Source: an uncultured Pelagibacteraceae bacterium (lineage in GTDB: Bacteria > Pseudomonadota > Alphaproteobacteria > Pelagibacterales > Pelagibacteraceae). From it: DNA of 43,596 nt. This document shows, piece after piece, positions 1 through 43,596 of this stretch. How positions within the stretch are numbered: the first letter of the stretch is position 1; the number at the start of each line of letters is the position of its first letter. The translations under genes and the position numbers were made by a program. The stretch is from the NCBI GenBank assembly GCA_902604065.1, contig CACKXF010000007.1:1-43596 (forward strand), in the 5' to 3' direction. A model generated the notes under the pieces. The model saw only the letters and a list, made by a program, of their open reading frames with translations. It ran no database searches and had not been told where the DNA came from.

Positions 1-1
1 A

Positions 2-40
2 GAGTCCTTTCAATTAGAAAAAATTGATAGAACAATATGA
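2..40 (+). CDS. infB: Translation initiation factor IF-2, last 12 residues (partial)
   Basis: The reading frame entering from the left edge ends in ESFQLEKIDRTI and a TGA stop. This resembles the usual end of IF-2, a 'CFxxxxIxRTx' tail finishing just after a conserved Arg-Thr. Its stop overlaps the rbfA start in an ATGA arrangement, which indicates translational coupling. infB directly before rbfA is the standard alphaproteobacterial order, which favours infB over truB. IF-2 is the GTPase that places initiator tRNA on the 30S subunit. Only 12 residues are visible, so the call rests on the tail pattern and the neighbour. Confidence 0.6.
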   Translation, partial: ESFQLEKIDRTI

Positions 41-438
41 TGACAAACGATTTATCAAATAAAAGTTTTTCTCAAAGACAGCTTAGAGTTGGCGAACTTG
101 TAAAGCAAAGTTTGGGCGAAATATTTATAAAAAATGAGTCCAAAATATCTGAGCTTAACTCAAAATTTATAACCGTCACAGAGGTAAGAATGACACCTGA
201 CTTGAAAACAGCAAGAGTTTATGTCATTCCATTAGGCGGAATTGAAATGCGAGAAATCGTTGTTGTCTTGACTAATAACGCTCATCTTGTTAGAAAAGCT
301 CTTTCAAAAAAACTTAATTTAAAGTTTCTCCCTAAATTAAAATTTATTGAAGATCGTTCCTTTGAATACGCAGAAAAAATAGAAAGATTAATTGCAGAGA
401 ATAAAAAAAATGAAACAGACAAAAAAAGATATAATTAA
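37..438 (+). CDS. rbfA: 30S ribosome-binding factor RbfA
   Basis: A 133-residue protein with the RbfA pattern: an N-terminal 'SQRQLRVGELVKQSLGEI' helix, a central 'ITVTEVRMTPDLKTARVYV' KH-like strand-helix segment and a C-terminal 'LKFLPKLKFIEDRS' strand. RbfA binds the 30S subunit and helps mature the 5' end of 16S rRNA, especially at low temperature. The length is normal for the family. Two adjacent ATG codons (37 and 40) could start it; the first overlaps the infB stop. The 3' end overlaps the rpsO start by 29 bases. truB, which commonly sits between rbfA and rpsO in related bacteria, is absent here. Confidence 0.95.
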   Translation: MMTNDLSNKSFSQRQLRVGELVKQSLGEIFIKNESKISELNSKFITVTEVRMTPDLKTARVYVIPLGGIEMREIVVVLTNNAHLVRKALSKKLNLKFLPKLKFIEDRSFEYAEKIERLIAENKKNETDKKRYN

Positions 439-670
439 ATCCTTAGCGATCAATTCAAAAGATGTTGGATCTGCAGAAATTCAAATTGGGCTTTTAAGCA
501 ATAAAATAGAAAAATTAGCTGAACATTTTAAAAAATTTAAAAAAGATAAACACTCGACAATGGGTCTTTCAAAATCAGTTAACAAAAGAAAAAAATTACT
601 CAGTTATCTAAAAAAAAATAATCTAAAATCATATGAAAAAATTATAAAACAACTCAACTTAAGGAAATAA
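410..670 (+). CDS. rpsO: 30S ribosomal protein S15
   Basis: S15 binds 16S rRNA in the platform of the 30S subunit and contacts 23S rRNA in bridge B4. The sequence has the family core: '[16 protein letters not shown]', the '[11 protein letters not shown]' loop and '[12 protein letters not shown]', ending in 'LNLRK'. I start it at ATG 410 (86 residues) because family members begin a few residues before the 'IIKSLA' helix; an earlier ATG at 392 adds six residues with no family match. The start lies inside rbfA and the stop shares a base with the pnp start, so the three genes look translationally coupled. The rpsO-pnp pairing is conserved in many bacteria. Confidence 0.96.
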
Positions 671-2742
671 TGTTCAAAATTCAAAAAGAAGAAATTAATA
701 TTAATGGTAAAAAAATTACTTTAGAAACAGGCAAAGTCGCTAGACAAGCTGATGGAGCTATAATTGCAACATGCGGTGAAACAGTTGTTATTGCTACTGC
801 AGTAGGTGCAAAAAAACTTAGAGAAGACCAGGACTACTTTCCTTTATCAGTAAATTATCAAGAGAAATATTATGCAGCAGGAAAGATACCTGGAGGATAT
901 TTTAAAAGAGAAGCTCGGCCAACTGAATCTGAAACTTTAATATCTAGATTAATAGATAGACCAATTAGGCCTTTATTCCCCTCAAGTTTTATGAATGAAG
1001 TTCAGTTGCTACCTACAGTATTATCTTATGATGGAGAAAATCAACCGGATATTTTATCTATAATCGCTTCATCAGCTGCTTTATCAATATCCGGCCTTCC
1101 TTTTCAAGGCCCAATAGCTGCTAGTAGAGTCGGATATAAAGATGGAAAATATCTACTTAACCCTTCCCCAGAAGAACTGAAAACGTCAGAACTTGATTTA
1201 GTTGTTGCAGGAACTAGAGACGCAGTTTTAATGGTAGAGTCTGAAACATCAGGACTATCAGAAAAAATTATGCTTGATGCAGTTAAATATGGACATGAAA
1301 ATTTTATACCAGTTATAGATGCCATTGAAAGTCTATCTAAAAAAGCTGGTAAACCTAAATGGGAAATAGAAGAAGTTGACCATTCAAAAGTTAAGAAAAA
1401 AATTACAAGTGAATTTGAAACAGATTTAAGGAAAGCATTTAAAGTGGTTGATAAAAAGAAAAGATCAACTTTGATTTCTGAAATTGACTCTAAATGCAAA
1501 GAAATATTCAAAGACGATGAAAACGTCACAGAAAACCAAGCAATGGCTCAATTAAAATCTCTTGAAAAAGATATTGTACGTACAGCTATTCTTAAAGATA
1601 AAAAAAGAATTGATGGAAGAGGTCTTGCAGACGTTAGAAAAATTGAGTGCGAAGTAGGTGTTTTGCCAAGAACTCACGGTTCAGCGCTATTTACAAGAGG
1701 AGAGACTCAAGCTTTAGTAGTAACTACTCTTGGAATGTCAGATGATGAACAAAGACTAGAAAGCCTGGACGGTATGCAAAGATCAAGTTTTATGTTGCAT
1801 TATAATTTCCCTCCGTTTTCAGTTGGAGAATGTGGCAGAATAGGTACTGGAAGACGAGAAATAGGCCATGGTAAACTTGCTTGGCGAGCAATCAATTCTT
1901 CACTGCCTCTAAAAGAAAATTTTCCATACACTCTTAGAGTGGTCTCAGAAATAACAGAGTCCAATGGTTCTTCTTCAATGGCAACAGTTTGTGGCACTTC
2001 TTTATCGCTTATGGATGCTGGTGTTCCTATTAAGGAACCAGTGGCTGGTATTGCAATGGGTTTAATAAAAGAAGGAGACAGCTTCTCCGTTCTTTCAGAC
2101 ATACTAGGAGATGAAGACCACTTAGGAGATATGGATTTTAAAGTAGCAGGAACCAAAGATGGAATTACCTCTTTACAAATGGACATAAAAATAACCGGAA
2201 TTACTTTTGAGATAATGGAGCAAGCTCTAAATCAAGCCAAATCAGGTAGAGAGCATATTTTAGGTGAAATGAACAAAGCTATTAAAACATCAAGAAAAGA
2301 ATTTTCTAAGCACACACCAAAAATGGAAACAATAAAAGTTGATAAAAAAGATATTGCAACGGTTATTGGAAAAGGAGGTGCTACAATAAGAGAGATAGTT
2401 GAAAAATCAGGAGCAAAAGTAGATGTCAAAGACACAGGTGAAGTTACTGTAGCTGCTCCAGACGAAAAATCTAGAAATTCTGCAATTGAAATTATAAAAA
2501 GCTTAATAGCAAAACCAGAAGTTGGAAAAATTTATAAAGGTAAAGTAGTAAAAATTATGGAATTTGGAGCTTTTGTTAATTTTCTAGGTAAACAAGATGG
2601 TTTGGTTCATATTTCAGAACTCGCAGGAAAAAGAGTGGCTAAGGTAAGTGATGTAGTCAAAGAAGGTGATGAAGTTTCCGTAAAAGTCTTAGGTTTTGAC
2701 AGAGGCAAAGTTAAATTGTCAATTAAACAAGCTGTTGCTTAA
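670..2742 (+). CDS. pnp: Polyribonucleotide nucleotidyltransferase (PNPase)
   Basis: A 690-residue PNPase, a phosphorolytic 3'-to-5' exoribonuclease and part of the degradosome. Domains in order: the first RNase PH-like domain (about 1-220), a helical linker, the second RNase PH-like domain (about 300-540, with '[17 protein letters not shown]' and '[19 protein letters not shown]'), a KH domain (about 550-610, '[12 protein letters not shown]') and a C-terminal S1 domain (about 620-690, '[28 protein letters not shown]'). Length and domain order are complete, with only a short tail after S1. The DGDMDFK acidic motif of the active second domain is present. It ends four bases from the convergent gene at 2747. 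Confidence 0.98.
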
Positions 2743-2746
2743 AAAT

Positions 2747-3262
2747 TTAAATTTTGTACTCAAAGTTTTGAGTCTCTTCATTTACTTGAAGTTCTATAGC
2801 CCCGTTCCTTAAATGAAAATTTCTTGCCATATCGGTGAGTGGAGAAAGAGTAATTAGTCTGTTAAGATGATTTGATTTTTTTATTTTTTTAAAAACCTCT
2901 TTAACAATTAATTTACCTCCTCCCTTTTTTTTAGACCAGACAGTGTATGCTATCGCTATTTTACCAACTCTTTGGTCTCTTCGAATGCTTTGTAAATGTG
3001 CATCCCTTGTCATTAAATCTAATTCTTTTACATTTGTTGGTATATCATTTGTAAACCCAAAACACATTATAGCACAAATATCATTTTTATGTTTAACGCC
3101 ATAAATCTTTCGACCATAACTTGTTCTAAAATCATTATTTAATTCCGGCCTAATAGGATCTTCTTCTGGATTACAAGACTTAAGCTCGACCAGTTCTGCT
3201 CCTTTGATCCAATCAAAGAAATTTTCAAATTTTTCTCTAACTTTTTTATTTAATTCTCTCAT
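2747..3262 (-). CDS. Small protein of unknown function, possibly GNAT-like
   Basis: I do not recognise a named family for this 171-residue soluble protein. The N-terminal half has a charged stretch and a 'KNDICAIMCFGFTNDIP' strand. The C-terminal half reads 'GKIAIAYTVWSKKKGGGKLIVKEVFKKI', then 'LNRLITLSPLTDMARNFHLRNGA'. That order (strand, glycine-rich turn, helix, strand, then a helix ending in a residue-Asn-Gly-Ala strand) resembles the acetyl-CoA-binding half of GNAT N-acyltransferases. The usual R/QxxGxG/A loop would correspond to the KKGGGK turn, which is not canonical. It lies 75 bases downstream of fabI on the same strand and could be a tail gene of the fab operon. The acyltransferase role is inferred only. 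Confidence 0.5.
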   Translation of the reverse strand: MRELNKKVREKFENFFDWIKGAELVELKSCNPEEDPIRPELNNDFRTSYGRKIYGVKHKNDICAIMCFGFTNDIPTNVKELDLMTRDAHLQSIRRDQRVGKIAIAYTVWSKKKGGGKLIVKEVFKKIKKSNHLNRLITLSPLTDMARNFHLRNGAIELQVNEETQNFEYKI

Positions 3263-3337
3263 TTTTTCTTATTTTTAAACTTTTTTATTTGTTTAGGAGT
3301 TATTATTTATGCAATTTAGTAATGTGATTAACGCAGG

Positions 3338-4123
3338 TTAAGTTATGTTTTTTGGATCTGGCATTCCTACTTTATTATATCCAGCATCTACATAATGTAT
3401 TTCTCCGGTTACCCCACTAGCCAGCTCGCTTAGCAAGTAAAGAGCTGAGTTGCCTACATCGTGAATATCAACGTTTCTTTTTAAAAAAGAGTGATTTTCA
3501 TTCCATTTATATAAAAATTTTGCATCTCCTATAGCAGATGCAGCTAATGTTTTAATTGGTCCTGCGCTTATAGCATTCACCCTGATCTTTTTTTGCCCAA
3601 GATCTCTTGCTAAATATTTTACGCTAGCCTCCAACGCAGATTTACAAACTCCCATAACATTATAATTTGGGATTGCTTTAGTAGACTCATACGTAAGTGT
3701 CAATAAACTTCCACCATCTTTCATTATTTTAGAGGCTTCTTTGGATACTTCTGTAAAGGAAAAACATGAGATTAGCATACTTCTAAGAAAATTTTCTCTT
3801 GTTGTATTTAAATATTCACCTGATAATTCTGATTTGTCTGAGAAGGCAACCGCGTGAACTACAAAATCAATTTCACCCCATTTTTGTTTTATATCTTCAA
3901 AAAGTTTTATAACTTCTTCTTTTTTTTCAACATCACAACTAAAAGTAACTTTCGAATTAAGCTTTTCAGCTAAAGGTAAAACTCTCTTTTTTAATGCGTC
4001 ACCTAAATATGTAAAAGCTAATTCAGCCCCAGCTTCTGCAAGTTTTTGAGAAATTCCCCATGCAATTGATCTCTCATTTGCCACACCCATTATCAAACCT
4101 TTTTTACCTTTCATTAAACTCAT
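3338..4123 (-). CDS. fabI: Enoyl-[acyl-carrier-protein] reductase (NADH)
   Basis: A 261-residue short-chain dehydrogenase of the FabI type, which catalyses the last step of each fatty acid elongation cycle (reduction of trans-2-enoyl-ACP). The cofactor loop 'GKKGLIMGVANERSIAWGI' at the N terminus is the FabI version of the Rossmann glycine motif. The Tyr-x6-Lys catalytic pair is Y154 and K161, with the additional FabI tyrosine at Y145. 'RVNAISAGPIKTLAASAI' marks the substrate loop. It starts two bases after the fabB stop, so fabA, fabB and fabI are one transcription unit. The length is normal. Confidence 0.97.
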   Translation of the reverse strand: MSLMKGKKGLIMGVANERSIAWGISQKLAEAGAELAFTYLGDALKKRVLPLAEKLNSKVTFSCDVEKKEEVIKLFEDIKQKWGEIDFVVHAVAFSDKSELSGEYLNTTRENFLRSMLISCFSFTEVSKEASKIMKDGGSLLTLTYESTKAIPNYNVMGVCKSALEASVKYLARDLGQKKIRVNAISAGPIKTLAASAIGDAKFLYKWNENHSFLKRNVDIHDVGNSALYLLSELASGVTGEIHYVDAGYNKVGMPDPKNIT

Positions 4124-4125
4124 AA

Positions 4126-5337
4126 TTATACCTTTTCAAAAATTAAAGCAGCGTTTGTACCACCGAAACCAAAACTGTTAGACATTACCGTATTTAGTGA
4201 GGTCCCTTTTTGAGTTTTTGTAACTATAGGAAATTTTTTAGCCTCTTCATCCATTTCATTTATATTGGCAGAACCAGCAATAAAATCATTTTTCATCATA
4301 ATTAAACAATAAATCGCTTCATGTACTGATGCGGCACCTAAAGGATGTCCTGATAAAGATTTTGTTGAACTAATTTTAGGAATTTTTTCTCCAAAAGTTT
4401 TTAGAACAGCATTTAATTCAGTAATATCTCCTACAGGAGTTGATGTCCCGTGAGTATTTATATAATCAATTTTGTTTTTAGAAGTAGCCATAGCCATTTG
4501 CATGCATCTTACAGCACCTTCGCCAGATGGCGCCACCATGTCATAACCATCGGATGTTGCACCATATCCAGTTAATTCAGCATAAATTTTTGCTCCTCTA
4601 GCTTTTGCATGCTCATACTCTTCAAGCACTAAAACCCCAGCTCCACCAGCAATAACAAACCCATCTCTGGTTTTATCATAAGCTCGTGATGCAGTTTCAG
4701 GTTTATCATTGTATTTTGAAGACAAGGCAGTCATTGCATCAAACATTGCAGTCATAGCCCAATGAACTTCCTCACTCCCACCTGCAAAAATAATTTCTTG
4801 TTTCCCCATTTGAATTAATTCCATGGCATTTCCAATACAGTGTCCGCTAGTTGCACAGGCGGAACTCATTGTATAGTTTGTTCCTTTAATTTTAAAAGGA
4901 ACAGCAAGTGTTGCTGAAGCTGTGCTACCCATCGTCCTAGGCACAATAAATGGCCCCATTAATTTTGGTGTTTTAGCCCTAGTTTTGTCTGCAGCAAGAA
5001 TTACATTTTCGATAGATGGTCCACCTGAACCCATTATAATCCCAGTCTTAAAATTACTTACCTCACTTTCTTTTAAACCAGAGTCTGAAATCGCTTCTTT
5101 CATAGCAATATAATTGTAAGCTGAGCCAGATCCCATGAATCTAATTGTTTTCCTGTCAACAAAATCTGAAAGTTTTATATTGGGTTTACCGTGTACATGA
5201 CTTTTAAGATTATGTTCTTTATACTCCTCAGCAAAGGAAATGCCTGACTTTGAATTCAGTAGAGACCGGTGTACTTCTTCTTGATTATTACCAAGGCAAG
5301 ATACTATGCCAAGACCTGTAATTACCACTCTTCTCAT
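4126..5337 (-). CDS. fabB: 3-oxoacyl-[acyl-carrier-protein] synthase I
   Basis: A 403-residue condensing enzyme. The Cys-His-His triad is visible: C161 in '[12 protein letters not shown]', a His in '[12 protein letters not shown]' near 296 and a His in '[15 protein letters not shown]' near 331. The C-terminal '[17 protein letters not shown]' glycine loop is typical. FabB, rather than FabF, is indicated by the neighbouring fabA and by family-like residues around the active site. It extends the cis-3-decenoyl-ACP made by FabA and so commits carbon to unsaturated fatty acids. Its ATG overlaps the fabA TGA (ATGA), which indicates coupling. Confidence 0.95.
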
Positions 5338-5840
5338 GACTTAAATAACCCCACTTTTAGATTTTCTGCAACATAGATTGTTTTTCCGTCTGCTTCTAAT
5401 ATACCATTCGCTAATCCTACTACAGCACCCTCTTTTTTTAAAATTCTTTTTATATCTATTTTATAAGTAGCTATCTTTATATTTTTCAAAACTTCGCCGG
5501 TAAACTTTACCGTGCTTACTCCTAAAGCTCGCCCTTTTCCTGGTTCTCCAGTCCAGCCAAGATAAAAACCGACCAATTGCCACATGGCATCTAATCCTAG
5601 ACACCCTGGCATTACTGGATCATTTTGAAAATGACATTTAAAAAACCAAAGATCATCTTTAATATCTAATTCCGCTTCTAAATAACCTCGCTTGAAAGAA
5701 CCGGTGTTATTTTCAATTTTTGAAATTCTATCAAACATAAGCATTGGAGGTAATGGCAATTTGGCATTTCCTTCACCAAAAAGAATACCATTTCCACAAT
5801 CAATTAAATCTTGATAATTATAACTATTTTTTTGTTTCAT
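5334..5840 (-). CDS. fabA: 3-hydroxydecanoyl-ACP dehydratase/isomerase
   Basis: A 168-residue hot-dog-fold enzyme that dehydrates 3-hydroxydecanoyl-ACP and isomerises the product to the cis-3 form, the branch point to unsaturated fatty acids in the anaerobic pathway. Catalytic H70 ('[17 protein letters not shown]') and D84 ('[16 protein letters not shown]') match the positions known in E. coli FabA. The N-terminal '[12 protein letters not shown]' segment is also typical. It is the first gene of the fabA-fabB-fabI unit and is divergent from irr, with 77 bases between the two starts. Membrane fluidity control by this operon is expected from the family. Confidence 0.97.
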
Positions 5841-5859
5841 TTTTAAAATATGGTTTTAC

Positions 5860-5887
5860 TTGATTAAAGTAGGTAATTATATATAAA
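5860..5887 (+). promoter_or_regulatory. Likely sigma-70 promoter of irr
   Basis: TTGATT (5860-5865) and TATAAA (5882-5887) are separated by 16 bases, placing a start of transcription about 25 bases before the irr ATG. The region is shared with the divergent fabA, whose own promoter I could not place. A weak, shortened resemblance to an Irr site lies just downstream, but it is too poor to call. Confidence 0.45.
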
Positions 5888-5917
5888 TAGTTAAGAATTA
5901 TAAAGTAAGCAAAATCA

Positions 5918-6337
5918 ATGATTATTAGTGATAATTTAAAAATCTACGTCCAAAAACTAAGATCATCAAATCTTAGACCCACAAAACAACGGCTAAAAAT
6001 TTGCCAGTTTTTATTTGATAGAGAAAAAACTTTTCATTTTACAGTTGAGACATTAAATAAAAAAATAAATAAAAATGGAGCTTCGAAAGTTTCTTTAGCA
6101 ACAATCTATAATACAGTTGAAGCATTTACTAGCGCTGGATACTTAAAAGAAATTTTAACTAGTAAAAATAAAAGTTATTATGATACGAACATTAAGTCGC
6201 ACCACCATTTTTATGATGAAGGAAGTAAAGAGCTTACTGATATTCATTATAGTCAAATACAGCTTAGCAAAGTTCCAATTCCTCCAAAAGGCAAAAAGAT
6301 TAAAAATCTTGAAGTTGTAATCAGAATTCAAAAATAG
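5918..6337 (+). CDS. irr: Iron response regulator Irr (Fur family)
   Basis: A 139-residue Fur-family repressor. The N-terminal winged helix contains 'RPTKQRLKICQFLF' and the recognition segment 'SKVSLATIYNTVEAFTSAGYL'. The C-terminal part has the Irr hallmarks: a three-His run in 'KSHHHFYDEGSKELTDI' and the ending 'IPPKGKKIKNLEVVIRIQ', in place of the Cys pairs of classical Fur. In rhizobia and other alphaproteobacteria, Irr acts under low iron or heme and is degraded or inactivated when heme is abundant. No N-terminal Cys-Pro heme regulatory motif is present here, as in many non-Bradyrhizobium homologues. The next gene downstream, katG, has an Irr-box-like palindrome in its promoter. Confidence 0.85.
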   Translation: MIISDNLKIYVQKLRSSNLRPTKQRLKICQFLFDREKTFHFTVETLNKKINKNGASKVSLATIYNTVEAFTSAGYLKEILTSKNKSYYDTNIKSHHHFYDEGSKELTDIHYSQIQLSKVPIPPKGKKIKNLEVVIRIQK

Positions 6338-6347
6338 TTATCTTTTG

Positions 6348-6376
6348 TTGACTTTCCAGTTTAGAATTATTATAAA
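6348..6376 (+). promoter_or_regulatory. katG promoter, sigma-70 type
   Basis: TTGACT (6348-6353), a 17-base spacer and TATAAA (6371-6376) form a near-consensus promoter that predicts transcription starting about 15 bases before the katG ATG at 6398. It begins 11 bases after the irr stop, so katG can be transcribed independently of irr. Confidence 0.7.
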
Positions 6377-6378
6377 CT
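6358..6378. promoter_or_regulatory. Irr-box-like operator over the katG promoter
   Basis: A 21-base palindrome (9 of 10 base pairs symmetrical) fills the spacer and covers the whole -10 element of the katG promoter. Its core at 6360-6376 reads TTTAGAA, three bases, then TTATAAA. The iron control element reported for Irr in alphaproteobacteria has TTTAGAA and TTCTAAA half-sites around a three-base spacer, so this site differs at one position. The position suggests repression by occlusion of RNA polymerase. That Irr binds here is an inference. Confidence 0.6.
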
Positions 6379-6391
6379 AGAAATTAGCTAA

Positions 6392-8569
<2,178 letters not shown>

Positions 8570-8570
8570 T

Positions 8571-8816
8571 ATGACTGAATTTACTCAAGGTATACACGGT
8601 GCAGCAAAAAAGATTTACGACAACAATAAAGGATCTTTACTTAGAACCCTTGTCTACACTATAGGCCACTTTATTATTGCGATAACAGTTTTAATGCTGG
8701 TAGCTGATGTAACATTCGCAATTGCTTTAACTGATGCCATAGTAGAGCCATTGGCTAACACAGTTTGGTATTTTTTGTTAGATAAGTTTTGGGCTTCTAA
8801 AATTAGTTCAAAATAA
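8571..8816 (+). CDS. Small DUF2061-type membrane protein
   Basis: An 81-residue protein with about two hydrophobic segments: 'LVYTIGHFIIAITVLMLVADVTFAIAL' and a C-terminal helix with 'EPLANTVWYFLLDKFW'. The pattern 'LRTLVYTxGHFIIA...EPxxNTxxYFLxxxxW' is that of the DUF2061 family of predicted inner membrane proteins with no established function. It starts one base after the katG stop, so it is almost certainly translated from the katG message. A role linked to peroxide or heme is possible from context only. It ends two bases from the convergent gene at 8819. Confidence 0.75.
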   Translation: MTEFTQGIHGAAKKIYDNNKGSLLRTLVYTIGHFIIAITVLMLVADVTFAIALTDAIVEPLANTVWYFLLDKFWASKISSK

Positions 8817-8818
8817 TA

Positions 8819-9253
8819 TTAAAGCTTTCCCCAAATACTTTTTTTTTTAATCCACCCAGAATAATTTTCACTTTTTATTTTACACCAGTTATTTTTACAT
8901 TTTGATACAATAACTAAGTGGCCTTTTTCAATATTTGCCAAGGGTTTTGAATATAAAGTTGGTCTTTTATATAAAAGCATATCATTCATAGTTATACCTG
9001 CTTTTTTTTTTGATAACTGAGTTATGTGTATCCAACCAGAATTGTTTTCATGATCTTGTATTTTTCTAAAGTTGTCAGATCTATCTTTTATTAGTACAGG
9101 AAGATATTTTTTGTTGTAAATTATTTTTATTGGATAATCAAAAGACGGACCTAATCTCAGATTAACTTTTTCATTTCTTAAAGTTAAAAAATAGTCTTCA
9201 CTAGCAAATAAATTAGAAATTGAAATAAAAAATATTATAATAATCTTTAGCAT
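8819..9253 (-). CDS. Secreted bacterial SH3-domain protein
   Basis: A 144-residue protein with an N-terminal signal peptide ('MLKIIIIFFISISNLFASE', likely cut after Ala). Two SH3-like repeats follow: the first contains 'VNLRLGPSFDYPI' and ends at 'GWIHITQL'; the second contains 'LYKRPTLYSKPLANIEKGH', 'KNNWCKI' and 'GWIKKKSIWG'. This is the alphaproteobacterial periplasmic SH3b type, thought to bind peptidoglycan or act as an adaptor. Its start overlaps the end of the upstream adenylyltransferase gene by seven bases, making it the last member of the ubiE run. The exact function is unknown. Confidence 0.75.
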   Translation of the reverse strand: MLKIIIIFFISISNLFASEDYFLTLRNEKVNLRLGPSFDYPIKIIYNKKYLPVLIKDRSDNFRKIQDHENNSGWIHITQLSKKKAGITMNDMLLYKRPTLYSKPLANIEKGHLVIVSKCKNNWCKIKSENYSGWIKKKSIWGKL

Positions 9254-9990
9254 TTATTAGTACATTTTTTATTAATACTAAGATGTACCTTTCTAAAATC
9301 CATCTTTATCGAATTAAAAATCATCATTTTTTTTTCTAAATTTGATTTAAGTCTTAAGATAGAATTTAATACCTCATTTGCCTGCAATGTTCCTATAACA
9401 CCGGTAATAGTAGGCGTTACTCCCTCTGTATCGCAGTTTTGATTTCTATCTGGAATATCTGGCATAAAACATCTGAAACAAGGAGTTTTCTTTTTAAAGT
9501 CAAACTTAAAAAGTTGACCATTAAAACCACTAACTGCAGCAGAAATTAAAATTTTTTTTTGTTTTAAACAATAGTCATTAATTAATAACCTAGTTTGAAA
9601 ATTGTCAGTACTATCGCAAATAATATCAAATTTACCAATTATTTTTTCAATGTTGTTTTTGTTTAGTCTGATTTTAAAAGGGACAATTTTAGATTTTTTA
9701 TTTATTTTATTTATTTTTTTTTTTGCAATATCAACTTTGTATTTTCCAATATCACTAGTGTCAAAAATAATTTGTCGGTTTAAATTTGATAACTCGATCT
9801 TGTCATTATCTACTATGCCAATAGTCCCAACCCCTAAACTTGCTAAATATATTGACAGCGGACAACCTAACCCACCCATTCCTAAAACGAGTATTTTTGA
9901 AGCTATTATTTTTTTTTGACCCATTATTCCGAATTTTTTTAAAATTATTTGTTTAGAAAACTTTTCGTACTCTTTGTTTGAAATCTTCAT
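9247..9990 (-). CDS. ThiF/MoeB-family adenylyltransferase (E1-like)
   Basis: A 247-residue E1-like enzyme that should adenylate the C-terminal glycine of a ubiquitin-like sulfur carrier (ThiS or MoaD). Visible motifs: the nucleotide-binding 'ILVLGMGGLGCPLSIYLASLGVG', 'DNDKIELSNLNRQI', the 'DSTDNFQTRLLIND' segment, and zinc ligands in 'CFRCF' plus a C-terminal 'KKCTNKC'. A Cys in 'CDTEGVTPTITGVIGTLQANEVL' aligns with the conserved loop Cys of MoeB and ThiF. No carrier protein or thi/moa gene is nearby, so I cannot tell thiamine from molybdopterin use. It starts two bases after dut. Confidence 0.85.
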   Translation of the reverse strand: MKISNKEYEKFSKQIILKKFGIMGQKKIIASKILVLGMGGLGCPLSIYLASLGVGTIGIVDNDKIELSNLNRQIIFDTSDIGKYKVDIAKKKINKINKKSKIVPFKIRLNKNNIEKIIGKFDIICDSTDNFQTRLLINDYCLKQKKILISAAVSGFNGQLFKFDFKKKTPCFRCFMPDIPDRNQNCDTEGVTPTITGVIGTLQANEVLNSILRLKSNLEKKMMIFNSIKMDFRKVHLSINKKCTNKC

Positions 9991-9992
9991 TT

Positions 9993-10430
9993 TTAATTTC
10001 CAGTAGAACCAAATCCGCCACTACCTCTGGTAGTTATGTCGAGGTCTTTAACCTCGAGAAGCTCAGCCTTAGTTATGGGACATAACACCATTTGAGCAAT
10101 TCTTAATCCCGGTGTTATTTCAAAATTATTTTTCCCTAAATTAATTAATATTACTTTAATCTCTCCTCTATAATCCGAGTCTATTGTTCCAGGTGTATTT
10201 AATACCGTTATAGAATTCTTGATTGCTAATCCAGACCTGGGTCTAATCTGTATTTCGTAGTCTTTTGGAATTGATATTGCTAAACCAGTAGGAACTAAAA
10301 ATTTTTCACCTGGTTTAATAATTTTTTTTGAGTCTAAATTAGCTGAAAGATCTAGTCCGGAAGATCCCAAAGTTTCATACTTCGGAATGATAGCTTTTTC
10401 TTCGAGTTTCTTAATTAATATTTTTATCAT
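9993..10430 (-). CDS. dut: dUTP diphosphatase (dUTPase)
   Basis: A 145-residue trimeric dUTPase that hydrolyses dUTP to dUMP, keeping uracil out of DNA and feeding dTMP synthesis. The conserved motifs run in order: 'GSSGLDLSANL', 'IRPRSGLAIKNSI', 'TPGTIDSDYRGEI' and 'RIAQMV', ending with the arm 'TRGSGGFGSTGN'. The length is standard. Its start lies 20 bases inside coaBC, so the two are coupled. The coaBC-dut pairing is common in proteobacteria. Confidence 0.97.
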   Translation of the reverse strand: MIKILIKKLEEKAIIPKYETLGSSGLDLSANLDSKKIIKPGEKFLVPTGLAISIPKDYEIQIRPRSGLAIKNSITVLNTPGTIDSDYRGEIKVILINLGKNNFEITPGLRIAQMVLCPITKAELLEVKDLDITTRGSGGFGSTGN

Positions 10431-11637
10431 TAATCAGTAACTTATTCATAATTTTTTCTGAAATTATAGATGCTATAAAACTTTTTTTATTCTTTTTTAT
10501 TCGAGAAATTTGTCCATTAGCCTCAATAACAGTAACTTCATTATAATCTTTATTAAAACCAATATCTTTTTTAGAAACATCATTGGCTATTATCCAGTCA
10601 GCATTTTTATTTTTTAATTTATTTTTTGAATTTTGTAAAATATTCTCAGTTTCAGCAGAAAAACCTACAACAAGTTTTGGGCGATGTTGATTATTTTTTC
10701 CAATATAATTTAAAATATCTATAGTATTTTCAATACTTATAGTTTCTCTTTTTTTATTTTTTTTCATTTTTTTATTTTGGAAAATTGAAGGTTTAAAGTC
10801 AGAAACTGCCGCTGTACAAACAGCAACATCAACTGGTAACGTTTTTTTTACAGCCTTAAACATCTCTTCAGAGCTTTTTACTTTAATGACTTTTAAACCT
10901 TTTTCAAATTGAAGATTTGATGGACCAGCAATCAAAGTAGTTTTAATACCTTGTCTTTTTAAAGCTAAAGCTATCTCATATCCTTGTTTTCCACTAGATT
11001 CATTCGAAATAAAACGAACTGGATCTAAATATTCTCTTGTTGGACCTGTGGTCACTAGAGCTTTAAACTTTTTATTTTTTACAACATTTCTTTTATAGAA
11101 ATATTTTTTGATTTCTTTAAAAATTTTTTTCGGACTAATCATTTTACCGCTTCCAAATTCACCACAAGCCATCAACCCTTCAGTAGGACCTAAAAATTTA
11201 TAACCGTATGTAATTAGTTTTTTTGAATTTTCTTGAGTTGCTCTATGACCCCACATTCGTACGTTCATAGCGGGAACTAAAAAAACATCTTTATTGGAAG
11301 CTAGAACTATCGTTGTTGCTAAGTCTTCCGCCTTTCCTTGACTTAGCTTACTAATTAAATTTGCTGTTGTTGGTACTACTATGATTAAATCTGCCCATCT
11401 AGATAAAGATATATGATCTATCTCAGCTTCATTTTGTTTATCAAATAATTTTTCATACACTTTATTTCCAGATAATGACACAAGCGACAAAGGAGTAACA
11501 AACTGTTTGCCGCTTTTTGTTAAAACAGTTTTAATTTCAAAATCATCTTTTTTAAGCAAACGTATAAGATCTAATGATTTATAAGCTGAAATCCCACCAC
11601 CAACTACAATTAGCACTTTTTTCTTTTTTGTTTTCAT
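10411..11637 (-). CDS. coaBC: Bifunctional phosphopantothenoylcysteine decarboxylase/synthetase
   Basis: A 408-residue fusion protein for two coenzyme A steps. The CoaC flavoprotein domain (about 1-180) has 'VGGGISAYKSLDLIR', the FMN-region 'PTTANLISKLSQGKAEDL' and 'VPAMNVRMWGH'. The CoaB ligase domain (about 190-400) has 'ALVTTGPTREYLDPVRFISN', 'SSGKQGYEIA' and 'VGFSAETEN'. It joins cysteine to phosphopantothenate and decarboxylates the product to phosphopantetheine. It sits nine bases after ubiB and overlaps dut, in the middle of the minus-strand run. The length is typical. Confidence 0.97.
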   Translation of the reverse strand: MKTKKKKVLIVVGGGISAYKSLDLIRLLKKDDFEIKTVLTKSGKQFVTPLSLVSLSGNKVYEKLFDKQNEAEIDHISLSRWADLIIVVPTTANLISKLSQGKAEDLATTIVLASNKDVFLVPAMNVRMWGHRATQENSKKLITYGYKFLGPTEGLMACGEFGSGKMISPKKIFKEIKKYFYKRNVVKNKKFKALVTTGPTREYLDPVRFISNESSGKQGYEIALALKRQGIKTTLIAGPSNLQFEKGLKVIKVKSSEEMFKAVKKTLPVDVAVCTAAVSDFKPSIFQNKKMKKNKKRETISIENTIDILNYIGKNNQHRPKLVVGFSAETENILQNSKNKLKNKNADWIIANDVSKKDIGFNKDYNEVTVIEANGQISRIKKNKKSFIASIISEKIMNKLLINDKNIN

Positions 11638-11645
11638 AATATTAA

Positions 11646-13211
11646 TTAAAATACTACTAATGTTAAAATTACAATACCTAATATTGAAATCAAAATATTA
11701 TTTCTAAAACTTTTTATTTGAAGCTTTTCCACTTCAATTGAGCTGTTATTTTTGCCTATCAGATTTAGTTTACCTTCCGCTATTAATTGTAAGGCATAAT
11801 TTGCTTTATCCATAAACTCAGGAAGATCAGGAATTCTTTTTAATATTTCACCTGATGTATCAATTGCGCTTGATATCGTTGCCTTAGGTCCCTTCAAACT
11901 TTCTAACCAATTTTCTAAAATAGGTCTGGATATATTCCAAATGTTTGTATCTGGATATAATTTTCTAGCAACTCCCTCAACTACGACCATAGTTTTCTGG
12001 AGCAATAAAAGTTGTGTCTGTGTTTGCATATTAAACTTTTCTGTAATTTCAAATAGTTGAGATAATAAATTTCCACCTGAAATATCTTTAATATTTTGTC
12101 CAAATATAGGTTCCCCAACAGATCTTAAAGCTTGAGCAAATTCTTCTTTCGAAGCCGTTTCAGGAACTAGTCCTGCTTGAAAGTGAACTTCCGCTACTTT
12201 GGTATAATCTCTTTTTATGAAACCATAAAGTATCTCAGCTAAATATTTTTTATTATACTTATCTAGTCTACCCATAATACCAAAATCTACCGGAACTATA
12301 TTTCCATTGTCGTCCACAAATAAATTACCTTCGTGCATATCTGCGTGAAAAAAACCATCTCTTACGGCCTGTCTCAAAAAATGTTGTATTAAATTTTCAG
12401 CAATATTTTTTAAGTGGATATTTTTTTTCTGAAGAGAGCTTTGGTCTCTTATTGAAACTCCATAAACTCTATCTAAAGTTAATACTTTTTTGGATGTATA
12501 TTGCCAATAAATTTTTGGAACTTTAAACCCTTCATCATTTTTTGTATTTTCATATAATTCATTAGCTGCTGCTGCTTCAAACCTTAAATCCATCTCAACA
12601 TTTGTCACTTCTCTTAAAAGATGAACTACCTCGATAAGTTTAAGTCTTTTTGTTTTTTTAATTGTATTTTCAACTAAGTAAGCAAATAGCATTAGTGCAT
12701 CTAATTCCTCATTAAAAATTTTTTCTATATTAGGTCTTAAAATCTTTATAGCCACCTCTTGTTCTTTATTATTCATTACGATTTTTGCTAAATGTACTTG
12801 CGCAATAGAAGCAGCAGCTATTGGTTTTGATATATAACTAATCTTAGAAAAATGATTGTCCCCAACTTCTTTTTTTAAAATATCCTTTGCTTCTTCAAAG
12901 CTAAAAGGTGGTAATTTATCTTGTAGTTTTTCTAAATCGTAAGCTAATTCCTTTCCAATAATATCAGGGCGTGTCGCTAGAAATTGTCCTAATTTTATAA
13001 AGGTAGTCCCCATGCCTTCTAACGCCTCACATAATTTTTCTCCAGATGATTTAGAATGATTTTTTAATTTTTTCTGTGATCCTATGCCTATCAAATCAAA
13101 AAAAATTTTTAGTGATAAAGGAATTTTATATAATTGGTTAATTGTATCCAGGGCTCCTGAAGATGAAAGTTTTCTGGCTATTTTAAATAATTGGAAAATT
13201 CTTTTTATCAT
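11646..13211 (-). CDS. ubiB: UbiB-type atypical kinase of ubiquinone biosynthesis
   Basis: A 521-residue member of the ABC1/ADCK/UbiB kinase-like family, required for ubiquinone synthesis. It has the KxGQ region 'FIKLGQFLATRPDI', the Ala-rich nucleotide loop 'IAAASIAQVHLA', the catalytic 'FFHADMHEGNLFV' and the metal-binding 'VPVDFGIMGRLD'. The C terminus ends in a hydrophobic helix ('ILISILGIVILTLVVF'), a membrane anchor typical of UbiB. I start it at the ATG at 13211, which overlaps the ubiE TGA as ATGA; a start 15 bases upstream is possible but adds nothing conserved. It should be coupled to ubiE. Confidence 0.95.
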   Translation of the reverse strand: MIKRIFQLFKIARKLSSSGALDTINQLYKIPLSLKIFFDLIGIGSQKKLKNHSKSSGEKLCEALEGMGTTFIKLGQFLATRPDIIGKELAYDLEKLQDKLPPFSFEEAKDILKKEVGDNHFSKISYISKPIAAASIAQVHLAKIVMNNKEQEVAIKILRPNIEKIFNEELDALMLFAYLVENTIKKTKRLKLIEVVHLLREVTNVEMDLRFEAAAANELYENTKNDEGFKVPKIYWQYTSKKVLTLDRVYGVSIRDQSSLQKKNIHLKNIAENLIQHFLRQAVRDGFFHADMHEGNLFVDDNGNIVPVDFGIMGRLDKYNKKYLAEILYGFIKRDYTKVAEVHFQAGLVPETASKEEFAQALRSVGEPIFGQNIKDISGGNLLSQLFEITEKFNMQTQTQLLLLQKTMVVVEGVARKLYPDTNIWNISRPILENWLESLKGPKATISSAIDTSGEILKRIPDLPEFMDKANYALQLIAEGKLNLIGKNNSSIEVEKLQIKSFRNNILISILGIVILTLVVF

Positions 13212-13918
13212 TGTTCTATTTTCCAACCTGTATGTATCGCGGCGATGCCATTAGTTAAGTTTCTATATTCTACATTAAAAAAACCAGCTTGATCAAGTAA
13301 TTGTGAAAATTCTTCTTGATTATGAAATTGATCAATACTTCTAATTAGATATTCATAAGGCATATTATTACCCGCTACAAAACTACCAATGACAGGTATC
13401 AAATTAGAATACTTTTTATAGATGTTTTTAAGAATTTCATTTTCTACTTTTGAAAACTCGAGACAAAAAAATCTTCCTCCACGTTTTAAAACTCTATGAG
13501 CTTCTTTTAAAGATTTTTCCAAATTTGAAACGTTTCTTATACCAAAACTTATAATATAAAAATCAAAAGTATTATTTTTAAAAGGAAGATTTTCTGCTGA
13601 AGATAATACCCATGTTAAGTTATTAAGTTTTTGAAGTTTCTTTTGTCCTTCGATAAGCATATTTTTATTTGGCTCAACACATTTTATCTCACACTTATTG
13701 TTAGTTTTGTCAGAACATAATTTAGCTATATCCCCTGTGCCAGAAGCTACATCTATAATTTTACTTTTTTCTGAAGGTCCTACCCATGAAATTAAATTTC
13801 TTTTCCATATTCTGTGTGCTCCTAAAGACATAATGTCATTCATCAAGTCATATTTTTTGTGAACACTATTGAAAACTTTTTCCACTAGTTTAGATTTATT
13901 GCTATAAAGTGAACTCAT
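13208..13918 (-). CDS. ubiE: Demethylmenaquinone/2-polyprenyl-benzoquinol C-methyltransferase
   Basis: A 236-residue class I SAM-dependent methyltransferase that adds the C-methyl group to the quinone ring. Motifs: 'VFNSVHKKYDLMNDIMSLGAHRIWKR' (UbiE signature), the SAM loop 'IIDVASGTGDIAKL', 'FDFYIISFGIRNVSN' and 'LKRGGRFFCLEFSKV', ending with 'NGIAAIHTGWKI'. It leads the run ubiE-ubiB-coaBC-dut-thiF/moeB-like-SH3. The divergent mutM begins only ten bases from its start, so its promoter must lie inside mutM. Confidence 0.96.
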   Translation of the reverse strand: MSSLYSNKSKLVEKVFNSVHKKYDLMNDIMSLGAHRIWKRNLISWVGPSEKSKIIDVASGTGDIAKLCSDKTNNKCEIKCVEPNKNMLIEGQKKLQKLNNLTWVLSSAENLPFKNNTFDFYIISFGIRNVSNLEKSLKEAHRVLKRGGRFFCLEFSKVENEILKNIYKKYSNLIPVIGSFVAGNNMPYEYLIRSIDQFHNQEEFSQLLDQAGFFNVEYRNLTNGIAAIHTGWKIEQ

Positions 13919-13928
13919 AATTAATTAT

Positions 13929-14795
13929 ATGCCAGAATTACCAGAAGTTGAAGTTGTTAAAAAGTCTCTTAATAAGACCATATACCATTTAACTTTAAAA
14001 AATATAGAAATACGGAATAAATTTCTAAGATTTAAAATTAATACAAAATTAATGAAAAAAATGGTTGGTTCTAAAGTTATATCTATTAATAGAAGATCAA
14101 AATATATTCTTATAAAATTTAATAACAATTATACTATTTTAGTTCATTTGGGAATGACTGGAAAATTCATTATATTTGACTCTAAAAATATAAAACGTAA
14201 TTCAAGTTTTTATTACAAATTGGCTGATCATAAATTGAACCATGATCACCTAATTTTTAAATTTAACAAAAAAATTAAACTTGTTTATAATGACATAAGA
14301 AAGTTTGGGTTTTTAAAAGTAGAAAAAACAAAAAAATTGAATTTAAACTCTCATCTTAAAAAATTAGGACCTGAACCTCTTTCTAAGAATTTTAGTTTTC
14401 ACTATTTCAAAAAAAAAATAATTCAAAGAAAATTAAGTATAAAAGATTTGCTTATGGACCAAAAATTTGTAGCTGGATTGGGAAATATTTACGTTAATGA
14501 AGCAATTTTTAAAAGTAAAATTAATCCAATAATGCAAGTAAACAATCTCAATGATAAAAAGATTTCTAGCTTAATTAGAAATATAAAAAAAATATTGAAT
14601 AAGGCTATTAAAGAAGGAGGATCCTCAATTAAAGATTTTAATAACATAGAAGGAAAAGAGGGTAATTTTCAACAATTTTTCAACGTATATGGGAGAAACG
14701 GCATGCATTGCACCAGAGCAAAATGCAAAGGAATAGTTAATAAAATTAAAATATCCAATAGATCAACTTTTTTTTGCAGTATATGTCAAAAATAA
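13929..14795 (+). CDS. mutM: Formamidopyrimidine-DNA glycosylase (Fpg)
   Basis: A 288-residue repair enzyme that removes oxidised purines such as 8-oxoguanine and nicks the abasic site. The start is fixed by the catalytic N-terminal 'MPELPEVE' (Pro1 is the nucleophile after Met removal, with Glu2). A Lys in 'RRSKYILIKF' matches the conserved DNA-binding lysine. 'LLMDQKFVAGLGNIYVNEAIF' is the H2TH motif, and the C terminus holds a zinc finger with Cys pairs (CTRAKC and CSIC). The length is slightly above average because of Lys/Asn-rich loops. It is followed closely by rpsT, as in many alphaproteobacteria. Confidence 0.97.
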   Translation: MPELPEVEVVKKSLNKTIYHLTLKNIEIRNKFLRFKINTKLMKKMVGSKVISINRRSKYILIKFNNNYTILVHLGMTGKFIIFDSKNIKRNSSFYYKLADHKLNHDHLIFKFNKKIKLVYNDIRKFGFLKVEKTKKLNLNSHLKKLGPEPLSKNFSFHYFKKKIIQRKLSIKDLLMDQKFVAGLGNIYVNEAIFKSKINPIMQVNNLNDKKISSLIRNIKKILNKAIKEGGSSIKDFNNIEGKEGNFQQFFNVYGRNGMHCTRAKCKGIVNKIKISNRSTFFCSICQK

Positions 14796-14799
14796 TAAG

Positions 14800-14828
14800 T
14801 TGACCCAGATATATTGGACATATATAAA
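14800..14828 (+). promoter_or_regulatory. rpsT promoter, sigma-70 type
   Basis: TTGACC (14800-14805), a 17-base spacer and TATAAA (14823-14828) lie in the 44-base gap between mutM and rpsT. The predicted transcription start, about seven bases after the -10 element, falls only about five bases before the rpsT ATG, so this message would be almost leaderless. Confidence 0.6.
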
Positions 14829-14839
14829 AACCATCAACC

Positions 14840-15094
14840 ATGCCAAATACAAAATCAGCGATAAGAAGAATTAGAAGAGTAAAAAAACAAACTGCTGTTA
14901 ATAGAATTAGAAAAAGTAAATATAAATCAGCGATAAAACAAATGGAAACTTTGTTAAAAACAGGGGACAAAAAAAAAATTACAGCATTTTTCCCAAAATT
15001 TCAGTCGATTCTAATGCAGGTTGCTAAATCAAAAATTATTAGTCGAAAAACAGCTTCAAGAAAAATTTCAAGAGCTTCAAAAAAAATTAAATAA
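14840..15094 (+). CDS. rpsT: 30S ribosomal protein S20
   Basis: An 84-residue, strongly basic helical protein that binds the 5' domain of 16S rRNA. 'MPNTKSAIRRIRRVKKQTAVNRIRKSK' and the C-terminal 'KTASRKISRASKKI' match S20. The length is standard. It has its own near-consensus promoter right after mutM, and a palindrome starts at the base after its stop. dnaA follows after a gap of about 215 bases. Confidence 0.97.
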   Translation: MPNTKSAIRRIRRVKKQTAVNRIRKSKYKSAIKQMETLLKTGDKKKITAFFPKFQSILMQVAKSKIISRKTASRKISRASKKIK

Positions 15095-15115
15095 TTAACA
15101 ACTCTGAATTGTTAA
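15095..15115. repeat. Perfectly placed 21-base palindrome after rpsT
   Basis: TTAACAA and TTGTTAA arms flank ACTCTGAA-like central bases; ten pairs are possible with one mismatch. It begins at the base after the rpsT stop. No T run follows, so it is at best a weak intrinsic terminator or an RNA 3' end structure. Its ACAACTCT (15099-15106) can also pair with AGAGTTGT at 15176-15183. Confidence 0.4.
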
Positions 15116-15309
15116 AGTTAAATCAAATTAGCTTATTTAGTATCTAAAAACAAAATGTAGAAAAAAATTCTGTTGAGAGTTGTAAATTTAATTTTCTATT
15201 AACGCGCTAAGTATACAACCAAGTTTGAATTATTTTTGAAAATTTTAAAATATTTGTTGAAACTTTTATAATAATATAGTTTTTTAGTTTTTTAATAAAA
15301 TTTTAATTC
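15116..15309. other. Intergenic region upstream of dnaA
   Basis: This is the longest stretch without a gene in the window. It is very AT-rich, has no plausible ORF, and should hold the dnaA promoter; several AT hexamers could serve as -10 elements, but no pair is convincing. I see no good match to the DnaA box TTATCCACA on either strand, so an origin here is not supported by sequence. Confidence 0.5.
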
Positions 15310-16704
15310 ATGAAAAATAAGTTAACAAACTCACAGAATATTTTTGTCTCGGAAGAAGAAAAAACACTAAACTGGACTGATTTTCAATCGGAGCTTAGAA
15401 AAAATTTTGGAGAGGAAATATATTCGAGCTGGCTCAAGAATATTACATTAGTTAAGGAATACAATGACTATTTAATACTAGGTGTACCTACAAGATTTTT
15501 CCGTGATTGGATAGTCTCAAGATACTTAGATAAAATCCTAGAATTAATAAAGAATTTTAAGCTAAGTTTAAATAGAATTGAATTTAGAATTAATGAAGAT
15601 CAAAAAATAGTAAAAAATGAAGAAATTAAATTTGATGATTTAAGTAAAGTAACTGAAATAAAAGACTCAATTCTTAATTATAATAGATTAAATCCAAATT
15701 TAAATTTTGAAAATTTTATAAAAGGATCGAGCAATGAAATTGCTCTTTCCTATTCTAAAAAAGTTTGTGAAAATAATTCAAGGTATAATCCTCTATATAT
15801 TTATGGTGGAGTAGGTCTTGGAAAAACGCATCTTCTTAATGCCATTGGTCTTGAATTACAGGCTAATAATGAGGTTATGTTTATTTCTGCTGAAAGATTT
15901 ATGTATCATTTCATAAAATCAATTAAAAAAAACGACATGGTAAACTTCAAAGATTTTTTTAGGAAATCTTCTGTTTTTATAATAGATGATGTTCAATTTA
16001 TAAGAGGAAAAGAAAGCCTGCAAGAAGAGTTTTTTCATACATTTAATAGTCTAATTGAAAAGGGTTCTCAAATAGTAATATCAGCAGATAGATCTCCTAT
16101 GAAACTAGATAGAGTTCAAGAACGGATTAAATCTAGACTTTCAGGAGGGTTAATAATTGATATAGACGTACCGGATTTGGAATTAAAAAAGAACATCATT
16201 AAAAAAAGAATAGAAGTAATGCAGAATCAATTTAAAGAAAATATTGATATAACGGAAGAAGTTATAAATTATATATCTGGAGAAACCAAAACAAACATTA
16301 GGGAGCTAATTGGAGTTTTAAATAGGATAGTAGCTTTCAGCAGGGTTCATAAAAGAGTATTAAACATAGGTGATTGCAAAAATATTTTAAAAGATGTTTT
16401 CAGTCAAAACAAAGTTGTTACGGTCGATAAAATTCAAAATACAGTCTCCAATTTTTTTAGTATTACTTTAAACGATATGTTATCTCAGAGAAGATCCAGG
16501 CCGTTAGCCAGACCTAGACAAATTGCAATGTTCCTAGCTAAAAAACTTACAACAAGATCATTGCCAGAAATAGGTCGAAGATTTGCTAACAGGGATCACA
16601 CAACAGTCATACATGCCGTTAAAACAATTACAAAATTGTCAGAAAAAGACGAGGAAATGAAAAAAAACCTTACTCAGTTGAAGAGCTTACTGTTAGAAAA
16701 TTAA
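15310..16704 (+). CDS. dnaA: Chromosomal replication initiator protein DnaA
   Basis: A 464-residue initiator that binds DnaA boxes and melts the origin. Domain I (about 15-85) has 'WTDFQSELRKNFGEEIYSSWL'; a short Asn/Glu-rich linker follows. The AAA+ domain has the Walker A 'YGGVGLGKTHLLNAIG' (near 165-175), Walker B 'VFIIDDVQFI' and 'RVQERIKSRLSGGLIIDI'. Domain IV at the C terminus has 'RPLARPRQIAMFLAKKLT' and the DnaA signature 'GRRFANRDHTTVIHAVK' for DNA recognition. The length is normal. It is followed after five bases by dnaN. Confidence 0.98.
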   Translation: MKNKLTNSQNIFVSEEEKTLNWTDFQSELRKNFGEEIYSSWLKNITLVKEYNDYLILGVPTRFFRDWIVSRYLDKILELIKNFKLSLNRIEFRINEDQKIVKNEEIKFDDLSKVTEIKDSILNYNRLNPNLNFENFIKGSSNEIALSYSKKVCENNSRYNPLYIYGGVGLGKTHLLNAIGLELQANNEVMFISAERFMYHFIKSIKKNDMVNFKDFFRKSSVFIIDDVQFIRGKESLQEEFFHTFNSLIEKGSQIVISADRSPMKLDRVQERIKSRLSGGLIIDIDVPDLELKKNIIKKRIEVMQNQFKENIDITEEVINYISGETKTNIRELIGVLNRIVAFSRVHKRVLNIGDCKNILKDVFSQNKVVTVDKIQNTVSNFFSITLNDMLSQRRSRPLARPRQIAMFLAKKLTTRSLPEIGRRFANRDHTTVIHAVKTITKLSEKDEEMKKNLTQLKSLLLEN

Positions 16705-16709
16705 CACCT

Positions 16710-17825
16710 ATGCAGTTTAAAATTAAAAGAGATTTATTACTTAAATCCCTAACCTTTGTGCAAGGTGTTGTAGAAAAAAAAAATACTTTACCCATATTAT
16801 CAAACGTTCTTTTAAAAGCTCAAAATAATAAATTAGAAATTGTAGCAACTGATTTGGATATCATTTTTAATGATGAAATATCTGATATTCAGATAATAAA
16901 GGAAGGTGTCACAACCACTTCAGCAAATGTCCTTTTCGACATACTTAGAAAGATACCCGCGAACTCGGAGCTTAATTTTCATCTGAAATCCGAAAATAAA
17001 TTAAGTTTGAAAACTCAAAATTCAGATTTTAATTTACTCTGCTTACCATCAACTAATTTTCCAAATTTCGAAGATAATTTTGAAACTGATCTTATTGAAA
17101 TTGAAAATAAAAAATTTTTATCTCTTTTGAATAAAACAAAAATTTCTATATCTAATGATGATACTAGACATTATTTAAATGGAATTTTTTTACACTTAAC
17201 CCAACAAAAAGATAAAAACTTTTTATCCGGGGTAGCTACTGATAGTCATAGATTGTCTTTTTCTAGCGTAGAATTAGGTAAACAAATAAATTTTTCATCA
17301 ATAATCCTACCTCGCAAAACAGTATTTCAACTTTGTAATTTGCTATCTGAAAGTCCAGATAAATTAGGAGTAAAAATAAGTGAAAATAAAATCAAGTTTA
17401 TACTTGGAAAAATAAGTCTTATTTCAAAGGTTATTGACGGTAAATTTCCTGATTATCAAAAGGTTATTCCAAAAGAAAACGATAAAGTCTTATCAGTATC
17501 ATTAAGTGAATTTATAAATTCTGTAGAAAGAGTGGTTTCAGTTTCTATTGATAGAAAAGAGGGAGTAAAGTTAGAAATAAATAAAGATAAACTTAAACTT
17601 TCAGTAAATAGTACAAATTCTGGAGATGGCAATGAGATTATACCGGTAAAATATAATAACGAAGAAATAGCAATTGGTTTCAACTCTAAGTATTTGCTTG
17701 ATATTGCTTCAGTTATAGAGAATAAAGATTTACAATTTAATTTTAAAAACTCAACATCACCGGTTTTAATTAGCGATAACTCTGATAAAGATAGTTTTTA
17801 CGTAATTATGCCAATGAAAATTTAG
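16710..17825 (+). CDS. dnaN: DNA polymerase III sliding clamp (beta subunit)
   Basis: A 371-residue three-domain clamp that tethers DNA polymerase III and repair enzymes to DNA. The N-terminal 'MQFKIKRDLLLKSLTFVQGVVEKKNTLPILSN' and 'VATDLDIIF', the middle 'GVATDSHRLSFSS' and the C-terminal 'SSPVLISD'-like segment ending in 'YVIMPMKI' are all typical. It starts five bases after dnaA, so both are likely on one message. A 136-base AT-rich gap separates it from gyrB; the recF gene often found here is missing. Confidence 0.98.
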   Translation: MQFKIKRDLLLKSLTFVQGVVEKKNTLPILSNVLLKAQNNKLEIVATDLDIIFNDEISDIQIIKEGVTTTSANVLFDILRKIPANSELNFHLKSENKLSLKTQNSDFNLLCLPSTNFPNFEDNFETDLIEIENKKFLSLLNKTKISISNDDTRHYLNGIFLHLTQQKDKNFLSGVATDSHRLSFSSVELGKQINFSSIILPRKTVFQLCNLLSESPDKLGVKISENKIKFILGKISLISKVIDGKFPDYQKVIPKENDKVLSVSLSEFINSVERVVSVSIDRKEGVKLEINKDKLKLSVNSTNSGDGNEIIPVKYNNEEIAIGFNSKYLLDIASVIENKDLQFNFKNSTSPVLISDNSDKDSFYVIMPMKI

Positions 17826-17961
17826 TTTTTTATTTTTTAATTTTTTAATTAAAAATCCATCTAAAACTGTTGATATTAAATACTTATAGAGCAACTAAGA
17901 TTAGCTAGATTGTTAATTATTAAAAAAAGATGATATAAAAAACAAGCTTATTATTTTTTAA

Positions 17962-20028
17962 ATGTCAAAACAATCACAATTAAACACAAAAAATGAATAC
18001 GGCGCTTCTTCGATAAAGGTGCTCAAGGGTCTTGATGCTGTAAGAAAAAGACCAGGGATGTATATTGGCGACACTGACGACGGTACTGGTCTACATCACA
18101 TGGTTTTTGAAGTATTAGACAATTCTATAGATGAGGCATTAGGGGGTTATTGTAAAAATATTACCGTTACCATGAATTCTGACAATACAATTACTGTTGA
18201 AGACGACGGAAGAGGAATACCTATTGATATGCATAAAGGAGAAAAAATGTCAGCTGCTGAAGTTATTATGACCCAGTTGCATGCCGGTGGAAAATTTGAT
18301 CATAATTCTTACAAAGTATCTGGCGGACTACATGGAGTTGGTGTCTCGGTGGTAAACGCCTTATCAGAAAAACTTCAACTTAATATTTTTAGAGACCAAA
18401 TAGAATACTTGATAGAATTTCAAAATGGTAAGTCAATCAAACCATTAAGAAAAATAGGAAAAACAAAAAGTAAGGGAACTAAGATAAAATTTTTGCCATC
18501 TAAAGAAATTTTCTCATCTACAAAATTTAGTTCATCGATTTTACAGAAACGAATGAGAGAACTTGCATTTTTAAATAAAGGAATTAACTTAACGTTAATT
18601 GATCAAGTATCGTCCAAAATCAAAAAGTATGAAAATAAATATGAAGGCGGTATCCTAGAATTCGTTCAATTTATTAATCAAAAAAAACCATTACTTATAA
18701 ACAAAAATGAAAAAAGTGTTTTTAAAAAACCAATATACATTACAGCGACAAAAAATGATGTAAATGTAGAATGTTCATTTGAATGGAATTCTGGATATTC
18801 AGAGGAAGTTTTAGCTTTTACAAATAATATTCATCAAAAAGATGGCGGAACTCATTTGCTGGGTTTTAGAAGTGCTCTTACTAGAGTTATAAATAAATAC
18901 TCTAATGAACACAATAAAAGAAACAAATTATCTCTTTCGGGAGAAGATATTAAGGAAGGCTTAACAGCTGTACTATCAATAAAAATGCCTGATCCAAAAT
19001 TTTCATCTCAAACCAAAGATAAGTTAGTTTCATCTGAGATTAGACTAATAGTTGAAAGTATAGTTAGTGAAAAAATTTCTCTTTGGTTCGATCAAAATCC
19101 CTCAATAATAAGAAATGTTTTAGAAAAAATTACGCAAGCAGCGGTTGCTAGAGATGTTGCTAGAAAAGCAAGGGACAACATTAGAAGAAAGGGAAGCTTT
19201 GAAATTACAGGACTGCCCGGAAAATTAGCAGACTGCCAAATTTCTAAATGTCAAGGAACAGAGCTTTATATAGTAGAGGGAGACTCAGCTGGAGGATCAG
19301 CCAAGCAAGGAAGAAATAGAGAGTTTCAAGCAGTTTTACCTTTAAGAGGAAAAATTTTAAATACTTTTGTAAATGTTAATGGCAAAAGAAATAATAATAC
19401 TGACTATGAAACAAAAGCTCTATCAAAAATGATGTCTTCAAGTGAAATAGTAACACTAATCAATGCTTTGGGCACAGGCTCAAAGGACTTTAAACTTGAC
19501 AACTTAAGATATGAAAAAATTATTATAATGACTGATGCCGATGTTGACGGATCTCATATTAGAACATTGTTATTGACATTTTTTAATAATCATCCATTTA
19601 ATCAATTAATAGAAAATGGCAATTTATATTTAGCCCAACCCCCGCTTTTTAAAATTACAAAGTCTAACAAAAGTTTTTATATTAAAGATGAGAAAGAATT
19701 AGAAAAATTTATAGTTGAAAGCTCTAATAGTGACATAAATTCAAAAAAAATTAGCTCCAAAGAAGTTAAAAAGATTTTAGAAGAAGAAAGACAGAAACTT
19801 ACAATACAAAGATTTAAAGGTTTAGGCGAAATGAATCCCGATGAACTTTGGGATACTACCTTAAATCCTGATAATAGGAATTTATTAAAAGTTCAGTATT
19901 CAAATGGAACCAAAGATAAATCTAAAGAAGATCAAAAAATTATAAGTATTCTAATGGGTGATGAAGTTGCTCCTAGAAGAGAATTCATTACAAGCAACGC
20001 ATTGGATGTAGCTAATTTAGACATTTAA
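17962..20028 (+). CDS. gyrB: DNA gyrase subunit B, short form
   Basis: A 688-residue GyrB. The GHKL ATPase ('SSIKVLKGLDAVRKRPGMYIGDTDDGTGLHH', 'VEDDGRGIPIDMH', 'GGLHGVGVSVVNALS') and transducer are complete. The TOPRIM domain has 'EGDSAGGSAKQGRNR' and 'MTDADVDGSHIRTLLL' (Asp pair near 525-527), and the C-terminal 'QRFKGLGEMNPDELWDTT' is near 615. Only about 90 residues separate the DADVDG and KGLGEMNP motifs; the roughly 165-residue insertion of proteobacterial GyrB between them is reduced to about 20 residues. The frame is uninterrupted. I favour GyrB over ParE from the dnaA-dnaN context and the C-terminal motifs. Confidence 0.93.
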   Translation: MSKQSQLNTKNEYGASSIKVLKGLDAVRKRPGMYIGDTDDGTGLHHMVFEVLDNSIDEALGGYCKNITVTMNSDNTITVEDDGRGIPIDMHKGEKMSAAEVIMTQLHAGGKFDHNSYKVSGGLHGVGVSVVNALSEKLQLNIFRDQIEYLIEFQNGKSIKPLRKIGKTKSKGTKIKFLPSKEIFSSTKFSSSILQKRMRELAFLNKGINLTLIDQVSSKIKKYENKYEGGILEFVQFINQKKPLLINKNEKSVFKKPIYITATKNDVNVECSFEWNSGYSEEVLAFTNNIHQKDGGTHLLGFRSALTRVINKYSNEHNKRNKLSLSGEDIKEGLTAVLSIKMPDPKFSSQTKDKLVSSEIRLIVESIVSEKISLWFDQNPSIIRNVLEKITQAAVARDVARKARDNIRRKGSFEITGLPGKLADCQISKCQGTELYIVEGDSAGGSAKQGRNREFQAVLPLRGKILNTFVNVNGKRNNNTDYETKALSKMMSSSEIVTLINALGTGSKDFKLDNLRYEKIIIMTDADVDGSHIRTLLLTFFNNHPFNQLIENGNLYLAQPPLFKITKSNKSFYIKDEKELEKFIVESSNSDINSKKISSKEVKKILEEERQKLTIQRFKGLGEMNPDELWDTTLNPDNRNLLKVQYSNGTKDKSKEDQKIISILMGDEVAPRREFITSNALDVANLDI

Positions 20029-20033
20029 ACCTC

Positions 20034-21323
20034 ATGGATTTTGCTACTATTTTCAGGTTAGAAGAAAACCTAAATTTAGATAAAAAAACTTTAGTCTTTT
20101 TGAGATGGATTGCAATTTTTGGTCAATTATTCTCGGTAAATTTAGTATATTTTCTTCTAGATTTAAGTTTTCCTATATTACTATGTCACGTAATTATTTT
20201 AATAGGTCTTTTCACAAATATATTTTTACATTTCGGACTTAAAGCAACATTACTTAAAGATTTATATTCAAGTTCTTTTTTAATGTACGATATCATTCAA
20301 CTAAGTATTCTTTTATTTTTAACAGGAGGAATATTTAATCCTTTTGCCATTCTCTTGATTGTTCCAACAATAGTTTCCTCTAATTTTTTAAGTGTAGGAA
20401 GTACTATTATTCTTGGTTCATCGACAATTGTTTTGTTATTTGTATTAACATTTTTTAATATGCCATTACCTGGAATGGAAGAATATGTACTCTCATTCCC
20501 AAATTATTATGTAACAGGGATTTTAATTTCTTTAATAATTGGTTTAATATTTTTGAGTTATTTTGGTGTTCGATTTGCAGGAGAAACCAAAAAAAGATCT
20601 GATGCTCTAAACAAACTTCAGCAAATTTTAGCTAAAGAGTATGAATTAGAGTCGTTAGGAGGGCAAGCAGCTGCGGCGGCACACTCTCTGGGCACACCTT
20701 TGGCTACGATAACAGTTGTGGCTAAGGAGATGAGAAAAGAGGTGGGCGATAATTCAAAATTTACAAAGGATGTAGATTTATTAATAAGTCAAACTAAAAG
20801 ATGTAGTGAAATTTTAAAAAAAATATCACAAAAACAAATTATTAAAGATGAATTTTTGAGCGCCATGAGCTTTGAGAATTTATTAGAAGAAATAATTAAA
20901 TCTTTCAGAGAGTCTTCAGACAAAAATATAAAATTAAATATCGATAAAGATATAAATAAAATAGATATTAAAAAAAATCCGGAAATTGTATATGGTTTAA
21001 GGAATTTTATTGGTAATGCAGTAAAATTCTCCAATCAGAATATACTTATCTCAATTGTAAGTGATAATATAAATTTATTTGTTATAATTGAGGACGACGG
21101 GCCAGGTTTTCCTGAGGATATTATAAAAGCTATAGGAGAGCCCTACATCAAATCTAGATCAAAATTATCTAGAGATAACGCTGGATTAGGATTGGGAACT
21201 TTTTTAGGTAAAACTTTACTTGAGCGTCAATCTGCAATTATTTCATTCGAAAATAATAGTTCCCTTAAAGGAGCAAAAGTTAAAATTAAATGGAGAATTA
21301 ACGACTTGAGTATTTCGACTTAA
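20034..21323 (+). CDS. regB: Redox sensor histidine kinase RegB/PrrB type
   Basis: A 429-residue membrane kinase. About six transmembrane segments fill residues 20-185, including the ubiquinone-site motif 'GGIFNPF' (98-104). The H-box 'GGQAAAAAHSLGTPLATI' puts the phosphorylated His at 217; its extreme Ala run is the RegB signature. C257 in 'RCSEIL' matches the redox-active cysteine of Rhodobacter RegB. The ATPase part has 'GNAVKFS', 'EDDGPGFPED' and 'NAGLGLGTFLGKTLLE'. It should sense quinone and thiol state and phosphorylate RegA. It begins five bases after gyrB, and its end overlaps the convergent ureohydrolase gene by 26 bases. Confidence 0.93.
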   Translation: MDFATIFRLEENLNLDKKTLVFLRWIAIFGQLFSVNLVYFLLDLSFPILLCHVIILIGLFTNIFLHFGLKATLLKDLYSSSFLMYDIIQLSILLFLTGGIFNPFAILLIVPTIVSSNFLSVGSTIILGSSTIVLLFVLTFFNMPLPGMEEYVLSFPNYYVTGILISLIIGLIFLSYFGVRFAGETKKRSDALNKLQQILAKEYELESLGGQAAAAAHSLGTPLATITVVAKEMRKEVGDNSKFTKDVDLLISQTKRCSEILKKISQKQIIKDEFLSAMSFENLLEEIIKSFRESSDKNIKLNIDKDINKIDIKKNPEIVYGLRNFIGNAVKFSNQNILISIVSDNINLFVIIEDDGPGFPEDIIKAIGEPYIKSRSKLSRDNAGLGLGTFLGKTLLERQSAIISFENNSSLKGAKVKIKWRINDLSIST

Positions 21324-22194
21324 ATTCAAAAACATAAGATATTATCTTATAAGCAAGCTTAGCTACTAAGAAGTTACAAGAATTAAAATTTTTTATAGGT
21401 GCAAGTTCATTGATATCTGCACCCACTACATTAGAAACAGAGCAAACATTTTTAATAATAGGCATTACATCGCTCCAAAACATTCCTCCAGGCTCAGGTG
21501 TTCCCGTAGCTGGCATTAAGCTTGAGTCGAAACCATCAACATCAAATGTTATATATACATCCTTATTTTTAAATATTTTACGGATTTCTGATATTTTCCA
21601 TTTATTTTTTTTACTTGCCCAAAAAATTTTAATTTTTTTTTTATTTTTTTCATAAAAATTCATTTCTTCTTTAGATAAATTTCTAATACCAAATGATATT
21701 ACTTTGACATTTTTAAAATCTAGACATCTTCTTATAGCTGTAGCATGAGAAAATCTGTTCCCATCGTACTGATCTCTCAAATCAGCGTGAGCGTCAAAAT
21801 GAAGAATATAAAGGCTCTTGAATTTCTTTACGAAGGGCCTTATTGATCCACTAGTAATGGAATGTTCACCTCCCAACACCAATGGAAATAATTTTTGTGA
21901 TATAATTTGTTCATTTACATTTGCTATTTGTGTCATAGCAGATTCAATTTTACTCTCTATTTTAAACGGTTTAAGTGTTTTAATACCTATTCTTCTGAAA
22001 GTTTCTTTATTTAATTCCTCGTCAAATAATTCAACTTGATGAGAGGCTTTAATAATTTCTTTTGGTGCGTTTTTTGTTCCACCTCCATATGAAACTGTTT
22101 TTTCTAGCCCAAAAGGCACAACAACAACTTTGCTTTTAATTTTTGTATTAGCATCATATCCTAAGAAGCCATCCTTTTGTTTAAGAAATTTCAT
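21298..22194 (-). CDS. speB: Agmatinase-family ureohydrolase
   Basis: A 298-residue binuclear manganese enzyme of the arginase/agmatinase family, expected to release urea from a guanidino compound such as agmatine. Metal ligands are visible in 'VLGGEHSIT', 'ILHFDAHADLRDQY' and 'ITFDVDGFDSS', with 'TGTPEPGGM' and 'GADINELAP' downstream. I start it at ATG 22194, one base after the preceding gene's stop; an upstream in-frame ATG would force a 74-base overlap. Last gene of the minus-strand polyamine set. No arginine decarboxylase is in the window, so the true guanidino substrate is open. The symbol names the family; substrate is not proven. Confidence 0.8.
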   Translation of the reverse strand: MKFLKQKDGFLGYDANTKIKSKVVVVPFGLEKTVSYGGGTKNAPKEIIKASHQVELFDEELNKETFRRIGIKTLKPFKIESKIESAMTQIANVNEQIISQKLFPLVLGGEHSITSGSIRPFVKKFKSLYILHFDAHADLRDQYDGNRFSHATAIRRCLDFKNVKVISFGIRNLSKEEMNFYEKNKKKIKIFWASKKNKWKISEIRKIFKNKDVYITFDVDGFDSSLMPATGTPEPGGMFWSDVMPIIKNVCSVSNVVGADINELAPIKNFNSCNFLVAKLAYKIISYVFEFKSKYSSR

Positions 22195-22195
22195 T

Positions 22196-23242
22196 TTATT
22201 TGAAAATTTTAGAAAACTCTCTTTTATCTCTCTTCTTCCAATTTTTTCTGTGAAAAGCATCACTAGCAATTAATGGCAAAACACTAGTAGCTTCAGCAAA
22301 AACCATTTGTTCCTTTGAAATATCAACTTTGCCCCAAGAACTTGCTTCTTTAAGAGTCGAACTGCTACAAGCACCATCTCTAGTATCAGCCACGGTTATT
22401 TGAATAGCATACTTATGCATGTCAACTTTCTTACCTAAAAGTTCTGCACATACAACTGTATCCTGAATAAAATTCTTTGGAACTCCTCCACCAACCATAA
22501 GCAAACCAGATTGCTTTGATTTCAGTTTGATTTCGGTCAGCTCTCTAAATTCTCTAATGGAGTCTATTGTAAGGTGTTTTTTAGGATTTTGTTCTTGATG
22601 CATGACCAATCCAAATCCAGCTGAGCTATCTGTAAATGCTGGGCAAAAAATAGGGACATTGTTGTCGTAAGCAGTTTCAATTAAAGAATCTTTTTTTTTT
22701 GAGTTTTTTTTCAAATACTTACCCATTTCATAAATAAATTCCCTTGAAGTATAAGTTTTAGGTTCCAAAGAATTTGCAATATCACATATTTTTTGATCAC
22801 AAGCTTGAAGCTCATCTTCATCGATATAGGTATCATATATCCTATCAATGTAGTTTTCTCTCAATTTAGTATCATCTTCAAACTGTGATCCTTGATAATG
22901 CTTAAATCCAAGAGCTTCAAAAAAGTCCATATCTACTATCGATGCTCCAGTAGCTACAATTGCGTCTACCATATTATATTTAACTAAATCTGAATACAAT
23001 TTCATGCAACCTCCGGCTGAAGTAGAACCTGCTAAAGTCAAAAAGATAGAACATGATTTATCTTCAATCATCTCATTAAATATTTTTGAAGCGTTAGCTG
23101 TATCCCTTGAGGTAAATGACATTTTACCCATAGAGCTTATTATTTCTCGAGCATCAAATTTTGTAATATCTATATGTTCAATAGGTTTTCTTAGAAATGA
23201 TTTTTTATTATCCCCTAAAGTAGGACTATTTTTTTTATTCAT
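22196..23242 (-). CDS. Deoxyhypusine synthase-like enzyme (possible homospermidine synthase)
   Basis: A 348-residue member of the deoxyhypusine synthase family, which uses NAD to move a 4-aminobutyl group via an enzyme-lysine imine. Family features: 'FLTLAGSTSAGGCMKL', 'VDAIVATGASIVDMDFFEALG', 'VPIFCPAFTDSSAGFGLVMH', 'LMVGGGVPKNFIQDT' and the active-site Lys in 'EASSWGKV' at K305. Bacteria lack eIF5A, the usual DHS target, so a small-molecule acceptor such as putrescine, giving homospermidine, is more likely. The flanking decarboxylase and ureohydrolase support a polyamine role. The precise reaction is inferred. It starts close to the end of the decarboxylase gene and is coupled to the next gene. 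Confidence 0.82.
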   Translation of the reverse strand: MNKKNSPTLGDNKKSFLRKPIEHIDITKFDAREIISSMGKMSFTSRDTANASKIFNEMIEDKSCSIFLTLAGSTSAGGCMKLYSDLVKYNMVDAIVATGASIVDMDFFEALGFKHYQGSQFEDDTKLRENYIDRIYDTYIDEDELQACDQKICDIANSLEPKTYTSREFIYEMGKYLKKNSKKKDSLIETAYDNNVPIFCPAFTDSSAGFGLVMHQEQNPKKHLTIDSIREFRELTEIKLKSKQSGLLMVGGGVPKNFIQDTVVCAELLGKKVDMHKYAIQITVADTRDGACSSSTLKEASSWGKVDISKEQMVFAEATSVLPLIASDAFHRKNWKKRDKREFSKIFK

Positions 23243-24420
23243 TAGGCTACTAAGTAATTAACTTTACCAGTATCATTGAATAATGACATAATAGGTTTGT
23301 CATTGAGTTCAACAATAGTATCTGAATAAAAACCATTAAACTTTGTCCTAAAGGTTAGTCCGTAAGCCCCTAATTGCCCAAGTTCAATGTAGTCACCCTC
23401 TTTTACATTGTTAGGTAGTAAAAAGGGTCCTTTCATATAATCCAAACTATCACATGTTGGACCATAAAATTGAAAAGCGGTTATCTTTTTTGATTGAATT
23501 CGTCCGTTAGTAATCAATCTTGCAGGCAATATAAAATTAGGCACACCTGCATCAAACAAAGATCCATAAGTTCCATCGTTGATATAAAGTTTATTTTTTT
23601 TTCTTAAATTAACTCGAACAATAGTCGACCCACTCTCAGCTACTAAAGCCCTACCAGGTTCACAAATAACTTCAGGCATTTTTTCAAGTTTTAAATGATT
23701 TAAACCTATTTTAATTTCATTAAAGTAATTTTCTAATGGTTCAGGCTTTAAATCTGGATAAATTGAAGGAAACCCTCCACCTACATTAATGGTATCAGGG
23801 ATAATTTTTGTTTTTTTTATTATATTTGAAATTTCTTTTAGTCCTTTTGAAAAAGAAATTTTATGCATACATTGAGAACCGACATGAAAACTAATACCTA
23901 ATTTTTTTGCATGCTGCTTACTAAGCCTTACTAATCCTAAAGCCTCACTTGCCAAAGCTCCAAACTTTCTTGAAAGATCTAGTTCTGCGTGTTCATTAGA
24001 TACCGCAATTCTAACAAATAAATTTAAATCCTTAGCATTTTTAGTAGAATCCAAAATTTTCATTAGTTCTTCTTTAGTGTCCAAAGAAAAGTCTTTTACA
24101 TTGTAATCAAAATATGCTGATGCAATATCTTCTCTACTTTTAATTGGATGCATAAAGTATAATTTTGATTTAGGACAAAGTTTTCTAATAAGCTTTACTT
24201 CATTTATTGAAGCAACATCAAATCTGTTTACACCATTTTTTATAATATTTTTAAGCACATATTCATTTGGATTTGTCTTTACTGCATATAAAATTTTACC
24301 AGGAAATTTATCCTTAAAGACTTTGATTGAATTTTTTATGGTATCCGGGCGTATACAGTATATTGGATTTACTGGTTTAAGTGTGTTAACTAACTCGTTA
24401 ACGTTACTAAATTTTTCCAT
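23242..24420 (-). CDS. Ornithine/lysine decarboxylase, fold-type III PLP enzyme
   Basis: A 392-residue alanine-racemase-fold decarboxylase of the eukaryotic ODC type. K48 in 'ILYAVKTNPNEYVL' binds PLP. 'SFHVGSQC' and 'TINVGGGFPSIYP' line the cofactor, 'EPGRALVAESGS' contacts the phosphate, and C323 in 'YGPTCDSLDYMKG' is the catalytic Cys completing the active site across the dimer. The DSLD context favours ornithine over diaminopimelate; LysA would carry different residues here. Product: putrescine (or cadaverine), the likely feedstock of the next gene. It has a structured leader upstream and shares a base with the next gene's start. Confidence 0.85.
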   Translation of the reverse strand: MEKFSNVNELVNTLKPVNPIYCIRPDTIKNSIKVFKDKFPGKILYAVKTNPNEYVLKNIIKNGVNRFDVASINEVKLIRKLCPKSKLYFMHPIKSREDIASAYFDYNVKDFSLDTKEELMKILDSTKNAKDLNLFVRIAVSNEHAELDLSRKFGALASEALGLVRLSKQHAKKLGISFHVGSQCMHKISFSKGLKEISNIIKKTKIIPDTINVGGGFPSIYPDLKPEPLENYFNEIKIGLNHLKLEKMPEVICEPGRALVAESGSTIVRVNLRKKNKLYINDGTYGSLFDAGVPNFILPARLITNGRIQSKKITAFQFYGPTCDSLDYMKGPFLLPNNVKEGDYIELGQLGAYGLTFRTKFNGFYSDTIVELNDKPIMSLFNDTGKVNYLVA

Positions 24421-24424
24421 TCAA

Positions 24425-24447
24425 TGTGTTCCCCATTTATTAACACA
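24425..24447 (-). promoter_or_regulatory. Hairpin next to the decarboxylase start codon
   Basis: On the minus strand, TGTGTT and AACACA form a six-pair stem around an 11-base loop that carries GGGG, the only purine-rich ribosome-binding-like run before the ATG at 24420. Folding could therefore limit translation of the decarboxylase. A polyamine-responsive role is a guess. Confidence 0.35.
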
Positions 24448-24448
24448 A

Positions 24449-24480
24449 AAGAGCTTTCAAAAAATTTATAAAAAACTCTT
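24449..24480 (-). promoter_or_regulatory. Second leader hairpin upstream of the decarboxylase
   Basis: On the minus strand, AAGAGTTTTT can pair with GAAAGCTCTT over about ten positions, two of them G-U, with an AU-rich loop. It lies directly upstream of the first hairpin. Together they suggest a structured 5' leader of the polyamine operon, but AT-rich sequence makes chance stems common. Confidence 0.3.
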
Positions 24481-24597
24481 ATCATTCGCATTTAGGGTTT
24501 TTTTTACCTTATGTAAAGAAAAAAATGCATAGCAGATATGCTTAAATCCTTCCAGTTGTGGGTTGAAAATAATCTTAGAGCACCCATATTAACAAAT

Positions 24598-25170
24598 ATG
24601 AGAAAGACAAACATACAAACTCAACAACTAAATTTAAATGATTTTCAAGATAAATCCTTATTAATCCTCGATGATGATGACCCTCTCAGAGGAAGATTGT
24701 CTAGAGCAATGGAAAAAAAGGGGTTTGTAGTAAAAGAGGCTAAATCAGTGACTGAGGGGCTAGAAATAGTGAAAAAATCGCCTCCAAATTTTGCTGTTGT
24801 AGACCTTAGACTAGAGGATGGAAATGGCCTAGATGTCATAAAAGAGCTCTCTAAGAGCAAGTCTGACTGTCGAATCGTGATGTTAACAGGATATGGAAAC
24901 TTGCCTACCGCAGTTGCAGCGGTAAAAGCTGGCGCTATAGATTACATAGCTAAACCTGTAGATGCAGACGACGTAGAGTCCGCTCTGTTGGCATCCCCAG
25001 AGTCCAAAGCAAAACCACCAGAAAATCCTATGTCTGCTGATAGAGTAAAATGGGAACACATTCACAGAGTTTTTGAGTTATGCAATAGAAATGTTTCAGA
25101 AACAGCTAGACGTCTTAAAATGCACCGAAGAACCTTACAGAGAATTTTGTCAAAGAGATCACCAAGATAA
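24598..25170 (+). CDS. regA: Redox response regulator RegA/PrrA type
   Basis: A 190-residue response regulator and partner of RegB. The receiver domain has 'SLLILDDDDPLRGRL', the phosphorylated D69 ('FAVVDLRLEDGNG'), a Thr in 'IVMLTGYGNLPTAVAAVKAGA' and Lys in 'YIAKPVDADDV'. A short Pro-rich linker leads to a Fis-type helix-turn-helix 'NRNVSETARRLKMHRRTLQRIL', the very conserved RegA DNA-binding end. I start it at ATG 24598 because the family is about 184 residues and Asp is near 63; an upstream ATG at 24538 would add 20 unmatched residues. It is 3.3 kb from regB. It usually controls respiration and carbon or nitrogen metabolism. Confidence 0.92.
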   Translation: MRKTNIQTQQLNLNDFQDKSLLILDDDDPLRGRLSRAMEKKGFVVKEAKSVTEGLEIVKKSPPNFAVVDLRLEDGNGLDVIKELSKSKSDCRIVMLTGYGNLPTAVAAVKAGAIDYIAKPVDADDVESALLASPESKAKPPENPMSADRVKWEHIHRVFELCNRNVSETARRLKMHRRTLQRILSKRSPR

Positions 25171-25172
25171 AT

Positions 25173-25736
25173 TTACATCCATTTTTTTAGAGCAGATAAT
25201 TTATCGTTTAATAATGTTACAATTAAAGTAAGTAAAATTATTTTAAAAAGTTCTGCTAATAAAAATGGTGTAACTCCTAAATCAATTAATGGTTTATCCC
25301 ACCCAATTAAAGTGCCTAGCCATAGTACTCCTAAAAAATAGATAATACTCACACTTAAAACTAGCTTTAAAAAATTTGAAATAATATTTTTATTAAATAT
25401 AAAAATGCCGCTCAACATAGCTGCAAATACAAACCCAAATAAGTACCCCATCGTAGGCCCGACGAAGTATACAATACCCGAACCTTTTTCTGGAGTTCCA
25501 GAGAATACAGGTAGTCCAGCCATACCTTCTAGTAAGTAAAAAACAATAATTGTTCCACCCAATTTCCAACCAAAACACACTCCGATTAAAAGAACTACAA
25601 ATGTCTGCATGGTCATAGGAACCGGGTAAAAAGGTATTTTAAGCTTAGCTGAAATTGCTAATAAGGTTGAACTTATTAAAATTACAAAAAAATATTTTAG
25701 GATATCTGTTTGCTTTAAGTTTTTGACTAACTCCAT
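25173..25736 (-). CDS. bioY: Biotin transporter BioY
   Basis: A 187-residue integral membrane protein with about six helices. 'KIPFYPVPMTMQTFVVLLIGVCFGWKLG' and 'EGMAGLPVFSG' near the N terminus, 'GPTMGYLFGF' in the middle and 'GVTPFLLAELFKI' near the end are the BioY S-component pattern. BioY imports biotin alone or with the EcfAT module of energy-coupling factor transporters. No bio synthesis gene and no ECF partner is in the window. The neighbouring ABC ATPase at 25768 is a DrrA/YadG type rather than an EcfA type, so it is probably not its partner. It ends two bases from regA. Confidence 0.93.
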   Translation of the reverse strand: MELVKNLKQTDILKYFFVILISSTLLAISAKLKIPFYPVPMTMQTFVVLLIGVCFGWKLGGTIIVFYLLEGMAGLPVFSGTPEKGSGIVYFVGPTMGYLFGFVFAAMLSGIFIFNKNIISNFLKLVLSVSIIYFLGVLWLGTLIGWDKPLIDLGVTPFLLAELFKIILLTLIVTLLNDKLSALKKWM

Positions 25737-25767
25737 ATCTCAATTTACCTTTATTTTGGGAAATTAT

Positions 25768-26700
25768 CTAGTTTTTTGTTAATTGAAGAAAAACATCTTC
25801 AAGATTGCCTTCATCTATTGAAATATCAAGTATTTTCAAGTTTTTTTCTTTAAGATAATTAATTAATTGATCAAAATTCAATGACTCTTTCTCGTAATTT
25901 ACCGTGATAGTATCGTTTGAGTTAATAAAAAATTTAACGTTTGGCAGGTTAAGACTTAAATTTGATTCAAATTTTTTTAACTTAAATATAATTTTTTTTG
26001 ATTTTATTCTATCTAAAAGTTTCTTTGTTGTATCCAAAGCCACCAAATTACCTTTATTTATTATTGCTATTCGATCACACATTTCTTGAGCTTCAAATAG
26101 ATAGTGAGTGGTAAGAATTATTGTTACTCCTATTTTATTGAGCTGTTTTACATTGTCCCACAAATTTTTTCGTAGCTCTACGTCAACGCCAGCAGTAGGT
26201 TCATCCAAAACAAGTATTGGTGGCTGATGCACCATAGCTTTGGCAATAAGCAATCTTCTTTTCATTCCGCCAGATAAATTTCTTGAATAACTTTCAGCTT
26301 GTTTATCTAGAGATACGAGACTTAAAATTGTTTCAGTTATTTTTTGACTATTTTTAACGCCATAAAGACCAGCCTGTAAATCTAATAACTTTTTAGGACT
26401 AAAAAAAGCATCAAGATTTACTTCTTGAGGCACAATCCCAATCGATGCTCTAACTTGTCTTGGATTTTTATCAAGATCAAAACCCCAAACTTTAACTTTA
26501 CCATCTGTTTTTATGACGGTACCAGCTAATATGCTCAAAAAAGTTGTTTTGCCCGCCCCATTGGGTCCAAGCAAACCGAAAATTTCTCCTTGTTTTACAT
26601 CTAGGGTAATATTATTTAGTGCATTCACGTTTGAAGTCTTTTTTTTGTCTCGCAAATACACTTTTGAAAGGTTTTCAACAGATAAAGCAGTTTTCATCAT
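25768..26700 (-). CDS. ABC transporter ATP-binding protein (DrrA/NodI/YadG type)
   Basis: A 310-residue ABC ATPase. Walker A is 'GLLGPNGAGKTTFLSILAG', the Q-loop lies in 'IGIVPQEVNLDAFFSPKKLL', the signature is 'NLSGGMKRRLLIAKAM', Walker B is 'ILVLDEPTAGVD' and the switch His is in 'ILTTHYLFEAQEMCDRI'. A C-terminal extension of about 90 residues resembles that of ABC-2 type exporters, which usually have an adjacent permease. The next genes are bioY and polA, so no ABC-2 permease is visible. Two adjacent ATG codons (26700 and 26697) could start it. The substrate is unknown. Confidence 0.87.
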   Translation of the reverse strand: MMKTALSVENLSKVYLRDKKKTSNVNALNNITLDVKQGEIFGLLGPNGAGKTTFLSILAGTVIKTDGKVKVWGFDLDKNPRQVRASIGIVPQEVNLDAFFSPKKLLDLQAGLYGVKNSQKITETILSLVSLDKQAESYSRNLSGGMKRRLLIAKAMVHQPPILVLDEPTAGVDVELRKNLWDNVKQLNKIGVTIILTTHYLFEAQEMCDRIAIINKGNLVALDTTKKLLDRIKSKKIIFKLKKFESNLSLNLPNVKFFINSNDTITVNYEKESLNFDQLINYLKEKNLKILDISIDEGNLEDVFLQLTKN

Positions 26701-26739
26701 AAAATTTCAATATAACATTAAATTTAGGTATTATAAATT

Positions 26740-29511
26740 ATGAGCAAAATTAAAAAGTCTGATCATTTTTATTTAATTGATGGCTCAGGTTATATTTTTA
26801 GAGCTTATTATGCTTTGCCACCTCTTTCAAGAAAAAGCGATGGTTTACCTACAGGAGCTGTAAGTGGATTTTGTTCTATGTTGTTCAAGCTTCTAGAGGA
26901 TGCTAGGGCGGATGATAGCAAAGAAAAACCAACTCATTTTGCAGTAATCTTTGACTCTGCAAGAAAAAATTTTAGAAATGAAATTTACAAAGATTATAAA
27001 GCCAATAGAAGTGAGGCGCCTGAAGATTTAGCCCCTCAATTTGAATATATTAGAAAATCTGTTAAAGCATTTAATTTACCATCAGTAGAACTTCTAAACT
27101 ATGAAGCTGATGACTTAATCGCAACTTATGCAAAACAAATTTCTGAGCTTGGAGCAAGAGTTACAATAATTTCATCTGATAAAGATTTAATGCAATTAGT
27201 TTCCAAAGATATAAGACTATATGATCCAATGAAAAATAAAGTAATTGCAGAAAAAGAGGTAATTGATAAGTTTGGAGTTAAACCCCATCAAGTTATTGAC
27301 GTTCAATCATTAGCTGGAGACTCATCTGATAATATTCCTGGTGTACCTGGAATTGGAATTAAAACAGCTGCGGAGTTAATCAACAAGTATAAAAATTTAG
27401 ATACTTTATTAAACAAAGCATCAGAAATAAAACAAAATAAAAGAAGAGAAACTTTAATGGAAAATAAAGATAAAGCTTTATTAAGCAAGAAACTGGTAAC
27501 TCTTAAACCCGATGTACCTGTTAAAGATGAACTTAATAGTTTTATTTTAAAAGAAGTTAATAAAGAAACTCTGTTTAATTTTCTAAGGGAAATGGAGTTT
27601 AATAGACTTTTAAGTCAGGCAATTAGTTTTTACGGTGAAAGTATAGAAAATCCTAAAAAAGGGGAAGAAAGAAAAAGTGAAGTAACAAAAGTTGATACTG
27701 ATAAATACAAAAATATACTTAGTGAAAATGATTTGGAAAAACTTATAAAAAAATTAAACGAAAAATCTTTCATCTCTGTAGATACTGAAACATCATCTCT
27801 TAACCCTATAGACGCAGAGCTTGTAGGCATCTCTTTTAGCTGTGATGTTAATGAAGCTTATTATATCCCTGTTGCACACAAAAATTTTAAAAGTCTAAGC
27901 AGGGATTTAGTAATCAAAAAAATTAAACAAATTTTAGAGGATCCTAGCATTAAAAAGATTGGTCAGAATATGAAATACGATTTTATGATTTTTAAAAAAT
28001 ATGGAATTAATATTGAACCCATTGAAGACACTATGCTACTTTCATACACTTTGGATGCAGGAAACAATAGGCATAATATGGATATTTTATCGGAAATACA
28101 TTTAGGTCATAAAACAATCTCGTATAAAGAAATAGTCGGTTCAGGCAAAAAACAATTAAATTTTTCAGATGTAAATCTTAAAGATGCTACAAAATATGCT
28201 GCAGAGGATGCTGATGTTACTTTGAGACTTTATAATATTTTAAAAAATCGAGTAGATAATGAAAAACTCAATAAAATCTATGATATTTTTGAGAAACCCA
28301 TGGTTAAATTATTATCTAAATTGGAAACGAACGGAATAAAAATTAATGCAACATATTTAAAAAAACTATCAAAAAAGTTTGAAGAAAGATTAATTAAAAA
28401 AGAAAAAGAAATTTATAAAATATCAGGAAAAAAATTCAATATAGGGTCTCCTAAACAGTTAGGAGAAATAATTTATAACGATCTGAAAATTGCTAAACTA
28501 AAAAAAACAAAAAAAGGTAGTCTAGCAACTAGCGCTAAAATACTTGAGGATCTTGCGTTAACGGGTCATAAATTTCCAAAATTAGTACTCGAATGGAGAC
28601 AAGACTCAAAATTAAAAAGTACATATACTGACGCTTTACAAGACCACATAAATAAAAAAACAAACAGAGTTCATACTTCATTTTTATTAGCAGCTACAAA
28701 TACTGGTAGACTTGCATCAAGTGCTCCTAATTTACAAAATATTCCTATAAAATCTACTGATGGAAAAGAAATAAGAAAAGCATTCATTGCCGACAAAGAC
28801 AATATACTTGTCTCTGCAGACTACAATCAAATTGAAATGAGAATACTTGCAGACATGGCAGACGTAAAAGAATTAAAAAAGGCTTTTAAAAACAATCAAG
28901 ATATTCATTCCTTAACTGCCAGCCAGGTCTTTAGTGTTCCTATAAATAAGATAAATGAAGATTTAAGAAGAAAAGCTAAAGCAATTAATTTTGGTATCAT
29001 ATATGGAATAACTCAGTACGGTTTAGCAAAACAAATTTCAGTCTCTAATCAAGAAGCCCAAGACTTTATAAATGAGTATTTTAGAAAGTTTCCTGAAATT
29101 AAAGATTATATGAATAGTACAATCAAGTTTTGTAGAAAAAATGGATATGTAAATAACATTTTTGGTAGAAGAATTCATTTGAGAAATATTAATGATAAAA
29201 ACTTTAGCATTAGATCATTTCAAGAAAGAGCTGCAATTAATGCCCCTATTCAAGGTTCAGCTGCAGATATAATCAGACTGGCAATGATAGAAGTAGATAA
29301 AATGATAGAAAAGGAAAAAAAAATTAGTGCGAGAATGTTACTGCAAATTCACGATGAATTAGTTTTTGAAAGCTCTTTAAAAGATCAAAAAAACAATGAA
29401 AAATTGATTAAAAAAGCAATGACCTCAGTATCATCGTCTGAGCATCATATGTTTTCAATTCCATTGGAAGTGAGTGTAAAATCAGGATATAATTGGGGTG
29501 AAGCCCACTAA
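26740..29511 (+). CDS. polA: DNA polymerase I
   Basis: A 923-residue three-domain polymerase for repair and Okazaki fragment processing. The N-terminal 5'-3' exonuclease has 'LIDGSGYIFRAYYALPPL', 'YEADDLIATYAK' and 'GDSSDNIPGVPGIGIKTA'. The 3'-5' exonuclease looks active, since D348 and E350 of 'VDTETSSLNP' are kept with 'IGQNMKYDFMIF' and 'YAAEDADVTLRLY'. The polymerase domain has motif A 'VSADYNQIEMRILA', the O-helix 'RRKAKAINFGIIYGITQYGLA' region and motif C H871-D872-E873. It starts 39 bases from the divergent ABC ATPase gene. Confidence 0.98.
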   Translation: MSKIKKSDHFYLIDGSGYIFRAYYALPPLSRKSDGLPTGAVSGFCSMLFKLLEDARADDSKEKPTHFAVIFDSARKNFRNEIYKDYKANRSEAPEDLAPQFEYIRKSVKAFNLPSVELLNYEADDLIATYAKQISELGARVTIISSDKDLMQLVSKDIRLYDPMKNKVIAEKEVIDKFGVKPHQVIDVQSLAGDSSDNIPGVPGIGIKTAAELINKYKNLDTLLNKASEIKQNKRRETLMENKDKALLSKKLVTLKPDVPVKDELNSFILKEVNKETLFNFLREMEFNRLLSQAISFYGESIENPKKGEERKSEVTKVDTDKYKNILSENDLEKLIKKLNEKSFISVDTETSSLNPIDAELVGISFSCDVNEAYYIPVAHKNFKSLSRDLVIKKIKQILEDPSIKKIGQNMKYDFMIFKKYGINIEPIEDTMLLSYTLDAGNNRHNMDILSEIHLGHKTISYKEIVGSGKKQLNFSDVNLKDATKYAAEDADVTLRLYNILKNRVDNEKLNKIYDIFEKPMVKLLSKLETNGIKINATYLKKLSKKFEERLIKKEKEIYKISGKKFNIGSPKQLGEIIYNDLKIAKLKKTKKGSLATSAKILEDLALTGHKFPKLVLEWRQDSKLKSTYTDALQDHINKKTNRVHTSFLLAATNTGRLASSAPNLQNIPIKSTDGKEIRKAFIADKDNILVSADYNQIEMRILADMADVKELKKAFKNNQDIHSLTASQVFSVPINKINEDLRRKAKAINFGIIYGITQYGLAKQISVSNQEAQDFINEYFRKFPEIKDYMNSTIKFCRKNGYVNNIFGRRIHLRNINDKNFSIRSFQERAAINAPIQGSAADIIRLAMIEVDKMIEKEKKISARMLLQIHDELVFESSLKDQKNNEKLIKKAMTSVSSSEHHMFSIPLEVSVKSGYNWGEAH

Positions 29512-29561
29512 TTAATATTTTGTGGCCTAAATTTTGACAATTTAATTTAGAAAATTTAAAT

Positions 29562-30260
29562 ATGAGTAACACAATTGCATTAGTAGATGATGACAGAAAT
29601 CTTCTAACAAGTATTAGCATTGCTTTAGAAAGAGAGGGTTTTAAAGTCCAGACTTATATAGACGGTGAGTCAGCATTAATTGGTTTAACAAGAAATCCTC
29701 CAGATTTAGCTATTTTAGATATTAAAATGCCACGAATGGATGGTGAGGAATTATTAAAAAAAATTAGAAAAAAAATGTCTATACCAATTATTTTCTTAAC
29801 TTCAAAAGACGAAGAAGTAGATGAATTATTGGGGTTAAAATTGGGAGCCGATGATTTTGTAAAAAAATCAGGAGGTTTCTCTATGAAAGTTTTAGTAGAA
29901 AGAATTAGAGTTCAACTAAGAAAAAAGACAGACAAAGTTGAAGAGTCTAAAAATATTATTTCTCATGGTAAATTAAAGTTAGACCCTTCACAGTTAGAAT
30001 GTGAGTGGAACGGAAAAGCTTTACCAGACAAACTAACAACAACAGAATTTCTCATAGTCAAAGAATTGGCAAAAAGACCAGGTGTAATAAAAGAAAGGGC
30101 ACATCTAATGGATATTGCATACAAGGAAAATACTGAAATAGAGGATAGAACTATAGATAGTCACGTCAAAAGAATCAGAAAAAAATTTAAAAAGGTGGAT
30201 GAAAAATTTTCAGCAATTGAAACTAGGTATGGAAGTGGATATAGATGGAATGTTAGTTAA
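29562..30260 (+). CDS. chvI: OmpR-family response regulator, ChvI-like
   Basis: A 232-residue regulator. The receiver domain has an acidic cluster 'ALVDDDRNLL', D53 in 'LAILDIKMPRMDGEE' and Lys in 'FLTSKDEEV'. The C-terminal winged-helix domain has 'LTTTEFLIVKELAKRPGVIKER' and 'EDRTIDSHVKRIRKKFK', ending in 'IETRYGSGYRW'. The pattern 'KLGADDFVKKSGGFSMKVLVERIR' is typical of ChvI. In related bacteria ChvG-ChvI responds to acidity and envelope stress. Its stop is joined to the start of the kinase gene. A CTAAATT/AATTTAG inverted repeat lies just upstream (29527-29550). Confidence 0.85.
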   Translation: MSNTIALVDDDRNLLTSISIALEREGFKVQTYIDGESALIGLTRNPPDLAILDIKMPRMDGEELLKKIRKKMSIPIIFLTSKDEEVDELLGLKLGADDFVKKSGGFSMKVLVERIRVQLRKKTDKVEESKNIISHGKLKLDPSQLECEWNGKALPDKLTTTEFLIVKELAKRPGVIKERAHLMDIAYKENTEIEDRTIDSHVKRIRKKFKKVDEKFSAIETRYGSGYRWNVS

Positions 30261-31774
30261 TGAAAAAGAAAAAAACATCTTCAATTTTAAGAAAGTTTCT
30301 ACTTTTTAATTTATTAGTTTTTTCAGTTTTAGGTCTATTAACCTTAATTTACTTAAGCGCAATTCAACCTAATCTTGTAAAAAAAACTTCAGATAACCAC
30401 TTCATTATTATTAAAAATACTTCAGACCATATTGAGAGATTAAATATTAATTTTAATGAGGGTGGTATAAAAAAATTTTTATTATCAACAAGGTTTCTTT
30501 TCCAAGGTCTTGATAGAGTTCAGTTTTTTTCTATAAATGGAAAACTAATTGGAGATACGAATATATTAGATTTAGATGCCAGTGTCTTTGTGAAATCAGA
30601 TGAAGTTATAGAGGAAGGCGTTGAAGTAAAAAAAGAAAAAAAAAAAACATTATTAGAAAAAGAATCTGAGGAAAAATTAATATCAAATATTATAAATCAA
30701 AAATATGCTGGACAACCTATAACTATAGAAAATAAAATAAATAATTCATTTTTTGTAAGCACTATAAGTGAACTTCAAATAAAGGGAAAAAAGGTTGGTT
30801 TCATTATGGTAACTAGTGAAGCAAATGATATTTTAATAGCAGTTAAAGAAAGAAAAAATTTTATTATCAGAACAGTACTAGCTGTTGCTTTAGTAATTTT
30901 AATTTTTTCATTATTTTTAAATAAATATATTTTAAAACCCATTGGGTTTTTAGTTTCTTTTACCGAGTCAATTAAAAATAAATCTGATCAAAACATTGAT
31001 ATTAAAAAATTTTTTTTTAGAGAAGATGAGGTTGGAAAGTTAACAAAATCTATTGATGAGATGACAAAAGAACTTCAGAAAAGAACAAATAGAGCTGAAA
31101 CTTTTTCTACCGATTTAGCTCATGAAATTAGGAATCCTTTAGCATCATTAAAAGGAGCTTCAGAACTTTTGGATAAGATCGAAGATCAGAAAGAGAGAAA
31201 AAAACTATTTGAAATTATCAATCATGATGTAGAGAGAATTGATAGACTAATTACTGATTATTCTCAAATGTTGAAAGATGAAGCGTCATTATCTAGAGAA
31301 AAGATGTTAAAAGTAAATCTAATGAAAATTGTATTAAATGTTGTGGAGGATTTTAAACAAGATCTTAAAAATCAAAATAAAAATATTGAGATTGTAACAA
31401 ATCTTTCTAATAAAAATGAAAAAAATTACTTTATAATTGGAATAGAGAATAGGCTAGAACAAGTGATAGCTAACTTACTCGATAATGCAATCTCCTTTAG
31501 TAACGATAAACAAAAGATTGAAATTGATCTCACAGAGACATCTAGTAACTTTGTAATGACTATAAAAGATCAAGGCCCGGGTTTTGCTGAGGCATCCCCT
31601 CAAAAGATATTTAAAAGATTTTATAGTAATCGCCCTTCAAATTTTGGAGAGCATTCAGGACTGGGTTTGAATATAGCTAAAAATATTGTTGAACTCCATA
31701 AAGGGGCTATAGCTGCGTCAAATAGATTAAATCAGAAAGGGGCCCAAGTAGAAGTTTTGCTACCAAAAATTTAA
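30260..31774 (+). CDS. chvG: Sensor histidine kinase, ChvG-like
   Basis: A 504-residue kinase with two membrane helices: one near the N terminus ('LLFNLLVFSVLGLLTLIYL') and one near residue 205 ('FIIRTVLAVALVILIFSLFL'). They enclose a periplasmic sensor region of about 170 residues with a Lys/Glu-rich segment. A HAMP linker ('KPIGFLVSFTESI') follows. H288 in 'FSTDLAHEIRNPLASLKG' is the phosphate acceptor; the ATPase has 'NLLDNAISFS', 'DQGPGFAE' and 'HSGLGLNIAKNIVELHKG'. It shares a base with chvI and forms a two-gene regulatory pair. The call as ChvG, rather than EnvZ, rests on the architecture and the partner. Confidence 0.83.
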   Translation: MKKKKTSSILRKFLLFNLLVFSVLGLLTLIYLSAIQPNLVKKTSDNHFIIIKNTSDHIERLNINFNEGGIKKFLLSTRFLFQGLDRVQFFSINGKLIGDTNILDLDASVFVKSDEVIEEGVEVKKEKKKTLLEKESEEKLISNIINQKYAGQPITIENKINNSFFVSTISELQIKGKKVGFIMVTSEANDILIAVKERKNFIIRTVLAVALVILIFSLFLNKYILKPIGFLVSFTESIKNKSDQNIDIKKFFFREDEVGKLTKSIDEMTKELQKRTNRAETFSTDLAHEIRNPLASLKGASELLDKIEDQKERKKLFEIINHDVERIDRLITDYSQMLKDEASLSREKMLKVNLMKIVLNVVEDFKQDLKNQNKNIEIVTNLSNKNEKNYFIIGIENRLEQVIANLLDNAISFSNDKQKIEIDLTETSSNFVMTIKDQGPGFAEASPQKIFKRFYSNRPSNFGEHSGLGLNIAKNIVELHKGAIAASNRLNQKGAQVEVLLPKI

Positions 31775-31826
31775 TTTTAGTTCTTACTTGATTAGGGTAA
31801 CTTATATTGTTAAAAACCGTTAAATT

Positions 31827-33116
31827 ATGTCTGAAGATTTCAAAGTAAAAGATATTAAACTCGCTGAATTTGGAAGAAAAGAAATTTCTTTAGCAGAAAC
31901 TGAAATGCCTGGTTTAATTGCCATTAGAAAAGAATATGAGGGTAAAAAACCACTTAAGGGAGCTCGTATTTTAGGATGCTTACATATGACAATCCAAACT
32001 GCAGTTTTAATAGAAACTTTAATAGATTTAGGAGCTGAGTGTAGATGGTCCTCATGCAATATTTTTTCCACCCAAGATCATGCAGCTGCAGCAATAGCAA
32101 AAGCAGGTATACCGGTATTTGCCTGGAAAGGTGAAACAGAAGAAGAATATTGGTGGTGTGTCAAACAAACAATAGAAGGAAAAAAAGACTGGGTGCCAAA
32201 TATGATATTAGATGACGGAGGGGATTTGACTGCTCTTATGCATAAAGATTATAAAAATTTGTTAAAAAATATAAAAGGTGTTTCTGAAGAGACTACAACG
32301 GGGGTTTTAGCTCTAAAAAAAATGGAAGCAAACAAAGAGCTTCTAATACCCGCTATTAATGTAAATGACTCAGTTACAAAATCTAAATTTGATAACTTGT
32401 ATGGATGCAGAGAGAGCTTAGTTGATGGAATAAAAAGAGCTACAGATGTAATGATGTCTGGAAAAGTTGCTATCGTAGCTGGTTTCGGCGATGTAGGAAA
32501 AGGAAGTGCAGCATCATTAAGACAAGCTGGAGCAAGAGTACTAGTAACAGAAACGGATCCAATTTGTGCATTACAAGCGGCCATGGAAGGTTACGAGGTC
32601 GTATTAATGAATGACGCAATAAAAGAGGCGGATATTGTGGTTACTGCAACTGGTAACAAAGATATTGTAACAGCTGATCATATGAGAGATATGAAAGATA
32701 GAGCAATACTTTGTAATATTGGTCACTTTGATAATGAAATACAAGTTGAAGCTCTAAAAAATTATAAGTGGGATGAAATAAAACCACAAGTTCATGAAAT
32801 AGAATTACCAAGTAAAAAAAGAATTATTTTATTAGCTGAAGGAAGATTAGTTAATCTAGGATGTGCAACTGGTCATCCTAGTTTTGTGATGAGCGCATCG
32901 TTTACAAATCAGGTTATTGCTCAAATTGAGTTATGGAATAATTCAAACAAATATGAAAAAAAAGTTTATGTTCTACCAAAACACTTAGATGAAAAAGTAG
33001 CCATGTTGCATTTAGAAAAAGTAGGAGCAAAATTAACTAAAATGTCGAAAGATCAAGCAGATTATATTAGCGTTAAACCATCAGGGCCATTTAAACCAGA
33101 TACTTATCGCTACTAA
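31827..33116 (+). CDS. ahcY: Adenosylhomocysteinase, short form
   Basis: A 429-residue NAD-dependent S-adenosylhomocysteine hydrolase, which clears the product of SAM-dependent methylation and returns homocysteine. '[18 protein letters not shown]', '[14 protein letters not shown]', 'SDDGG'-type '[13 protein letters not shown]', 'EETTTGV', the NAD loop '[16 protein letters not shown]' and the C-terminal 'FKPDTYRY' all fit. The insertion of about 40 residues found after 'DDGGD' in many bacterial homologues is missing; here '[22 protein letters not shown]' follows directly. The 52-base gap upstream is too short for a SAM-type riboswitch. Confidence 0.97.
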
Positions 33117-33127
33117 ACTAGTAGCTA

Positions 33128-33577
33128 ATGATTATTAAATCTTTAGATCAACTTAATTCTTTTTCAGAAAAAGTAGCAGATAACCTAAATGAAAAAGATT
33201 GCATCTTCTTGACAGGAGAAATTGGAGTTGGAAAAACTACATTTACAAGATATTTGATTAATTATTTACAAAAAAAAGAAGGTTCAAAGGTTACAGAAGT
33301 ATTGAGCCCTACTTTTAACCTGTTATATGAGTACGATTTAAAAAAACATAAAATCATGCATTATGATCTCTATAGACTAAAAAATGAAAAAGAACTCAAT
33401 AATTTGGGTATATTTCAAGAAAATAAAAATGCCATAAAAATTATAGAATGGCCAATTTTAATAAAAATTCCTATATCTGATAAATTAGAAATTCACCTAG
33501 ACTATGCTAAACATGATAATGAAAGAAAACTTAGATTGTTAGGAACAGGTAAATGGAAAAACTTTAATGAATTATAG
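33128..33577 (+). CDS. tsaE: tRNA t6A synthesis ATPase TsaE
   Basis: A 149-residue P-loop ATPase that works with TsaB and TsaD to make the N6-threonylcarbamoyl modification at A37 of ANN-decoding tRNAs. Walker A is 'FLTGEIGVGKTTFTRYLI' near residue 30. 'EVLSPTFNLLYEY' and 'IMHYDLYRLKNEKELNNLGIFQ' are the family core, and 'IKIIEWP' holds the conserved Glu-Trp. It begins 11 bases after ahcY and overlaps the next gene by 11 bases, as in the usual tsaE-amgK-murU order of alphaproteobacteria. Confidence 0.95.
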   Translation: MIIKSLDQLNSFSEKVADNLNEKDCIFLTGEIGVGKTTFTRYLINYLQKKEGSKVTEVLSPTFNLLYEYDLKKHKIMHYDLYRLKNEKELNNLGIFQENKNAIKIIEWPILIKIPISDKLEIHLDYAKHDNERKLRLLGTGKWKNFNEL

Positions 33578-34529
33578 GTTAAAAAAAATTTCTGGAGATG
33601 CCTCATTTAGAGAATTTTATAGATTGAAAAAAGGAAATAGAACTTCAATTATAGTAAAAGCCAATAAAGAAAAATTTAAAAATCTAATTTCTTACGCAAT
33701 AATAAATAATATTCTTAAGAAAAATAAGATTAATGCACCTAAACTCATAAGCAATCATTATCAAGACAATATGATCGAAATTTCAGACCTGGGAGAAAAA
33801 TCTTTTTACGACATAATATCAAAAAAAAAAAATAAATTAAATTATTATAAAAATTTAATTCAAATTATTTTGAAATTGCAAAAAATAAAAATTAAAAAAA
33901 ACTATCATTTAGGTAAACACAAATTAAAATTACAGAAATATTCTTTACAAAATCTTCATAAAGAGTCTGATTTATTTTTTGATTGGTATCTCAAGTTTAG
34001 TTCAAAAAATTTAAAAATTATTAAAATTAAAAGAATTTTAAAAATAGAATTAAATAAAATTTATAAAAAACTTTATTTTAAAAATAATACTTTTGTTCAC
34101 AGAGATTTTCATGCTTCAAATATTATGATTAACAAAAAAACTTTTGGTTTGGTTGATAGTCAAGATGCAATAATTGGCAATCCTCTTTATGATGTAGCCT
34201 CATTAATTGATGATGTAAGAGTAAAATTACCCACCAATTTACAAAATAAGTTACTTAAATTTTACTATTCAAAATCTAAATTAAAAACAGAAAATTTTCA
34301 GAATTTAAAAAATGATTACGATATTTTATCAGTTCAAAGAAACTTTAAAATTTTAGGAATATTTGTTAGATTAAGCAAAAGAGATAATAAGTCTAATTAT
34401 TTAAAGTATTTACCATATACTTGGAGCCTAATTAATAGACGGCTCAAAAATCCTGTTTTTAAAAATTTTCTATATCTACTAAACAAACATATTAAGATAA
34501 AAAAATTAAAAAAATTTAATACTTTATGA
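33567..34529 (+). CDS. AmgK-like sugar kinase (aminoglycoside phosphotransferase fold)
   Basis: A 320-residue protein-kinase-fold phosphotransferase. The glycine-poor N-lobe begins 'SGDASFREFYRLKKGNRTSIIVKAN', and the catalytic loop is 'TFVHRDFHASNIMIN' followed by 'FGLVDSQDAIIGNPLYDVASLI'. This is the AmgK pattern, an anomeric kinase that phosphorylates MurNAc or GlcNAc for direct recycling into UDP-sugars. Its neighbour on the right is MurU-like, the matching next step. It overlaps tsaE by 11 bases and the next gene by ATGA, so all three are coupled. Very Lys/Asn-rich from base composition. The sugar specificity is not shown by sequence. Confidence 0.78.
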   Translation: MNYRLKKISGDASFREFYRLKKGNRTSIIVKANKEKFKNLISYAIINNILKKNKINAPKLISNHYQDNMIEISDLGEKSFYDIISKKKNKLNYYKNLIQIILKLQKIKIKKNYHLGKHKLKLQKYSLQNLHKESDLFFDWYLKFSSKNLKIIKIKRILKIELNKIYKKLYFKNNTFVHRDFHASNIMINKKTFGLVDSQDAIIGNPLYDVASLIDDVRVKLPTNLQNKLLKFYYSKSKLKTENFQNLKNDYDILSVQRNFKILGIFVRLSKRDNKSNYLKYLPYTWSLINRRLKNPVFKNFLYLLNKHIKIKKLKKFNTL

Positions 34530-35224
34530 GAGTAAAACATGCGATGATATTAGCTGCAGGACTTGGGACACGAATGAAGCCGTTAACTTTAGAAACACCC
34601 AAACCGTTAATAAAAGTAGGAAGTAAAAATTTATTAGAAAGGTCGATAAATCTTTTGGAGAATTATGGAGTAGAACAAATAATTATAAATGCTCATTACT
34701 TAGCAGACCAAATTGAAAAATTTGTTTTAAAATTTAAATCAAAAGTAAAAATAACCATTTCAAACGAAAAAGCTTTGTTACTAGATACCGGCGGTGGAGT
34801 AAAGGAAGGAACAAAAATTTTTGGCGAAAATCCTTTTTTTGTCTTAAATCCAGATACGTTATGGTTAAACAATTATTTAGGTGAAATGCAATCTCTAGAG
34901 AAAATTTACTTTGAGAATAAAAAACACTGTTTGTTATTAGTAAATAAGAGATTATCTTTCGATACTTCTTTTAAAGGAGATTTTAATTTAAAAAATAATG
35001 TTGTTTCCAAAGATATTGAAAATAATTTTATTTTTACAGGCCTTCAATTGCTAGACAAAAATCATTTAGATCCGATTGACAAAAAAGTTTTTTCAATGAA
35101 CGAAGTATGGAATAATTTAATAATCAATAATAAGCTTTCTGGCTTAGAAAGCAGTCTCAAGTTTTACCATCTTAATACTGAAGAGATGTATAAAAAAATT
35201 TCAAATTTAGATATTACTGATTAA
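34526..35224 (+). CDS. MurU-like sugar-1-phosphate nucleotidyltransferase
   Basis: A 232-residue nucleotidyltransferase with the signature 'MILAAGLGTRMKPLTLETPKPLIKV' at the N terminus, 'IINAHYLADQI', 'LLDTGGGVKEG' and 'PFFVLNPDTLW' (metal-binding Asp). It is the size and type of MurU, which makes UDP-MurNAc from MurNAc-1-phosphate, bypassing the fosfomycin-sensitive MurA/MurB steps. Its ATG overlaps the stop of the AmgK-like kinase. A role as a glucose- or mannose-1-phosphate transferase is less likely given the pairing. Its end overlaps the convergent gpmA by 11 bases. Confidence 0.8.
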   Translation: MRVKHAMILAAGLGTRMKPLTLETPKPLIKVGSKNLLERSINLLENYGVEQIIINAHYLADQIEKFVLKFKSKVKITISNEKALLLDTGGGVKEGTKIFGENPFFVLNPDTLWLNNYLGEMQSLEKIYFENKKHCLLLVNKRLSFDTSFKGDFNLKNNVVSKDIENNFIFTGLQLLDKNHLDPIDKKVFSMNEVWNNLIINNKLSGLESSLKFYHLNTEEMYKKISNLDITD

Positions 35225-35933
35225 AAATTATATTTTTAGCTCTAGCTTCATCTAAATAAAAATATTTTTTAATCTTCAAATTTTTTTCAAATTCGATCAC
35301 TAATGGGTTACCAGTTGGAATTTCTAATTCATTAATTTTTTCATCTGAAATCTTGAATAAAAATTTATACAGTGCTCTTAAGGAATTCCCATGTGCTGAG
35401 ACTAAAATATTTTTATCTTTAGAAAGATTTTTTTTAATCTCATTTTCATAAAAAGGCATTACTCTTTCATAAGTATTTTTTAAAGACTCAGTAAATGGTA
35501 TCATACCAACTGGAATACTTCCATTTAGTGGACTGAAATTTGATAGATATGTACTGTCTTCTGGCATTGGCGGTGGAGGTATATTCCATGATCTTCTATA
35601 TTTTTTGAACTGTTCCTCACCAATTTTTTTTTTAGTTTCATTTTTATTAAGACCAGTTAATGATCCGTAATGTCTCTCATTCAACTGCCAAGCAGTATTA
35701 AATTTAAGATCAAGTTTATTTCTTTGAAGTATTGTTGTTAAAGTTTTTATCGCTCTTTTTAAAAAGGAAGTATAAGAAATATCAATTTTTATATTCAGCA
35801 TTTTTATTAGCTCTCCTGACTTTTCTGCTTCCGCCACCCCTTTTTCTGAAAGACCCACGTCCACCCATCCTGTAAATCTATTTTCTGCGTTCCAAGTACT
35901 TTGACCGTGTCTAATAAGGATTAATTTACTCAT
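35214..35933 (-). CDS. gpmA: 2,3-bisphosphoglycerate-dependent phosphoglycerate mutase
   Basis: A 239-residue histidine phosphatase-superfamily enzyme that interconverts 3- and 2-phosphoglycerate in glycolysis and gluconeogenesis. 'LILIRHGQSTWNAENRFTGWVDVGLSEKG' carries the phosphorylated His and specificity residues. 'SYTSFLKRAIKTL', 'QLNERHYGSLTGLNK' and the second catalytic His in 'LVSAHGNSLRALYKFL' follow. The length and the 'PTGNPLV' tail are typical of GpmA. It overlaps the 3' end of the murU-like gene and its start is 40 bases from the divergent VanZ-like gene. Confidence 0.96.
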   Translation of the reverse strand: MSKLILIRHGQSTWNAENRFTGWVDVGLSEKGVAEAEKSGELIKMLNIKIDISYTSFLKRAIKTLTTILQRNKLDLKFNTAWQLNERHYGSLTGLNKNETKKKIGEEQFKKYRRSWNIPPPPMPEDSTYLSNFSPLNGSIPVGMIPFTESLKNTYERVMPFYENEIKKNLSKDKNILVSAHGNSLRALYKFLFKISDEKINELEIPTGNPLVIEFEKNLKIKKYFYLDEARAKNIIFNQ

Positions 35934-35973
35934 AATAGTTAATTCAATTATTTTGTACTATAATAATATTAAA

Positions 35974-36366
35974 ATGAAAAATACTATATTTGAAATAATA
36001 AAATATACATACTACTTATCTTTAATAGCTTTAATAATTTTGTACTTGTTCCCAGGCAGCCTTATTGGCTTTCTTCTATATGGTGATATTGGAAAACAAC
36101 CTAATCTAATTTCCAATCCAATTGGCACTTCAATTAATCATCTAATATTCTTTTTCTATTTGGGTATTCTTGGTTTTATTATACACGTCAAGTATAAAAA
36201 GATAATTTATAGTTTCCCTTTTTTAATTTGTGTTTCAATTCTATTTGAATTGTTGCATTTAATAATTCCTAATAGAGCTTTTGAACTTAATGATTTATTT
36301 GCTAATAGTGTGGGAGTTTTGTCTGCCTTTTTTATACTTATCTTTATTAAAAAATTAAAAAATTAA
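35974..36366 (+). CDS. VanZ-like membrane protein
   Basis: A 130-residue protein with about four transmembrane helices: 'YYLSLIALIILYLFPGSLIG', a second around 'INHLIFFFYLGILGFII', a third at 'FPFLICVSILFELLHLIIP' and a final 'VGVLSAFFILIFI'. The 'FELLHLxxPxRxFELNDLFANSVGVL' stretch is the VanZ-family signature. I start at ATG 35974; an in-frame TTG at 35953 is upstream of a TATAAT (35959-35964) that could serve as its -10 element, so translation from there is unlikely. The function of VanZ-like proteins is not known in general. The nuclease follows after three bases. Confidence 0.75.
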   Translation: MKNTIFEIIKYTYYLSLIALIILYLFPGSLIGFLLYGDIGKQPNLISNPIGTSINHLIFFFYLGILGFIIHVKYKKIIYSFPFLICVSILFELLHLIIPNRAFELNDLFANSVGVLSAFFILIFIKKLKN

Positions 36367-36369
36367 ATC

Positions 36370-36861
36370 ATGCGAACAATAATTATATTTTTAATGTTCT
36401 CTACCAACATTCTGGCTCAAGAGATAGTTGGAATTCCTAAAATTGTGGATGGTGATACTATATACATTAATAATTATAAAATAAGACTTGAGGGTATAGA
36501 TGCTCCAGAAATGAAACAAAAATGTAAAAAAGAAAAACTCAAAATTTCATCAATTATAGGTTATACTTTTTATGAAAATTATTATTGTGGCAAATATTCA
36601 AAAGAAAACCTTGAAGCCAAGGTCAAAGGATTGGAAATTAAATGCATTTCTTCTACTAAAGACAGATATAAAAGATACTTAGCTAAGTGTTTCAAAGGTA
36701 AAATAAATCTTAATAGATGGATGGTTAGGAACGGTCATGCAGTAGCTTATAGACGATATTCAAAAGAATATATACCTGATGAAGATTTTGCGAAGGAAAA
36801 TAAGCTAGGTTTATGGAAAGGGAAATTTTTAAACCCAGAAAAATGGAGAAAGCTTAATTAA
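36370..36861 (+). CDS. Secreted thermonuclease-like (SNase) protein
   Basis: A 163-residue protein with an N-terminal signal peptide ('MRTIIIFLMFSTNILAQ', cut likely after Ala). The SNase domain shows 'VDGDTIYINNYKIRLEGIDAPEMKQKC' (metal Asp and catalytic Arg), 'KGLEIKCISSTKDRYKRYLAKC' and 'INLNRWMVRNGHAVAYRRYS', with 'ENKLGLWKG' near the end. It is expected to cut DNA or RNA in the periplasm or outside, possibly for nucleotide scavenging. It lies three bases after the VanZ-like gene and 20 bases before the lipoprotein gene. Two Cys pairs could form disulfides. Confidence 0.88.
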   Translation: MRTIIIFLMFSTNILAQEIVGIPKIVDGDTIYINNYKIRLEGIDAPEMKQKCKKEKLKISSIIGYTFYENYYCGKYSKENLEAKVKGLEIKCISSTKDRYKRYLAKCFKGKINLNRWMVRNGHAVAYRRYSKEYIPDEDFAKENKLGLWKGKFLNPEKWRKLN

Positions 36862-36881
36862 TTTTTAGTATAAATTGATTA

Positions 36882-37481
36882 GTGATTCATTATAAAAAAA
36901 ATTTAATTATATTTCTTTTTTTAATTTTATCAGCTTGCTCTTCAATTCCTAAAAACACACAAAATAGTTGTGCAATATTTGAAGAACGATATCTCTGGTA
37001 TAAACATGCCAAAGCCTCTTATGAAAAATGGGGAGCCCCTATACACTTGCAATTAGCTTTCGTAAAAAAAGAAAGTGATTTTAATTGGTTGGCTAAACCA
37101 CCTCGAAAAAAACTTTTTAAAGTTATTCCTTTTAAAAGACCTTCATCGTCATTTGGATATTCACAAGCCGTTAAGGGAACTTGGGAACAATATAAAAGAG
37201 AGACTAAAAATCCTTTAGCAACAAGGGCGAGATTTAAAGATTCTGTTGACTTTATAGGATGGTACATAAATAAAACTAACAAAATTTTAAAAATTTCAAA
37301 GAAGGATCCTTATAGACAATATTTGGCTTACTACAAAGGGTGGGGCGATTATAAAAATTACTCTAAGGATAAAAAAGCAATCATTTATGCTAAGTCAGTT
37401 AAAGATATGGCTTCAAAATACAGGAAACAATTGACTACTTGTAAAAAAAACTTGGATAAAAATAAGTATATTATTTTTTAA
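36882..37481 (+). CDS. Transglycosylase SLT-like lipoprotein
   Basis: A 199-residue protein with a lipoprotein signal: 'LIIFLFLILSACSS', lipidated at C19. The next part has 'PIHLQLAFVKKESDFNW', where E64 fits the catalytic Glu of lytic transglycosylases, then 'SSFGYSQAVKGTWEQY' (SLT motif with a Gly-Tyr) and 'YLAYYKGWGDY'. This is the short alphaproteobacterial transglycosylase lipoprotein type, thought to cleave peptidoglycan. The start is a GTG at 36882; the preceding in-frame codons include a stop, so no earlier start exists. Its end overlaps the convergent RND pump gene by 11 bases. Confidence 0.83.
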   Translation: MIHYKKNLIIFLFLILSACSSIPKNTQNSCAIFEERYLWYKHAKASYEKWGAPIHLQLAFVKKESDFNWLAKPPRKKLFKVIPFKRPSSSFGYSQAVKGTWEQYKRETKNPLATRARFKDSVDFIGWYINKTNKILKISKKDPYRQYLAYYKGWGDYKNYSKDKKAIIYAKSVKDMASKYRKQLTTCKKNLDKNKYIIF

Positions 37482-40400
37482 GTTGTTTATTTAATTCTAT
37501 TTCGACTGCGTCAATTCTTTGAGTATTTTTGCCAATAATAGAATAAATCGTGGGAATAACATATAATGTAAAAAAAGTTGAAAAAATCATTCCCCCAAAT
37601 ATTGTTATTCCTACAGTTAGTCTACTCGCGGCTCCCGGTCCAGAACCGAGTATAAGTGGTAGCACTCCTATAATAGTTGAGAGACTTGTCATTAAAATAG
37701 GTCTAAATCTTATAGAAGCAGCCTCTATAATTGATACTTCTAAACTTTTTCCCTCTTTTCTTAATTGATTTGCAAATTCCACAATTAAAATTCCATTTTT
37801 AGCTGATAAGCCAATTAATATTATTAAAGCTATTTGACTATAAATATTTAAAGATGAGCCCACTACTAATATTCCCAATAAACCACCCAGTATTGCTAAA
37901 GGAACTGTAAGCATAATAGTTAGAGGGTGTTTCCAGCTCTCAAACTGAGCGCACATTGCCAAATATGCTGTAACCAAAGCCAATATAAAGATAATATATA
38001 ATTCAGTATTGGTTTTTTTATACTCTTCACTTTCTCCTTTGTAAGCGATTTTAGCTTCCGGAGTATTCTCTTCAACAACTTTAACCAAGAAATTTAAAGC
38101 TTGATCTAAAGAGTAGTCACCAACTAATCTTGCTGAAATTGTAACTGCTTTTTGTCTATTATACCTTGCTAAAAAAGGCGACTGACCCTCTTCCTCGTAT
38201 CGAATTAAATTCGAGACAGAAACAAGTTTGCCATTATTATTTGATCTAACAAAAACTTTACTTATACTATCCGGTTCTTGTCTATCTTTAATATCACCCT
38301 GCAGAATAATTGAGTATTCTTTTCCATCCCTAGTGAAATTTGTAACTCTCTTAGAACCAAAAATAGTTTCAATTGTTCTTCCTATATCTTCTGTTGAAAC
38401 ACCTAAATCAGCGGCTTTTTTTTGATCAATTTGAACATTAAGTTGCGGTTTATTTAAATCAAAGTCATCCTGTATTGATGTTAACCCAGGATTCTTTCTA
38501 GCCTCTTTTTTAATAAGATTTTTCCATTCTATTAATTGATCGTAGGTATTCCCTAAAATTACAAATTGAACAGGACTCTCTACACCACCTGTTCTTATAC
38601 CTTGAGGCATTATTGGAAACGCTAGAACACCCGGTACCTGAGAAATTTTTCCAAAGGACTCTCTCATTATTTTAACACCGTGACGATCTCTTTTAGCCCA
38701 TGGCTCTAATAAAACTATTATAAAACCACTATTAACCTGTTTTGCTGATTTACCAAATCCAGGAACTCGTAATATAAGTTTTCTGTATTCCCCATTTCCT
38801 ACATTTGGCAATAAAAGATTTTCAATATCTTCTGCTTTAGATTTTGTAAAATTAAACCCTGATCCTTGAGGAGCTTTAACTATTACAAAAAAAGCTCCTC
38901 TATCCTCAGGAGCAATTAATTCTTTTGGAGCATAATTAAATAAAAAAATAGTAAGAGATAATACAATTCCTAAAAATGAAATTATTATTTTTCTTTTTCT
39001 TACCCATGAAACTAGAGACTGTTTGTAAACTGATGTAATATTCTTTAAAAATTTCTCAAACTTAATAACAATCTTTGATTTATTCATGTTTTTTTTTAAA
39101 ACTTTGCTGCCTATCATTGGGCTTAAGGAAAGTGCTACAAAACTTGATATAACTACGGCTGAAGCCAAAGTGATAGCTGTTTGAGTAAATAATACTCCAG
39201 TAATACCTTTGATAAATATAAGTGGAATAAAAACTGCAACTAATACAACTGTAGTAGCTATTATTGCAAAAGAAACTTGTTTTGCCCCTTTGTATGCAGC
39301 AACTAGAGGCGTATCTCCCAACTCTATTCTTCTAACAATATTCTCAAGCATAACTATCGCGTCATCAACCACAATACCAATTGCTAAGACAAGTGCCATT
39401 AATGTGAACAGATTTATTGAGAAATCAAAAAAGTATATGGATAAAAAGGTAGATATTAAAGAAACTGGTAAGGCTATTAAAGGCACTATTAATGCTCTGA
39501 TATTACCTAAAAATAGATAAATTATTATCGTAACTAATATTAAAGCAATAAATAAAGTTTTATAAACTTCTTTTATTGCAGCTTTTATATAATTACTTCT
39601 GTCAAAAGAAACCTCCAAAGATGTTCCAGGCGGTAATCCTGGTCTTATTTCTTTGATCTTACTCTTAACTCCATTTGCAACTTTAATAGTATTTGCATCT
39701 GATTGTTGGTATATACCAATACCAACAACTTGTTTACCATTTCCTTTAAACAAGGTTCTAGTTGACTCTGCTCCTAATTCAACTCTAGCTACATCTGAGA
39801 GTGTAATGATTGAGCCGTCCCTAGCTCTTTTAAGTGGTAATTTCTTATAGCTCTCTAAATTTTTATAAGCTTTATCTAACTTAATAGTTAAATCAACATC
39901 TTTAGACTCTATTCTTCCTGCAGGAAACTCAACATTTTCTTTTCTTAAAACTGACTCCACTTCTTGTGTTGTTAAATCTCTAGCTGCAAGAGCTAATGGA
40001 TCAAGCCATACCCTTAAAGAAAGTTCTCTTTCCCCTCCTAAACGGACTCTACCAACTCCTTCTACAGTTGAAAATAAATCCGTAAGATATCTATCAGCAT
40101 AATCAGTTAGTTCTAAATCTGTCATAGCATCTGAATTAAAAGATAACCACATTGTTGTTCTCATACCGGCACTTTGTTTAAATATTTCAGGTTGTTCCGC
40201 TCCATCTGGAAGATTATCTAATACTCTTGCAACAGAACTTCTAACGTCATTAGCCACATCGTCTAAGTCCAGGTTGTTTTCAAAGGTAAGAGTAATTCTA
40301 GAACTTTCATCTTCACTGAAAGAGTCTATAGTTTCTAATCCAGGCGTTCCTCCAACAAAATCTTCTATTCTTTGAGTTATCTGAGTGTCTATAATTTCAG

Positions 40401-40566
40401 CAGATGCACCTTTGTACTCGGTCTGAATAGTGACAACAGGAGGTTGAACATCAGGTAATTCATCTGTTGGTATTTCTTTAAAAGTAAACAAACCAAAGAT
40501 GACTAAAACTATGCTCATCACAGATGCGACTACAGGTCTTTTAATTGATAAATCGGTTAAAAACAT
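37471..40566 (-). CDS. RND efflux transporter, inner-membrane pump (HAE1-like)
   Basis: A 1031-residue proton-driven pump of the AcrB/MexB fold with 12 membrane helices and two large periplasmic loops. The N-terminal 'MFLTDLSIKRPVVASVMSIVLVIFGLF' and 'EIPTDELPDVQPP' are typical. The paired Asp of helix 4 is in 'LALVLAIGIVVDDAIVMLENI'. C-terminal landmarks include 'MLTVPLAILGGLLGIL' and 'LIGLSAKNGILIVEFANQLRKEG'. It exports drugs, bile-like compounds or lipids, but the substrate cannot be read. It starts four bases after the adaptor gene. No TolC-type outer membrane channel is in the window. Confidence 0.93.
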   Translation of the reverse strand: MFLTDLSIKRPVVASVMSIVLVIFGLFTFKEIPTDELPDVQPPVVTIQTEYKGASAEIIDTQITQRIEDFVGGTPGLETIDSFSEDESSRITLTFENNLDLDDVANDVRSSVARVLDNLPDGAEQPEIFKQSAGMRTTMWLSFNSDAMTDLELTDYADRYLTDLFSTVEGVGRVRLGGERELSLRVWLDPLALAARDLTTQEVESVLRKENVEFPAGRIESKDVDLTIKLDKAYKNLESYKKLPLKRARDGSIITLSDVARVELGAESTRTLFKGNGKQVVGIGIYQQSDANTIKVANGVKSKIKEIRPGLPPGTSLEVSFDRSNYIKAAIKEVYKTLFIALILVTIIIYLFLGNIRALIVPLIALPVSLISTFLSIYFFDFSINLFTLMALVLAIGIVVDDAIVMLENIVRRIELGDTPLVAAYKGAKQVSFAIIATTVVLVAVFIPLIFIKGITGVLFTQTAITLASAVVISSFVALSLSPMIGSKVLKKNMNKSKIVIKFEKFLKNITSVYKQSLVSWVRKRKIIISFLGIVLSLTIFLFNYAPKELIAPEDRGAFFVIVKAPQGSGFNFTKSKAEDIENLLLPNVGNGEYRKLILRVPGFGKSAKQVNSGFIIVLLEPWAKRDRHGVKIMRESFGKISQVPGVLAFPIMPQGIRTGGVESPVQFVILGNTYDQLIEWKNLIKKEARKNPGLTSIQDDFDLNKPQLNVQIDQKKAADLGVSTEDIGRTIETIFGSKRVTNFTRDGKEYSIILQGDIKDRQEPDSISKVFVRSNNNGKLVSVSNLIRYEEEGQSPFLARYNRQKAVTISARLVGDYSLDQALNFLVKVVEENTPEAKIAYKGESEEYKKTNTELYIIFILALVTAYLAMCAQFESWKHPLTIMLTVPLAILGGLLGILVVGSSLNIYSQIALIILIGLSAKNGILIVEFANQLRKEGKSLEVSIIEAASIRFRPILMTSLSTIIGVLPLILGSGPGAASRLTVGITIFGGMIFSTFFTLYVIPTIYSIIGKNTQRIDAVEIELNKQLKK

Positions 40567-40570
40567 TTTA

Positions 40571-41443
40571 TTATTTAGTATTAATAATTTTCACTTTTGA
40601 TTTATTTCTCACTTTAGAAACACCTTCAGAAATCACTAAGTCTCCCTCCTTAATGCCTGATTCAACAGATATTTTGCCAAAATTTCTGTTTCCAATTTTG
40701 ATGTTTCTTTTTTCTGCAGTATCATTTTTAACAATATAAACAAAAGAAGTACTTCCTTGGATTGTAACCGCACTTTCTGGTACTCCAATCTGATTGATTT
40801 CATCATAAATTATTTTGACAGTCATCAGCTGACCAGGAATAATTTTAAATGTTTCATTGTTGACCGAAATTCTTGCTAAAATAGATCTCGTTGAAGGGTC
40901 TATTCTTGAACTAATAGAAGTTACTTTACCTTTAAAAATTTTACCAGCAAAAGCTGAATTCGTTATTTCCGCTTTTAAGCCTGGTTTTAATATACCCACA
41001 TAGCTTTCAGGAATTTTAATATCTATTACAATTTTTTTTAAATCATCAAGTGTAATGATCAAACTGTCCGATCCAAGCACTCCTTGAGCAATTTCTCTTT
41101 TACCAAGTTTACCTGCAAAATCTGCAATAATATTATTATTATTTTTCAAAGCTGCTATGATTTCCCCTTTTTTGACATATCTATTCTGTATTCTTAAATT
41201 TCCAGCAAGATCATTTTTTTTTATTCTATAAGTTTTAGAATTTTGAGCTAAAGCAGTGCCAAATGTTTCAATGCTTTTATAAAATTGTGATTTTTCAACT
41301 TGTTTAACTATTACACCAGGCGCCGGTCTTACACTGAATTTTTTTTTAAAGTGCAAGCCTATAAAATGCCTTGCAACAATTATAACTGTAATAGCTACAA
41401 AAAATATAATTATAAAAGTTTTTATTTTAGTTGACGTTTTCAT
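40571..41443 (-). CDS. RND efflux periplasmic adaptor (membrane fusion protein)
   Basis: A 290-residue adaptor with one N-terminal membrane anchor ('FIIIFFVAITVIIVARHFIG'). The HlyD/AcrA-like lipoyl half-motifs 'GNLRIQNRYVKKGEIIAAL' and a beta-barrel region with 'ITSISSRIDPSTRSILARISV'-type 'VTSISSRIDPSTRSI' and 'IPGQLMTVKI' follow. The coiled-coil hairpin found in most adaptors appears very short or missing, which accounts for the small size against about 370-400 in usual members. It links the pump to an outer membrane channel encoded elsewhere. Downstream of sseA by two bases, upstream of the pump. Confidence 0.88.
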   Translation of the reverse strand: MKTSTKIKTFIIIFFVAITVIIVARHFIGLHFKKKFSVRPAPGVIVKQVEKSQFYKSIETFGTALAQNSKTYRIKKNDLAGNLRIQNRYVKKGEIIAALKNNNNIIADFAGKLGKREIAQGVLGSDSLIITLDDLKKIVIDIKIPESYVGILKPGLKAEITNSAFAGKIFKGKVTSISSRIDPSTRSILARISVNNETFKIIPGQLMTVKIIYDEINQIGVPESAVTIQGSTSFVYIVKNDTAEKRNIKIGNRNFGKISVESGIKEGDLVISEGVSKVRNKSKVKIINTK

Positions 41444-41445
41444 TT

Positions 41446-42261
41446 TTATTTAAGCCCGTACTCCGCCCAAGAACCGTCGTATATAACTGGTAATTTGTTA
41501 TTTACAATAGTGTTAGCGAGGCCTAAGACACAGGCTGTTATACCACTTCCGCAGCTAAAAGCTAATTTTTCGTTTAAATTTACTCCATGGTTTAAGAATA
41601 TTTTCTCTAATTCATCTTTTTTTTTAAAGGTATTGTTCTCAGAATTAATAATTTTTGAATACGGTAAGTTTTTTGATCCTTCTATATTACCTTTTTTTAA
41701 ATTTTTTCTTGGTTCGTCAACCAAACCTTTAAATCTATTTTCTCCCCTAGCATCTACTAAACAAAATTCTTTTTTTTTAATATTTTCTTCCACTTGTTTC
41801 AAATTTATTACTAAATTTCTTTTAATTGAAGCTTTGTAGAGCATAGGTGTCAAGTTCGTTTTTTTTTTTGTAAGTGGCCTATTTTCTAGTTTCCATTTTT
41901 TTAAACCTCCATCTAAAACTGAAACTAAATTCATATCATGACCAAAGTATAAAAATGTAAACCAACATCTACTCGCGCTAAGTATATCAGAATTATCATA
42001 AATAATTATTTGATCCTTATTTTTTATACCTAATTTAGAAACTATTTTTTCCCATTCTTCTAATTTAGGAAGCATGTGTGGCAAAGAAATTTCTTGATTA
42101 GAGTTTTTATCTAAATCGAAAAAAATAGATTTTTCGATGTGATTTTCTTGATATTCTTGAAATGCGTTTCTTTTTGTATTTGGTAAATGCCAAGTAGCAT
42201 CTAAAATTTTTACTCCATCAATATTTTCAGCAAGCCAACTGGTTGATTTTAACGGGTTCAT
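41446..42261 (-). CDS. sseA: 3-mercaptopyruvate/thiosulfate sulfurtransferase
   Basis: A 271-residue two-domain rhodanese. The N-terminal inactive domain has 'VKILDATWHLPNTKRNAFQEY' and 'SIFFDLD'; the C-terminal domain has 'CLVDARGENRFKG' and the persulfide-forming C237 in 'LAFSCGSGITACVLGLA'. The CGSGITA loop fits 3-mercaptopyruvate sulfurtransferases (SseA) better than thiosulfate enzymes. It transfers sulfane sulfur to cyanide or thiols and supports cysteine breakdown. Its ATG overlaps the msrA stop (ATGA), so both sulfur-linked genes are coupled. Confidence 0.92.
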   Translation of the reverse strand: MNPLKSTSWLAENIDGVKILDATWHLPNTKRNAFQEYQENHIEKSIFFDLDKNSNQEISLPHMLPKLEEWEKIVSKLGIKNKDQIIIYDNSDILSASRCWFTFLYFGHDMNLVSVLDGGLKKWKLENRPLTKKKTNLTPMLYKASIKRNLVINLKQVEENIKKKEFCLVDARGENRFKGLVDEPRKNLKKGNIEGSKNLPYSKIINSENNTFKKKDELEKIFLNHGVNLNEKLAFSCGSGITACVLGLANTIVNNKLPVIYDGSWAEYGLK

Positions 42262-42707
42262 CTTTGGTTCTTTTCTATATATTTTTGATGATATTCCTCT
42301 GCTTTACAGTAATTTTTAACTGGAGAAATATTTGTTTCAATTTTATTATTAAAAACTTTATTAAATTTTTCTTTAATTTTATCTGCCACTACTTTTTGTT
42401 GTTCATTTTCATAAAATATTTCACTTCTGTATTGAGTTCCCACATCAGGAAATTGCATATCCTTTTGTGTTGGGTCATGTAACTTGAAAAAGAGCTCTAA
42501 AATTTTTTCAAATGAAATGACATCTTCATCAAAGGTCAACTTAACAGTCTCGGCATGACCTGTATTTCCTTGACAAACCTCTTCATAAGTTACCTTTGAT
42601 TTATAACCCCCAGCATATCCTACTTCGGTATTTATTATACCTTTTTGGGTTTTAAATTTTTCTTCAGGTTTCCAGAAACAACCCATTGCTAAGTAACATT
42701 TTTGCAT
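42258..42707 (-). CDS. msrA: Peptide methionine sulfoxide reductase MsrA
   Basis: A 149-residue enzyme that reduces the S-epimer of methionine sulfoxide in oxidised proteins. The catalytic Cys is C10 in 'YLAMGCFWKPEEKF', with 'TEVGYAGGY', 'NTGHAETVKLTFD', 'HDPTQKDMQFPDVGTQYRS' and 'YYCKAEEYHQKY'-type 'NYCKAEEYHQKYI' following. The GCFWKPE form (Lys-Pro rather than Gly-Val/Thr-Glu) belongs to a known subgroup. C129 of 'NYCKAEEYHQ' could be the resolving Cys. It is the first gene of the run msrA-sseA-adaptor-pump and diverges from the DMT exporter, with 39 bases between starts. Confidence 0.95.
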   Translation of the reverse strand: MQKCYLAMGCFWKPEEKFKTQKGIINTEVGYAGGYKSKVTYEEVCQGNTGHAETVKLTFDEDVISFEKILELFFKLHDPTQKDMQFPDVGTQYRSEIFYENEQQKVVADKIKEKFNKVFNNKIETNISPVKNYCKAEEYHQKYIEKNQR

Positions 42708-42732
42708 AAGTTATATTATATGTTATGAAGTT

Positions 42733-42739
42733 AAGAGGA
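42733..42739 (+). promoter_or_regulatory. Shine-Dalgarno sequence deciding a TTG start
   Basis: AAGAGGA lies seven bases before the TTG at 42747. Because clear ribosome-binding sites are rare in this window, it is good support for that TTG over the in-frame ATG at 42774. Confidence 0.6.
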
Positions 42740-42746
42740 TAATAAA

Positions 42747-43596
42747 TTGCTTACTAAAAATCAAATAGGCGTAATGTACATGATAGCAAGCGTAATAAGC
42801 TTTTCTATAATGGATATTTGCGTTAAGTGGCTTGATTACTATCCGGTTGGGCAAGTCCTCTTTTTAAGATTCTTTATAGGTTTTATTCCAATTTTTTTTA
42901 TAATTCCAAAAAACAGATTATTTGACTTTTATAAAACATCGAGACCTGGACTTCATGCGTTTAGAGCAGTATGTGGAGCTTTAGCAATTATAGCTTTATT
43001 TTTTGGCTTGAGAGAGCTTCCTTTGGCTGATGTTGTCTCGCTTACTTTTGGCGGACCAATATTCGTAACAGTTGCTTCAATTTTTTTCTTAAGTGAAAGA
43101 GTAGGAATTAAAAGATGGTCAGCAGTTTTAGTTGGTTTTATTGGAATGTTATTAATAGTTCAACCTGCATTTGTTGAAGTAAATTATTACTATATTTCTC
43201 CAATCATATTTTGTATTTTTTTTGCTTGTGTAGCTATAAGTGTAAGATCTTTATCCAAAACTGAACCTAACTACACAATAGCCTTTTACTTCACTCTATT
43301 ATGTACAATTCTAGGTTTGCTTACAACGATCAAAGGGGATTGGATATTACCCTCAAAAATAGACTTTATAATATTCATAGTGCTAGGCTTATGTGGAAGT
43401 GTAGGTAATTTGTTATTAACTCATAGTTACAGATTAGCAGAGGCATCACTAGTTACTCCAATAAAATATTTAAGTTTAGTTTTTGCAATAGTTTTTGGTT
43501 TTTTAATTTGGAGTGAAATTCCGAAGTTATTAACACTTTTTGGCGCTCTATTAGTTATTACCAGCTCATTAATAATTTTCATGAGGGAAAATAAAC
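42747..43596 (+). CDS. DMT/EamA-family membrane exporter, 3' end cut by window
   Basis: An open frame from TTG 42747 runs past the right edge (283 codons visible, no stop). It encodes about ten hydrophobic helices in two EamA-type repeats. Landmarks: 'SFSIMDICVKWL' and 'YPVGQVLFLRFFIGFIPI' in helices 1-2, 'LPLADVVSLTFGGPIF' around helix 4, 'FFLSERVGIKRW' after it and 'EASLVTPIKYLSLVFA' in the second repeat. EamA proteins export metabolites or amino acids; the substrate is not readable. TTG is preferred because a ribosome-binding site precedes it. A few C-terminal residues are missing. It diverges from msrA. Confidence 0.88.
   Translation, partial: MLTKNQIGVMYMIASVISFSIMDICVKWLDYYPVGQVLFLRFFIGFIPIFFIIPKNRLFDFYKTSRPGLHAFRAVCGALAIIALFFGLRELPLADVVSLTFGGPIFVTVASIFFLSERVGIKRWSAVLVGFIGMLLIVQPAFVEVNYYYISPIIFCIFFACVAISVRSLSKTEPNYTIAFYFTLLCTILGLLTTIKGDWILPSKIDFIIFIVLGLCGSVGNLLLTHSYRLAEASLVTPIKYLSLVFAIVFGFLIWSEIPKLLTLFGALLVITSSLIIFMRENK

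Follow-up and report, generated by a model that had tools for sequence, protein, structure and literature searches.

In alphaproteobacteria, the operator of the regulator Irr is the ICE box, a palindrome of the form TTTAGAA-N3-TTCTAAA or a close variant. Apo-Irr has been described as binding ICE boxes and as repressing or activating according to their position (PMC7762939), and the reported cases of repression include bfr and blr7895 of Bradyrhizobium and mbfA and ccpA of Rhodobacter, with peroxide-defence proteins among the Irr targets (PMC3413700). Neither ICE boxes nor repression by Irr is new, and oxidative-stress genes are known to come under Irr control. SAR11 bacteria are very abundant in the ocean. 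Most offshore Pelagibacteraceae genera are reported to carry katG (PMC12636525), and in the literature searched we found no account of katG control in this family. The Pelagibacteraceae locus described here shares with the known systems an Irr-type regulator and a TTTAGAA-N3-TTCTAAA-like palindrome at a promoter, in this case that of katG, and we consider it likely, with a probability of about 0.8, that this element is the operator of the neighbouring Irr and controls katG within a small peroxide-defence module.

Promoter and predicted operator at the irr-katG locus

The window, that is, the whole stretch of 43,596 nucleotides that was analysed, contains the following features.

5334 to 5840, minus strand: fabA, divergent neighbour of irr and landmark of the locus (open reading frame; NCBIfam fabA above cut-off)
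5841 to 5917, no strand: gap between fabA and irr, where the best Irr-box match has 4 mismatches
5918 to 6337, plus strand: irr, a Fur-superfamily regulator of the Irr/IrrA type, 139 amino acids, candidate repressor (open reading frame, profile matches, alignment)
6348 to 6353, plus strand: -35 element TTGACT of the predicted katG promoter (sequence)
6353 to 6383, no strand: full inverted repeat with 15-nt arms (6353-6367 and 6369-6383), 87% complementary (computed)
6358 to 6378, no strand: predicted Irr operator AGTTTAGAATTATTATAAACT, core TTTAGAA-N3-TTATAAA at 6360-6376 (sequence, shuffles, conservation)
6371 to 6376, plus strand: -10 element TATAAA, which doubles as part of the right half-site of the operator (sequence)
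6398 to 8569, plus strand: katG, catalase-peroxidase HPI, 723 amino acids, predicted target (open reading frame; NCBIfam above cut-offs)

In most relatives fabA adjoins irr, and in the window katG is flanked, as judged by eye, by irr and by a neighbourhood with an SH3-like/ThiF-type open reading frame. The near-consensus katG promoter, TTGACT-N17-TATAAA, which the sequence-only reading had proposed, is present at 6348-6376 with its 17-base spacer at 6354-6370, and the katG ATG stands at 6398. The 21-base element that the same reading had placed over the spacer and the -10 is likewise there, as a palindrome with one mismatched pair, and its core is one base off the Irr pattern TTTAGAA-N3-TTCTAAA. 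A small correction concerns the distance from the end of irr to the -35, given as 11 bases: the irr stop codon ends at 6337, and the interval counts to 10 bases (6338-6347).

Shuffling showed how often such a box arises by chance. The window has a single exact copy of the 17-mer, for which the shuffles gave an expectation of 0.03 (one copy in 3 of 100 shuffles), and a single AGTTTAGAANNNTTNTAAACT, with 0.00 expected. With up to three mismatches there were 89 matches against 72 expected, and 5 of 100 shuffles reached 89; because matches at this level are close to those of the shuffles, only near-exact ones are meaningful in this A+T-rich DNA. In the 872-kb assembly to which the window belongs, the pattern TTTAGAANNNTTMTAAA, allowing A or C at the odd base, has a single exact place, namely the katG promoter site. 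At up to two mismatches, however, a reversed control pattern was commoner there than the real one (219/217 versus 135/129), so that the assembly as a whole holds no excess of the pattern; exact matches to the control itself number between 0 and 5 for each strand of a genome. All 16 further one-mismatch sites of this assembly, which is 75% complete, lie inside mechanical open reading frames of at least 50 codons, one of them (L004) in the last codons, 22 bases ahead of the next gene. As an observation in its own right, identical motif sites on contig C1 of this assembly (G000) repeat at a constant offset of 38,693 bases (1478/40171, 12373/51066, 15399/54092 and 19307/58000), for which reason the contig seems to hold a long direct duplication, perhaps an assembly artefact.

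Conservation of the katG box and its link to irr

The relatives comprised genomes of the window's genus (G001-G060) and of another family of the order, here called the second family (G061-G100). Among the 101 genomes, katG turned up in 51; the conservation set consisted of 49 katG loci, G001 and G054 being excluded since their matches begin at residue 183-184, and of these L070 (G060) lacks the katG 5' end, which leaves 48 readable loci. The sequence-only reading had named absence of the palindrome from relatives that keep irr-katG as one of the findings that would speak against it. Conserved it is: the 17-mer TTTAGAANNNTTATAAA is exact in 41 of the 48, with one mismatch in three more (L057, L062, L068), two in L064 (G062), three in L056 (G055), and four to five in L053 and L054. 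Of the 42 irr-linked loci, 40 retain the left half TTTAGAA, the exceptions being L056 and L064; this half falls within the spacer, where a promoter by itself needs no particular sequence.

Column by column, over the 40 linked rows that differ from the 17-mer by no more than one base (a set without L056 and L064; the unselected figure is the 40 of 42 above), pairwise identity was 1.00 at 13 of the 14 fixed positions of the box and 0.95 at the other, a near-invariance that is in part a product of selection, since the rows were chosen by their mismatches. The same rows gave 0.77, 0.38 and 0.95 at the N positions, 0.95 at the adjoining positions -2, +1 and +2, and 0.3-0.6 at most other flanking positions; mean identity at the four-fold sites of katG was 0.47 (38 full genes). 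The distance from the box to the ATG ranged from 8 to 31 in linked loci with an exact box, excluding second-family katG L062-L064, whose start was taken from the alignment and not from an ATG. The irr-katG gap measured 46-83 bases in same-genus loci, with both genes in the same direction. TTGACT or TTGACC was found at a spacing of 15-17 in 12 of the 40 promoters with TTTAGAANNNTTATAAACT, the others having weaker -35 hexamers, mostly TTGTTT, with 3 of 6 consensus bases, which is near chance level. Thus, as far as sequence comparison goes, the small box is nearly unchanged in relatives although most of the DNA around it has changed, and a chance origin is ruled out. In a named collection we came upon 19 katG loci (L152-L169, L183) of 90-95% identity, all labelled uncultured Pelagibacteraceae except L162, labelled Candidatus Pelagibacter ubique SCGC AAA795-E07.

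Irr lies directly upstream of katG in 42 loci. At L071 (G046) the contig starts, as judged by eye, in the end of irr, where the profile search gave no irr match, and in G074 and G100 irr lies elsewhere in the genome, the katG box having one mismatch in the former (L062) and being exact in the latter (L063). Taken together, these 45 loci from irr-bearing genomes include 41 with an exact box, one of them with katG apart from irr; the box is inexact in L056, L062, L064 and L068, and L056 (G055) keeps irr and katG without a box (3 mismatches). No exact box is present in the three readable loci whose genomes gave no irr match, those of G003, G024 and G005 (completeness 57%, 87% and 74%). The hypergeometric chance of 0/3 versus 41/45 is about 0.002, calculated by hand and treating related genomes as independent; since the relatives are not independent and most assemblies are incomplete, the failure to find irr in these three carries little weight. 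In G005, katG directly follows fabA, no irr was found, and the place of the box reads TTTGGAATAATTATAAA, with the left half changed to TTTGGAA and the -10 half intact. In G003 and G024 a divergent OxyR-like gene stands beside katG (214 and 222.5 bits; cut-off 329). No gene exceeded the OxyR cut-off in 61 genomes, strong OxyR-like matches being confined to these two; the window locus has no OxyR gene beside katG, and the sole match to the OxyR model in the window's genome is weak (43.8 bits against the cut-off of 329) and lies on contig C9.

Beyond the near relatives we compared 80 katG loci, 21 of which were counted as SAR11-type (L152-L171, L183); several of the 21 come from the same assemblies as the relatives above and do not add to the 48-locus counts. 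Among these 21, 17 have an exact box and two lack the 5' end, while L170, from SCGC AAA028-C07, which we take to be freshwater LD12, has neither irr nor box, and L171 has irr without a box. Among the 59 loci of other types, 58 were readable, and none of these has an Irr match (E under 1e-8) in the locus or a box with fewer than three mismatches within 200 bases upstream of katG; 15 of the 59 carry an OxyR-like gene on the upstream side of katG. The slices L168, L169 and L223 lack the katG 5' end and were not used. Weak Irr-like palindromes were seen in two other alphaproteobacteria, GTTAGAACGATTCCAGA (3 mismatches) 11 bases upstream of katG at L205 and GCTAGAACGGTTCCAGA (4 mismatches) 60 bases upstream at L225.

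Another candidate line of evidence, the co-occurrence of irr with katG or rubrerythrin (77 of 77 irr genomes have one of the two, and 15 of 101 genomes have none of the three), was dropped because those 15 genomes simply miss the locus: 12 have no fabA, G021 has only a weak 34% fabA match, and in G007 and G092 the contig ends within fabA, on the side where irr would be expected. Nine of the 101 genomes have a peroxidase without an irr match. KatG (51 genomes) and rubrerythrin (35) never occur together among the 101, a pattern that follows lineage.

Boxes at other genes and apparent exchange of the peroxidase

Upstream of irr itself the box is exact in 27 of 41 scored irr-katG loci and has one mismatch in four, of which that of L061 lies on the other strand and is perhaps due to chance; the other ten have two or more mismatches, among them the window, whose own sub-clade has no box there. 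In the irr-rubrerythrin gap a box was found in all 29 scored loci (11 exact, 18 with one mismatch; 30 loci were fetched and one was dropped for want of an irr match), and G063, G065 and G066, examined through other loci, likewise have an exact rubrerythrin box. The perfect symmetric form occurs in some second-family relatives. Second-family rubrerythrin boxes directly precede the -35. In the rubrerythrin promoters of the window's genus (G002, G035, G052) there are two boxes, one of them ahead of the -35 and the other, at two mismatches, within the spacer/-10. The promoter of a peroxiredoxin gene carries a box in four second-family genomes read (G066, G078, G080, G081), and in G036, G006 and G061 six intergenic sites were found among 19 new loci, a part of the listed places: katG twice, irr, rubrerythrin, a TRAP protein and a methyltransferase-like open reading frame, all named by eye. 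Among the box sites read, none is at a heme or iron-uptake gene, and the recurrent ones are at irr, katG, rubrerythrin and, in those four second-family genomes, peroxiredoxin.

Some sites were set aside. In 9 of 22 loci from the window's genus (L309-L317) a one-mismatch site, TTTAAAA-N3-TTCTAAA, precedes a gene for a TRAP substrate-binding protein by 63-66 bases; this gene was rejected as an Irr target, the site occurring also in G021, where no irr was found, and having 4 mismatches in the window's genome. Exact boxes at the 3' end of alanine dehydrogenase (L139, L140, L146) were judged likely chance, as were exact sites inside other open reading frames, exact matches being found for the control pattern as well. 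The alanine dehydrogenase box of L139, L140 and L146, from three genomes, lies near 1500-1560 and 50-100 bases before a small open reading frame of 60-77 amino acids. A perfect box, TTTAGAAT[A/T]ATTCTAAA, adjoins another small open reading frame at L343 1677-1941 (G100) and at L136 1437-1713 (G062); the two encode 61-67 amino acids of similar sequence (IFLD...GV.EHI, by eye), and katG or irr-katG is located elsewhere in these genomes. Beside the Irr box in three irr-rubrerythrin gaps (L132 1180-1195, L133 1385-1405, L147 1475-1497) we observed a Fur-box-like repeat (TTGATAATGATAATCAA / TTGATAATAGTTATCAA), through which rubrerythrin could be controlled by Fur/Mur as well as by Irr.

Comparison of these boxes bears on the odd base. 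The right half reads TTATAAA in every exact katG copy and TTCTAAA in none, and it reads TTCTAAA or TTCTAAT in the irr-rubrerythrin gaps of the second family, whose boxes precede the -35; at katG the asymmetric base probably reflects the second role of the right half-site as the -10. As a general rule this idea is weakened by boxes that carry the A without an evident fit to a promoter: those upstream of irr also read TTATAAA, with a best -35 of only 3 of 6 consensus bases in 25 of 25 tested, and the rubrerythrin box of the window's genus has the form TTTATAA-N3-TTCTAAA at a place that precedes the -35 of that gene and is clear of its -10. Because these boxes do not fit, we regard the -10 explanation as likely for katG and not as general.

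The gene behind the box differs between relatives. The KatG proteins of L055, L056, L057 and L058-L061 form one clade (100/97) and are 68-70% identical to that of the window, whereas the Irr proteins of L055 and L056 group with those of five loci of the other KatG type in a clade of seven rows (95/90), Irr of L055 pairing with that of L028 (92/84), and those of L058-L061 form a separate clade (100/98); the trees are small (27 and 25 rows), hand-chosen and partly weakly supported. L028 and L055 have nearly the same promoter and different KatG types. Since KatG types differ at similar promoters and Irr proteins, and rubrerythrin occupies the same slot, the enzyme gene appears from these alignments to have been swapped, between rubrerythrin and two kinds of KatG, while regulator and box stayed in place. 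When the core promoters of katG and rubrerythrin were compared, G002 and G035 scored above all 2000 shuffles (G035 by one point), a similarity that rests on the box and TTGAC; once the box is masked, no more than 5-7 matching bases are left, so that descent and convergence of the two promoters are indistinguishable.

The Irr protein, the inducing signal and related systems

Irr of the window exceeds the cut-off of PF01475 with 67.8 bits, while the best NCBIfam models, IrrA (145.1 bits, cut-off 150) and Irr (133.3 bits, cut-off 170), stay below theirs, which makes it a divergent member by profile score. Its residues H40, D89, H95, H97 and D108 align to H37, D85, H91, H93 and D104 of PerR. In an alignment of 18 Irr proteins, that of the window and those of 17 irr-bearing loci, with N-termini partly cut, these five PerR-type ligands and H96 are invariant in 18 of 18, so that the HHH (HxH) heme/iron site, H95-H97, is present throughout. 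The Cys-Pro heme regulatory motif of the Bradyrhizobium type, which is not universal, is absent from the window's Irr, and a Cys4 structural zinc site is impossible with a single cysteine (C29) in 139 amino acids; Brucella Irr, too, is reported to be without the Cys-Pro motif (PMC3413700). The structure prediction had a mean pLDDT of 80.9 and a pTM of 0.67 (five models, 53.0 to 80.9), the last third being weak. Foldseek gave as best matches the Leptospira peroxide regulator 5nl9 (TM 0.63) and Bacillus subtilis PerR 2fe3 (TM 0.49, rmsd 12), and these peroxide regulators are the closest solved structures by sequence as well as by predicted fold.

According to the mechanism that we propose, an Irr dimer on the operator would block RNA polymerase from the katG promoter, whose spacer and -10 it would occupy, and loss of Irr binding, upon heme or iron sufficiency or upon oxidation of Irr by peroxide, would release katG. 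The peroxide-defence module would consist of irr and one exchangeable peroxidase gene behind the same kind of box, irr having a box of its own in many relatives. We infer repression as the likely sign from the position of the operator and the published behaviour of Irr; that Irr represses katG is well supported as a prediction, because the box is conserved with irr and recurs at irr and rubrerythrin. Irr had been predicted to repress katG in low iron or heme: the part concerning an Irr-type operator stands as a prediction, since the predicted operator is conserved with irr, but the low-iron/heme logic is uncertain, given the missing Cys-Pro motif, the PerR-type ligands and the recurrence of boxes at peroxidase genes and irr. 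In view of the ligands, the missing motif and the boxes at peroxidases, peroxide, alone or with iron or heme, is about as likely an inducer as heme sufficiency.

The signal might be H2O2 itself, sensed PerR-like at the iron site, Irr then being the peroxide regulator of this clade; this would be a sharper form of the Irr-operator explanation, not an alternative to Irr binding, and we regard it as a serious possibility, though short of even odds. The invariant ligands, the nearest structures and the absence of Cys-Pro from the window's Irr favour it, and so does the fact that the genes with recurrent boxes are peroxidases and irr, although that survey covers exact and one-mismatch sites of few genomes and a part of the listed places. 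Strong OxyR-like matches in the 61 genomes are likewise limited to G003 and G024, two genomes that gave no irr match and whose katG lacks the box. Irr of B. japonicum is reported to keep the same ligands as PerR and to be oxidised at the PerR-equivalent His63 (PMC4700492), and Bradyrhizobium Irr is described as degraded on H2O2 (PMC4902296). Yet the ligands and HHH, being common to the heme-responsive Bradyrhizobium Irr, do not decide the signal, and H2O2 alone is said to oxidise Irr poorly, heme being needed, with heme at the Cys-Pro motif as the main source of H2O2 (PMC4700492). The Rhodobacter data point both ways: of two Irr targets, mbfA rises about 9-fold with H2O2 but ccpA falls about 5-fold (PMC3413700). 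In that organism, moreover, Irr is reported to bind mbfA and ccpA, both oxidative-stress genes, but not katE, which nevertheless rises about 6-fold in an irr mutant, so that an effect of Irr on catalase need not be direct (PMC3413700).

If the element were a plain promoter, its -10 and neighbours conserved for strength and its left half-site coincidental or structural, the -10 within the right half and the consensus fit of the window's -35 and -10 would be accounted for; TTTAGAA persists in 40 of the 42 linked loci while the -35 varies, however, G005, with no irr detected, has kept the -10 half and changed the left one, and near rubrerythrin the box recurs at a different position relative to the promoter, all of which makes this reading very improbable. 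It is likewise very improbable that a genuine operator here serves a different regulator, for example a Fur/Mur paralogue. Most of the 101 genomes, the window's included, do have a second, stronger Fur-family match of the Fur/Mur type, which might bind a similar palindrome, and the Fur-box-like repeat beside the Irr box in irr-rubrerythrin gaps fits with it, but G003 and G005 keep the paralogue with neither a detected irr nor an exact katG box, the motif is that given for Irr, and irr itself has the box upstream in many relatives. The short gap between co-directional genes in same-genus loci would also suit expression of katG mainly by read-through from irr, with the box as a leftover, an explanation that we find hardly credible given the near-consensus promoter in the gap and the boxes before the unlinked katG genes of G100 and G074. 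With Irr as the preferred regulator of the katG box, one may speculate that in the SAR11 lineage Irr has narrowed from a global iron/heme regulator to a dedicated PerR-like peroxide regulator running a cassette of regulator, one conserved operator and interchangeable peroxidase (rubrerythrin, KatG type 1, KatG type 2), with OxyR-katG replacing it where irr was lost; we consider this doubtful.

In summary, the conserved predicted operator in the katG promoter suggests Irr as a local regulator of peroxide defence in SAR11 cells. The locus offers a case of promoter and regulator staying while the enzyme behind them changes, and a concrete predicted operator and regulator, together with natural gain and loss variants, make katG control testable. 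In the open-access literature searched we did not find katG as a cis-linked Irr target, the apparent exchange of rubrerythrin and katG, or the OxyR swap; Rodionov 2006 may hold related predictions.

In the FurA-katG pair of mycobacteria and streptomycetes a Fur-superfamily regulator gene likewise lies directly upstream of katG. FurA, however, is a PerR-like regulator whose site of action is the promoter upstream of furA itself, whereas the regulator here is Irr and the operator lies between irr and katG. Bacillus PerR targets peroxidases and its own gene, to which the peroxidases and, in many relatives, irr would correspond here. The Bacillus regulon is likewise headed by a Fur-family repressor with five iron ligands (PMC4700492); the present system differs in its Irr-type DNA motif, its one cysteine and its HHH. 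The divergent oxyR-katG pairs of other bacteria, as in G003 and G024, also join a local regulator to katG, but that regulator is LysR-type, and the readable katG genes of this arrangement have no Irr box of fewer than three mismatches. Compared with the known Irr/ICE-box systems, finally, the sites read here disclose no wider iron/heme regulon, the predicted target katG lies in cis to irr, and one half-site of the operator is at the same time the -10 element.
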